Positions 1 to 64,000 of a stretch of DNA of 64,000 nucleotides are shown here, piece after piece. The stretch lies in contig NW_017265143.1 in NCBI RefSeq assembly GCF_001638985.1, positions 570,259 through 634,258 on the forward strand, read 5' to 3'. The notes under the pieces were generated by a model, which worked only from the letters and a program-made list of their open reading frames with translations, was not told the origin of the DNA and did not search any database. The translations under genes and the position numbers were made by a program. Source of the stretch: Phycomyces blakesleeanus NRRL 1555(-) (taxonomy: Eukaryota; Mucoromycota; Mucoromycetes; Mucorales; Phycomycetaceae). Numbering within the stretch: position 1 is the first letter of the stretch; every line of letters begins with the position of its first letter.

Positions 1-385
1 CATCCCCATTATGGAAGATATTGTTTTCTTAAAGTAGGCTTTGAGCAAAATGCCGTTTTTTTAATAATAAGAAAAAAGTCACGCCCCATTTCTATATTTG
101 CAATGTGATTTTTTTATTTTATTTTTTGTTTTAAGAATTACGATAAAGGTCTAAAGATTAAAGAAGTTTATTGAACACATTTAAGAATAATAATGGAATC
201 AACATCGGCCAAGGTGTCCATATCTTCTTTATATATATATTATGGACCTCATTTATTAATAGGTCTGGTATATTATTATAATTCATAGAAATCAGCCATG
301 CGTTATGCACATCCATCAAATGAAACTTATCCATGTATGTCAATGTCTTTAACTCATTACAATATTGAATGACTGAAATTTATTG
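1..385. other. Left-edge intergenic DNA
   Basis: AT-rich sequence upstream of the Csm1-like gene. No open frame here has coding character, and no RNA gene or recognisable promoter motif is visible. It could include the tail of a gene outside the window, but nothing supports that. Confidence 0.5.
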
Positions 386-1662
386 ATGCCAGACAACGTT
401 AATGGCAGACCAAATATGCCTAGAAACTCATGTAGGAGATAACATTAGAGACTCATTACAAGAAAAGAAAGGAACTTATGAATAATCTTCAGTCGCTGCA
501 AAGATCTATAAGCGAAATGCAATCTTTAGACCTGAAGAGCGAATAGAAACAGATTTGGATGATGATACAGTAAGCGAAATTGTTCCTAGACAACCTAGTC
601 CTCCCCGTACTGTAAGACCCAGCCAAGGTGCATCAGAAGAGACTCGACTTTTACGTCAACAACTCATGAAAGCAAGTGTTTATATACATTATATATATAT
701 ATATATATATGAATTTTATTTTAGTTTTGGAGAAAAAAAGACATCTATATATTATAAGAAATACAAGCTTATTTCAAATATATGTATATATGTATATGTA
801 TATATAGACAGAGAAAAACTTTGAGGATTTAGTTGCATTGAGATATACAGAGCCTGAAGAAAGGTTTAAAGAATTTGAAGAAATATTAGCAGCGCGCACT
901 GAATGTGAGATATTCCAAAGGGTGTTGAAGTGAGATCTTATTATCTATGTGTGTAGCTACTGATGATATAATCAAGCACATGCAAGCCATGAATGATGAA
1001 AAATCAGCTAGAATCGAAGAGTTGGAGAAAGAGTTATTAGAGACTCGAAAGACAGGTAAAAGAGCCCAACTATAAGAAATTTTGTTTCCCAATTTACTTA
1101 ACACCAGTACCCACAAAAGAAGACGAAGAAGAATCTATTGTTATTTACACATCTGTTTGTGGATAGTTGAAATGCTTGGAAAGGAACATGACAAGAAACT
1201 GAAAGATTCAAGTGAGCACACTACACTATAATACCTAACGTGTATTCTAATCGACTTCTTTATTGTAGAGGATCCATTTATTGAAATGTACAAGAGTTTG
1301 ACTGGCTTAATATTTACGGATGTCAAGACCTCTAATACCGGAATAACCTACACATGTCGACAGGAAGGAAGCACTGGCAGTAAGAACACGTGTATAATAG
1401 CATGCAAATCTATAAGCTCATCAAATGTATATTAGAAATCCAATTTAAATTGACTCAGCCATCTGATACCAAGCAAGGAATGCATTATGAGCCGCAATTA
1501 AACGAACGGAAGGATGCTGGCCTCATCTCTATTCTTCCTGAACGTCTACAAAAGCAGATCGTGTTCCGGACGGACAATCTGCGTGCCTTTTACACAGTAC
1601 TTCACAGTAGTCTTCAATTAAAGACAGAGGCTACAAAAGATGAGACTCGGAATGAAATTTAA
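386..1662 (+). CDS. csm1: Monopolin subunit Csm1/Pcs1-like chromosome-segregation protein
   Basis: Seven exons read as 386-431, 493-675, 812-904, 957-1055, 1167-1211, 1269-1379 and 1436-1662 give a 267-residue protein. All six introns are phase 1 GT-AG and the frame closes at TAA 1660-1662. The middle third is a coiled coil rich in Glu, Lys and Leu (for example RIEELEKELLETRK). The last ~115 residues match the Csm1/Pcs1 globular C-terminal domain: IEMYKSLTGLIFTDVK, then TYTCRQEGSTG, KIQFKLTQ, MHYEPQLN and LPERLQKQIVFR. In yeasts Csm1/Pcs1 forms a V-shaped coiled-coil complex that crosslinks kinetochore components and also acts at rDNA. Length is slightly above the yeast proteins. The first exon is the least certain: ATG 386 gives a short N-terminus and its donor (GTAGGA) is weak. 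Exon 5 could be longer if a different acceptor is used. The family call is firm at the C-terminus. Confidence 0.8.
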
Positions 1663-2067
1663 TACGACAGAGTTCTTCTTGGAAGTATACATCATATGCC
1701 ATTAAACCAATTGCTTTGTAAATATCGGTTAAAATGACACAATTAGGCAATATATAATAATTACAATAAAAATAAAAATAAATGTCTTTTGGCTCGACCA
1801 ACATTTCAATATCGAACCAAACAGTAAACTTCTCAGTAAAATTATGATTTATGCTCTTGTGAGAGTACTAAATTTATAGCAGCGTTGTAGTCTAGCCCAC
1901 ATGGTTATAACATATATATATTAGAATAAACAAATGACAGTATTAAAGGGTATATTTGTATTTACAGGATAATAATAAGGATAGTAGTATGATAAGTCAT
2001 AGGTTTCTTTGGTATCTTACAGAGCATATTCATAATAATTAAAGATAAAGCAGCCATAGAATTTGAA
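1663..2067. other. Convergent intergenic region between Csm1-like gene and 262-residue gene
   Basis: AT-rich 3'-flanking DNA shared by two convergent genes. Several AATAAA-type signals follow the upstream stop codon (around 1765-1785). No further coding or RNA feature is seen. Confidence 0.5.
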
Positions 2068-2856
2068 TCAGTGGCTACTGAGACACCGAAGATTTAAAAA
2101 GCTAAACAGGCCTTTCTGGACTGGCTTTTCTTCTTTGATCTCTATGACCTCTTTGATTTCTTTGATTTCCTTGGTGTAATGTTCGGCCTTTGTGTCATAA
2201 ATCAGATCTTTTGCAGGTGCTTTATTTTCGTTGAACTCTTTCTTGATTTTCTTTTTTAGGCTTTTCTTGGCATCGTCATCGAGTTCCTTATTGCACTCTT
2301 TTTCTAGCTCTTTTATCAGCTCTAGCTTTACTTTTCTCTTGAACTCCTTCTTCAGTCCCTTTTCAAGCTGCTTCTTCCGTCCGCCTTTTGTTCTCTCTTT
2401 TATGGGCAGCTTTCCGGTAGGGATCAATATGACTGGGAGATGATCGTCTAAAGATGTCGATTCTGTGACGACTTGCTGCTCATTGTATCGGTTTAGCCAG
2501 TTATTTCTTGCTGACATAATACGCTCGGCTTGGGCCAATGGCATTCTTTCTTTGAGACACTTAAATAACGAGTCCTCGGATGAGTCGTCTTTGGAAATCT
2601 GGACCAGTTTGGTTGATTCGATTAGAGGAGTGTGTCCAGTTAGATCGTAATACCCAGTATCCTGCTCGTAGATATGGACTATTGGAGATTCCGTCGAGAA
2701 ATTTACTCTGCGTATTCTTGTATCTTCTGCGTCCAACTGTTCTGCGGCAGCCTGTGCATTCTTACGCCCCAGATAAGCAGACAACTGCTGTCGGTAATAA
2801 TTCTGAGCAATATTGTCGAATTCGCTGTCATTCTTATAGCTGTAGTCAGAGTACAT
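2068..2856 (-). CDS. Uncharacterised 262-residue charged protein with RVNF motif
   Basis: A single uninterrupted frame runs from ATG 2856 to the stop at 2068. I do not recognise the family. Residues 1-50 are Tyr/Gln/Ala-rich. Residues 49-53 read RRVNF, followed by STESPIVHIYEQD. That layout (RVxF, then a short hydrophobic or acidic stretch) is seen in proteins that dock protein phosphatase 1, so a PP1-regulator role is possible but is inference only. Residues ~150-210 are very Lys/Glu-rich (KKEFKRKVKLELIKELEKE) and probably form a charged helix or coiled coil. There is no signal peptide or membrane segment. Codon use looks coding and the GC content is above the flanks, which supports a real gene. 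It converges with the Csm1-like gene. Confidence 0.6.
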   Translation of the reverse strand: MYSDYSYKNDSEFDNIAQNYYRQQLSAYLGRKNAQAAAEQLDAEDTRIRRVNFSTESPIVHIYEQDTGYYDLTGHTPLIESTKLVQISKDDSSEDSLFKCLKERMPLAQAERIMSARNNWLNRYNEQQVVTESTSLDDHLPVILIPTGKLPIKERTKGGRKKQLEKGLKKEFKRKVKLELIKELEKECNKELDDDAKKSLKKKIKKEFNENKAPAKDLIYDTKAEHYTKEIKEIKEVIEIKEEKPVQKGLFSFLNLRCLSSH

Positions 2857-4684
2857 TTGTATTAAAAGCCAACTGGTGAAATTTTGATTGATTGTTTGAT
2901 TTATTTATTTTTTGGATTTTTAAATGAGTGTAAAGAAAGAGAGATACCAAAGAATAAAATAAAGCAATCTATTTATACGCAGCTCTTAGAATTAATATTG
3001 GCGGTTGACATGGGGACAGACTATATGAGGACTTCTTATTATTGGAGGCTAGTCAAGCCTCTAGTAAATCAAGGTACTGTGTACGTGCGGATAAGATGTT
3101 GTCAAACATGAGACCAAAAGGTACTATAGAGAAAGTCCACGAATACGATTCGTTATAAGATGCACATGTACAAATCTAAACGTTCGGGTTTGCCAAGACA
3201 CCTTGAAGATCTGCACCTTCTTTCCAAACCTTCTGCGAATGTGTTCTGCTCTACTATCCTACGTGAGACATGATGGATGGGCGAGCATTGACGCGGACTA
3301 GACCGCATACATGGGGGTGTCAATTGATAAAGATTTTTTCACATTTCTTTTTTTTTACTCATCCAAAGATGATATCGTACAGGGCCAATTTATATCATAT
3401 AATGACAAGCTATTGCCAATTGTTACATTATAAGAGCAGATTTGTTAAATAGTTGGGAATCAGGTAATTATTTTTAAAGAAATAAAATAAGAAAGTGATA
3501 GAGATGTTTCATAAGGATGCACTCTAATGGTGGCTCACGGAGTGAAGTGTCAATCGATTAATGATGTTTGCCAGCCTACGCGGTTAAATAGGAACCTTGG
3601 ACACATCATATGAAACCAATTTAGACGGAGATTATGTTCTTTTTTTTTTTTTTTAAAAAAAAAAGGAAAAGTGTGTCTCAAAATCATATAAAATTTCAGC
3701 CAATAATTTCTTGATATTCTAAGCTGTTAAACTAATGATGTTAAAAGCTTGAAAGCAAGAAAGAAATATGGTTTGAAGTAAACTCAAAGAAGTTCTTATT
3801 ACCCAAACATGGGCTGTTTGTTTTTATCTTCATTTACGCAAGCATATTGATTATATCAATAATAATCAACAGCCTTTGACTTTAATGTCTAGAGAATTAA
3901 ACCAGTTATTACAGTTTTATGGCAAAAAGTAACAAACGTTGGATTACACTAATAATATGATTTTACGTTCTAAAGTTTAGTAAATAAACATGCCTGATCA
4001 GTAAAATATCACACATTCTGACGGTATACAGACGCGTTGGAGCTAAAACATGGAACCTTACAAAATGATATATTTGGTTAAAGTTCTTAATGTTGCAGCG
4101 TAGAGGCTCACTAATAAATCAGAGAATGACAATACAAAAAGAAAGTTAAATGTTTTAAAGAAAATTATACGGTGTTATCCGAGATTCCTAATGTGCAAAG
4201 TCTAGTCTTTCGAAGCAGTAATCCTACGGGGACGACATTTCTATCTACTAATTAATTTTAACTACTCGCCCAGGGCCAGATGTCTTTCTCTAATCCTTCA
4301 GGGCAAAACAGCGTGTCCTGAAAAAAAGTGCACTATATCAATAGACGTCTGCGCTTTAAATTTAAATGTGGCTATAAAAAATGAGTATTAGTCTCAAATA
4401 TATTGTATAAATAGGCAATTGTGCAGAAGATTATAAGGTGCTGTTGTTATTAAAGTGTGACACAATCTTGTTGGATAGCTTACTATCAATTGGGCTTGTT
4501 ACGCGTATAATGTCTATATTGTCAGAAAGTGGCTCACAATTTGTCATTGAAAAGCCATAAGCAAAGCTCCTTGTCATTTCCTTCAAAGGTATTGAGTCAT
4601 ACAATGACACCAGAGCTAGATATTGTAGAAAGGTGAGCATAACCTGTGGTCCAGGAGAATCAAAATGTCGTCTGCCACCAGAAG
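2857..4684. other. Gene-poor AT-rich spacer
   Basis: No convincing gene. A short frame near 3150-3270 has slightly higher GC but no recognisable domain. A perfect T15-A10 tract lies at 3640-3664. The remainder is low-complexity AT-rich DNA. Confidence 0.5.
3640..3664. repeat. T15-A10 homopolymer palindrome
   Basis: Fifteen T followed directly by ten A with no spacer, in otherwise non-repetitive intergenic DNA. Two other tracts of this kind occur at 23720-23739 and 28881-28900. They may be nucleosome-excluding tracts or hairpin-prone slippage sites. Confidence 0.8.
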
Positions 4685-5113
4685 ATGACGTGCCCTACCA
4701 GGAAACGTCGTCTATCTAAAATTAGCGATTTCAAAACTTACCTTTAAAGCACAACCACTAAAAGACCCAGAAGAAAACGATGAATTAAGAAAGAACAAAT
4801 ATGTTCTGGGTGCAAGAGGCCGCATTAACCTTCTCCAACTGAAACTCTAATGTGCCTCAATTTACAAACCGAAAAAAAAGGACTCGAAAGGAAAATTAAC
4901 TACAATCACCAGCCATCCAAGTCAACTAAAAGCAAAGTATCATACCAAGACAAGGACAAACAACGTGCTACCACACCACCAGTACCTTGTTATCCGGAAT
5001 TCTCTAACATAACATCAAATTATTCTAGATCAGCATTATCAGAGATAAGGCCCGAGCATAAATGCGAGGAAGGGAAAGCTTGGACCTTCCTTTGGAAGCC
5101 TATAATGGCATAG
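4685..5113 (+). pseudogene. Possible decayed coding region with CxxC remnant
   Basis: One frame from ATG 4685 to the stop at 5113 has coding-like composition, unlike its AT-rich flanks, but holds at least three internal stops. It reads in order as MTCPTRKRRLSKISDF, then KRPRRKR, IKKEQICSGCKRPH, and a final open stretch of 87 codons from 4850 that is rich in Lys, Ser and Pro. The basic patches and the CSGC pair suggest the remnant of a small nuclear or zinc-binding protein. No family can be named. It could instead be a gene with introns I could not resolve. Confidence 0.25.
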
Positions 5114-8100
5114 GAAGTAGGCTTCTTAATAAATAAATAAATAAAAAAAGAATCCAATGATTATGCATCCTGTTCTTTATTTTCACTTGAAAGTAATAGT
5201 TTCTACTCTACAAGAATTGTTAAAGATTATTATAAGTATTAAGAGTTTATTATGCAAAGCTTTAGTATTGGACTATTTACGTTGACATTTTTTTTTAATT
5301 ATTTAGGCTGTATTGATTGTAGTGTAAATCCCTCAATAATGTTTTACACAAGGGCTAAATGTCATATTGTGTGAGTGGTGATCAAATGAGAGCTCAAGTA
5401 TAAAAGCGTGAATGATGATGATGTTAAATGACAAGACATATGTATTGTTAATTCAAAAGACAACCCCCCAATTGATAATAGATCATGGTTCACTTGTGCC
5501 CCATAATTTATTTACATTGTAACATATGTGATTTCAAGTAAGCCAAGTTACTAATCCTTCGGGGCTAATACAAGACTCTGAAGAGACATGGCATCGGCTA
5601 TGCACGAACGATCCTGATGTAGTCTTATTGTTAAAGACGTAAAACTAAATAAACGATCAAAATTATTTCTCTTACAAAGTCTCGCATTTGCTCCCAGATC
5701 AAGTTGAATCAACAATTGATCAGCCTAGCGCCACCTATTGTTCGACCAGTCGAACCACACGTCGCACAATCGTACAACCCGATTAATGGCCTAATATCAA
5801 TTTTCCTCCAAGATTTTGCCCTGTCTTTATTCCACCCGATCGGGAAAAGGTCGCAGTAATGGAAGCATTGAGACCTTGGCGTGCCACATGAAACAATGTA
5901 GAGTTTCAATATACACGACGAATATTTAAGTTGCTCTTGTTTTATTACACACTTTTTTTCTGAAAATGGTTGTATGCGAAATATCCCAATATACTGTTCA
6001 CTTTTTTTTTGTAATGCTTATCTCTTTTCTTCTCTCTCTCTACGATTGAAGTTATGATTAAAGCTTATTAAATATTTGAATTTTTCTCATTAGAAATGAA
6101 AATAACTGAGTTTTACTTGTTGAAGTGGCCGTCGTTTCTCCTTTGAAACCACAAGTATAATGGCAAAATAATAAACCCAAAGAGGTTGTGACAATTGGGA
6201 TACCGCTTTGTTTCTACCACCATACTAGCATATATATATATTTGAAGAACGAAATGATTGTTGATAGAATCAGAGGTAATTCAGAAAGCTACACCTAAAT
6301 ATTGTCAAAGTTGGATAAGTTTCTGGGAAGATTAATTACAGAGTGTATGAGTACGGAAAGAATAGAACTTTAGAATCAATAGACTTGGTTTTGTTCGAAC
6401 TGCTACAAGTTCTTTTGTTTTATTGTTTTTGTGATGTGATGTGTATACCTAGTCAAACATTTCAACCAATGGGCAAAACTTTCTACTGGTTGCCAAGAAT
6501 TTCATCGGAATTTTAAAAATCCTAATGAATTCAGAAATTTCGATTTTTAAACGCAAAACACCTTATCAATGTTTGGACGGATTAGATTAATGGTTTTACC
6601 AGGTTTGGCTGTTTCAGGCACCCTATGAATGTATATATAATATTGCATATCAAGGATATAAAGGAACAAGAATGTTGATATTGATATTGATATTGATAGC
6701 GAATTAGCTTTGTGTTTGAAGATAGATATCGTCACATCAAAAGAGAATGATAACTACATCTAGGTACAGTTTTTTCTTTTATTTTTTGCATGGTCTCTGA
6801 ATCTGACAATTCAATTAATACATTGACACTTCAAACAGCTTAGGGACTGGCAGGACTCCACCCCCTTACGAAAAGAAAGTAAATTAGGCATCTAGAAAAC
6901 TATGCTAAATTTACTATTCCTACATACTGTAGTCGATTATTAAACGATAACATCAGTAATAATGATAACAATGGTAATGGTGATAGACTATTGCGAATAA
7001 TATGGAGCTTGTACATAATTCATTTTTATCATGTAACAAATCCCATAAAAATTATACCATAAAAATTCCACAGATTTCATTAGAGTTACAATTTAATTTC
7101 TTGTTTAGATACACGTTTAAATCCTTGTCTGTTTGGCTATCTGTTTTACTTTTCCTATATCATTCGACTAATCTATATATCTTTATGAAATAGGGAAAAT
7201 AATAAATTTGAACAAAACAGAAAACACTAAATAGAATTCAATTGTACAAAAGGTAAATATATATATTTGATCATCATTATTTTCCCCTCTTTTTTGTTCG
7301 TTTCTTCTTTCTTTCTTTACAATTTTTTTTGTATTCTTATTACATTTAAGCCAATATATTTTAATCGTCAAAATAATAGAAGAAGAAAAAAAAATGCTGA
7401 AAAAATAATAAGAGTAATACTTATTATATCTTTATGTGTATTTTTCAAATATAACATATATATATATATATATTAACTTTCAAAAAATAATAATACCCTT
7501 GCCCTGCATAGTAAGATGGTTACTAGGCACAGGTTTATATATTCAACTTTCGTAGTTTCTAGGGACCTGGTAAGCATGATTATGATTAGATACAAAAATA
7601 ATAAAATATATATATATATATAATTCTATATTTGAGGACTTGATTTCGATTGATCGGGAATTAGTAGCGATAAATTCGATCTGTGTATATTACTTCAGAT
7701 TTGTCTTGTAAGTTTATGGTAACCATCATTTCAGGAAATGAGCCTAGTAAAGAAGGATTTCTACCACATCAAGAATGGAATTATTAGGGAAAAAAATAGC
7801 ATGGTTACTTTTTGTTTTATCCTTCATTTCATCCTTGGTTTGTATATACAAATTATAATAAGAATTCTCTATTATGTGCAAAAAAGAGAGAATGGGACAT
7901 TTTGAAACAAGGATTTTTTTTTGTTATCTATAAAATATAGCCATTTTGTAAATCAAATGGGTGGCTAATATATATATATATACAAAAAGAAGAATTGGTA
8001 ATTAGAAATGGAATATTTGTTAAAAAGAAAAACCACATGTTTGGTAATTAGCTATGGCAGTTTGCCACACTTTGAATTGCAGACAATGTAAAAACAGGCA

Positions 8101-8541
8101 TCTTTAAATGACCCCCCTCGTGTTATACAAATTCTCCAACTACTCGGGAGCTACCCACTTGTTGAGAAGTAAGCCATGCCTTAAATTGTCAATAATCAAA
8201 TCTGAGCTATTGAGGACAACCCCAAAACAGTCCACCCCTGTCTGGGCAGATCTGTCATTTCATATTATATATTCGATCCTAAAATAATACAAGCCACTGT
8301 GTATCATTACTATCTAACCTCCACTCCTTTTGTTTCCATGACTGTATTCTTTTTGAGCATATTGAGCCATGACAATCTCCGTTTGGTGGATACTGGTCTT
8401 CCCCTAAAGTATAGTTAAACGAGACCTGGACTGATCACACCCGCTAGTCTGATTGTATTTTTTTTTTCTGAAAAAAAATAATATAAAGATACTCCAAAAA
8501 AAAAGTCCTGAAGATTTTAACACGCTTTCTCGAGTACTTCC

Positions 8542-8579
<38 letters not shown>

Positions 8580-8736
8580 CAAATATTCATTTACATTTAC
8601 ATTTACATACCTCTTGTACATTCATATATTCATAAAAGTATCCTTTCAATTTTCTTCATTATACAAGTTTAGACGTAATATATCATAATCCCTTTTAGTT
8701 TTTATTGTTCTTTATTCTTATTCTGATTCTGTACAG
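5114..8736. other. Gene-poor spacer upstream of WC-2-like gene
   Basis: No supported gene. Around 5690-5910 and 8060-8430 the GC content rises above the surroundings, but every frame is short or interrupted and no domain is readable. The last part (about 8060-8736) is probably the promoter and leader of the WC-2-like gene. It contains a long TA run at about 8546-8575 and a pyrimidine-rich stretch before the ATG. Confidence 0.45.
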
Positions 8737-10220
8737 ATGAATTCTGGTATCCCCTCTCGTCAATTGACAAACACATCCCAAGGCAGCCCCACAAGTTCAA
8801 GTAACCGCCCTCTGAATCCTTCTGAAGTCAATCTTGACAACCAATTCTCGATTTCCACTCATGCTTATACTGACACCCCCGGAAGTGAACCCCAGATGAA
8901 GAACAAGTTTATTCATGAATACTTTGGAAACGATACTGACTACATGAATGACTTGGACGACGAAGATGGCCAAATGCCTGTGCAACGAATAGGGTCTGAC
9001 TTTAGAAAACGACGAAACTGGTCTGAACGCATTGTTGGTGATGTTGCAGGACTGCTACACATCTTGTCGCCGGTGGGGAAAATACTCTATTGTTCAGAAT
9101 CCTGGATAGACTTGACCGGCCACTACCCACATGAGCTGGTTGGGCGGCCACTGACCGATTTTATGCATATCGACGATCTGGACGTATTCATCAGAGATTT
9201 CAATTTAGCATTCCATCGGCGCATACAAGTTAAAACGCACTTCCGGCTTAGGAAAAAGGATGATACATACATCTTACTAGAGTCTATTGGACAGCTAAAG
9301 TATCTATCGCCAGATAATTCTTCACAATCATTTTTTGCAGCCGCACATCCCTACTCCACCAAGAGCAATGTCCTGGTCGATTCGTTCTTGGAACTCAAGA
9401 TGGAAAACGATTGGCTGAGGCAAAGGCTAAGAGAAATGTCTATATATGAGAATAAGCCTCCACCTCCACCTCCTCCACCGCCTCCTCATACTCTATCCAT
9501 GCCCCGGATTATGGCCCCTCAGCCGCCGACCTTTGATCCCTCGGTGGCTAACTCTATGCCCTCCTACATGCTGCAAGAAGTACCCGAGAATATAACAGAT
9601 GATGCGATATTCCAAGAGCCACGGCCATCCAGTCCATCCAAACGCACAAGCGATCCCGATGAATTATCCAAAGTACCCATAGAAATCTCCGATGAAGGAC
9701 CCATGGAGTTCCGCAGCCCACCACCTGAACGCAAAGAGAAATGGAAACGACGCGTGAGTACTAAAATTGGAATATTAATGGATCTGAATATGTATATTTT
9801 ATTTTATTTTATATATATAAAAATGTGTGCTATGTGATAAAGAAGTGCTGTAGTTAACAAGGACTGATTCTCAATATAATCCTCATTTAGAAAAAGCAAA
9901 GAAATGAAGACGATTATGTGTGTACCGATTGTGGTACAACAGCATCACCTGAATGGCGTAAGGGTCCTCAAGGATCAAAGACGTGAGTTCTATTTTTTTT
10001 TATTTATTTTTTTATTTATTTTATAAATTACAAGCCAATTTGTATGGTAGAATTTTGTAAATATTATGAGAGTTAGAAACAAACTAAAGTTAAAAATTGG
10101 CTTCTTCCATTGTCTGACCAATTGCTCTCTTTATCATGCCAATTCCAATTGAATAGACTATGCAACGCCTGTGGACTTCGATGGGCCAAAAAGAACAAGA
10201 AACATTTGAAAATGGACTGA
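8737..10220 (+). CDS. wc-2: WC-2-like PAS and GATA zinc-finger transcription factor
   Basis: Three exons, 8737-9753, 9891-9982 and 10157-10220, give 390 residues. Residues ~95-190 form a PAS domain ([17 protein letters not shown] ... [11 protein letters not shown]). It lacks the flavin-binding Cys motif of the WC-1 LOV domain, as expected of WC-2. Residues 241-250 are ten consecutive prolines. A GATA finger with C350, C353, C372 and C375 has spacing C-x2-C-x18-C-x2-C ([16 protein letters not shown] ... [12 protein letters not shown]). The protein ends 15 residues after the last Cys. One PAS plus a C-terminal GATA finger is the WC-2 architecture, and WC-2 pairs with WC-1-type photoreceptors to drive light-induced transcription (MadB in Phycomyces). 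The finger is split by an intron between its Cys pairs, and splicing is required to complete it. Mucorales carry several WC-2 paralogues, and which one this is cannot be told here. Confidence 0.88.
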
Positions 10221-10867
10221 TATTTTGTGAGATCCTAGTGATCCCAATTCTCTCTTTCTCGGTCTACACACACACATACACACATACACACATACACACA
10301 TACACATACGCACACAATATCAATAACTCCTCGCTGTATAATGATCATGACCCGAGGTTAAAAATGTCATTTATGTCTCTATTCTTCTTTTTTTATATAT
10401 ATTTTTTTTTCTAAATTACTCAATGCTTGTCTTTGCCTCACTATTATTTTTATTATTTTTATTACTATTGCCGCCATTACCACTGTTCTTATTACTATTA
10501 TTACTAATATTACTACCACTACTGCTGTTATTGTTATTGTTATTGTTATTGTTACTGTTACTGTTACTGTTATTATTTGACTTTCATTTTTTTTCTTATG
10601 TTAAAAAAAATAGCTTATATGTCAATGTCCGATTTGAATGATGTTGTACCACCCTTTATATAAATATTTACACTCTTAATAATAATCACTATTGTTTCTC
10701 TCAAAATATATATTTAAATATTTAAATATCTAAATATCCAAGTATTTATATATAATTGTATACAACTGTATATAATTGTATAAATTTATATATACATATA
10801 TACATAATATCTACATACAAAACACAGAGATCCCTTGTATCATCAACACATATTGGTTATTGAATTA
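10221..10867. other. Spacer between WC-2-like gene and cyclin, rich in simple repeats
   Basis: Holds the 3' flank of the WC-2-like gene, CA-rich repeats at about 10265-10315 and TTA/TTG/TTACTG triplet arrays at about 10440-10575. Further AT repeats come just before the cyclin. The long Leu-rich frame across the triplets is an artefact. Confidence 0.7.
10440..10580. repeat. Imperfect triplet microsatellite (TTA/TTG/TTACTG)
   Basis: A run of T-rich triplets (TTA, TTG, CTG variants) with gradual unit drift, lying between two + strand genes. It creates a spurious poly-Leu reading frame. Confidence 0.8.
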
Positions 10868-12102
10868 ATGACAGAAAATCACACAAACGGTCTATTAGAC
10901 CTGCTACGAAGCCCAGTAAGCCCACAGTTTCTGTCCTACGTATCCAGACAGGCCTCTCTGGTGATTCCTTGTGATGACCAACCAGACCTGGATAGCGACA
11001 AAAACCCGCTTGTCCTACCCCACCTCCACACTTTTGTTTGCCTACTAATTAGGAGGTCTTCGATGCGATCTGGCACTATACTAGCCGCACTCGTCTTTCT
11101 GAATCGGCTCCAGAAACGTCTATCCCTGGTTGCAAGAGGAAGCTTCTGCACGTGCCATCGTATCTTTCTTGCCACCCTGATAATCACCGCAAAGTCTCTA
11201 CACGACTCGTCTCCAAAGAACAAACACTGGGCAAGATATGCCATGTACTTCAACCTCCCTGAAGTCAATCTGATGGAAATCCAGCTTCTCGCTTTATTGG
11301 TACTATTCTTTAACATTATAGATTGGACAGAATAGCAGTAGTTGTAGTTTCTGTTTGATTCTTCTTGAATGTAGACATATGAACTCATTATTGGATTGAT
11401 TATTAGGACTATGAGCTCATAATTGATATGGAAGAACTTCAGTCTGAATATGCTCGGTATTATCAGTCATCGCGACGTTCTTCTCTCTTGGAACTCTACC
11501 CTCAACCTAATCCTCCCCAATATTCACCGCAATCGCTTGAAAGCATAACCTCCTGCGGAGATCTCGGTCTAGTCCTCCATTATCAAACATTCCATCCAAA
11601 CACATGCGAGAAACCACTGCCTGCTATGGTCCCTTCTATCAGTATCACACAAGAAAGTATCGCTACAGCCACAACTACAGTTCCATTGGATATTTATCCA
11701 ATTAGACAAGGGTCAGCCTTTGTTACCAGCAACGAGCATCTACCGTCTCTGGCTTCATCGATAAGCTCCTCGACATCCTCAAACGATCTATCGATCGATG
11801 CTGATCATAGCCAGATCCTTAGTCACAGCGATGGCGGAATAAGGATGCTCACACCAGTTTATCCGGCTGCTCGTTTGCGCGATAGTACGCCGGAAGAGCC
11901 AATCCGGTACAAACATCACTCTGATGTCAACACCAGGGCAGACAAACAAGTCTTACCTCAGCTTCCAAAACCACACTTGGGTCACAGATTCTCGATAGAT
12001 ATGTTTGTTGAGTTGGGTCGTAATTCGAAATCAATGGGGTATACTCCCTCATGGTCACAAGAAGATGGGCCCAGGTTCTCCTATTCTCCTCGTATTGTGT
12101 AA
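10868..12102 (+). CDS. PCL-family (Pho80-like) cyclin
   Basis: Two exons, 10868-11299 and 11407-12102, joined in phase 0, give 375 residues. The cyclin box covers about residues 45-165: TFVCLLIRRSSMRSGTIL, LVFLNRLQKRL, CTCHRIFLATLIITAKSLHD, SSPKNKHWARYA, then EVNLMEIQLLALL joined by splicing to DYELIID. This is the pattern of PCL cyclins, which activate the Pho85/Cdk5-type kinase (morphogenesis, G1, phosphate and glycogen control). The splice restores the LLALLDYEL helix, which confirms the intron. The C-terminal 200 residues are Ser/Pro-rich and probably disordered. ATG 10868 is the first in-frame ATG after a long AT leader. The PCL subgroup cannot be assigned by eye. Confidence 0.85.
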
Positions 12103-13960
12103 ACATAGCTAATATTTTTTTTCCCTTTGTAATAGTTCGATCGGGTAATCGAATATTTCTCTTTTTATATATATATATATATTTTACTTTAAAGTCTTGT
12201 ACATTTTTCCTTAAAAAATAATCTTTCATTAATTAATAATATTAAAGCAAAGTCTTTAGAAAGAAAGAAAGAAAAAGGTTGTTTGGATTATACACATATG
12301 AATACATATACTTCTTCTATTGTTTGCTTTATTTTCATACATATATATATATATTTGTGTATTTGTGTATTTGACAAGTAGTGTTGTTTCTAATAGTAAT
12401 AATTGGTATATACACCTTTAATGTGTTTATATTTTTTTGGGGATTTCTGTTGTATGATTTACAAAAGGCAGCAAGATCGCCTAGCTGCTTTTTATTATTA
12501 TTCTTCTTGTTGTTGTTGTTGTTCTTTAAATGGATATTTGCATATTTAAGCCGAGGCAAAAAAAAAGAATTGCTTTTTTTAATTCATTCACCTTTAAAAT
12601 AAGCAAGGGTTTAATAGACTATCGATTTGGTTTATGCATATTTATTTATTACCCACTTTGTGGTAAGCGACAAATAATATTATATATAACCAAATCGAAT
12701 TAAAACAAAGTAAAGTAAAGTAAAGCAAAGCAAAGCAAAGAAAATCGATCGATCTTTGTTAGATATTCACAAAAAAAGAAAGAGAAATATGCATGATTGA
12801 ATTGAATTCAAAGTACATTAGCACAATGGAAATAGCTCTTCACATTTTCGTCTTCTTTTTTCTAACAATCGATCCAATTGAGAACACTAAAAGCCCTTTT
12901 TTTTATATATACATATTTTGAATTACAACCGAGAACTAATATAGTCTATTCTATCGGAATTATTAAATGTAATGCTGATGCACGAAAATAAGCTTTACAC
13001 GTGCAATAAAGAACTTCTTTAGATTCCTCTTCTTCTTATTTTGATGCTTCTTTTATTTATTTATTTATTGGAGAAACAGCAATAAAGATTGGGTATATAG
13101 CCTATTTTATAGCAATACTAGTAACAGTAAACGATCACCTCCTTTCATTTTATTATAATTATTATTTACTAAATTTAAACTAACCACAATTCCCTTCTTT
13201 GTGTAAACATTTGTATTCCACAAAGCAAACCACACCACATTACATTACATTGCATTGTCTATTCTTGCTACCTATCTTAATATCAGTAGCTTGAGGCTGT
13301 AAAGTATAATTACTGTTTCTTGAATATCATGGGAAAAATCACGAAAGAATCTTGAAATTTCTTTTTTAAAAATAATAATAAAATCAAGGTGGTAAATAAA
13401 TTACAGTGCGTAACATTGGTTGGATTTTCGTTCTTATAAATTGAACAATCAAATTTTGGTAGAAAAGCATATTATAAAATAGTTTCATTTGACCCTTTTG
13501 TAATTGTACCCCACACCCTTAATTTCTTACACGTTTTACTGTTACATTTTCGACTCATTCTAAATTCACCCGCTTAATTCCCTGTATCTATATGTGTGGC
13601 CCTCGTGTCTTTCCGAAAATTGAATGTCTATGATTCTGTATGACGTGAAGACTTCTCCACTTGCATTTTTCTTATAAAAGAAAGTATATTATATTATATA
13701 TATTTCACATGTTCTTTACACCCATAGTTAAACCAAATACACTTCTTCTTTTTGAAAGTAAAAAAAAAAATTATGATGATCATGATGAATATAATGATTA
13801 TATTTTTATATATCTTTCAAAGATATTTTTTTTTATATAATTTATTAGAACAAAAAATAATGAATCGACATTTCATCATTTCTTGAATGTAGTATTTCAA
13901 AACTACATGATATTTACAGTTAAGAAGAAGAATAAAACACTGTATCTTTTAATCAAATCC
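12103..13960. other. Intergenic region between cyclin and dioxygenase genes
   Basis: Convergent spacer, very AT-rich, with TA runs and a short AAAGY pentamer array at about 12708-12740. No gene or RNA was recognised. Confidence 0.6.
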
Positions 13961-15218
13961 TTATGGTTTCTTTTGTGCGGCGGCGACAGAAGCCTCAGTT
14001 TCAGCCTCTTTCTTGGACTTTGACTTGGGGTCAAAGTAAGGCTTCTCGGCTTGGGGGGTAACTCTCCATCCGTGGCGCTTGCCGATCTCAAGGTAATCAA
14101 AGATAGCACAATGATTGGTCACTCTGTTGTCCCAGACAGCCACACTGTTCTCGGTCCACTTGAAACGGACCTGGAAGTCATGGCCACCAGAGATGTGCTC
14201 GTACAAGAGCTTGAGGATAGTATCCGACTCGCGCTTGGACAGGCCAACGATATGGCTTACGAAACCAGGCTGGACAAAGAGTGCCTTCCATCCGGTGACT
14301 GGGTGGGTGCGGATGATAGGGTGAGTGGCCACTACATGGTTGCGACGAACGGTATGTTTTTGAGCCAAGGCCTGGTTAATCTGGCTCTGGCCAGTGTGGA
14401 CAGCCTCAAGACCTTCGAGGAGCTTCTGGAGAGCAGGAGAAAGACGGTCGTAGGCAGCATAGCCAGAAGACCACATTGTGTCACCTCCGACGCTGGGCAA
14501 GGTGTCGATCTTGAGAAGAGTCAGACCAGCAGGCTGATCCTCATAGGTCACGTCCGAGTGCCAGCCATCAGAGGCGTTGCGGATGTAGTCAGCAAGATAT
14601 TTCTTGCTACTGTTGGCAAGAAATACAGAAAGATATTAATACTTTTCTCTTCTTGTTGTGTGTATGTGTGTATGTGTGTATTTATGTATGCTTTAAGTTA
14701 TCTTACCTTGTGTCAAAGTAAACAATATGAATCTCGGGAAGGTTCTCGGGGTGACCAAAGGTGTTGTGGATGTGGAGAGGGCCGAAATGTTTTCCAAACT
14801 CAATACCCTGGTAAACATCAATATCTTGGTCTCTGAAAAAGACCACACCACGCTCGGCAACCAAGAGAGCAAGATCATCCTTTTGGGTATCATTCAATTG
14901 GGAGAGCTGAAGACCTTCAATCTCGGTACCAATGTGAGGAGTAAGATCGTAAATCTTCTTGGCGTTGTTGAAGAGGGAGGCCTTTTTAGGGTCACCACGA
15001 TGGGCAGGATCAACATGCTTGAAAGCCTTCAATTCTGGGTACTAAAAAAAATTCAATACACAATGATATGTAAGATGGATTATTCAAGGACATATGTATG
15101 TTCGTAAAATTAGTACCTTGGTCTCAGGATATACAATATAAGGACCCTTTTCGCGAGCCAACTTGGTCAAGTTAAGCTTAGCAAACTCCTGGGTAATAGA
15201 TTCAACGTTTGGTGCCAT
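13961..15218 (-). CDS. TauD/TfdA-family 2-oxoglutarate- and Fe(II)-dependent dioxygenase
   Basis: Three exons on the minus strand, 15117-15218, 14707-15041 and 13961-14609, give 361 residues. The family iron triad is visible as H163 and D165 (WHSDVTY) and H312 (NHCAIFDY), with the 2-oxoglutarate-binding Arg at R328 (HGWRVTP). PAGLTLLKIDTLPSVGGDTMW and THPVTGWKALFV are also typical. Fungal relatives (Jlp1-type) release sulfite from taurine or other sulfonates for sulfur nutrition, but the family also includes 2,4-D and other oxygenases, so the substrate is open. There is no targeting signal, so it is probably cytosolic. The C-terminus ends in a Lys/Ala/Glu-rich tail. The coding GC content is far above that of the flanks, suggesting high expression. 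The leader just before the ATG is a CAA-repeat tract. Confidence 0.9.
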
Positions 15219-15221
15219 TTT

Positions 15222-15258
15222 GTTGTTTTTTGTTGTTGTTGTTGTTGTTGTTGTTGTT
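15222..15258 (-). repeat. (CAA)n leader repeat of dioxygenase gene
   Basis: On the coding strand this is an almost uninterrupted CAA repeat (about nine units plus A-rich units) ending a few bases before the ATG. It is probably within the 5' UTR. CAA-rich leaders are unstructured and often favour efficient translation. Confidence 0.65.
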
Positions 15259-15324
15259 CCTGTACTGTGTTTTGATACTTGTGATGATCAAAAAGACAAT
15301 CAGTCTAGGTTGCTTTTGCTTTTG

Positions 15325-15332
15325 CTTTTATA
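15325..15332 (-). promoter_or_regulatory. Candidate TATA box of dioxygenase gene
   Basis: TATAAAAG on the minus strand about 107 bp before the start codon, just upstream of the CAA leader. The match is good, but AT-rich DNA yields chance matches. Confidence 0.4.
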
Positions 15333-16565
15333 CTATTATTATTATTATTATTATTATTTATCTTAATTAATTATGGCGTGCTATAGACTATATATTCCTT
15401 TATTCCTTCTATTTTCCCTTTGGTTTTCGATTAGTACACGTATTTGATATTCAAAGGACATATTTTTCTTTGCAAATCCACCGTAGTATGGCGCAATCTA
15501 AAGTGACTAGCCAAACGCAACCTTGTACCATATACTTTTGTAAGGTCCAGGTCACCTATCTACCCACTGTTATCTTACATATTACTGTTTCGGTAAAGGA
15601 AAAAAGATGACGCGGGAATAATGCACCAAAAAAATATGAGAATTGCGCAAGATTCTACATCCATGATGCACTTTATGCCATAAGTTTTTAGTATGCGCCA
15701 CCAGCTTGCGCGATTCTTAAGCTTTCTTGTGTATTTCCATGGGAAAATCTAATTGATAATCTCATTAAGATTTGGCATTTACAGCTGTAAAGCTTACCTA
15801 TAAACCCAAAAAAAAAAATCCAATCTAGTCGTAGATAAGGCTAATAATCTTTAACCAATTATTTTTGCTTAACATAGTTTAACCGAGTTTATTAGCCAAT
15901 CATATCCAAATATTTTTAAAATGAAGGAGCCAAGCAAAACCTATATTTTTCTCATGAATGTTTTTTTTTATTTTATTTTTTAAAAAAAAAGAAAGGTACT
16001 TTTCAATAGTTATTTTTCAACTCTTTGACTCTTTAGCTTTCTTTCTTTCTTTATTTCTTTTCTTTAGTAGATAAGTAACATTTACATGTACATTCATACA
16101 TATACACATAAATATATTCTTGGTATTTTATATAATAATATTTATTTGACTTCCTGAAATTACTTTTAGCCTTCTCTTTTCTTTAAAATAATAATAATTA
16201 TGATGATAAGGAGTAATGATAACAGTAGTAAAAGAGAGAGAGAGAGGTTTGGATAGATAGTATATGTGTATAATATTTAGGTTTTAGGCATACGCTATAA
16301 AAGTATGGGAGAGGAAGTGGAAATATACAAAGTATAATAATAACAATATAAATGTGAGAAAAAAGGCCGAAAAACTGAGGTGTAATGAACGGAGGATTTG
16401 ATAGAGAAGAAGAGGAAATATAAGGTGGGAGAAAGGGACTGTAGAGAGCATGATTTCTTTGATCAACAAAAAAGGAGAAGGAAGGGGTTGGGTGGTGGTA
16501 GTGGGGATTGTGTGTGTGCGGGTGTTTTTGGCTTTTTGGCATAGTGAGTCTCAGATTTTGCCTTA
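15333..16565. other. Spacer between dioxygenase and methyltransferase genes
   Basis: AT-rich, with no supported gene. The right part (16200-16565) is the 3' flank of the methyltransferase and is purine-rich on the plus strand. Confidence 0.55.
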
Positions 16566-18428
16566 CTAACTTATTGGCTTCATTCCTGCTGCGGCGTACC
16601 ATCTTGAAAAAGATGAATTTCGACGAGCGGCCAAGTATTCTGCTTTCCAGACAGCAAATTCTTTGTCTGTGGCTACACCGTATATTTCGTACAATATAGG
16701 TCTACAGCCATTGATACTTTCATCTATTATGTACATGAATTCTTTTGCTAGATGGGCCTTGGGGTTTCCTGTAATGAAATCGAGAGAATAAATATGTCAT
16801 ATTCTCCAACCTATATATCTATATGGATCTGAGATATAAGTTTAACTTACTCAAATCAATTTCTTTGAGTTCCTCTTGGATAACTGTATAACCAGAATCG
16901 GCAAGCAGTTTGCCCACTTGTTTGGCAATGTGGACGTCCAGATCATTGGCTGCCATCAATACTCTCACTAAAAATTTATATAAATATAAGTATATTTTGT
17001 TTGTGTAATAAAGTATTTACAAATAAAGAAAGTGCTTATATATATATATATATATTTGTATTTGTATTGGTTCAATGAAGCTAAACTTACGTTTATTTGT
17101 GTATACTGTCAAAAATTCATCTGTAGCTTCCTATTTAGGAAATATATTTATAAAAAGAAAAGTTAGTTAATTAATATTCAACAGCAAAGCAAAGCAAAGC
17201 AAAGCAAAGCAAAGCAAAGCAAAGCAAAGCAAAGCAAAGCAAAGCGAAGCAAAGGAATATGATATGATTTGTTTTATGTTATATTATATTCCATGAAGGA
17301 CAAACAAATAAACAAAAGTTAATAAAATTGATATTTCCTACCTCAAATAAGCATTCTAAGAGCTGGACACATCCTCCTGGTCTCAAAACTCGATAGACCT
17401 CTTTGAGAACAATTGGCCAGTTTGTAAGCTGTAAACAGGCACCAAAGAGCCGCAGCTGAACAAAATCAAAATAATTGTCTTGGTAAGGAAGTCCATCGAG
17501 AATATCGAGGATTTGGAAAGTGACATTTGGAGGGCGGATCGCCTGAGGAAATATTGGCAGTTTATCTATGCCAATACAGGTTGCGTTTGGATTCTCGGTA
17601 GCTACGTCCTTTATATAGAAAACATCGGATATATGAATATAAATAGGAATTAAAATTAGAATAAGTGTAATAATAACAATAAGAATAAGAATAATTAGAA
17701 CTGTCAAACTATGTATGATTTTGATACAATGAATTGCATTGAATGTCTATGTGTGTTTTATGTTATAATTACCATAATCCAGCTTCCTGTTCCAACTCCA
17801 AGGTCTAGGATTCGAGTGGGACTATCGAAATCAACGTACTTGTTTACATTTTTCAAGATATTTCTATATAAGAAAATAAAATAAAGATTATAAAATGGTG
17901 TGAGATAAATTTAATAAAATATATGTTATATATATATATATATAATTCATTCAATTTAATTTAATTTAATTTAATTTAAATTAATATAATAATTACTGTT
18001 GCAATTCCAATGATAATTATGATAATTATTATTAAATGGAGTACCTTACCCTTCGAACAAGGCTTTAAGACCAAAATGTTGCTGCAAATTTATACCATAT
18101 AATAATAATCATATTAAAAAATTGTTTAAAGAAAAATTAATAATAACAATAATAATGATAGATATCCAATAAAGTTTTATAGATGAATTGGTCATAATAA
18201 TAATAATAGAAAGGTTATTACCACACTCATGCGGTCACTGTCTCCGTTTCTATGAGGATCAAAGCATGCTAAAGGAGAGCTATATGCCTTTTCTGAGCCG
18301 CGCGAATCGTAGGTTTCTCTGGTATCCAGTGTTTCGATAGTACTGTGAGATGTAGGGTTACTATGATCACTCTTTCGTCCGCTGTGTCGTTTGAAAGAGT
18401 CTTTTGGTATCGACATGTGGGTTCCCAT
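16566..18428 (-). CDS. Class I SAM-dependent methyltransferase, substrate unknown
   Basis: Seven minus-strand exons read as 18222-18428, 18050-18081, 17773-17863, 17342-17608, 17091-17130, 16851-16967 and 16566-16768, giving 318 residues with all phases consistent. Residues ~70-250 form a Rossmann methyltransferase fold. Motif I is ILDLGVGTGSWIM (98-110). The acidic ribose-binding position lies in CIGIDKLPIF. The motif III/IV area reads FDFVQLRLFGACL, and the post-motif is LKEVYRVLRPGGCVQLLE. This matches the broad fungal UbiE/LaeA-like class. N-terminal residues 1-69 are Ser/His/Arg-rich and probably disordered. The substrate cannot be inferred. Exon 2 is only 32 nt and exon 5 only 40 nt. 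One intron (17131-17341) carries a long AAAGC microsatellite, and a CA repeat lies just before the ATG. Confidence 0.85.
17183..17254. repeat. (AAAGC)n microsatellite, about 14 units
   Basis: Near-perfect tandem AAAGC units with one late variant (AAAGC to GAAGC), lying inside an intron of the methyltransferase gene. Short related arrays occur near 12708-12740. It is not a CRISPR array because there are no spacers. Confidence 0.95.
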
Positions 18429-18434
18429 TGTAGA

Positions 18435-18436
<2 letters not shown>

Positions 18437-18470
<34 letters not shown>
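18437..18470. repeat. (GT/AC)n microsatellite at methyltransferase start
   Basis: About 16 GT units on the plus strand, beginning nine bases from the ATG of the minus-strand methyltransferase, so the mRNA leader would end in a CA repeat. Length polymorphism here could change the leader. Confidence 0.9.
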
Positions 18471-18472
<2 letters not shown>

Positions 18473-21400
18473 ATGCGTGTATGTGTAGGTATGTATTAAA
18501 GGCGTATCTTATATGTTTATTGTTGGTCTTTTTGCTGTTCTTGACGATGTTGGCAGTGCTTTATTTAATTATTTAATTGCTGTATATATATATATATAAG
18601 AATAAAATATAAAGTACTTGATTTCAGCTTAGAAAAAATATATAAAAGGAGAAAAGGAAGGAGAAGGAAGAATAATTGTCGAGAGATTCGCAAGATAATG
18701 TTTTGTCTAAAAAGACTATGCGTGTGTGGCTTGAAATGGAAAAGAATACACGGTTTCAGTTTCTGTGTTCCCTTCAACCGGGGGGTTTGTGTGTGTGAGG
18801 GAGATGGCCTCTTGGGAAATAATGTTTTTGACAAGGGAAATGGACAACCTTCTGAATGAAGAATGCTGCGACTAGATGCTACCTTCTAATTGGGACATTA
18901 TCTCGCCTGTTGCACCGTAATGGATCACATCACAGCTGGTTGTACGGGATAGCATGGAGTTCGAGGCAAGACAAGGGAATTGAAGACCTTTCTTTTTTTT
19001 GTATTTTTTTTTTCGTTCGTATGGTTTGAAATCGAGAAACTTAAAGTGTATTTTATGTGAGAAAATCTACGTTTGGTTTTGTGCTCAGTTCACCGAAAAG
19101 AAGGACATAAAATAAATGTATATTTTGAATGAATAATCATTTGAGAATTCTATTTTTTTTTATATATTATGTTAATAACGGTAGTCTAGGATACAAACTT
19201 TTCTTTTTTAGCAAAGGCAAGTAAATTATAAGTTATTCCTATAGGTAAAACATGACCCAGGACTACAGCTTCACTTGTTTCTTTTACACATCTACACTGG
19301 TCACTTTGTGCTGAGGTTTGTGCTGCTTTCCATATTTGTTCATCTTTGTGACATCTTTATTCACCAACATCCCCTCCCCTCCCCCCTCTCTTCATCTTTC
19401 TCATCCACTCCCCCCAAAGTGTCACTAGTAAATCTTCAGCTATTTTATACTCTGCTTAACATTCCGCTTTAATAGCCCAAGATCAAGTGCACAAAGCGTA
19501 CAAGTTTACAAATGGACAAGTATAAAGTATGCCTTTCTTTTCTTTAGAATCATTATAAAGAATAATATATATACACATATATATATAAGCGTATATGTTT
19601 ATCAACGCAATCTCCTGTTTTCTCCGCCAAAAGACTTGTTGTACTCCAGCCTCATATGATGTTCTTGGGGGAAGTTTAATCTGCACGGTCCTTGTTGAGA
19701 TTCAACGAGGTTCATTGCTTTAGTTCGATTGATCCTATTTACCTCCTCCACCACAGACATTTTATGGTGTAACCTGGGATTAAATTTAGGTTCTTTGTAC
19801 GAAGGTGCTCAGTGTCGCTTTTTACGGAAAATCTATTTTAAACCATATTTATATTTATATATATTAACAGCAGACATCTCAGTGAGACAACGTTAGTTGG
19901 AGTCACGAATTGTGTAAACAGTAATCCACGCTTCTGACACCTATTCTCAGGTGCTCTTAAATGTCATTACTTGGTTAAATTAGAAAGAAAAGAAGACAAG
20001 AAAAAAAAGGAACGTAAACTAAATAGCATTGGCAGAAACGAACAAGCTAATATTAGTCCAACTTTGTAAACTGCGATCCTAAACAGTTTGTTGGACATTT
20101 TGAATCTGGTGCATTGCTCAATTACCACAAATCAAAGAAAATTCCTCCTTATTATCCTTATTAATTTGGTGACAATTCTGTTTGAATCAACTCATCTAAT
20201 GTCCCAAGCTTTAATTTTTTTCTTCTTCTTGATTACTGTTGTTGATCACAAATTGTTATCACTTTCTTCGTCAGTAAACTAGACAAGTAAATTCACTTGA
20301 AACCACGGAACTGTGCGATGATGCACACTAGTAAACCGACTGCCTGCTGACCTTGTGCTGTGAGAATATTGTTTTGTTGGTAATATACATAAATAGGTAT
20401 CATAATCCCTTGGTCTCTTTCTTTTTCTTCTTCTTTTTAATAGGGGTATATCAAGCCCAAAGTCAAGCTTTATAAAGTACCCAACAAATTTGAAAAGAAT
20501 AAGAAGAAGAATAGACGACACAGATCCATTTGACAATTGTGTGTGTTTATGTGTATAATATAGCTTAAAGAAAAAGAAAAAACAAGAATGTATCTATAAA
20601 ACTTGGGGTGGTTGTTTTATTAGCCTCACTGCAATACATTTAATTATCTCATTTCACTTATAAATTATATATCATAAATCACGAATGAATGAATGAATGA
20701 ATGAATTTTCAAAGAGATATACTTCATTTGTCAAGAATACTAAATTTACATCAAAGAGCTAAAAAGCTGAACAAAAAAATGATCTGTGATTATCAGTTAT
20801 GGCTTTAAATCACCTTCGTAATCAAACCATCTGATAAATTTGAAACATAATATCATTAGTGAATATATTACAAATACTTTGAAAAAGGGGGTATAGTAAA
20901 ATATAGAGTCTTTGATTATACTAAGAAGCTAGGATATATTGTTATTTTGAACATTAATAATATAATCCTATAATTTTAGTATTGTACTTCTAGTAATCAC
21001 ACTCCTTTTACTTTAAAGGTCAAATGTATATATATAAATTGGGTGTTCTGTTCCTCACCCCCCAACAACCATTTAACTCGATAAAATATAAATAATTATA
21101 TAAAAAAAAGGGTAGAAGAAAACCGTTTGAAATGGCGATATTGATTCCTTATGTCTGTGATGTTACTTTTTGAATACACTGTTTGTGTGGTATATTGAAA
21201 AATTTAGTTTGTGGTTGTACTATGATGGTCTGAGAGTACAGTGTCCTACGCTAAACCCCAGTGATGGTGCTTATTATTGCTATTTTTCTGAAATAAAATC
21301 ACTCGAATTGAATTGAATTGAATCAAATCAAATCAAATCAGATCAAAAATCGTGGCCATAGTAGGTACACCTCTTTGATGTATATATATAAAAATATATT

Positions 21401-23719
21401 CGCGCGTGTGTGTGTGTAAGTATATACCTATGCACGCGCGATTGTAGCACGGACACTCTATTTCTTTGCTTTGATTTTTTTTTGACAGGAGTTGGCTAGT
21501 TATTAGTACGATTAATGAAAATGTATAAGAAAATAAAAGCTATAGTTATTAAGCAATTATTACATTTCAAGATGTTTAAATGATATGTGTGATAATCAAA
21601 TAAGAGATATTTAGATCGTTTCTTTGTATATAATTGGATTTCACAATACATATTTAATTCTAATGATAGTGATAAATAACTTTACAGAAATAATAGGAAA
21701 TTATTATTATATATATTTAGAAGACTTTGGTATACGGGAACTCCACATGCTATTTACAAATAAAGACAATCCTGAAACCCACAAATTCTACAAAAGAAGA
21801 ACTTGGTGACATTTATCGAAAGATTAACCTTTTTCTTTATTTCTTTCTTTCTTTTATCTTTATATATCTATTCCTAAAAACAGCTCCGGCATAGTATCAA
21901 TATTCTCCATTTAATCCCTTGACATGTCCACCTTTTCCTGAATAAGTGTCAGCTGTGAGAAATAAGAATACAAAGTAAAAAAAGTAAAAAAAAAGTAACT
22001 TTTTTTTTGGTATATCTTTGAGCCTTCAATAATTATTCACGTTTCTAGGTATATATATATAATTTAACCGTGTATTCCAAACGAACTCACAAAAGCTGAG
22101 TATTTTTCAAATAGGGTTCGGATACACGTTTCCAAGTGCCTCAGTTGATAGGGTTTCTTCTGTTTGTACCTCTAAGTGAGACAAAAAGACAAGCCGGCCT
22201 TGTTATACATGAAAACAGAAACAGAGAAGAAGAAAAGAAAGCCATAAGAAAAAATTCTAGTCATATTCCTTGTATGGCTTATTTCATGGCGATCACCCGC
22301 CTTTTGTACTTATTTCCCACATTAAACCTCTTAATTTCTCTTCTTATTAAGCCATTCGTTATAGGTATCTTCATTAGAATCTTACTCGTCGGATTAAATC
22401 GAAGCTAAAAAAAAGGCCACGGGAAACAAAAGAAGGGTGATTTCAAAGACGATAATAGCACTACAGGAAAATAATTGCTAACAATTTTAAGATAAAATAC
22501 TAGCAATTATTATTTATTTATTTATTTTTAAAAAAAAGTCTCATGTTGATTTTATCAAATGTGAGATGTCTTGAGCCTAGTTTTGGTACCTTGAGACTGA
22601 TATCTAAATAAAATAAAATCTTGTTTTTAATTCAGAAAAGTCATCTTGAGTGCAAAACTGAGGGCGAGCTGCTTATCAGGTTATGGTATTAAATAAAGGG
22701 AACAAATGCAGCCTATAGGCTACACCTATATCTTCAACTTGAATTTAAAGAAGTCTTTAACAGCTATGGAAGCTAGTCTTGATAAAAAATGGACATGTCT
22801 TTCTTACTTCTCAAGGAAAACACTATAAATTTTCTGGGAAATAATAATAATACAACACTACAAGCGATTAACAGTAGCCATTTATGTTTTTTGTTTTTAT
22901 GTTTTTTGCTTTTGCTTTTGCTTTTGTATGATATAAAATTTATTGGTTAATATTACTTGTACGCTAATCAGATATCTCAATAGATTTGAAGGATCGCGAT
23001 TGGGGGGTTTTTTTCGCTCATATTCTTTCCTTTCTACTTTATCAAAAAAAAAGACTAGTTCTAGTGATGAAAAAGCAAAACCTCGGATATACATTTTTTT
23101 ATTTAATAAAAAGGAGTCAATTACTCGGTATAGTTACTCATAAATAGCGTAGTGCTTCAAAAAGATAAATATGTATGTATTCTTTTAGGTATGCAAGGTA
23201 AAATATAAAACATCGTTTTAAGCACAGAGCATATAGTTAGATTATAACCAGAATTTCTATCATATATAATAGGAAGGTACTTCTTCTGTACATACTTTAT
23301 ATTTTTTACACTATTTTTGATCCAATGGAAAATTAATAAAAGCCATAAATTTTACGGTATAAATCATTGTGAATTTGTTAAACTAGTTATAAGAAGAGAA
23401 ATGGTCTAGATTTATCATATCTACTTGATAGAAAAAAAATGATCTAGAATCCCATAAATCGTCCCTGTTAAAAAGAAGTGACATTCTATTGGCCTAGACA
23501 TAAAAAAAAAGGTACGGGTCTGGAGCTGTAAGCCAACCAATCTAATGGTTTTAAATACTTTTGTTAAATTAGTGGGTTGATTGCAGAATTTAATGCATTG
23601 GCCAAGAAACCATTCATTAAAGCTACATAAAAATCGAGTCTGTGCATGCACACACACACATATACACACACATACTTGAAATTGTTAAAATCCATTCAAT
23701 TCAATATTCAATTTAAACC
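18471..23719. other. Gene desert, left part
   Basis: AT-rich DNA with many small homopolymers and repeats (GAATG near 20685-20705, AATTG/AATCA near 21305-21345). A C-rich pyrimidine tract lies at about 19370-19390. The only frame with slightly coding-like composition is the 52-codon frame listed separately. No RNA gene was recognised. Confidence 0.5.
19602..19760 (-). CDS. Possible small 52-residue ORF or exon relic
   Basis: ATG 19760 to TGA 19602 encodes 52 residues beginning MSVVEEVNRINRTK and ending FGGENRRLR. Its composition is mixed and hydrophilic, unlike the Phe/Ile/Tyr/Lys-rich junk frames around it. No family was recognised. A GTAAAT lies at codon 7, so it could instead be a short first exon. 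Support is weak. Confidence 0.2.
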   Translation of the reverse strand: MSVVEEVNRINRTKAMNLVESQQGPCRLNFPQEHHMRLEYNKSFGGENRRLR

Positions 23720-23739
23720 TTTTTTTTTTTAAAAAAAAA
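23720..23739. repeat. T11-A9 homopolymer palindrome
   Basis: Eleven T followed immediately by nine A, the same length combination as the tract at 28881-28900, with different flanks. Confidence 0.8.
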
Positions 23740-25831
23740 CAAAGATTGGTGTAAAGTCTAGGATGATGTTTTGGTGACCAAACACATCATCTCATTATAA
23801 TTCAATGTAAATGGTAATAAAAAAAACAAACGTTAAATATCATTTACACAAGTCTGTCGATTAGTAAAATCGTATGAGCTTATTTATGACATGACAAGCA
23901 CCAAGAGCAAGAGCAAGATCGAGATCGACCAGCACAGCGTCAATTGTGTTCTTGTGTCAAAAAAAAACAATTGATTATATATATATATATATATTAAGTA
24001 TTGTTCTTATGTTGAGCAAGAGCTCAAAAGGAATCGAGTACCTGGAATAACTGAGAGTGGGAAAATAAACGTGCAGTTAATTCTATCTAGATTTTTTTTA
24101 CACAGTGACAAGTGACCCTGTCATTGATAGAAACCATAGAGCTTTAAGGGGAATATATGGTTACTCTTGTTAACAGGTGTACGAATTCTTGAAGTAGTAT
24201 GTGCTACATGTCCGTTCTTGAGAATCTTTCTGTTTGGCGGGTTTTCTTTGGATGTCTAAGCCATATGGTTCAAGTGACACATTCCAGATGAGCTCCATGG
24301 AGGCAGAGGAGCGTTCTAACTCCAATTTAAGATTAAAGCAATCCCTAAAATCCAGTTTCTTTACGCACACACACACATATATATATATATATAAGTATAA
24401 AAATCTGATACACAAGAACTGCTCGTAAGGTATTTACGATAATCAAATTTATAAATAAAGTAGAAAAGAAAAAAAAAGAAGAGGTTTAGTTAATCCGATT
24501 GCTCACATTTTGTGTCGACTTTCTTGAAACACAACACAACAACAAAAAAGGTACTCCCCCCAAAGATATGTGTGTAGCTTCAACAAGACACAGTCTGTGT
24601 GCAAACCCATTTAAAGATATGTGCTGAGTTAATGTTCGATTCATGAGATACAGAAAAATCAAAGCAGATGTAAATACCACATCATTAGGAAAACCAAGCA
24701 CAAAAGAAAACTAGGTGTGTTACTAGTAATATTTACACCTAAAGGAATTGGATTTTGAGATTTATGGTATATAATTCTCTTTCGGAATAAATTTATGGTA
24801 AAAAAAATCGAAACCAATATATGTAACCTAAATGTCCAAGGACCTGTATCAAAGGAAGATACTACATTGAACAATCAGGAATCTTCTTTTTTTTTTTGGT
24901 AACGCCTTATTTTGATTTTTGATTTTCCCGTGCCCAAGAAGCTTGTGATTCAATTTGAGGAGCACCACATATATATCTATAAAAATACACACACAAGGAG
25001 TGAGAGTGATAATATGTTATCGGCAAGAATGATAGTAATGACGTTAGAGATTCACACTATTCATCTCAGATAAATATAATTTTAATAAAAAAAAACCCCC
25101 CAAGGATAAGAATGTGCGACAATGTTTCTTTATGTTATTGAAGAACCGTTTATTATTGGGTAGGACTGACAAGTGTTGGGTTGGATTGTAAGTGCAACAT
25201 TGTCGAGAATAAATGTGGTAGAGAGCTACCAACGAGTTCAAAGCGGAAAATATGAATAATATAAGAAAAAGAGTAAGATACTGTGATCACGCTCGAGACT
25301 ATCCAACAGTGAGAATACTATTTGAAAATTTTAAGGAAACAGAAAGATATACCAAGAAGTATGCCTATGAGTATTGCGAAGAATTGTTATAAATCAGGGG
25401 ATAAATAATTTTATGCGAATAGATACGGGAACAAAAGTATAAGTGGATCAAGATAAATAGCAAGATATGTTTTATTATTATTGTTTTTTTTTATATTAAT
25501 AGATTTAGTACTATCTTACCATAGACTTCATAAAAGAAGTAGATTTATGAAATATTATGCGTAATAGTATACATTGAACAAGTATACTTGAATAGAAAGA
25601 TAATTGCTCGCGTGGTTAACTTGGAGCATATACAACTATTGCTACGAATTGATCTAGTCGTTAATCGGTATGAAAGATATTGACGATAAGAGCTCTGTTT
25701 ATCAGATAACATATGCGCGTGAGGAAGAGAAAAAAGAGGAGTTTTTTTTTAAAGAGAAAGATACTACACTACAGTGTAATCTCCATAGGTACATATGGGC
25801 CTGGAAGCATATTTTTATTGAATCAGATTGA
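23740..25831. other. Gene desert, middle part
   Basis: AT-rich, with short interrupted frames only. CA and TA repeats are at 24366-24392. Nothing supports a gene. Confidence 0.5.
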
Positions 25832-26068
25832 TTAGGGCGGGTATGTTTCTTGGAGAACAAGTAGAGGAATTGGGAATTTTTTTTTTGGTGATGCGTCCAG
25901 TCTCACCACAATTATAATACCTCGTAAAAAGTTTTGGTTGGGTCGGGTATATAACGTTAAAGTGTCTCTCCTTGCGTCAGTATCTTTAATATAAAGGCAT
26001 AGATTTTGGCCGAGACTCAATCTTGCGGTTGCCAAAGGTACCAGACCAGATAGGTGGATTTCATCCAT
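25832..26068 (-). pseudogene. Possible decayed retrotransposon Gag-like fragment with zinc-knuckle remnant
   Basis: A 78-codon minus-strand frame starts at ATG 26068 (MDEIHLSGLVPLATARLSLG ... LTLYTRPNQNF). At about 25900-25920 the adjacent frame reads TRYYNCGETGRI, which resembles a retroelement CCHC knuckle (CYNCGETGHI) with the first Cys and the His lost, then a poly-A slip. The order (globular region, then TRP, then knuckle) fits the C-terminal part of a Gag or ORF1 protein after a frameshift. No reverse transcriptase remnant was found next to it. Confidence 0.3.
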
Positions 26069-27703
26069 TAATATTTTTTTGTATCCCTCGTCGCAGTGAA
26101 TTTTAGAAGTGTCATCGGCAGCTGTGGAAGTGACCCAAAGTAATTAAATAGATCCTTATATGTGCTCCCCGATAAAGTTTTTTCTTTACATTATTCCTAT
26201 TTATTTTCTTGTCGCCAAGTTAGACATTTACGCCACATAGCTAACCCACCACCGTGTAATTAATACAGCCGGATGTGAGCAACTTTGCCGAAGAGATGAA
26301 AAGCATATTTAATAGGAGCCTGAATATCTGGGTTTGTGCGGCACAGAGTTTAGTGTGTTGTAAACGTGAACTCTAATGAGAAAGTTATCCTTCGAGATCC
26401 CAGGCGATGATTCTTATCATCTTGTTTTTTACGACGATTCCTTTGGTTATTGCTTTGAACCGACTCTAATGAGCACCTAAAAGTACCTAAAAAGAATTTT
26501 ACTAGGTTCATATTTTTCTTGTGATCAGGCCCATTGTGCCCGAGGATTGCGATATAAAGATCATCTCAAGCTTATGAGTGTTGACGATTTCATGCAGGTT
26601 AATGACTATACATTCCGGGTTGAGAGAGGACATGCCAAAATTGTAGAAGTGTGGTATTGAGTTGACAGACCTATTGTATTCTAATGTAGTGAAAAGTGTT
26701 ATTGAAATATTGTTGGGACATGGTTTCCCCATATTCAGGTGCAATTTCTTGCTGCTGTCGGGCTTGCCTAACTTTTATAACCTGTTTCTCGGTATGGGTT
26801 TACTGTCAGTAGTCGAAATTGTATAAATTCGAAAAAAGAGTTCAAAGTGTTTAATTGATTCGATTCAATTTTCCTTTTCCTTCTTATTTCTTTGACTCTA
26901 GTTCAAACGGGTGGTCAACAATGCCAAAGGTGGGCCAGATCAACAGACCCCACCCAATAAAGTTCTTGTTTTTAGCAATCATGATTTTTCTATTAGATAA
27001 CACGTCTAATTTAAAACTTGTCTCAACCAAGCTCTGAGTTGGTTTTACTTTGATATTTTAGGCACAATCACTGATATTAATTAACTAACTAATTAATTAA
27101 TAAAAAGAAGAAGAAAAGAAGAAGAAAAGAAGGAGAAAACAAAACATATATATAGTTTCCTTGGTATGAGCTAGTTATCTAGCTAACTATAAGAGAGTTG
27201 ATTTTGGAAGTAGTGGTTTCGCTTATCTACTGATAACCACCAAATTGAGATCATGAATTCATTTCATTTAGAAATTAAAAGATAACGGTGAAATGAAATG
27301 CATAACCAATTTTCCAACAAGCACATTTCCCTTTATTTTTTGTGGAGTGGAGAGAGAGAGAGAGAGTATACTCGAAAAGTGAGTCACGCCAAAACACTTC
27401 CCACGTACTTTGTCAAGAAAAAATCCATCTTTTTTCATTTTGATTTCGTCACGTGAAATATCCACAGAATCTACCTTTCATTTTTTTTTTGCAAAGTATA
27501 AACCTGAACTCACTCAAAATCAACAATAGACCCCCATCATATTATCTTATCGCTTTAGTTGGCATTAATCCTCTTAAACCTTAAGCCTCTGCTCCCTCTC
27601 CCTGTCAAGATTTTTGTGATTTGTATGTATGTATATATATTTATAAGACTTTTTGTAATTTTTTGTTTGTTTTTACAAAACTGATATTGTACAAGAGATA
27701 TGT
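26069..27703. other. Gene desert, right part, and thioredoxin 3' flank
   Basis: No supported gene. A stretch at 26880-26965 has somewhat higher GC but no recognisable domain. A GA repeat lies at about 27350-27366. The segment next to 27704 is the 3' flank of the thioredoxin gene. Confidence 0.5.
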
Positions 27704-28156
27704 TTAAGCAATCAAAGCCTTGAGCTGCTCCTCAAGCTTGGGGAGACTGGCACCAATAACCTCGCCGACCTTCTGGCCATCCTTGTAGAACAAGAAAGTG
27801 GGCATAGCGCGGATGTTGACATCGGAAGCGACATCGGGAACCTCCTCAACGTCAATCTTGGCAAAGACGATATCGGTGTAGGTGTCAGAAAGCTTCTCGA
27901 ACTTGGGGCCGATAACCTTGCAGGGACCGCACCAGACGGCGTGGAAGTCAACAGCAACCTAATAGTGGTATTAATAGAATAGATATAGATTAGAATAGGT
28001 TTGGAAAATGTATTTATGAAATCTCATTTAACATTTTTCTTATCATTTTTATTCTCTATGTATGCGTGTATGGCTATAGCAAATACTTACGAGCTTGTTG
28101 TTCTTGATCAACTCGTTGTACTGGTCAAGGGAGGTGGGGTGTCCGGTAATAGCCAT
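27704..28156 (-). CDS. Thioredoxin
   Basis: Two exons, 28091-28156 and 27704-27958, give 106 residues, the usual length of a cytosolic thioredoxin. The active-site motif WCGPC is at residues 31-35 (HAVWCGPCKVIGP). The conserved cis-proline is in IRAMPTFLFYKDG, and the C-terminal helix is LPKLEEQLKALIA. It would reduce protein disulfides using thioredoxin reductase and NADPH, serving ribonucleotide reductase, PAPS reductase and peroxiredoxins. There is no N-terminal targeting sequence, so it is probably cytosolic or nuclear. The single phase 0 intron falls before VAVDF. Codons are strongly GC-ending in an AT-rich region, indicating a highly expressed gene. The cis-Pro loop and active site are intact. 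Confidence 0.97.
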
Positions 28157-28217
28157 TTTTGTTGTTTAGATGAAAAATATATTAAGAAAAAGAAAGGAGG
28201 AACGCGACTTTAGATGG

Positions 28218-28225
28218 TATTTATA
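28218..28225 (-). promoter_or_regulatory. Candidate TATA box of thioredoxin gene
   Basis: TATAAATA on the minus strand, about 62 bp before the thioredoxin ATG, at a distance typical of fungal promoters. Confidence 0.45.
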
Positions 28226-29544
28226 TCATTTGGATTTAACTGAGAATACAAAGTGCTTAGTCAATATATCGGATATTTAAATATTATTTTATATACGCAC
28301 ACTTTTTATTATTATTATTATTATTATGATGATGATGACGATGATTCGATCTCATAAAAATACAGTTTACCTAGGAAATCACATCGGGTTAAATAAGGCA
28401 TTTTTTTTATTAATATTAATATCATTACACTTTAGAAAATGCTCGGCTTTGTATTGAGATCCGGGAGGATTTCCATTAGAGTTTTAAGCTTATTTTATTT
28501 ATATATATATATATGAAACATACAAGACTTGATAAAATTTAGCTTGATAACTAATCAATACATAAAAGTCAAAGCAAATTTACAATATAAAATATATACA
28601 TATATATTGTTTAATATTTTGTTTTTATTAGACTATAATACATGTACTAAGCAAATATCAACCAGTCTGTTACTAATTCTTTACACAGCAAGATGTATAT
28701 CAATATACTTCCTTGTCGTATCCCAATTCTTATTTTACTTTTGGCTCTAGGTCCTGAAAGAGAATCGTGACCAGAATTCCCTCTTCAGGTACGGTGGTGA
28801 TCGTATCGCAAAAAATATAGAGAACTTGCGACATTGGCTATATTTTGACACAAACCTTATTTCAAATAGCTTAGATTGAATTTTTTTTTTTAAAAAAAAA
28901 TGCAGAGTGTGATTGGTAATGTGACGTCGAAACACAAGCCTTGATGAGCTGAAGAAACCGATAATGACTGAATAATCTACTATGATTGGCCATGTGTGTT
29001 TAGAGTTGATTAGGCATCAAATAAAACTTTTGATTGGCCAAAATAAAAATAGCCATGTCAAGAAAACCAAACCGAAGCAAACCAGTGCTCATTCGCTTTG
29101 ATTTGCTTTCCAATAAACTATACAAAAAAAAGGTGCTCATCCGCCACAATAACAAACGATTATCAATCCTCCGTTCCCACCAATCTTCCTTTTTTTTAAA
29201 AAATAAATAAATAAATAAATAAATAAAATAAAATATATAGTGATACACACAAAAATCCTCATACTCGTTACTCATAATCTCTCTGTCCATATCTTGCTAT
29301 GACATGTTACCCTATCAAAGCTTGGTATATTTATATTTAGAAATAATCACAGTAGAAGAATGAGTAATCATTGAATAGCTTTATATAGTTTATAATTTTT
29401 TTATGTATATATTACTAAAAAGCTTACAAATCAGTGATTTTAACACACTTACTTCTTGATGATAATTGTATTAAGCCATGCACTCTACCAATCGTGCGTC
29501 TCATAGCTTTCAGTAAAAATACAATATCTAAACTTGTATTAATA
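28226..29544. other. Spacer upstream of thioredoxin
   Basis: AT-rich, with a GAT/ATT triplet tract near 28310-28345 and the T11-A9 tract at 28881-28900. No gene or RNA was recognised. Confidence 0.5.
28881..28900. repeat. T11-A9 homopolymer palindrome
   Basis: Eleven T directly followed by nine A, matching the length of the tract at 23720-23739. Confidence 0.8.
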
Positions 29545-29903
29545 ATTGGTGTGGACAGACCAAAAGTCCAAAAAGGGCAAAAAAAGAGCAAAACTGTAAA
29601 TCATATCATTGGTCGAGAGTTTTAATTAATTTTACCCTTTTTTTGCCCTTTTTTTTAAACCACCAAAAAAAAGGGCAAAAAAAGGGTAAATTTTTTAATC
29701 GACTCTAATTAGCTAGTTTTCTTCCATTGTCACTAGGATTGAGAAGAGAAGCATTTTTTATGAAGATGTGCCATATAATGAGAGGTCTAGAAAGACTCGC
29801 AATAAAAGGTTCTCACTTAATGATAGAGACGGGATTATATGCACAATTTTATCTAAATATGTATTTTGAACTTTTTTTGAACTTTTAGTCTGTCCACACC
29901 AAT
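29545..29903. mobile_element. MITE copy 1, TA-flanked, with terminal inverted repeats
   Basis: A 359 bp element whose left end starts ATTGGTGTGGACAGAC and whose right end is its near-perfect inverse (GTCTGTCCACACCAAT). The pairing continues inward for about 23 bp. It is flanked by TA on both sides (29543-29544 and 29904-29905), as for Tc1/mariner insertions. It has no coding capacity. The interior holds a strong hairpin at about 29626-29700. A related, more divergent copy lies at 55106-55347. It is inferred to be non-autonomous, moved in trans by a Tc1/mariner-type transposase. Confidence 0.85.
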
Positions 29904-30136
29904 TAATATTAATAATAATTTCTTTTTATTAAACGACAAAAAAATAATAATCTAAATTTCCAAGGTTAAAATGGAAATGTAACTATAAAAATATCATAGT
30001 AATAATAATAATAATAATAATACTAATAACAATAAGCTTCTCTTTTATAAACACATCTTGATATTATGGGTAGGGTAAAAGATGTGGGTACAAGACTATT
30101 TTCTTTGTAGGAATATTCGTGTAATTTTTTTTTGAT
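29904..30136. other. Spacer and 3' flank of carnitine acetyltransferase
   Basis: AT-rich DNA with an AAT triplet repeat at about 30000-30022. No gene. Confidence 0.5.
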
Positions 30137-32507
30137 TTAAAGACGAGCTTTGGGATTCACGTTAACATCTTCGCAAAGTACTCTGAGGTCCCGCAGCGCC
30201 TGTCGGATGTTTTCTGCAAATTCCTTGGTTGACACACTCTTGGCACCACGTTTGGATTCAATACCGAATTTGATGAGTTTAGGAGCAGGCATGTAGTTGA
30301 TGCCATAGCCATCAGGGTATACAGCACCAAATCCAGTACCCATGAGACGCACGCCGGCATGCAAGCTTGATGTACTCAACAACCAGGTCTGAGAGTTGGC
30401 ATATGCAGGATCCTTAAATATGGGGTGCATTGGTACATCCTCAAACTTTCCGGATTTGGACAGCATCTGGTGGTCAGCGTTCAAAATACGGAGGGCCATC
30501 AGATGACGATCGCAACCGTAACCATCACTTGCGATCATGGTGTAGTCGCGATGGGCAACGGCAGCTTTTTGCAGAAGCTCATACTTGGTCTTGTTCTATT
30601 CAATAAACACAACATAATTTTAAAAGTTAGCGAATAAATAAATAAACTAAGCAACCAAATCTTTATCCATTTTTCTTTTTGTGTGTACAGGTGTGTGAAA
30701 CTTACATCAACAGAAGGGTTAACAAATGCTTCGACAAAGCGTTTGCTGTCAGTGCTGCAGGATCTAATGGTTTCTGTGCGACCATGAAGGTATTTTCGAG
30801 TAGAACCAGACTCGTAGGTAGGTACGACAGTGTTGTGAGTACGGAAATAGGCCAATTGAAGAGCCATTTGGTAAAAAGCATCTGGAGGAACGCGTCCAAC
30901 CTTCTTAACCCAGTCGTTACCAAATTCAGTAAATATAAGGACATCCGAGTCGGATTTTGAGGCAACGGCATCGGCTGCTATTTGAGCATCTGCCAGACAT
31001 TGGATTAGTTTGGCGTCAGATTTCCAGCGAAGGTGGTTAACAGCGGACAAGTTGGCTGTTGCTGGTGTAGTAGCCTTGCTAATAACACTAGGATCGAATG
31101 GACCAGGACAGGTCTCCATGAGCATGTGATCAAATGTAAAGCTCACAGTCAACGCATCTGCAGGAGAGTGTTCTCCAGATACACCGCACTTTCCGCTGCT
31201 GTCGACAATAAGCAAAAATGATTTATCAAACCAACGGTTGTGTCCGTTTCCAATACCCTGGTTTCCACAGAACATAGAACGTGTGCGATCAGAAAGAGCG
31301 TCTCCGTGGCTGTAATCGTCGAGGGCAAGACCAAACAAACTAGTCTCAATTATCTGGGTGTTTACACGATGGGAAGGATCGATGGTCAACAAATGGTTTC
31401 GAGCCACAGCCCAGTTGTCACGGTCCCAGCTGGTCAACAGAGGAATAGCGGCATCCAGTTGCTGAAGGTTCTGTACATATGTAACAATGTTCAACAAATC
31501 CCTAAAGTGAAGTAGTGGGTGTAATAGTTTTTTTTAAGAAAAAAAGAAGCTTTGGTTAATACTGTTTCATGAATATATATATACATATATATATATTAGT
31601 GGTGGCCTTTCTATTAACCACAAAATTATCAACTCTTTCTTTCTATTTATCCATACTTCTCTAATGCATCAACAGATTTTGGACCGTTTTGATCATAAAC
31701 TTCCAGGTTGAACAATTGGTCGCGAACAACGACTATGATGTGACGGAGCTTTGAAGCATCGCCTTGTAATACTGAATCACAGTGGGGAAGGGGTACACGC
31801 GTAACACCGAAGATACGACTGTACTGCCACATGCATTGCGCCTTGTTACCTTTCATCATCTCAACAGGAAGTTCCTGTCTAATCAGGCACAAGATGTTAG
31901 TTATAGTTCCTTCCCTTTCTTTCCTCCCTTTTTTTGCAAGGAGTAGTTTTTCTCATATATATATATATATATATTTACCTGTCAATAATTTCTTTGTAGT
32001 GAACACCGCGTAAAACCATGTGAGCAGCTCTGCGAATCTGGAAACGAGTGAATTCTCCAGGGGCAACCGACTTGGCGTTATTGGCCAATAATTCCTTGGG
32101 GTGGTTGGCGTCATCCTGACCAAGGATGTACCAGTTGCTGTTGACCATCACAGGTTCACGCCATTCAAGATATGCTGCACAAAAAAGAAAGAAGTATTTG
32201 ATTAAGTTTTGCTGTTATTAATCTATTTGGCACTGATGGTACTGTAGATAGGTTTACCTTTGTTTAACCAGAAATTATCTTCAAGCCAGTTGTAAGGCGA
32301 CTTTTGGTCGAGATCAACGAGTCGTTGTTGGAGGGATTGAGCAAGTTCACTGGTCTGGAACTCAGTTACGATGCGCTCTGTGTTAGCATACTCTTGGGGA
32401 GTGAGGAGAGGTACAAGAGTGCGGAGGTAAAGGTCACAACTGTTCTTGAGTGAGGGTATTGGGAGACGCGGAAGTGTGTCCTGAAAGGAATATGTAGCAG
32501 GAGCCAT
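30137..32507 (-). CDS. Carnitine O-acetyltransferase, probably peroxisomal
   Basis: Five exons, 32258-32507, 31979-32174, 31657-31878, 30706-31501 and 30137-30595, give 640 residues. The choline/carnitine acyltransferase family is shown by LPRLPIPSLKNSCDLYL near the N-terminus, the catalytic His at about 334 in CGVSGEHSPADA, and TETIRSCSTDSKRFVEAF. C-terminal VYPDGYGINYMPAP is also typical. The enzyme moves acetyl groups between CoA and carnitine so that acetyl units from beta-oxidation can be shuttled between peroxisome, cytosol and mitochondrion, which is needed for growth on fatty acids or acetate. The last three residues are ARL, a plausible PTS1 signal, and no clear mitochondrial presequence is seen at ATG 32507. 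All phases are consistent. The length matches fungal CAT2-type enzymes. Confidence 0.95.
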
Positions 32508-33749
32508 TGTGAAAATACAAAAAGGAAAGAGCAAGAAAAGGGGAGAAGAGGAGTGGGAATAAGGATTGTTGATATATTTAAAGGCTTGATAGATGCCCAC
32601 AAATACAAATCACATTTCATGTGACAATCTCATGTTGTCAAACCCAAACCCCGCACTTTTCTTATGTTTTAGCTTTGGTTTTAGTTTTTCATTTCTATAA
32701 TATGTATATATATGTACATACATATTAGTATAAATAGAATGACTAAAAAACGATGAACGAAAATGAAAAAAAAAGGTCAAGGACCCTTCAATTGTCTATC
32801 CACAAAAATGACCCTTTAACCCTTTTAAATGAAAGAGCCTCAAATTAAAACCCATAAAGAACTTTACATTAAGCTAAAATTTGACATGGACAGAATGCTT
32901 GTTCACAGTAAACCCACATTACAGCACACCGCAATGTAATATAATAAAATGCACCACAGACTAGCAAACAGCAAGTTAAATTACTATGTAGGCAAATGAA
33001 AATAGAGAAAGAGAAACCTATGTGTATTAGGAAATGCTACCAAAATTAAGGCTGTGATAGTTTGGCCGAGAAAATTTAAAAAAAAAATGGTTTGCACACC
33101 GTCACATTGTCTTGGTCAACATGCAGAATTTAACCCAAGCAAAAAAAGAAGGAAAAGAAGCTTTGTAAACATAAATAAATTAGATTTTCCGAATGAATTT
33201 TACCCACCGAATTTTATATTTTTATTATTATTCTTTAACCATCAGATAAAATATCGTCTTGGAATAATCTATCATTCAATTTCCTTGTCTCTTTTTCTAG
33301 CTTACTACATTAGAAATCCCAAGCCAAACTACTTGGTAATAAGCCTATGGAAGTTTAAGAACAACCATAACCAGATGTTGTATTTTGTAGGACATTCGGT
33401 CATACATAAAGTTCATTAACGTTTTTTTTTATATATCTCTTACAATATCTGGTTTAACATCCCAGCCTAGCATCTTGGTTTGGCATATTGGTTTAAAGAA
33501 CAGGTTCAAAAGTATAGTACACTATTCCCATAGATCATTTGTTCCCTCTTAAAGCCATTTCAGTCTAGACAAATGTGCTCTATCAAGAACAATAATTCTA
33601 GGGAGCCGACATTTAAATTTTACCAAACTACCTAAAAATGACTTTTTTATGCAGAGTCCAATTATTATATTTGGTCATTAACGATCCATAAATATTATTT
33701 TTTATTATAATAAAATCATTTTAATAAAGAGAATGTGGACTTGTATTAG

Positions 33750-33811
33750 AACACGCAACCTCACGATCCAAAACCCTACACTATAAGCATTACGCTATAG
33801 TGACAAGATTT
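33750..33811 (-). pseudogene. Retroposed tRNA-Gln(TTG)-like fragment flanked by direct repeats
   Basis: Read on the minus strand, the segment resembles a eukaryotic tRNA-Gln: a CTATAG start with box A-like bases, an anticodon region TTTTGGAT, then GAGGTTGCGTGTTC as a worn T-arm. The D- and T-stems no longer pair well, so it is not a working tRNA. It is bounded by imperfect 13 bp direct repeats, GGACTTGTATTAG (33737-33749) and GGACTTGCATTAG (33812-33824), which look like a target-site duplication. It could be a tRNA pseudogene or the head of a SINE. Confidence 0.4.
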
Positions 33812-34182
33812 GGACTTGCATTAGTGTATACTCGTAGAAATTTGGTCTAAAATACTGACAAGGCATTTGATCTCATTTTAAATCATAACGCAAAAAAAGG
33901 AGCAAACAGAAATTTTATTGGACATCTTTATATTTTACGCGATTATTACTAGAAATTTCTTAGTCGCAAAAGAAAGAAAGAAAGAAAAAAAGTTGCTACG
34001 TGGCAGTTCAAAAATGGCCATGACTGCCCTCCATCTCGTAATTTTTTGGAACAAAAAGAAAACTGACCTTTTTTTTTACCCAAGCACTCGGCTCTCTCTT
34101 TTTTATTATTATTATTCATTAATTATTATTTCCTTTTCTTACCCAACCAACCACCTAACAAGAAGTTATATCATAATATAAT

Positions 34183-34190
34183 ATAAATAC
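34183..34190 (+). promoter_or_regulatory. Candidate TATA box of Sed5 gene
   Basis: TATAAATA 44 bp before the ATG of the syntaxin gene. The spacing suits a short leader, but the local AT content is high. Confidence 0.35.
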
Positions 34191-34233
34191 ATATAGATAC
34201 AGATATTAAGCCAATACAAACAAAGAGAGTGAA

Positions 34234-35666
34234 ATGACATTTAAGGACCGTACAAACGAATTCCATGCAATTGCAGACAGAATACGCTCTCGTAGCCACG
34301 TGCCCAATGCTCTCGAACGTCGGTCTCTCATCCAGTCTCCATCTCCCAGTGGACAGCAAGCCTCTCGCAGTGAATTTTCTCTGATGGCAGCAGAAATTAG
34401 TCGAAACATCACTAGTACAGCCGGAAAACTTGAGAAACTTACTAAATGTAAGTAAGTTTCATATATGCACGCAAAATAGATAGGTAGATAGCTAGCCAAT
34501 AATGAAAAAAAAAACAGAGAGAGGAAAATATGATGTGTACTAATAGGTTGTAGTGGCCAAACGAAAGACGTTGTTTGACGATAAGCCAGTGGAGATTGGC
34601 GTAAGTAATCTGGCCAATCCAGAAAACAGAAGGACTGATGGATAGGTTTAGGAATTGACGTTTATTATCAAACAAGACATTGCCAAACTTAATCGACAGA
34701 TTGCAATGCTCCAAGACTATACCAAGCGTCAGAAGCAGTCATCGAAGCAGGCATCTGAGCATACTTCAAATGTAGTCATTACATTGCAAAGTAAGCTGGC
34801 AGACACTTCTATGAGTTTTAAGGATGTATTGGAGATTCGGACTGAAGTAAGTAGATGAGATTATGGATGGGGAATTGGGGGCTTCGTATAATTGTGGCAA
34901 TTCTGATGAAGTTTTGTGGCTATTTCATATTTGTGTAAATAGAATATGAAGATGACAAAAGATAAGCGGGATCAGTTCCTGTTCTCTGCAGCAGAGCAGT
35001 CTGGGCCGCCTGCTCTGGGTAAAGGACAAAGGAGACAGACTGAAGCAGAAGTAGTGACTTATGCGGGTTCGACATCCTTTCTAGCCAATTCACCGCTCTT
35101 AAAATCACGTCGGCGCCCCAACAACGAACGAACGCAGACACCGGTAGCATCAATAGGAGGTAGTGGTATCGGCAACAACAATGGAGGATATGTTCCTCAG
35201 GATGAGCCAGAATCCACATTGTCGTTGGGCATTCCGATGCTCACGCCTCAACAACAGCAGGAACAAATGATGGTTCTGGAACAAGATCGATACATTGATC
35301 ATCGGTCCACAGCTATCGAAAGTATTGAGAGTACGATTGCCGAGTTGGGAGGTATCTTCCAACAATTGGCCACAATGGTTGCAGAACAGCGAGAGACCGT
35401 ACAACGGTAGGATTATTGATATGTTCCGCAATTACTGTTGTCTACTCAACACTTTATGTATATATGTGTGTGTGTCTTTCTCGGTTTTTATTCTTCTTCT
35501 TTTTTATAGCATTGATCAAAATACGGATGACATTGAAATGCATGTAATGGGTGCTCAGAGAGAATTGCTGAAGTATTACACAAACATCAGCTCAAATCGA
35601 TGGCTAATTATCAAGATCTTTGTCACAATTGTCTGCTTCTTCTTACTCTTTACCCTTATCATGTAA
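34234..35666 (+). CDS. sed5: Syntaxin-5/Sed5 family Qa-SNARE
   Basis: Five exons, 34234-34447, 34554-34600, 34652-34846, 34943-35406 and 35510-35666, give 358 residues. The N-terminus MTFKDRTNEFHAIADRIRS carries the Sed5-type N-peptide that binds the Sly1 SM protein. The Habc region includes LAKRKTLFDDKPVEI and ELTFIIKQDIAKLNRQI. The SNARE helix runs from about residue 270, with IAELGGIFQQLATMVAEQRE and the zero-layer Gln at 301. SSNRWLIIKIFVTIVCFFLLFTLIM is the C-terminal membrane anchor. Sed5 drives fusion of ER-derived vesicles with the cis-Golgi and intra-Golgi traffic. The SNARE helix is split by an intron in phase 2, and splicing completes QRIDQNTDDIE. The model is well supported throughout. 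Confidence 0.95.
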
Positions 35667-35975
35667 AACCAAACGAGCAAACCCCACAAGGACCTTGATT
35701 TTTAGAGTCATGCTCGTTACGTCACGCTCGTACACTTGCCCCGCTTTTTTTTTTCTCTTTAGAAGAGCACTATACACTGTGCTTCTTTTTGCTTCTTTCT
35801 CTTCTTTTTTGATAGATAAAAACAAAACAAATCTTCTTTATTATTTAACTAAAAAAACGAGCTCAAAAAGAAAAAGTGTGAGATACCACTCTGTACCTTT
35901 GGATGCCTCATTTGCTGGATCATCTATAAGGAAAGGAAAGAAAAAAATAAACTGCGCGGTTCAACAGTAATTGCC
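35667..35975. other. Spacer between Sed5 and SAP-domain gene
   Basis: 309 bp between two + strand genes, T-rich then purine-rich. It holds the 3' end of Sed5 and the leader of the next gene. No separate feature was seen. Confidence 0.6.
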
Positions 35976-37946
35976 ATGGACTACTATACGATGAACCATG
36001 ATGACCGCCCATCCTTTGACTCCTCCCCACACGACTACTTCTTGTTTGACTCGAATGATATCAACATAGGTCATTCCGACATTGATTCAGCAGGGGTAGA
36101 CTATGAGTCATTGGTTAACACAAACCGAGAATTGGTGGTACAACCCTTTGACAGTACAGAGAATAATGAACACCAAGCAATTCTGCTTTCAGACCCTACT
36201 TATGTTCGCCAACAACAGCTTCTTCAAGGCAAAAAAGAAGTAGAGCTCAGAGATCAACAAGGATGTGGCGTAGAAGAAGAAAGGCACTATGACCCCTCGT
36301 TACGATCAAATTTGACCGCCAGGCTCGATTTTCAAGAGCAACATCAACATCAACATCAACATCAATACCAACATGAATACCAACCCCAACCACAACCACA
36401 ACCATATAAGCATCAATACCAAAGTCAGTTTTTTTCTCACACTTCACCTTCGCTCTCACCCTCGCCTACTGTTGCTCCCTCTACAAGCACAAAACAGTGG
36501 AGGGAACCCAGTTCCTCCAGCCCTCGAAAGATAACACGCCCAATTTCACAAATAATTCCTGTTTCTTCTTCTTCTACTTCTTCTGTTGAGATTGATAAGG
36601 GTCTTTCGGCAAAAATTGATCATCAACGTAGATTCAATGAACTTCAGGCACGTTTCAGAGTGAGTTACGGTAATGGACGCAAACCATCTGGGGGCCAAAA
36701 GTCGGTGGCAGCAACAATATCGTCATCATCGTTGCCATCGTTGCCATCAACACTAGCTAGTACAAATTCTGTTTCCGGTAGTATTAGTACCATGCCGCAG
36801 ATAGCAACATCAGAAATGGAGGAGAGAAGTCAATTAGAAACCCCTGAGCGAGGAAGATCTTTCTCGCCTCCCAAAGATGGGAGCGGGAATCCCCAGTCGC
36901 CTCACTTGGCTACTTCTTTTCCATCCCGCACAATGCCTATCCAGATTCAAAGAGTACAGCGTGCCAATACTGCTCAGCCGTTTGATGCTGAGCAGCATCA
37001 GCGTAGGCTGGATGACCAGCTCGTGAAAACTGACTTTGGAGACATTACTGTGTCAGAACTCAAAGAAATGCTACGGCAAAGAAGCAAGCCGGCTACGGGT
37101 AAAAAAGCCGTATTAATGCAAAGGTTGCAAGATGAGCGTGATATAATCAAGGCCGTTCGCCACTCAAAAACACAGCGCCACTCCCAGCCTCCGCCCGCGT
37201 CTAACCATCAGACCGACGTCTCCCGCCCACGCTCTTTCCAAGGCATCCCCTCTTCTCCTTCTTCTCCTTACATCGGTTCTCTCTCTATAGGACATGCATC
37301 ATCTGTTGATGGTCCTTCATCTGTCCCAAACTCGACTAGCTTTGTACCAGGATCGCCTGCGGGATCAATTGGATCCACTGGCTCTTTGAATCGGTCTATC
37401 GACAATCTCCACATTGGATCTCCTCCGATGGCGCCACAACACATCCGCCGTTATTCGCCTTACTCACCTCGTCCTGCACCATCCCCAAAACAATTTACCG
37501 CTCAATCTTTACCCTCTGCTGACGAATTAACTATCCAGCCTTCATCCTCGTGTTCGTCTTCATCATTGCCGCGTTCTCGCCCTTATCATCCAGCCTGGAG
37601 CACTGGATTTATTGGTGGCTCTGGGAACGGGCGTGCGAAGACATACGCGCCTTTCACTTCATCCAATCTTGCGACTCCTGATAATGATGTTGATGTAAAT
37701 CCTTTTGACACGCTATCTTTTGATACAACTGAGGTTAAAACAGAGACAATGGAATGGCTTGATCCTTCTATGGAAGATATCCTATTGCAAGGTTCCATGA
37801 CTGCATCACCACAGCCAACTCATCTTCCCCTTCCTCTTACACTTCCTATCAATGACACTACAGAGGCACCTCTTGACTTACTCGGAACGCTCAGTCCAGA
37901 GGATTTTATGGCCCTTTTGGGTCATCAGGGCTGGGCTGCCTCATAA
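35976..37946 (+). CDS. SAP-domain protein, putative nuclear regulator
   Basis: An intronless frame of 656 residues with a good ATG context (GCCATGG). Residues ~352-390 form a SAP domain (ITVSELKEMLRQRSKPATGKKAVLMQRLQ), a helix-extended-helix motif that binds scaffold/matrix-attachment DNA. The N-terminal third is acidic, with a His/Gln/Pro-rich repeat region (residues ~125-150, alternating HQ). The regions around the SAP domain are Ser/Pro-rich and disordered. The C-terminus is acidic and hydrophobic (TMEWLDPSMEDILLQ, APLDLLGTLSPEDFMALLG), resembling activation domains. The SAP-plus-acidic-tail layout recalls SRF coactivators of the myocardin type, but no RPEL motif is seen, so that link is only suggestive. 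Confidence 0.8.
   Translation: MDYYTMNHDDRPSFDSSPHDYFLFDSNDINIGHSDIDSAGVDYESLVNTNRELVVQPFDSTENNEHQAILLSDPTYVRQQQLLQGKKEVELRDQQGCGVEEERHYDPSLRSNLTARLDFQEQHQHQHQHQYQHEYQPQPQPQPYKHQYQSQFFSHTSPSLSPSPTVAPSTSTKQWREPSSSSPRKITRPISQIIPVSSSSTSSVEIDKGLSAKIDHQRRFNELQARFRVSYGNGRKPSGGQKSVAATISSSSLPSLPSTLASTNSVSGSISTMPQIATSEMEERSQLETPERGRSFSPPKDGSGNPQSPHLATSFPSRTMPIQIQRVQRANTAQPFDAEQHQRRLDDQLVKTDFGDITVSELKEMLRQRSKPATGKKAVLMQRLQDERDIIKAVRHSKTQRHSQPPPASNHQTDVSRPRSFQGIPSSPSSPYIGSLSIGHASSVDGPSSVPNSTSFVPGSPAGSIGSTGSLNRSIDNLHIGSPPMAPQHIRRYSPYSPRPAPSPKQFTAQSLPSADELTIQPSSSCSSSSLPRSRPYHPAWSTGFIGGSGNGRAKTYAPFTSSNLATPDNDVDVNPFDTLSFDTTEVKTETMEWLDPSMEDILLQGSMTASPQPTHLPLPLTLPINDTTEAPLDLLGTLSPEDFMALLGHQGWAAS
36342..36425 (+). 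repeat. In-frame CATCAA/CAACC repeats coding His-Gln and Gln-Pro
   Basis: Hexanucleotide CATCAA units followed by CAACC-rich units within the SAP-domain gene, coding alternating HQ and QP residues. A likely length-variable segment. Confidence 0.8.
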
Positions 37947-38824
37947 TTCCTTCCAAGATATCATATTCCCTCCCGTTAGGTTTCTTCAAACATCATTAGT
38001 CTGACCAACCCTAAAAAAAATCCAAAAAAAAGAAGAGCCTAACTAACCCTCTTAAGTAAAGAAGCCCACCCTCCCCCTCTTTATTATTCAAATCTCGCTG
38101 TACATTTCCCCAACTTTTGTATCTTTCTTCTTCTTCTTCTTTGATTTCTTAGCTTTTATCCAAACCATATCCTTTTTATTTTTATATCCTTTTATATTTT
38201 ATATTCTATATTTTATTTCATATGAATAGATAAACGGTTCCCATCCTCCTGGTGAACCTGTCCAAAGACCAAGGGTTACTTCATAGACACACCAAATATC
38301 TTACAATTAGACAACAATAATTTTATTTATTTTTTCAAATTAGCACAAGCCTTATAGATCACAGCTTATTATGAGATTATGGTCAAGACTCTCTTTTTTT
38401 CATTTTTATTTATTTCATTTCTCTTTATTAAGGATAAACAGAGTATTTTATTTAACCATATTGATAGTTCGTTACTATATACACTATGGTAATAATAACA
38501 GACTTGGGTGATGTCTAGACAAGATGAATTTCATGAAAGACTGATGATATACTCTTTTCTAGACTGAGATGGTTTTAAGTTTCGACTTCAATTTTACTTG
38601 ATTGCAATTGAAGAGTATAGTGTAGCTATAATATTTATTGAATTATATCATGAATGAAATATGTATAAAGTGTTAATAAAGCCCAAATGTTTAACAGGAT
38701 TGTATGATTCCAACACACACACAGGTAGATATATATGTGTGTGCATGGTTTACAAAGTTGTATTGTTTATATATATATATATATATACATCGCCAAGAAA
38801 GATCAAGAGAAACTAATGCTCGGA
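37947..38824. other. Convergent 3' flanks of SAP and CotH genes
   Basis: C- and T-rich 3' sequence followed by AT-rich DNA with CA and TA repeats near 38713-38788. No further gene. Confidence 0.6.
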
Positions 38825-40246
38825 CTAAACACCCTTTCCAGTAGTGTTGCGCCAAAAATTCATTGTGTTTTCACTCTGCCACTTGATAAATTCTTTGACA
38901 CCAGGAGATGCTATGTGTCCAGTAGGACCATTGACTGCATCCTTGAAGGAGAGAGAATAAGAACCTTTTGAATAAAGGTCCTTTTGTGTTTCGGCATCAA
39001 TGGTCGGTGATGTCAATTTCGGTACTCTACTGTCACTGTTTGAACCAGGAATAAACTTCTTTCCCATGCGAGGAAGAGCTTGATCCCAAGCAACATCTTC
39101 GGTAATCATACGAACAACATCATCAATACGTTTATCTAAGGTCTTAAGGTTGAAAAGCTCCTTGGTGACTTTGACTATCAACTCCTCTAGTCGAGCCTTG
39201 AATGTGGGAACTTGCATAAGTTTGTTGGTAAGCGGACGCAGATGGAAGCCAGGGAAATCCGAGTAATTTCCTGTAGTCATTGATATGGTACTAACAAATC
39301 CAGATCCCATAATCAAGTCGAGATCAGATGGCAGGTATATGTATCGCTTGGCTTTAGTCTCATAATAGAGATAGTAGTTGTTGGACATGGTAAGATACCC
39401 GTCTGAGTAGCCTACAAGAATCTCGAGTGCAATACTAAAGTAGAAATAAAGCCAAAAAAAAAAGGGAGCAGTTTGGAAGGAATAGGTTAAGCTTACTGTA
39501 TGTGTGTATATTGATTTATTTTTTACCAGCGAAGAAAACTTTCGACATCAAGATTGGACTGCCATATTTGCACAGCATCCGGGGTAGTAGTTGGTGCATC
39601 CTTGATAAACTTTGTGAACTCCATTAATGGTCGGTAGTCACCGATGCTGTTTGCTGGATTAGCTTTGATATTGTAAGCTCCAAGGGCATAATTTGTAATG
39701 TTTGGGTAGTAAGATAGATCGGATATAACGCCTGCTAGTAGTGACTCAGTAGTTCGATATTTTCCTTGGTAGAGAATTCCCTGCTTATAGTTTATATCTC
39801 CATTGGCAAACTCATTTTGTATCCAAGGATTCTGATATGCCTCCAAGAATCCAAATAGGCCCAAAGGTTTGTCATTCAGAATAACTCTGTTTATAGCAGA
39901 ATATATAGGATATATAAGTTAGGAGCTTTTCTTTTATTACCTATACTTTCTTTTGTTGTTGTTGTCGTTGGTACTTTACCTGACATAAGAGTATTCGGTA
40001 GAAGCAATACCGACTGACTTCATCACATCATATCCAATAATTTCACGGATATAAGACTGATCAGTAGCAAGAGCACGCAACTTAAGACGACGGTAACCAT
40101 ACAAATGGTTTTTGGCTTTTTTCTTCAATTTTAGGTTGTAGGAAACCTTTTCAAATAAGCGAGAACTATGACCAGACAGTCCGATCTCAATGTCAGAAAA
40201 TGATTGGACATCATGTGGGCTATTCAAAAGTACGTGTGAGAACTTT

Positions 40247-40277
<31 letters not shown>

Positions 40278-40886
40278 GGCTGGAATACTTCTTGAAAGAA
40301 AGTAAGAGTACCTTATGTAAGCCATATTTACAGACACGCTAATATCTTCCATTGAGTTTGTGTGCATATTATCCAATGCAGTCTGATTTCCAGAAAGGTA
40401 GATTGTAGGAATTTCACCATCAATGTGCAAGGGTGACTCAACTCGATTGATTGCCGGAAGAGGAGGAAGGATTGGCTCGACTTTAGATAGAGGAAATGTG
40501 TTCCACTGACGTCCAAAGGTCTCATTCGGAGTACTTTCGCTGGTCTGCTTACGAGAAAAAGGTTCGACCCGGGTGCCATTTGTACCGGCGTTTATTGCAT
40601 AACTGTAACCCTTGGCTGCCTTTGGTGCTGTTCCGGTGTAAAGGATAGGTACTTTGGGAGATTGTGAAAGAGGATATGGTACATTGTCTACAACCACACT
40701 CATAGAATGTTTCCCGCCTGTAAGGGACACAACGCTATACGTTATCTGATCTCCTGTGCTTGAGGCCGAGACAACAACGGCAAGTGCGAAAACTAAACCA
40801 AAGAATATATACATTTATATTCATCATTTGTAAGTCATTCTTAATATATCTATATGTATAGCTTTACCAATAAAAGTTATTCGCAT
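38825..40886 (-). CDS. cotH: CotH-family secreted protein kinase-like (spore coat H) protein
   Basis: Five exons, 40868-40886, 40312-40792, 39980-40219, 39527-39886 and 38825-39434, give 569 residues starting with a signal peptide (MRITFIVFALAVVVSASSTG). CotH features are RRLKLRALATDQSYIREII with K213, VILNDKPLGLFGFLE, and YIYLPSDLDLIMGSG with D404 and D406 as metal-ligand candidates. CotH proteins are atypical secretory kinases of bacterial spore coats that are widespread in Mucorales, where some members act as surface adhesins/invasins. Whether this member does so cannot be told. The C-terminus ends GKGV without a hydrophobic GPI-attachment tail, so it may be secreted rather than anchored. 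Alternatively the start is ATG 40814, inside the first intron and in frame, also with a hydrophobic N-terminus (MYIFFGLVFALAVVV). I prefer 40886 because it is the first ATG after the TATA box. Confidence 0.88.
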
Positions 40887-40947
40887 AGGTAATGGTGTCT
40901 AGTATAATAAGAGTGGGCAATGTGTTGTGGAAAGCTAATTATTTGGC

Positions 40948-40955
40948 TTTTTATA
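40948..40955 (-). promoter_or_regulatory. Candidate TATA box of CotH gene
   Basis: TATAAAAA on the minus strand, 62 bp before ATG 40886. This spacing favours the five-exon model over the downstream start. Confidence 0.45.
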
Positions 40956-43451
40956 AAGCTTTAGACCTTACGTAGGCTAGATAAGTGATTGCAAGCACTT
41001 TTGCATTTTAAAATTAACCGAGTGCCGAGATGGTTTTGGTATACTTATCAAGCTAATTTAAATAGCTCATAAACCTTGGCTATCTTGCCAAATATCCTCT
41101 CATATTTTCTCCAGGTCCATTTATTTATTTTTACTTTACTTTGCTTTATGTACATGATATATATATATATATCTTTACAGCAAATAAACCTATAAACACA
41201 GGGAGAATCTTGAATCTGAGACTTCACCAAAGGGGGCTGTGGTTGACACCCCTAGGATGTTGTCCCGGTCATAGATATTTTATTTTATTTTAGGAAATTC
41301 TTCAAAGGATAACCTATCTTTTCGGTTAAGCCTATAATTTTAAGAAATTGTTATCCAATATACTACTAAGTATCTCGAATGTATAATGATATTCTGTATT
41401 CAATATGTTAAGATAACAATGATCATATTATATGATATATCGATTAAAGATATTTAGATAATGTATATTATTCGCTGAGTCGCATATGTTTGCATACTTT
41501 TCGAATAAAACTTAGCAAAAACACTCTTTGTAAATAAAAAAGATACATAAATAAATAGAAGGCGAGAGCCAAAAGCCCCCTTTGTTCAATAAGATCTTTT
41601 ATATATATATCAAAGATGTATAAAATAATAAGTATTCTTGGTTAAATTATTATTTTTTGTATATGTATAATATCATTGATAAAGATATTTGTATGTGTAT
41701 ATCTATAAAATGGCTCTTCTTGGTATAATAGAATATATATATATATAATGTATTGTTCAAAAGAACTTGTATTTTATGGCGAGCCACCGTACTATTTGTA
41801 TCAATTACAACTGTTATTAAGTATTATGCAACGGTGATACTACACTAAGCAGGGATTAAGGGGAGTAATCTATCACATGTAATTAATTACAGAAAAAATA
41901 TCCTTAATGGTGAAATTATAATGATCTACTGATACAAAGCTGATCATTAATTTACACATTATCGAAATTGCTTTGCTTATGTATTATAGCCCAATAACTT
42001 TCTTTCTTTCCGGTAGATTTGTGTCAAGATTTAACCGTGGTTCTGTACTCTACCGGTTAGTAATAATAATAGTAAAATCCCTGGACTTCTTGCTTTCTTT
42101 ATAGTATTGTTATTCTGAATATCCAGCTTAAAAGCAAAAATAGATAAATATACTTTCGCCTTGTGTCTCACAGATGGAAGTATTTATTCCGACGTAAAAG
42201 AATAATATGAAAGGGGACAATACGTATATATATATTCAGCTTTATAGTTTAATATCTCTGCCGACTCACGGTTTATTGTCGTTGAAGGTAGAATAAAGTG
42301 TATATAAAGTACGTGCTATGTATGTGTTATGTTACTGGGATGTGAGCCTGCCAGGTTCAGTAGCAATGATATGATCTATTCTGAGTCCTGGAGTTTGTAT
42401 TTCACCCAATCTGCGGTGTGTATGCTATATATTCTCTGCATGTTTTAAAGTTGAAATTTACTTGTAAAAGTAAGATAAATGTATATACCTATTACCAAGT
42501 GTTTGCTGTAATTGTAACATTTTGATTACTTTGGAACCTCATTCAGGAAAATTTGTCTACAAGTTTTTTATAGCAGAGCTGTCATTATTCAATTTAGGCG
42601 CCTTCTAAATTAAAATTCGAATTGGCATATTTTATTGGCCAGGCATCGAAGCAAAAGAAAAAATATATTTCAGAAATATACCCTATATATTCTTTATACT
42701 CTATAAAATATTATTCAATACTTACTTGTTGTGTTTATACCGTTGGGTGTTGGCAGATAGCTTTTTGACATTAACAGATAATTCTACCATTTATAGACTA
42801 TGAAATACTTTATAAAAAGGGTCTGAATATATCTGGTTTTGTGGGGTAACTTACAATAATAAAGTACATATTTATTTTTGGCTTGTTCAACCTCGGAAAA
42901 TTTGGGTACTTTATACAATTTTTTTCTTATTCTTTTTATAAATTAAACATGAATTCCAGGGTCCCTCCTCTTTTTATTGTCTCACCTACCAAATGATAAG
43001 TAGCTGTCATTTGGAGTATATTATCGGATATTTACCATCGAATTTGCACTAGGCAGCAGTTAAAAGTTTATAAGCCGAACCAGATCAAATCAAATCAAAT
43101 CAAATCAAATATATACATATCTCATGAAGATGTCTATGTACTACTTACTATAGACTATCAGTTTTGTTAGATTCTTTTTAAGAAAAAAAAAGATTATCTT
43201 TCTTTTTTTGATTGGTCATAGGAATACAAGTCACGCAATAGATATGATCTATTACTGATTGTTGGTATTCAATAATATTTATTACCTTTTAGTATTATTA
43301 TTTTATTATGTTATTTATTCAGTGAGTGTATTGCACTACATATTAAAGGTTTAATCTCAAGCCACTTGTTTTTTTTTGTTTTTTTTTGCTTGGTTAAAGG
43401 TCGCTGTTTTATTTATTTATTTTTTTAATTGCTGTAAACGCAAGTCTAATT

Positions 43452-43482
<31 letters not shown>

Positions 43483-43559
43483 ATTCCATTCTTTTGGTTC
43501 TTTTTTTTTTTTTTACTTCTTCACTCTGTATTCTACTTTTCTTCATATTCAATTGAAAC
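40956..43559. other. Divergent spacer between CotH and purine permease
   Basis: About 2.6 kb of AT-rich DNA without a supported gene. An (AAATC)n array lies at about 43084-43110 and a TA run at 43451-43475, just before the permease leader. Confidence 0.5.
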
Positions 43560-46231
43560 ATGGATCAAAAGGCCTCGTCGTCTTTTCCTGATTCAGAGAC
43601 TATCCCAAGTGGAACTCAGTTCGAAGCGTATGCGCCTCCGAATCCTCCAAACCTGTTCACGATCGTACGTGGACAGGTCCTGACTAAGGAAGGATGGTGG
43701 GGAGATTTTGACTGGAAGAACATGTGTATGCCATCTTTCCTAGTCAAAGGAAAGACCAATGCACCCTTTTGGGGTCTCAACAGTCGTCTCCCACTTGGTC
43801 TGGCTGCTATCATGGGATTCCAACACTCTCTTGCCATGGTAATATATATATATATATATATATTATTCTAGCTTGTATAAATAAGCATACGAAGAAGTTT
43901 TCTGTACAAGTCATTAAGCCTCCTTCTCCCCTTTTCCCCTTTGCAAATTTTAAGTTTAAATATTATATATATATATAAATTAATTGAATTGAATTGAATT
44001 GAATTGAGTTGAATTGAATTGAACTGAACTGAACTGAATTTAACTTTTAATTGAATTGACAGGTCAGTGGTGTTGTTACACCTATCTTGATTATGATTGG
44101 ATCTGGATCGACTTCCCTCAACCTCACATTAGAAGATCAGCAATATCTTCTTTCAGCTGCACTCATTACTTCGGCTATCCTGTCACTTATCCAGATCACT
44201 CGCTTCAAAATATACGGCACAAACTATTACATCGGAACTGGTCTGCTCAGTGTGGTCGGTCCTAATTTTGCCAGTATCCCTGCGACGGCTGCCATCATCA
44301 AAAACATGTACTCAAACGGCTATTGTGAAACTTCTGTTCTCGAAGACGGTACAATCGATTATCTCCCTTGTCCCAAAGCATGGGGTGCCATTCTGGGAAC
44401 CTGTAAGTTTCTTTGTTGCTTTGTTTTACTTAATAACAGTAACACCAACCAAGAAATTTAAAAAAAAAAGCATATCAGAAAAGTTTGAAAATTCATGAGA
44501 TTCTTATTTTACATTTTTTTTTTCTTTTTAAAAAAAAATTAGCTATGGTTTGCTCTTTCTTTGAGATTGGCATGAGCTTCTTGCCTCCCAAGATGATCAA
44601 GCGTATTTTCCCTCCAATTGTCTCTGGTACAACAATCTTGCTTATTGGATGTAGTGTTATTTCTACTGCTTTATCTGATTGGGCTGGTGGATCTGGTAAG
44701 TTAAAAACTAAAAAGACAGCAACAATGAACTCTTATTAATATGGCGTATATGTTTTTTTAATATATATGTATATAGGTGGATGTTCATCTCGTCCTGAGA
44801 CAGGGTACTATTCGCAATGTCCCAATACCGATGCTCCTCATCCTCTTCCCTGGGGCAGCCCTGAATTTATTGGCCTTGGATTTGTTGTATTTGCTACAAT
44901 TCTATTGATCGAAAACTTGGGGTCTTCGTTTATGAAGAGTGCTCAGGTAAATATCATACTAGGTTATTTTTAGTGTACATATTCTGACTTGTGAATATTA
45001 TCAGATTGTTCTTGGATTGATTGTCGGTACTATCGTTGCCGCTGCTTGTGGATACATTGATGATAGTTCTATTACCAGTGCCCCTGTAATTACATTTGTT
45101 TGGGTCAAGACATTCCCAATAACTGTGTATGGCCCAGCTGTCATTCCATTTTTGATTGTTTATCTGGATAATATGCTGGAGAGTATTGGTAAGTTTATCT
45201 TTTATATATATATATATAAATAAATGAGTAGAGTGGATAATGATGTTATGATACGTATATAATGCTAAAAAAACATACACATACAATTGTAGGTGATATT
45301 ACTGCTTCGTGTGATGTTTCGGGTGTAGAGGTTGACGGACCAGCATTCCAAGCACGTATTCAAGGAGGTCTGTTGGCAGATGGTGTCAATTCATTTATTG
45401 CCGCCTGCATGACCATAAGTCCCCTTGTTACTTTTGCCCAGAACAACGGTGTGGTAGCTTTGACAAGGTAAGGGTTATATAAAAATAATATATGTATATA
45501 ATACAGGGGGGGAGGGGATATTCTAGCTCTAGACTGAGAAAGAGAAATTGGCTAAACAGACGGCTGGTTTGTTAATTGATTGATTGATTTTTTTTTCTTT
45601 CTTTATAGATGTGCTAACCGTGTTGCTGGATACTTTTGCTGTTTCTTTATTTTGCTGTATGGAATCTTTGGCAAGATTTCGGCTGTATTCTTGGCCATCC
45701 CAAAGTGTGTATTGGGCGGTATGAATGCCTTTTTGTTTGCTTCTGTCACTGTGTCTGGAATTCGTATTTTGGCTTACCTGCCATGGACCCGTCGCGATCG
45801 TTTTATTACAACCGCATCACTTGCCCTTGGTATGGGTGTCACACTCTGTAAGTACATCTTGAATTTAAATGTCATTACTGTCAGAATTTCTGTCCCTGGT
45901 TGATCAGAATACTAAAACTAATCGATTCTGTAAATACATAACAGGTCCTGGCTGGTTCTCTCATGTGTTTAGCTATAGCGGTAACAACGACTCCCTCAAG
46001 GGTTTCTTGAGTGCTATTGAAACTATTGTGGATACTGGCTACTGTATTGGATCTCTGATGGCCATCTTCCTTAACCTGGTGGTCCCTGCTGAGTGGGGCC
46101 CCGAAACTATGCAGGAAATCGACGAACTTAACCAAAAAGAGCGCGATGAGATTCGTAATGGGTTCCTTACCAGCAGTACCTTGAATGAGGAGCACAATTT
46201 ATCTGAATTGAACGAAAGAGCCAACCCTTAG
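43560..46231 (+). CDS. Nucleobase-ascorbate family purine (xanthine/urate) permease
   Basis: Eight exons, 43560-43838, 44063-44402, 44543-44695, 44777-44946, 45005-45188, 45293-45467, 45609-45847 and 45945-46231, give 608 residues with 12-14 membrane segments. Two hallmarks of the NAT/NCS2 family are present. The QH motif in TM1 is Q88-H89 (GFQHSLAM). The NAT signature QNNGVVALTR is at residues 425-434, matching [Q/E/P]-N-x-G-x4-T-[R/K/G]. Aspergillus UapA carries the almost identical QNNGVIALTR and transports urate and xanthine with protons, so purine specificity is likely. Acidic residues needed for transport lie in GGLLADGVNSF. The C-terminal tail is cytosolic and Glu-rich. All exon phases agree. 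The first intron holds a GAATT microsatellite. Confidence 0.93.
43979..44058. repeat. (GAATT/GAACT)n microsatellite in permease intron 1
   Basis: About 14 pentanucleotide units of GAATT with GAGTT and GAACT variants, ending directly at the 3' splice site of intron 1. Confidence 0.9.
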
Positions 46232-46961
46232 AAATTTGGCTATCTTATCTTGCTTTATTTCATTTAGATATTACATATATAATTTCTCTTTTCAATCAAT
46301 CAATCATTTATTTATTCTTTTATTTTATTCCTTCATATCTCTACATATCTGTCTCTGTTATATAAAGCCTTATTATTGCAACATTAGTAAAACATGTATT
46401 CTCTTTTAGAACAACAATAACAATAATAATATCTATTACACAACCGCATAAAAGTTTATTATTGTTCTGTTCATCCAAAGTGCACAAACAGTCAAAACCA
46501 ATATATAGAAAATAGGGAATCTTTTTTAAAGAAAACCTTGTAAAACTTTAATAGACATACATGCGTATATACATCTACATACATTTGTATATATATATAT
46601 ATATGTATGTATGCCTGTGTGCCTGTGTGCTTGTATGCTTGTATGCTTGTATATACCAAGAAAGAAAGAAGAAAAGAAAAAGAAGGGTGGTTCTGGATGT
46701 AGGAGCTCCTTTATGTTATATATGAAACTCAAGCAAGATTCTACAATTTGTTCTTTCTGTGTCTTTATAGAAAAAGATAAAGCCATTATTATTACTATTA
46801 CTGCTACTATTACTATTACTATTACTACTATTATATTATATTATATTACGCTATGTTGCGTTGTGTTGTGTTGTGTTATATTTTGTATTCTTTTTTTTTC
46901 CTATTTCTCTCTTATTCGCAAAGACAAATTTAAAGGGGGGGTGGGAATGAAAGGGAATATC
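46232..46961. other. Convergent 3' flanks of permease and RAX1-like gene
   Basis: AT-rich with TGTATGCCTGTG-like and TTACTATTA repeats, and a short G-rich run at 46933-46945. No gene. Confidence 0.6.
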
Positions 46962-48513
46962 TCAAAGACGTTTTCCTGGTACAGCACAAAAGACTATTAA
47001 GACAAGTGAGGTCAGAGCTATGAATAGGAGCAGGAGAGCAATGGAACGATTCCGTAAAATCAATTTGACTCGTGGTTCTTCTACAGGGTTGAAATGAAAA
47101 GTAGTTGTCTCACTGTATATGATTCATAAGATAAAAAAAATTAGTCCAAAATTAATGAACAAATAAATGTGTAAAAATGATATATAAGAGTAATTACATG
47201 CCTGATGTTTAGACACAAAACCCAAAATGGATCTAATCCCGCCAAACCAGTTATTAAGCAAAAGAGACCGGCTCCAATAGGCAATAGACCCTAAAGAAGT
47301 AGGGCAAAAATAAGGAATCACAAGGAGAAAGAAGAGTGCAAGGGTTTCCTTATTTTTTCCTTTCTTTCTTTCTTTCTTTATTTATTTAATTATTTATCTA
47401 TCTATCTCTTTCTTTCTTGCTTAAGAAGTTTAAAAAAAGGGGGGTAGATAGTTAAAAGGAGGAGGGGTGAAGAAGAGTATGAAGAAGAAGAAGAAGAATA
47501 ATAATGATAATGATAAAAGGAAGAAGAAGAAAAAGGCAAAGAATTTGTCGTGCCTTTTTTTTTTCTTCTTTTATTTTATTTTTGTTCTTTTGGTATACTT
47601 TGTATGTTTGGTATTTGATGTATTTACTTCTTCTTCCTCTTAATTTTCTTGTGTTTTCTACTGTTGCAAAGATAATAGACTAACAAATTCAAACACTTAC
47701 CCAGATTCGTCTTTGCCAGGGATGAATGTTTAGAAATATCAGGGAGAACTCTAGTGAAAAGCCGATCATAAGGCCCAAGAGACCTGCGACAATTCTCCCG
47801 ATCTGTTGTTTTAGGGTGAGGTTCATTAGAACCTTGTAGTGGACAAATGTCGGAAAAACCAATTGCAGTAGATGGTGTATGTGGATCTTGGCTGGTCCAA
47901 AGATGTGTGGATCGGTCGGTGTAGTGATCTGGCCAGCAAAGTGCTGGGCTATTTCGCTGCGGAGAGGAGTGGGCAGCTGCATGATCTCTTTCTCAGCATG
48001 CGGGACGATGTACCGCAAATAGATACGCTCCACCAGTTCCATCATGTCGGTTTGTGTCGGTGGTAAGGGTCGCTTTGATTTTGCTGAGTTGGTTTGGGAC
48101 GAGGCAGTAGCAATCGAATGGCGTGCCTGGGTCAGAAGCATTTGAGTGACCACTTGGTCTGATTCCCGGCTGTTATTTGTAGACAAAGGTGTTTTGGGGT
48201 GAGGCTGAAGAGGTTGGGGAGGTATAACAGATGGTCGGTTACTTTTTCTCTCTTGGCGTAACAGATGTCTTTCATAGCGTCGATAGAGTATCTCGGCTTG
48301 CTGGACATCGAGCCAAAAGTCCAGCATTGTTTCAAGTTTGAGACGGTCTCGTAATACGATGTAGTAGTTGTAGAGACAGACAGGAGGTCTACTCTCTCTC
48401 TTGAGGACCTGGTCAAGAGTAGGTAGCCACTCGTCTTCTGGACTGGCAGAGAAGACTAACCAATGGTTGTGTGTCCTCCAGTTGGTTGGCTCAGCTTGCT
48501 TTTCCAGGACCAT
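46962..48513 (-). CDS. rax1: RAX1-like RGS-domain membrane protein
   Basis: Three exons, 47701-48513, about 47202-47290 and 46962-47112, give about 350 residues. An RGS-type helical domain starts near residue 25 (LPTLDQVLKRESRPPVCLYNYYIVLRDRLKLETMLDFWLDVQQAE) and continues after a disordered insertion (MMELVERIYLRYIVPHAEKEIMQLP). Three C-terminal hydrophobic segments follow: IVAGLLGLMIGFSLEFSLIFL, LLPIGAGLFCLITGLAGL and a last one near IALLLLFIALTSLVLIVF. RGS plus three membrane spans is the layout of Rax1, which marks cell poles and guides bud-site or polarity memory in yeast. The intron 2 boundary is uncertain: either a GC-AG intron (donor GCATGT at 47201) or a GT donor at 47197 with a nearby acceptor. 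Both keep the frame. Confidence 0.8.
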
Positions 48514-48619
48514 TAAAAGTAAGAAAAGAGAGAAAGAGCTGGTCAAGCCAGAAAAAATACATGAAATAACAAGAAAGAGAGATAAACAAAGAAAACCATC
48601 AGTGACATTTTGGAACAGA

Positions 48620-48621
<2 letters not shown>

Positions 48622-48653
<32 letters not shown>
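48622..48653. repeat. (AAT)n microsatellite
   Basis: Ten or so AAT units between the RAX1-like start and the divergent gene, likely in the RAX1 leader or core promoter. Confidence 0.9.
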
Positions 48654-49199
48654 GTTCAGATATATACAGAAATAAGCAAGAAAAAAAAAAGAACCCCTTC
48701 AAATAGACACACATGTGTATACATATATGTGTATATATGTGTATATCACAACACCAGGATGTCTCTTTATAATGAGTTATACAATTGACTGTTTACAATA
48801 AATATGTAGTTTATCAAACTGGCTCTACTGAGCTTTCAAATACAGGCCCTAGCTTTAACAGTCTTGTATATAGTGTACCCATACATTCTTTTGCTTTGTA
48901 AAATCACAAACAAACTTTCAAACTGTGACACAATAAAGGGTTGTGCATTAAGGATACATTCTGGCAGTAAAATACCCCATTAATTCTGATAAAATAAGAG
49001 AATCTTATATATATATATATATACTGTTTGTGTGTAGGTCTATGTACTGATGTCTAATAAATAATAGAATATATAAAAGTTTTAGGGGACAAGCTAATGC
49101 CAAACCCACGCACACTACGCACATGCATATATAAATACATTACACGCGCACATATAGCATGTTAAATACCAAAATCCGATAAAATAAAGGGGAAGGAGA

Positions 49200-49220
49200 G
49201 GGGAGGGGAGGGGAGAGGGG
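49200..49220 (+). promoter_or_regulatory. Candidate G-quadruplex in divergent promoter
   Basis: Four GGGG runs separated by loops of 1, 1 and 3 bases, with a fifth GGGG at 49189-49192. Such short loops predict a very stable quadruplex on the plus strand. It stands out in DNA that is otherwise below one-third GC. Confidence 0.6.
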
Positions 49221-49612
49221 AAGAGAAAGAAACCAAACCAATCAATCATTTTTATTATCTTGTATTATATTATAATCATGCAAATTATGTACGTCTTTAA
49301 CCTTTTTCACGTTTAAATTAAACTTTGAGGTTGTATATACAAAGAGGTGGTGTTCACACCAGTGAGTGTGCACGGGAAAAATAAAAAGAAGAAGAAAAAC
49401 ACTGCTAGGTGTAACCTACCTCCTCTATATATCCATTGACTTGTTCTGTGATGTCACTGTGAAGCAAAAGCCAAATGTCAAATTCTGTTTTCTATAACCA
49501 AAATAATATATATATATATAAAATAAAAAGCCGGCTAAATGGTGTAAAAGAGATATACCACTTATTATAATAATAAACCCACAACAACAAAACGACAACA
49601 GCAAGTATTGGG

Positions 49613-50981
49613 ATGAGTACTGACTATCATACCATGGCACTTCCTTCAAGTGCAGAATACCCGAGTGGTAGCTTTCCTGACTTACTCCAGAGGTTTGGGT
49701 CAGGACAAGACCAAGATGTATTTGGCATTCCTGTCAATAGAAATTCTGTACCAATCCAGATGGGTAATTACATGCTTTTTTTTCTCTTGTATATAAATAT
49801 TTAAATAAGTAACTAACTGTCTGACTGACTGACTGATATAATAATTAACATAACTAATCTCGAAGATCTTTTTTTTATTTAATTTTATTTTATTTTACAA
49901 TGTAGGTTTTGTGCGAAAAGTGTACCTTATTACTATTTGCCAGATCATTACTGTTGCTGTCATGACAACGACCCTTGTAAATATTCCCCTTTTATTTAAC
50001 TGGTTACAAGAAAGGTAGAGTATTGTTACTGTTACTGTTACTGTTATTATTATTATATATTTAGATAGATAGATAAATCTTTATAAAACGTAGCAAATAT
50101 AGATAATTATCAATATCATTGATTAATAAAGAAAGAAAGAAGGAAAGAATATATTAAATTAAATTAAATTAAATATATTATATATATATATATATATAAA
50201 GTAAATATGCCTGGTGGATATTTATCTTTCCAGCATTCATAATATCTATTCTTGTTGCCTGGCAATTGTGGATGCAGTACTTTCGGCTTCCTCTTGAAAC
50301 TCAAGCCACAATGCTTGCGATTACTTCATTTTTAATGTCCCTAATCTTTGCTGACTTGAGTAAGTTTAGCAAATTCGATAGTAAAATGCATATCCATCCC
50401 AACTTGTCACTTTCAATTTATCCCACTCAACTAATAATAATATTCTTATTCTTATTCTTATCCTTATCCTTATTTTTCTCCTTTATATATATTTATATAG
50501 TTTCCAAATTATGCTACCACGAAGGTTTTGTTGTGATATTTATGGTATTCTTTGGAGTCATCGGTCTATTGCTCTTTACTGCCCAGACACGTTTTCCTTT
50601 TAAAGGGCCATTACCAATGTAAGCCACATTAACAAAACAAAACAAAAAAGAGAAAGAGAAAGAGAAAGATTAATTAAATACCCAATCTTTAGTGTGTGTA
50701 CAGTTGGATCTATCTGCTTGAGCTCTCCGTGGTTTAGACATGAATACCAGCTGGACCCTATTCAGATCCTTTGGCCCATTAGTTTGGCTAGCATTTTCTG
50801 TATTTATTTGGTGTTCGACCTCTACTATGCAATGAACGGACTAATGCCCAATGACTACATCCTGGCCAACCTCTGTTTCTACATCGATGTCGCATACCCT
50901 ATTAGATGCCTTCACCATCTGTGTGAGTTATCAGACACCTTTGAGTTGTTCCCTGAGATCCTCACACCTCGACCAAGTTAA
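49613..50981 (+). CDS. Bax inhibitor-1/Lifeguard (TMBIM) family membrane protein
   Basis: Five exons, 49613-49763, 49906-50014, 50202-50359, 50501-50618 and 50693-50981, give 274 residues. After a ~50-residue Ser/Pro-rich N-terminus comes FVRKVYLITICQIITVAVMT, the conserved start of TM1 in Lifeguard proteins. Six more hydrophobic segments follow. The C-terminal part FDLYYAMNGLMPNDYILANLCFYIDVAYP matches the family's (D/E)YI-A-x2-LY-D motif near the last helices, with Asp residues implicated in calcium and pH sensing. TMBIM proteins act in ER, Golgi or vacuole membranes and modulate calcium leak and cell-death responses. All exon phases agree. The exon 3 acceptor follows a TA microsatellite and lacks a strong pyrimidine tract. 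Confidence 0.88.
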
Positions 50982-51615
50982 AAAAAGAAGAAAGAAAGAT
51001 GTATTATAGAAAAGACATATTCATTTATAGAGTTCTAGCTCTTTGGTAGCTTTGATTTATTTTAGACTTTCTGTTTTTGTTTCTTTCTTATTCTTCTTCT
51101 TCTTCCTCCTCTTCTTTGTTATACCATAGTCCCCCTCCTTTCTTTGATATCTACAACCATATTATATGGATATTTGTATAATATAAATATAAATATAAAT
51201 ATTATTATCATCAATTTCAAATATACATTAAATATCTCTCTTGGTGTGTTCATATGTGGTATGTGTAATATTTATTCTTGGCAAATATCTCTATCAATAA
51301 TAATAGTAATAGCAATAGCAATAATAGTAATAGTAATAATATATAGAGAAAATAAAAAAAGAGAGAGCCTTGAATGGGGCGGGTAATACAAAAATAAAAG
51401 AAAAAAAGTTACAGAAATAAAGAAGGGAATTAAAGCCAAAAAAATATATATAAAAATAATAATAAAGATGTTGGATGCTAAAAAGTCAAGGAAGAAAATA
51501 TATATGTTGTGTGTGTGTTGTGTGTGTTTGTGGGTTGGTTCTTTTGGAATGAAAAGGATGAAATTATTGGTTTTGGATTTTTTGGAAAGATAGAATGGTA
51601 AAAAAAGAAAAAAGA
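50982..51615. other. Convergent 3' flanks of TMBIM and VTC4-like genes
   Basis: T-rich then AT-rich DNA with ATA/GTAATA triplets near 51295-51345. No gene. Confidence 0.6.
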
Positions 51616-54015
51616 CTACTTGAACCGAAGATACAGATTGACAATGAGAGCACCAACCAAGAGAGCACACAGGACAGCAGGACCCCAAAGATCATCGTAA
51701 CGACCAAGCACACGACGATTGATCATCCAAGCACGCTTTTCGAATCGATAGAGTGCATAAAAGGCCACAGCGATAGAAATACCGATGAAAATACCACCAG
51801 CAATGCGTGAAACATAATCACCCATGTTCAACAGGTTAAGAGCCACAGTCAGCAACAAGGCAGCAAACTGGAGCCAACTGATAAAGGTACGCTCGTTGGC
51901 AAAGAAAACCTTGGGTTCAATCTTGATCTTCTTTAGTGCGACATAGGCTCCCTTCTTGTTCGGATCGTCGACCAGATTGCCGCCCAGGCCCAGTGCTCGT
52001 CTCCAGGTTGTCGGCTTCTTTTCTTCAAACGACGAACCAGAGTCATCCATATTCAGACGGATATCTTTTTTATTCTTGCCAGAGACCACCACGGGTTCGC
52101 CAAGATTACGCATCTCCATGTTCTGACCGGACTGACGGTTCTTGCCAAATGGCCCATAATCAAGTGGAACATCAGATGACACAATCAAGGTAGGTTCGGT
52201 ATTAACAGGAAGCTCGTTGGCCCAGACTTGTTCACCAAATTGAGGTTGATCGGTTTTCTTGTTCTTCTTGGTTGTAGGAGGAGAGTAAAAGGAGGTATGT
52301 TCTTGCTTTTCTTGAGGAGTGCCGACCAGAGTCTCGCTTGCAGAGGCCGACCGATCGTTGAGGGCATAGGGCTTGACTGGTGCATAGAGAGCATCTTCAA
52401 ATGGACTGACAACAGAACGAGCAGAGTTGCGGCGTTTGATCTCAGAGCTCTTGGATGGATCGGCCACCATGCTCATGCGGCGTTCTTCGGTTTCCATGGC
52501 GCGTCTATACTGACCATCGATGAGAGGCTTGAATGATTTTGAACGGGTCAGGCCAAAGTTTGTGGAGCGCGGCTTGCGGATATCGATTTCCATTTCGGAC
52601 AACCACCATGGCAGGAGGGGCATGCGCTCGCGGAAGAAGTAGGAGGCAGCATGGAGGTACTTTGAGAATCGAGGGACCTCATGGACCAGATGGGAGTCAA
52701 CTAGCTTTGTGAGCCACTCTGGAGCCTTTTGGCCAAGATGGGTCTGTAGCTTGGTTTCGAGGACGGCATAAGGAAACCGGAGGCACTCTGAGTCATCGAG
52801 GTGGCCAAAAGGATAATCGATACCAACGTCAGGTCTACGCCATTCTCTTGAGCCGCGTCGACTGCGATCGAAATTGTCTTCTCTGATAAAAGACAGGTTT
52901 GTGTCCAGACTGACTCTGACCATTTGGTCTCCAGGCAACTGAAAGGCGGTGCGGTCATAAAAGGCGCGCAGGACGGGTGAGAGCTGTTTCTCCTGGATAG
53001 ATGTCTGGATTCCCTGGGCGACAAAGTGGCTGTCCTCGACTACCTTGGGGTCGGTGCCCTTTGCACGCATTCGTTCGGCACACTCGTCCGCGGTCAGATC
53101 TCCGGCCACAAAGTTGGAGACATCATCGACATTGAGACGGAACCGGTCCTTTACAGATGCACCGTTGAGCCAGACGGCATGATGGGTCTTGCGCTCAAGG
53201 AAGATTGCTTTGCTGGACATGGGGCCGTACCATCTGAAACGGATGGCCTCTGCACCTTCGTCGCGCTGCAGACGGCCGGTGTAGAGATCGAAATCGGGAT
53301 TGTCAAAGTAGACGCTTGAGATCGCACTGTCAGAGGATTCGAAGCGCTTTTCTTTGTTGAAGATGAGGACGGGTAAGTGGAGCATGATGATGGACTTGAC
53401 TTCTGTGATATTGTCGGGGTGGATCCAATACTTTGCTGTTGCTCGCTCAAACGCACTCTGATCTCCACCGGCGGCTGAATTTCCTGTTCTTGGCTTGCCC
53501 TGAAGTCTGCAGATGTCGTGAAGTGCGGAGATGAATACGATGGCTACATCGAATCGCTGTCTGTCGAGAGGGCGGTTCCTGAGTTGAGGGACAAAGTCTT
53601 GTTGGAGGTTGAGGTCGGTCCATTTGTCGTGCTTCTTTATGATCTTCTTGAAGCCAATGTAGTTGAGACGTGTGAACTTTGCAAGGTCGTTGACATCAAA
53701 GAGAACCTCTGTGAGGGCATCATCCATGATACCCCAATTCTGGTCGGACGACCAGGTGGGGTTGTTCATGAAAGTCTGGATGGTGCGCTCACAGTAGCTG
53801 ATTCGGGCCTCGACTTCGCTCAGTTTTGCAGTTACGAAATCATAGACCTTTTCAAGTTCGTTTTCCAAAAGTGACACGAATTCCTTTTCGTCTTGTGGAT
53901 TCCAGGTGTGATCCATTTGTCTTGCTTTGAGTTCGTTTTTGAGGACATCGTATTGGATGTAAGAGAGTCGCCAGGGGGCGAAGATCTCTTGCTGAAGTTG
54001 GTCACCAAACTTCAT
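51616..54015 (-). CDS. vtc4: VTC4-like vacuolar polyphosphate polymerase (SPX-VTC-DUF202)
   Basis: A single 799-residue frame. Residues 1-150 form an SPX domain. Its inositol-pyrophosphate site is intact, with Y22 and K26 and the Lys-rich helix GFKKIIKKHDK (121-131). Residues ~190-490 form the VTC polymerase tunnel, with R259 and R261 (RFRWYG), the K276 region (LERKTHH), R367 (RVSLDTNLSFIRED) and E420/K422 (LETKLQTH). A disordered Ser/Lys linker (500-695) leads to a three-helix membrane domain (VFFANERTFISWLQFAALLL onward). The VTC complex makes polyphosphate from ATP at the vacuole membrane and translocates it inward, activated by inositol pyrophosphates when phosphate is plentiful. The MKFG start resembles yeast Vtc4. 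The gene is GC-rich and intronless, while its downstream-lying paralogue has one intron. Confidence 0.95.
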   Translation of the reverse strand: MKFGDQLQQEIFAPWRLSYIQYDVLKNELKARQMDHTWNPQDEKEFVSLLENELEKVYDFVTAKLSEVEARISYCERTIQTFMNNPTWSSDQNWGIMDDALTEVLFDVNDLAKFTRLNYIGFKKIIKKHDKWTDLNLQQDFVPQLRNRPLDRQRFDVAIVFISALHDICRLQGKPRTGNSAAGGDQSAFERATAKYWIHPDNITEVKSIIMLHLPVLIFNKEKRFESSDSAISSVYFDNPDFDLYTGRLQRDEGAEAIRFRWYGPMSSKAIFLERKTHHAVWLNGASVKDRFRLNVDDVSNFVAGDLTADECAERMRAKGTDPKVVEDSHFVAQGIQTSIQEKQLSPVLRAFYDRTAFQLPGDQMVRVSLDTNLSFIREDNFDRSRRGSREWRRPDVGIDYPFGHLDDSECLRFPYAVLETKLQTHLGQKAPEWLTKLVDSHLVHEVPRFSKYLHAASYFFRERMPLLPWWLSEMEIDIRKPRSTNFGLTRSKSFKPLIDGQYRRAMETEERRMSMVADPSKSSEIKRRNSARSVVSPFEDALYAPVKPYALNDRSASASETLVGTPQEKQEHTSFYSPPTTKKNKKTDQPQFGEQVWANELPVNTEPTLIVSSDVPLDYGPFGKNRQSGQNMEMRNLGEPVVVSGKNKKDIRLNMDDSGSSFEEKKPTTWRRALGLGGNLVDDPNKKGAYVALKKIKIEPKVFFANERTFISWLQFAALLLTVALNLLNMGDYVSRIAGGIFIGISIAVAFYALYRFEKRAWMINRRVLGRYDDLWGPAVLCALLVGALIVNLYLRFK

Positions 54016-55105
54016 GACTTTTTATTTATTTTATTTAAAGAAAAAAGAATAAAGGTGAAGATGAGTGAAAAGGATAGAAGAGGGAGAAAGTAGGAGTGAA
54101 AGTGAAAGAAGAAGTGAAAGAAGAAGAAGCAGGAAAATGAAGAGGGTACAAATAAGAGGTACAAATATAATTGAAAAAAAAAAATAGAAGTCTTAGTTTC
54201 CCCTCTAATACGGCAAATCAATGTATTTTTGGATTATCCACACAAAAAAATTATATTATTATTTGGTTTGACTTTTTTTGGATAAATTTATACAAATTAT
54301 AATTTAAGATTATTAATTAATTTATACTGTTGGTATTTCGATTTATAATATCAGAAATACCAAAATGCTGAACAAATCTTCCCTTTTGTCGCTCAGCAAT
54401 TGTGTATCAAACGATCAGTGCTTTCAATAATAATTCCCATTATAATTTATAATTCTTTTATCTATTTGCAGACATTGAATGGGCGACTCAGTTTTGGATT
54501 GAATCTCCATTGGTTGGACCACACAATCGGAACCCATTCGATAAAATATATATATAATACAAAATAGAATAATATGTTTCCCCTTCCCTCCCTTTTATAA
54601 TTCCCTTTATGTGCCGATTTCTGCGGACCGTAATAAAAATAAAAATAAAAAGGATTATTATAGAGTTTTGTAAGCATTTATGTTAAGATACCAAAACTGA
54701 CATCTTACCAATAAGACCTTTTCTCTCTTTACATTGACAATTGAGCCGAACAATGGGTAATTTTCTTTCAATTACTTATTTCCTTTGTGCACCTTTTACA
54801 ATAGAACACTATGGCTTGGAACAAATTATACTAATAGAAATTGTGTACGGAAACAAATTCCCAGGGCCGCGGATAATCCCAAAAATAGTCCTATTGGTTT
54901 CTGTGTAAAGTTATCGACAATTTTTTATGTTTATTTTTATTTTTGATTTTGTTTTTGTTTTGTGTGGCCTGATGGCGACATGGAAAATCAGTAAGGAAAC
55001 TAGCAATTACAACATTCACTGGATTTCCTACTTGCTTTTCGTGACTCGACTTGAAATCTTATACATTTTTTTTTATCTCTCTCTCTCACTATGTATCTTA
55101 ACAAA
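54016..55105. other. Upstream region of VTC4-like gene
   Basis: The first 170 bp are purine-rich on the plus strand, which makes a pyrimidine-rich leader for the minus-strand gene. The rest is AT-rich with no supported gene. Confidence 0.5.
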
Positions 55106-55347
55106 GTTGGCATGGACAGACTAAAAGTTCAAAACGAAAAAAAAGGGTAGGTCAATTCTTGGAGCAATTCTGATTGGCTAGTCTTCTTCCATTACCACTT
55201 GGGATTGAGAAGATGTGCTATAGAACACAAGGCCTAGAAAGTCTCGTAATAAAATATTTTCAATTAATGACAGTGACGGCATTATAAGCACAACTTTACC
55301 TAATATGTACTTGAACTAGTTTTGAACGTTTAGTCTCTGCACATAAT
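55106..55347. mobile_element. MITE copy 2, degenerate relative of 29545-29903
   Basis: About 242 bp with worn terminal inverted repeats (left TTGGCATGGACAGACTAAAAG, right the inverse of GTTTAGTCTCTGCACATAAT). The interior aligns with copy 1: CTTCTTCCATT, GGATTGAGAAGA, CTAGAAAG and CTCG-AATAAAA blocks recur in order. It lacks the ~100 bp left arm of copy 1's internal hairpin, so it is closer to a minimal element. Confidence 0.75.
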
Positions 55348-57903
55348 TTATTATCAATTATTAAGCATATAAAAGAATTAGAGAAAGCTATCAGCCAAGC
55401 GCAATAAAGGTTCCAACCCTAGTCTAAAAGACAGTGGAAAATCCAGTAAAAAACGAAATAAAAGAAAAATATTCTTAAAATAATTACAACTGTCCATACT
55501 TTGTGAATAGAGTTCTCTTTTTCTATATATGTACCGATAATATTTTCTCTGCTAATTTGATCCTGTCAAAAAGAAGAAATTGTTACCATTATTTGTGATT
55601 TTTGTTTGATAAAGAATATCTATATATTACGTTTATGTACAGATAGATAGATAGATCCGTATACTAAATTATAATAAAATAAACTTTCTGTCTACACTAC
55701 ATGGCTCAGCATTCAACGGCTCAGCATATTATGACTATCAAGATTATACACTATGTGTTTATTCTTTTCTTTTTTTTATTATTAAAAGAGTAAGAATTAC
55801 GATCTTGTAATTCACAGAATTACACAATTCTGATCGTAATTTCATCTGCTAAAGAAGAAGTTTTTTTTTTTTTTTAAAAGAGAGAAAGTTATGGTTGTAC
55901 AATGATTTTCCGCTTCTTCTTTTGAATTTGATTTTGTACTAGATATTCTACAGATGAGAAGAAGAAGGGGGGGTAGTGAAGGGCTTAATATTTATATGTA
56001 TAATAGTTTATACTACACTATACACTATCATATACTACATTAGACGCACATCAGTATAAACAGTCGGGATTAATGTGCGTAGATAGGTAGGAAAATTCCA
56101 ATACATAATGAGTCTGTATGCAATGCAGATATGATGATCCTAGGATTGCAAAGATGGTCTGTTTAGTAGGTAGGTGTCACATATCATTGCTCCCAAAGTA
56201 AGCTGAAGGCCTTTAATTTTTATTTTTGTATGTGTATTTATATATTTCAGTTTGGGTGTAACAGGTAACAAAGCGATATCGTGTGATGTCTTGTGCCGAT
56301 ACATTTAAAGGCTTACACACGCACACATACGTATATAGTATTTGGTGCATTGGTGCATTGGTGGCCAGGGAACCTTTTATAAATTGTTCGGTCTAGTTTT
56401 TTAATAGAAATGACCATGAATTAGACCATCTTTGTAAAAAAACAAAAAAAAACAAACATTTAATACAGTGAATTGAGTAACATATCTGGTGCTTTCAAAT
56501 TTTTTTTATATATATAAAAATTAAGCATAAAAATTAAGAATCATCTCCCCACACAAGTATTACATTAAAAAAGATGTGTATAATTTCAATGGGTTTGTAG
56601 AATATGGTAATCTTTCTACAAATACATCAATATATCTTTGCTTGTCCTTGAATACATTGTGCACATTAAATAGATATTCACCAAATCATATGCATGTCTT
56701 GATCCACAAAGTACGACATCATTTTGTTTTGTTTTATAGACAACACGGCCAACCCCCCCTCTCCTCCTTGATAGCAAAATTCAAAGTGTGAACATCACTA
56801 CTATGAGAGGTCTTCCTGCATATCAATTGCATAGAAAATGGTATTTAAAGGAGTACTGTGACACAAATTGGGTCTTTTAATATCCAAGACAACCCATCCC
56901 AGATTCTTTACATTGATGAAAACAGATGATACATATATATATATATAATAAAATAAAACAAAAAACAAAAGACAGAGAGCCAAAAATTTACACAATTAAT
57001 ATTGATATTGATATTAATAGCTAATTATTATTAATAAGAGTTAAGAATAGCAGTACCATTCATTCAAGGCAATCTTGTATATGTCTTGGAAATACAGGTT
57101 GATATTAAAGAGGGTGAAAAGTCAAGGAAATGTTCGCTCATTATATTCAGCAAGTTTACTTTGCTTATCTTGAAATAATTTATATTTCAGAATATATGTA
57201 TATGTATATTTATCTTGACTGTATATTCGGCTCTCTACTTTAGTTTAATTTGCCTCATAATAGAATACGACATATTCTTTCTAGGTTATATCAATATGAG
57301 CTGAAATGACCCTTTTTCATGTTTATTTTTCTTTCCTTCTTTTCTTTCAGGCCATATTGCTACAACCGTATTTACTATTCAGTATCGGTATTTAAAATGG
57401 ATGGTCTTGAGCAGTCTTAAAAGTCAGTATTACCTTATTTGGTCATTGAAGCATATTGCCTATCAGATTACCCAAGTCCATACTCTCTCTTTGTTGTTGT
57501 TAATTATTATTATTTTATGGGAGATGATCAAAGTCAAATAAAAGGCAAAGTATGGTGTAGTTACTATGGATTTACATTGGCAGTAAAGGAGAACAAGCTA
57601 ATCTTAGAAATCTGACCATTTTACGATAGTAAAAGGATTCTCAACCTGTTCCTATTGAATTATATAGATCCTGAGGATGAAAACCTGGAGAATCTAATGG
57701 AGTTTGTTACCGCGAGGTTAGACAGCCTGTTAGTTGACGAAACACGCTATGAATAAAAACCAGTTCATAAATCAGATATCTGACGAGAAACCGTATAAGA
57801 CAACCGACGAATATATTGATAGTTTGACCAAGACATTTCAAGGCTTTATTTTTACATTAATGCAGCCCTACAATATATACTTTATATTTATATTTATATA
57901 TTA
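55348..57903. other. Gene-poor spacer with possible transposon debris
   Basis: AT-rich, with no intact gene. Between 57340 and 57880 several short coding-like pieces occur (for example DPEDENLENLMEFVTARLDSLLVDETRYE at about 57668-57753) without a recognised family. They may belong to the same decayed element as the transposase relic. Confidence 0.4.
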
Positions 57904-58140
57904 GATCTTGTCATGGATAACGCGCCTATTAATTCATACTTGCAAAAAGACTGATGATCTAATCAATAATAATGTTACAGATACAGATACCTCTCATTTC
58001 TATACCTGAATTGGACTACTAAACAAATTCTGGCCGATTGTTAAAAATAGAGTTGAGCGCAGCAGGTTCAGCGATAAAGAAGATGTATTTATGTATGTAT
58101 ATTGGATTACCGAGCCATGCAGCGGTTCGTTCATCTGGAT
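57904..58140 (+). pseudogene. Tc1/mariner-type transposase C-terminal relic
   Basis: Pieces of a DDE transposase appear in order but in three frames. LVMDNAPIN at 57907-57933 is the second catalytic Asp block. IPELDY at 58002-58019 is the worn SPELNP block. FWPIVKNRVERSRFSDKEDV at 58028-58087 is the EQFW block with its C-terminal helix. ITEPCS follows near 58106. Stops and frameshifts rule out function. It matches the fungal Tc1/mariner (DDE_3) family pattern and could be a relic of the kind of source that mobilised the MITEs. Confidence 0.7.
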
Positions 58141-58621
58141 ATATATATATATGTATATATGTATATATGTATATTTCTTAAGAAACTTGATCGAGAATTA
58201 TGTCATTTCAATGCCTATTTTCTTTTAAAAAAAATACATATAATGAATGACCACTTTAACTCTAAGAAAAGTATAGAGAGAAAAAAAAACTTGATCTGAC
58301 AATTCGATCATAAAAATAATGCCATTAAGATTTCAAAGATCTGCTGATTGGATAATCTTTTGGTTTGCACATTTGATTTTCTTTTCTTTTTAAAAAAAAA
58401 CTCTTATTTGTGGAAATTTTAATCCGCTATTTGAGATCGTACTGACTGTAAATAAAGTAAGAAACAAAAGAAGAAGAAGAAGAGGAGGAAGAAGAAGAAG
58501 GAGAAATATTAAGAGAATACTACGGCTACAGTCACAGCGGTATAGATAAATACATACATAATAAAAATAAAAACAAGGTAAAATAAGAAAGTAAAATTAA
58601 AAAAAAAAAAAAGGAATAATT
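58141..58621. other. 3' flank of second VTC gene
   Basis: AT-rich with AGA-rich triplets at about 58468-58502 and a 14-A run near 58598. No gene. Confidence 0.6.
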
Positions 58622-61301
58622 TTAAACAGCAGTTGTGTTTGGCAACCCCAAATAAGTGCCAGTCGTTTCTGGGTGTGTATAACGCAAGATGAAATTGAGC
58701 TGCACATACATTACAAAAAAAATTAGAATTTCATTTATTACCAAAAAGCACACACTCCCATCATCTTACCAATAATGCACCAGTCAACAGGATTGTGAGA
58801 CCAATGGGGCCGTACAGATCATCGTAACGCAGATGAGGTCTTGTTGTGATCTGGAAGGCACGGTATCTGTAGCGTCCAAAAGCATAGAAAGCAATAACAA
58901 ACGAGATACCAAAAAACACTGCACCAGAAGTAACACTGATGTTATCTCCAAAGTTGATCAAGGTTAATGCAGCAGTCAACAGGATGGCAGCAAACTGGAG
59001 CCAGCTAATGAATGTACGCTCGTTTGCAAAGAACACCTTTGGTTCCAATCGAGTGGCCAACTCTAAATCTCGCTTGGCCTTCTTCTTCTCGTCCTTCTCC
59101 ATGCCTCCAAATCCATTCAGCTCGTCCTCCTCTTCTTCTGCAGCCTTTCTTTCTTTCTTCTCCTTCTTGGCAGCCTTCTTGGCAGCCTTCCTAGCCTTTC
59201 TCTCTTCCTCGTCCATCGCTTCTTCAATAGTGTAATCCATGCCGCCTGTAAGCCGAGCCCGGCTATCGTTCATCATACTCTCAGCAGGGGTGGCAGCATA
59301 AGACGATCTTGGTGTGTTCTTTCCATAATAAGGATCCACGGAGGCTGTATCGAAACTTCCATCGAATGTCGACACTCGCTGCTCACCAGGTCCAGTCCTA
59401 TTGCGCACTACTCCACCTACACCTAAACCTCCTACATTATTGGTAGTATTAGGAACCACAGGACTGCCGAGTGACTTTCTTGACAGCCCATCAAATCCAA
59501 GTTGAGCACTGGTGTCGCTATTCCAGAAAGGATCGGCAAAGGGGTTCATGCTCCTGTCCTGGCTCTCAGTTGCGCCGACGTCAATGACATAAGACTGGGG
59601 TGTACTTTGCGCATTTCCCTGCGCTCTCTGCTGGTGCTCTATCTGTGCAGGAGTGGCAATAAGCTTCTCGCGTCCCTTGACAGATCGGATTGAGGCACTG
59701 CGTGTTGGGTTTTCGGTCTTGCTTTCCTTGCGCTTCAGCGTTGCGCGCTTCTCAAGCTGTTTCTCCAGATAACCCATTCGATAGTGACCGTCGATTAGCG
59801 GCTTCAGACTCTTGGAGCGTGACAGGCCAGTAAAGTCTCCCTTTGGTTGCTTAGCATTTCGGATATCCAATGTGAGCTGGTCCAACCACCACGGCAGCAG
59901 GGGTAGGCGAGAGTTCCAAAAGTGGGCACAACCTTCCAAGAACTTTGAAAAGCGTGGGACTTCATACACAAGTTTGGAGTCCAGAAGACGGGTCAGCCAC
60001 TCTGGAGGCTCTTGGCCCAAATGGGTCTGCAACTTGGTCTCCAGCACAGCATAAGGGAATCGGTAGACTTGGTCTCCAGGTAGATAGTCAAACGGGTGGT
60101 CGATGCCAACATCCATTCGGCGCCAGTTTCCATTTCTACGCTTGATGTCGTCTTCACGGATAAAGGTCAGGTCAGTGTCGAGAGATATGCGTAAGCGTTG
60201 GTCACCAGGGATCTGGAAGGCAGTGCGGTTGTAAAACACACGCATGACAGGATCGAGCTTCTTTTCTGCAAACGATTTTTGGACACCAGATGCAATAAAG
60301 TAATTTTGTTGAACGGAATCTTCAGACGCACCCTTGGCACGCTGCTCAGCTGCGTACTGCTCAGCAGTGTAGCGGCCGGAGACATAGTCGTTGACTTTGT
60401 TTTCGCTAAGACGGAAGCGATCCTTGACCGATGCACCGTCTAACCAGGGGGCGTGGTGGGTCTTGCGCTCAATGAATATAGACTTGCTAGACATGGGTCC
60501 ATACCATCTGAAGCGAATGGCCTCTGCACTCTCGTCACGCTGAAGTCGGCCTGAATACAGATCAAATTCTGGGTTGTCGTAATAAACGCTGGATATGGCA
60601 CTGTCTGAGGCTTCAAACGGCTTTGTAGAATCGAACACAAGTACCGGTAAATGAAAAAGAAGGATGGCTTTTAGTTCGGTAACATTGTCGGGATGAACCC
60701 AGTACTTTGCTGTTGCTCTTTCAAATGCGTTCTGATCTCCTCCAGCAGCAGCATTTCCTGTGCGCTCCTGGCCGTTCTGTCGACACATATCGTGGAGGGT
60801 CGAGACCTTGACAAGGACTACATCGAAACGCTGTCTGTCGAGGGCTTTTTTGCGGGAGATTTCGACTAGGAGTTGCTGTCTGTCGATGTGTGTGAGTTTT
60901 GTATGTGTGTCGATGAGGTGTTTAAAGGCGAGGAAGTTGTAGCGAGCGAATTTTCCTAGATCGTTGAGTTCGAGAAGGATCTCTGTGAGTGCGTCGTCCA
61001 TGGAGTCAAAGAGTCCATTTGTTGTTGATTGTGCGAGTAAAGGACGTTGTTGGACAAGGATGCGTTCGCAGTAGGCAATACGAGAGTCGATCTCTCGTTG
61101 TTTGCGTGTGATGAATAGATCGATTTTGTCTGCTTCTAACCGAAGAGTAGATTCAAACTCGGCCTCGTCTTGGTTTGACCATCCACTTGCTGCCCGTCTT
61201 TGGATATGGGAATTAATAGAGTCGTAGGCGACGTATTCGAATCTCCAGGGTTCATAGATATTGCCGTTGAATTCCTGGTCAAAAGATGTGTTGGTGGTCA
61301 T
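58622..61301 (-). CDS. VTC-family polyphosphate polymerase paralogue with atypical SPX domain
   Basis: Two exons, 58770-61301 and 58622-58699, give 869 residues. The layout is SPX (1-155), VTC catalytic core (~200-500), a long linker and a three-helix membrane domain (VFFANERTFISWLQFAAILLT onward). The linker includes a Lys/Ala/Glu-rich stretch near 700-745. Catalytic residues are kept: R263/R265 (RFRWYG), IERKTHH, RISLDTDLTFIRED and LETKLQTH. The SPX basic site is not: the position of K26 in the neighbour is Asn (YDSINSH) and the Lys helix is replaced by LAFKHLIDTHTK. This could make it insensitive to inositol pyrophosphates. It is probably a Vtc2/3-type partner of the VTC4-like protein encoded 4.6 kb away on the same strand. 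The intron splits the last membrane helix, and its second exon restores a tail resembling that of the neighbour. Confidence 0.93.
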
Positions 61302-61801
61302 GATGAATATGAATATGAATTGGATTTCTTATGTAATGAATGGTTTTGATAATACAGAGGATGAGGAAGAAAAAATAATAATAATAAAACAAAGAGAGAG
61401 AGGGAGGGAGGGAGGGGGAAAAAGTGAGCCAGGGAAATAGAGAAGAAAGTAGGGAATGAATTTCGGGGTCTGACTGTTATAAACGGAAATCCAATTTAAA
61501 ATAAGGGTTGTCATGGTAATGCAAAGCGTTGGACAGAGAAGCTGGACGGAAACAACCGAATATTCCAAGTGCCGCAAGAAATAGGAAATCGAGAGTATTT
61601 TTAGCCTTTACAGCAAAAATAACTTTTTTTTTTTTGTTTATTTATATATAATATATATAAAAGTAATATATAATATATATGGAAGCTGTAACTATGAACT
61701 GTTAGTTGTTGATCGTAATTGTGAATTGTTAATTGTAATTGTGGCTGTAATTCCTATTAGAATTAATATATTATTATAATTTTTTTTATTAATTTTTTTT
61801 A
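61302..61801. promoter_or_regulatory. Upstream region of second VTC gene
   Basis: 500 bp between two minus-strand genes. It holds the VTC leader (pyrimidine-rich on the coding strand), the G-rich block at 61402-61418, and the AT-rich 3' flank of the methylase-like gene. No ORF is supported. Confidence 0.55.
61402..61418 (+). promoter_or_regulatory. Candidate G-quadruplex upstream of second VTC gene
   Basis: Three GGG runs and one GGGGG run separated by single A bases, about 100 bp before the VTC ATG. Single-base loops predict a stable quadruplex on the template strand. Confidence 0.55.
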
Positions 61802-64000
61802 TTACATGCGTTGAAACACTAAATAGATAGCATGTACAATTGTCAAATGTTCATCTACTATTTCTAATTCTTCCTCGACTTCGGTGTTGAGATTCTTCTG
61901 CTGACGATCCTTTGAGTGACCTTCTGGGACGGTGACTACCATCTCCTTGAGCTTCAATACACTTCTGTCGATCGCTCGCTCAATATCTTCCAACACTAGC
62001 ATTGACATTGGCCACAGTTTCCCGTTGTCTTTTTGGCGAATATCTTTGGTTCCAATGATCAACATTCCGAGTGGGGCTAACTTCTTGACTGCTTCCAGTG
62101 CAATTTGTACAATCGTCTCTCGGTATAATCCAATTTGACGAGGCTCGATGGGCTGGTGGCCCACCATTACTAGCACAAGAGGTGCATTTTCTAGAGGTTT
62201 TTTACTCATCATAGATTCATAGTGAATCACATCATCAGAGTCTTCACTCATCTCTGAAATTAAGCCCTGTAATTTGTTTTAATTAAGTATTAAACATTAA
62301 TATGATTGTCGTGATTTTCTTCTTGATTTGTTTGCTCGCATGTTTGCTTGTCTTTTAAACTATTTACCAGTTTCAAAAGGGTCTGGTTATTCTCCTCTAT
62401 TCTCTTCAAGCGTAATTTTTCATAGTCTGACAGCTGGTTCTGACTATCTTCTTTGTTATTTTCTTGCTCCTGATCTTGATCTAGATCTAGATCCCGATCA
62501 TGCTCTTGTTCTTCTGGCTTGTCTTTGTGCACATTTTCTAAAACAAAGCATTAAGGGAAAAAAATGGTTATGACAGTAGTTAATTTGACTTACGTGATGA
62601 TGTTGATGATTGGTACTGTTGTTGAACATTATTTTGGATCATCATAGACTATAAATGATTTCTTATTAATAATCACCCGCGCATAAATTACTTGGAAGAT
62701 GTGTAATGATATTTGCGTACCTCTGGGGACATGAAGTCAAGTAGGACTTGTTCCCAGTTACCATCGTCCTTTCCAAACCTTTCCAGCATTCGTGATATGC
62801 ATAGCTGTTCAAAAGTGTGTGTGTCTGTTGGTTTGAAGATCCACACTGTTCCCATAACTACACTCTTTCTTGAAATGGCCGATTGAGGTACTGCTTTGGT
62901 GACATGTTCGACCCGGACATGATCGCGACAGTCGGAATCTAAACGCGAGCATACATATACATACAGATTTATTTATTTTAATTTAATTTTTTTTTTTTTG
63001 GTTTCAGTAAAATATACGTATATGAATCAAATCGAATTAAAAAAAAAGGCTGACAAATGCATATTTTTTTTTCTTTACACACACACACTTACTGTCTATT
63101 GGTAACATTTTGTCAGTGCATTCTAATGGGATTTTCCGAAATGTAGCAACAAATTCATGAGTGAATACCAAGAAATCAAACTGGACACACAAATAGGTTC
63201 CTAGTCCAAAGGCAGAACAATAACGTTGACGTTTGATGATCTATTGTGTTTCCATTGTGTTAGGACGGGGGTTCATAAGCTTTTTTTTATATAGAAAAAA
63301 AAAAACAAATGAAATCAACTTGCCAATTCTTCCAATTCAAATCCATGGTTAATGTATTCTCTCAATAGGTGGAATCCAACAGGAATATAGAAACAATGTT
63401 CACGGTTGTCTCCAATTCCCAAAGTGAGTCTACGGCCCATCTTGAGAAGTCTGTAGAGTATGTTAGTCGCTGCTTTCTAGTAAACAACTTTTACCTCCAG
63501 CTTTCTCGGACCACTCTTCCATATTCGGCCCTAAAGTCTTCCACGCTAGTAAATCTATCGAGAATAAAATATAAAAAAAAAAAGAATAAATGGTGTGTAT
63601 AAGCAGGTTTCAATTCCGAGTATTATACTTGTAATGTCCTACCTTGAAAGATCTCCTTCTAAATGAGTTGAATAAGCGACACAGTCTTTGTAAGGTGGGT
63701 GAGATAAGACATGGTGAAATGACTCGTCCGCGAATAATGCTCCCGTTAGTTGCCTGGAATCGGCTTGTGCAATGATAGGTCGATATTCAGCCGATGTCAA
63801 ACCAGGTGGGACCTCAAAACAACAATTCCGCTGAGATAATGCTACTGCAGCCTATTAATCCCGAATTAACGATGGATAATCAGCAAAGTAAATTCATTAG
63901 AAGAAAACGTAAAAAGAAAAAAAGAAAAAGAAAAGCACGGCCCAGAATGAATCTAGAGTTTTACCGGATTGATATCAACTCCACAACACCTATATGGAAT
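61802..64000 (-). CDS. DNA-methylase-like (N6/N4-type) protein, N-terminus outside window
   Basis: Partial gene: nine exons are visible, 63965-64000, 63643-63851, 63495-63554, 63324-63450, 63093-63240, 62721-62938, 62594-62648, 62368-62537 and 61802-62266, encoding the last 495 residues. The visible part starts in the SAM-binding fold (CGVDINPAAVALSQRN). It continues through ADSRQLTGALF and the catalytic loop SHPPYKDCVAYSTHLEGDLSR, then WRLLKMGRRLTLGIGDNRE and FGLGTYLCVQFDFLVF. HPPY is a variant of the (D/N/S)PPY motif of amino-methyltransferases acting on DNA or RNA bases, and the I-to-IV motif order is the non-beta type. A Gln/Glu/Asp-rich coiled-coil linker follows. A C-terminal region (APLVLVMVGHQPIEPRQ ... 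LAPLGMLIIGTKDIR ... EHLTIVHAIYLVFQ) looks like half of a second, catalytically dead methylase fold. The intron 63242-63323 has a GC donor. DNA versus RNA substrate is unresolved. Confidence 0.7.

Follow-up and report, generated by a model that had tools for sequence, protein, structure and literature searches.

Early-diverging fungi are leading eukaryotic models for adenine methylation, and the locus considered here raises the question of whether they hold a further DNA-mark writer, distinct from the known fungal 6mA writers, for which it is in our view a candidate. The window, i.e. the whole stretch of 64,000 nucleotides analysed from Phycomyces blakesleeanus NRRL 1555(-), ends within a gene on its minus strand. 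A preliminary description, made from the letters of the window alone, had taken it for an intron-rich fungal gene encoding a bacterial-type base methylase followed by a second, degenerate half-domain.

Extension of the contig beyond the window yields a gene of 23 exons and 2372 residues with no internal stop, in which all introns are GT-AG except one GC-AG. It runs past the right edge of the window to the window-equivalent position 70971 (L005:9230), and the part inside the window (61802–64000, minus strand) encodes residues about 1881–2372 of 2372, according to the exon model and to identity with a public protein. In the downstream model of 13 exons, all joins preserve the reading frame; the acceptors are AG and the donors GT, apart from a single GC donor. 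The public P. blakesleeanus protein P0154 (960 aa) is identical to residues 1413–2372 (100%, 0 gaps), while residues 1–1412 are based on the exon model, Pfam matches and repeats seen in orthologues. Splicing of the GC-AG intron (63323–63241, minus strand) agrees with P0154. A second public entry, P0183 (PHYBLDRAFT_158785, NRRL 1555(-), marked partial), covers only residues 2145–2372, the last 228 of the 2372 (window 61802–62648), to which it is likewise 100% identical with no gaps. That the public Phycomyces entries are partial (228 residues in P0183, 960 in P0154) may be why the methylase has been overlooked. A PF01555 profile search of the whole Phycomyces genome gave no match, which we attribute to the splitting of the core across many small exons. 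The next gene on the same strand (58764–61301, minus strand) encodes a VTC + DUF202 protein (VTC, 2.2e-72). The Parasitella gene model P0111 holds the methylase, then VTC, then DUF202 within a single chain, which suggests that the gene order is conserved and the annotation fused.

The catalytic core (residues about 1785–2145) is of the class I methylase type and comprises, in order, a motif X-like region, motif I (SNFLGRGTD), DINP and motif IV (SHPPY). Motif I lies outside the window and was recovered by extending the contig, as the preliminary description had advised. The elements that it had picked out are all present on the minus strand: the motifs VDINP, SHPPY and GDLSR, then an acidic coiled stretch, then the C-terminal region, whose end is at 61802. 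The acidic loop following motif I occupies the exon CCGVDINP (63989–63965); the next exon (63643–63851), matched by PF01555, carries strand beta4, motif IV (LSHPPY) and GDLSR, with the SHPPY catalytic loop at 63704–63690. Helix alphaD, placed by the predicted structure, follows (63495–63554), then strand beta5 (LTLGIGDNR) and helix alphaE (63324–63450), directly before the GC-AG intron, and strands beta6 and beta7 (KRQRYC ... THEFVATFRK; 63093–63240). Beyond the core, the exon models give a conserved post-core segment (RKSVVMGTVWIFKP ... SRMLERFGKD; 62721–62938), a poorly conserved linker (62594–62648), an acidic linker with a conserved helix (YEKLRLKRIEENNQTLLKL; 62368–62537) and the last exon (61802–62266), all on the minus strand. 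Over residues 1801–2372, the mean top-residue frequency is 0.79 in the core, 0.57 in the C-terminal domain and 0.12 in the linker. HPPY occurs in all 121 rows that have letters at this position in a 123-row alignment. Among the orthologues listed (best 120 of 150), 118 of 120 contain SHPPY and 111 the motif I search pattern, frequencies that set both motifs far from chance.

Profile comparisons assign the core to the bacterial-type enzymes, as had been proposed. In the full protein, the Pfam family PF01555 (N6_N4_Mtase) matches at 1.2e-10, with 42.2 bits against a cut-off of 26.7, and each of the 10 cores matches it in a scan allowing E up to 1, the best value being 5.6e-13 and the first member reaching 47.7 bits. 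The generic Methyltransf_11 is weaker and also occurs in 10 of 10 cores (best 4.9e-5). No match to MT-A70 (PF05063) is listed at E up to 1 for the full protein or the 10 cores. The MetB-type family PF02384 is not listed for the window's protein and appears in a single core of the 10, at 0.083; separate PF02384 matches exist elsewhere in the Phycomyces genome. The best match among PDB profiles is the DNA modification methylase TTHA0409 (2zie; 1.7e-12), which aligns as two stretches in swapped order, the second being weak alone (15.0 bits, E 0.13). Residues 18–79 of the first core likewise align with the end of the PF01555 profile (158–220 of 221). In the fungal core, motif I precedes motif IV, which is not the beta-type order of 2zie (IV before I), and the swapped alignments indicate that the core can be read as circularly permuted with respect to TTHA0409. 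A collinear match is given by phrog_498 (4.3e-13), labelled in PHROG as a DNA methyltransferase. The phage family phrog_12517, of unknown function, also matches collinearly, over residues 36–239 of the scanned piece (7.6e-12). Judged by its sequence, the core is a bacterial-type amino-methyltransferase, neither MT-A70 nor MetB-type.

The C-terminal domain (62191–61802, minus strand, within the last exon), delimited by predicted structure and alignments, was described at the outset as repeating the strand pattern of the second half of the core while lacking PPY. Two AlphaFold models bear this out, with a beta-alpha-beta-alpha-beta-beta topology and pLDDT values of 94–98 across most of the domain, one loop falling to 54. 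The domain holds a degenerate motif IV in which the His is retained, followed by GTKDIR and IVHAIYLVF. Whether this likeness reflects duplication of half of the core is a separate matter, on which the structural and sequence data differ in strength. The best 50 Foldseek matches listed are methyltransferases, though with low TM-scores; two of them are the related CmoB, and both TTHA0409 and the N4CMT of bdelloids are among them. The sequence signal is modest, i.e. hhalign comparison of the core with the C-terminal domain gives P 0.014 and 0.0029, and the first of these scores is attained in 3 of 100 column shuffles. The same half-methylase topology coincides with the Alba fold, and Alba chains and a trimmed methylase score alike. 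On balance, the C-terminal domain is likely a half-domain duplicate of the core, at a statistically modest level. The opposing interpretation, in which it would be an Alba/IF3-C-like nucleic-acid-binding domain with this topology, is less likely. The hhalign matches sit in the expected helix-strand-helix-strand register, a His stands at the motif IV position in 119 of 123 rows, and the domain of one distant member ends in IIHEYLLVY, resembling the THEF segment of the core. Pfam lists no Alba family for 13 members of the domain; it gives N6_N4_Mtase in 1 of these 13, at 0.078, and an unrelated family does at least as well (0.048). Comparison of the domain with the plasmid HPPY family described below gives P 0.051, and a profile search against PDB sequences returned nothing useful (one match, E 0.92). 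The post-core segment is not claimed as the missing first half of the pseudo-methylase, since its hhalign comparison with the first half of the core reaches only E 0.21 over 8 columns.

The nature of the substrate is the next point to be considered. The closest collinear folds of the core include the tRNA N2-guanine methylases Trm11, TrmN and Trm14, which is why an RNA substrate keeps some probability. The protein would then be a chromatin-tethered RNA methylase, of the N2-guanine type or a snRNA/cap-like one, modifying nascent RNA. No DNA-specific methylase stands among the top-ranked Foldseek matches of the core, an absence that carries no weight in a list limited by ranking. The likeness to Trm11, TrmN and Trm14 concerns the fold of the catalytic domain, whereas their motif is DPPY and that of the fungal core HPPY. 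UPF0020 (PF01170) stays below its cut-off in the first core (13.2 vs 22.3 bits) and appears in 4 of 10 cores at E up to 1 (best 7.7e-4); for the window's protein, Pfam lists neither UPF0020 nor THUMP. Separate UPF0020 matches of the tRNA-methylase type are present elsewhere in the Phycomyces genome. A tRNA or rRNA methylase profile, raised from the start as the competing assignment, reached its cut-off neither in the window's protein nor in the first core scanned. Membership of the MT-A70, MetB-type and tRNA-methylase families was rejected on these profile results, and RNA methylation is an improbable function.

DNA amino-methylation, the preferred reading, is also what the prokaryotic kin suggest. 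A scan of GTDB with two core peptide patterns, which detects only relatives holding one of these two short patterns, gave 14 pattern matches, of which only 4 are relatives, remote ones (28–31% identity). In one bacterial phylum, 4 of 398 genomes match at 1e-8, the starting genome included, the other three as partial stretches. The family of these relatives is common on plasmids, with 862 records, 783 of them predicted conjugative, annotated among others as ‘hypothetical protein’, ‘site-specific DNA-methyltransferase’ and ‘DNA adenine modification methylase’. Its members have about 295 aa and a C-terminal winged-helix-like segment with weak Forkhead matches (0.011, 0.049); three members taken from genome contigs stayed below every NCBIfam cut-off. 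Comparison of the fungal core with these methylases by hhalign gives P 2e-16 over 165 columns at 27% identity. Motif order, HPPY, YS...DLSR, GDxR and KxQ...HE are common to both, the difference being that the plasmid enzymes stand alone without chromatin readers and the fungal protein has 2372 aa and other domains. In the literature searched, no experiments on the plasmid family were found, nor anything relevant for HPPY combined with methyltransferase. A virus or phage origin was tried and rejected: scanning viral contigs turned up 34 pattern matches but no relative, tblastn found no relative in phages, and the PHROG matches are remote.

These kin also bear on whether the enzyme is active. 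In the motif IV consensus, [D/N/S]PP[Y/F/W], Asp, Asn or Ser stands before PPY, while the fungal proteins have His there in each of the 121 readable rows; in motif I, with the consensus DPFxGxG, Ser replaces the first Asp. Such departures would suit a catalytically dead chromatin scaffold. Against this, motif I, DINP and HPPY are strongly conserved, the core more so than the C-terminal domain, and HPPY recurs in 6 of 6 aligned plasmid or mobile-element members (loci L006, L008, L009 and L026–L028). Loss of catalysis is very unlikely.

Extension of the contig also brought out a region that the preliminary description missed, as it lies beyond the window. From N- to C-terminus, the protein carries four MBT/Tudor-type repeats (residues 445–504, 632–696, 883–947 and 1205–1265), a ZZ-like finger, an extended PHD (ePHD), a second ZZ-like finger, a GATA-like finger, the methylase core and the C-terminal half-methylase. 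In the third repeat, MBT (PF02820) exceeds its Pfam cut-off (9.3e-6), with matches to L3MBTL3 (3.4e-10) and PHF20L1 (1.4e-4); in the first, Tudor_4 falls just under cut-off (24.5 vs 25.8 bits). The extended PHD is recognized by zf-HC5HC2H_2 over cut-off (3.1e-10) and matches KMT2D (1.8e-9) and PHF6 (4.5e-6). The two Cys-rich segments on either side of it look like ZZ fingers, a call made from their cysteine pattern as we read it and not from a separate Pfam match, and the GATA-like finger is under its Pfam cut-off (20.2 vs 26.8 bits). The arrangement recurs among 120 orthologues of more than 1300 aa, of which 2 have one royal-type repeat, 23 have two, 35 have three and 60 have four. In those that carry HPPY, all 388 royal-type repeats precede it. 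Simple cysteine patterns of our own find ZZ1 in 116, ZZ2 in 117, GATA in 114 and the ePHD core in 90 of the 120. The royal-family and ePHD modules are putative readers of modified histones. They would place the protein near histones, and weak HemK-related matches exist (TIGR00537 at 0.14, 2b3t at 0.48), but a HemK-like N-methyltransferase using the PPY-type fold on proteins such as histones or chromatin factors is the least probable reading, since these matches lie far below the DNA-methylase ones and the HemK signature NPPY is absent, HPPY being invariant in the 121 readable rows of 123.

The spread of the gene was followed by protein searches, each confined to proteins in a certain length range around the query, with the core (33 matches), the full-length protein (best 120 of 150 listed) and alignment A2 (66 matches). 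As we read their names, the organisms named among the listed matches are all early-diverging fungi, i.e. Mucorales, Umbelopsis, Calcarisporiella, Endogonales, Glomeromycota, Mortierellomycota, Basidiobolus, Kickxellomycota (Coemansia, Smittium and others), Dimargaritales, Syncephalis, chytrids and Paramicrosporidium (Rozellomycota). The search for orthologues across Mucoromycota and bacteria, called for in the preliminary description, gave full-length orthologues throughout early-diverging fungi and the four remote bacterial relatives from GTDB. None of the named listed matches belongs to Dikarya; absence from Dikarya and other eukaryotes holds at the sensitivity of length-windowed searches and of the best 120 of 150 matches. 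One protein, P0196 (E 8.9e-4 in the A2 search), is unlike the family and was excluded from the alignments and the tree. Automatic database names exist, for example ‘DNA methylase N-4 [Mucor ambiguus]’. The gene is genuine and intact, and it is strongly conserved among early-diverging fungi.

A maximum-likelihood tree was built from 53 cores, namely 49 eukaryotic rows (the window's protein and 48 others of our choice) and 4 bacterial rows. It recovers Mortierellomycota (100/99), Glomeromycota (98/96), Dimargaritales (100/100), Kickxellomycota (98/95) and Umbelopsis with Mucorales (98/93), with weaker support for a chytrid group (93/93), and separates the 49 eukaryotic rows, metagenome rows included, from the four bacterial ones (100/100). 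At its base, the eukaryotic part forms a polytomy; a very long branch leads to the bacteria, and the tree tool flagged several distant eukaryotic rows, which are long-branched. The pattern is as expected under vertical descent. Recent transfer from bacteria is rejected because the gene tree recovers the fungal groups. Some lineages deserve separate mention. The orthologues of Mucor ambiguus, Parasitella, Mucor bainieri and Mucor lusitanicus (P0064, P0065, P0066 and P0068) are shorter (1547–1640 aa) and, among the matches listed, have 55–58% identity against about 63–74% for most other Mucorales; the Mucor pair has a longer tree branch (0.27). Entrophospora sp. SA101 (Glomeromycota) has several distinct copies, alleles or fragments (P0098, P0102, P0105, P0164 and P0165). 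In the available part of its report, Mucor is a species with low, asymmetric 6mA (PMC11258239), and the divergence of the Mucor orthologues alongside it is a correlation only.

Comparison with known systems is made here from the available parts of the sources cited. The nearest parallel is N4CMT of bdelloid rotifers, a PF01555 enzyme with a chromodomain, reported as restricted to bdelloids (PMC8885841). Both join a bacterial-type N6_N4_Mtase domain to a royal-family histone reader in a eukaryote. N4CMT, however, belongs to the permuted beta type, has SPPY and carries its chromodomain at the C-terminus, none of which is found in the fungal protein; in the latter the order is collinear, the motif is HPPY, the readers are numerous and N-terminal, a half-methylase stands at the C-terminus, and the spread among early-diverging fungi is wide. 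In fungi with 6mA, the MTA1/MTA9 system (AMT1/AMT6-7) pairs a catalytic methylase with an inactive methylase-family partner (PMC12695648). Those are two MT-A70 proteins with DPPW, whereas the fungal protein is PF01555-type with HPPY and unites the core and a presumably inactive half in one chain. Mucor MetB (PF02384, type I/IIL-like; PMC11258239) is also a prokaryote-type DNA methylase in early-diverging fungi, of a Pfam family unlike the PF01555 of the fungal core. Lax et al. 2024, comparing two species of which Phycomyces is one, consider metA (PF05175), metB (PF02384), metC (PF05063) and mta1 with its partners; the window's gene is absent from this candidate list in the part of the article available (PMC11258239). 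In its available part, a June 2026 review of fungal DNA methylation names only MTA1c (the MT-A70 complex) and MetB as 6mA writers of early-diverging fungi, and the terms ‘Tudor’ and ‘N6_N4’ do not occur in its text (PMC13297926). A 2025 Nature Genetics survey searched with the MT-A70 domain, and its available text contains no occurrence of PF01555 (PMC12695648); a 2021 review of fungal DNA methyltransferases concerns 5mC, as far as its available part goes (PMC7862722). No paper on the window's protein was found in the literature searched, from which subscription papers mostly fall outside.

Taken with its domains and predicted folds, its conservation and taxonomic range, and its profile relation to plasmid methylase-like proteins, the protein is best understood as a DNA amino-methyltransferase that is targeted to chromatin and contains a half-methylase of its own, and the gene probably encodes a nuclear ‘histone-read, DNA-write’ enzyme of early-diverging fungi. 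In such a mechanism, docking on linker DNA or modified nucleosomes would fall to the N-terminal modules, namely the MBT/Tudor-type repeats, the ZZ-like fingers, the extended PHD and the GATA-like finger. The class I core, predicted to bind SAM, would methylate the exocyclic amino group of a flipped base; we consider N6-adenine, giving 6mA, the likelier target, with N4-cytosine, giving 4mC, as the alternative. The C-terminal half-methylase lacking PPY may act as a built-in non-catalytic partner, stabilizing the core or clamping DNA, by analogy with MTA9 for MTA1. A broader proposal, for which the chances are about even, is that the gene represents an ancestral third DNA amino-methylation system of fungi, apart from the MT-A70 complex and MetB. 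This giant histone-reading, 6mA- or 4mC-writing HPPY protein with its pseudo-methylase half would already have existed when Rozellomycota and chytrids diverged from the other fungi, and would have been kept in many early-diverging lineages and lost in Dikarya.

On this reading, the protein is a variant, so far unstudied, of the histone-read, DNA-write kind. After bdelloid N4CMT, it could be the second example in which an amino-methylase of bacterial type is coupled to readers of histones, the fungal case being old enough that its gene tree recovers fungal groups. As HPPY is common to the plasmid family, the catalytic variant is directly testable in E. coli. For early-diverging fungi, a strongly conserved further enzyme with its own chromatin readers could link histone state directly to a DNA mark.
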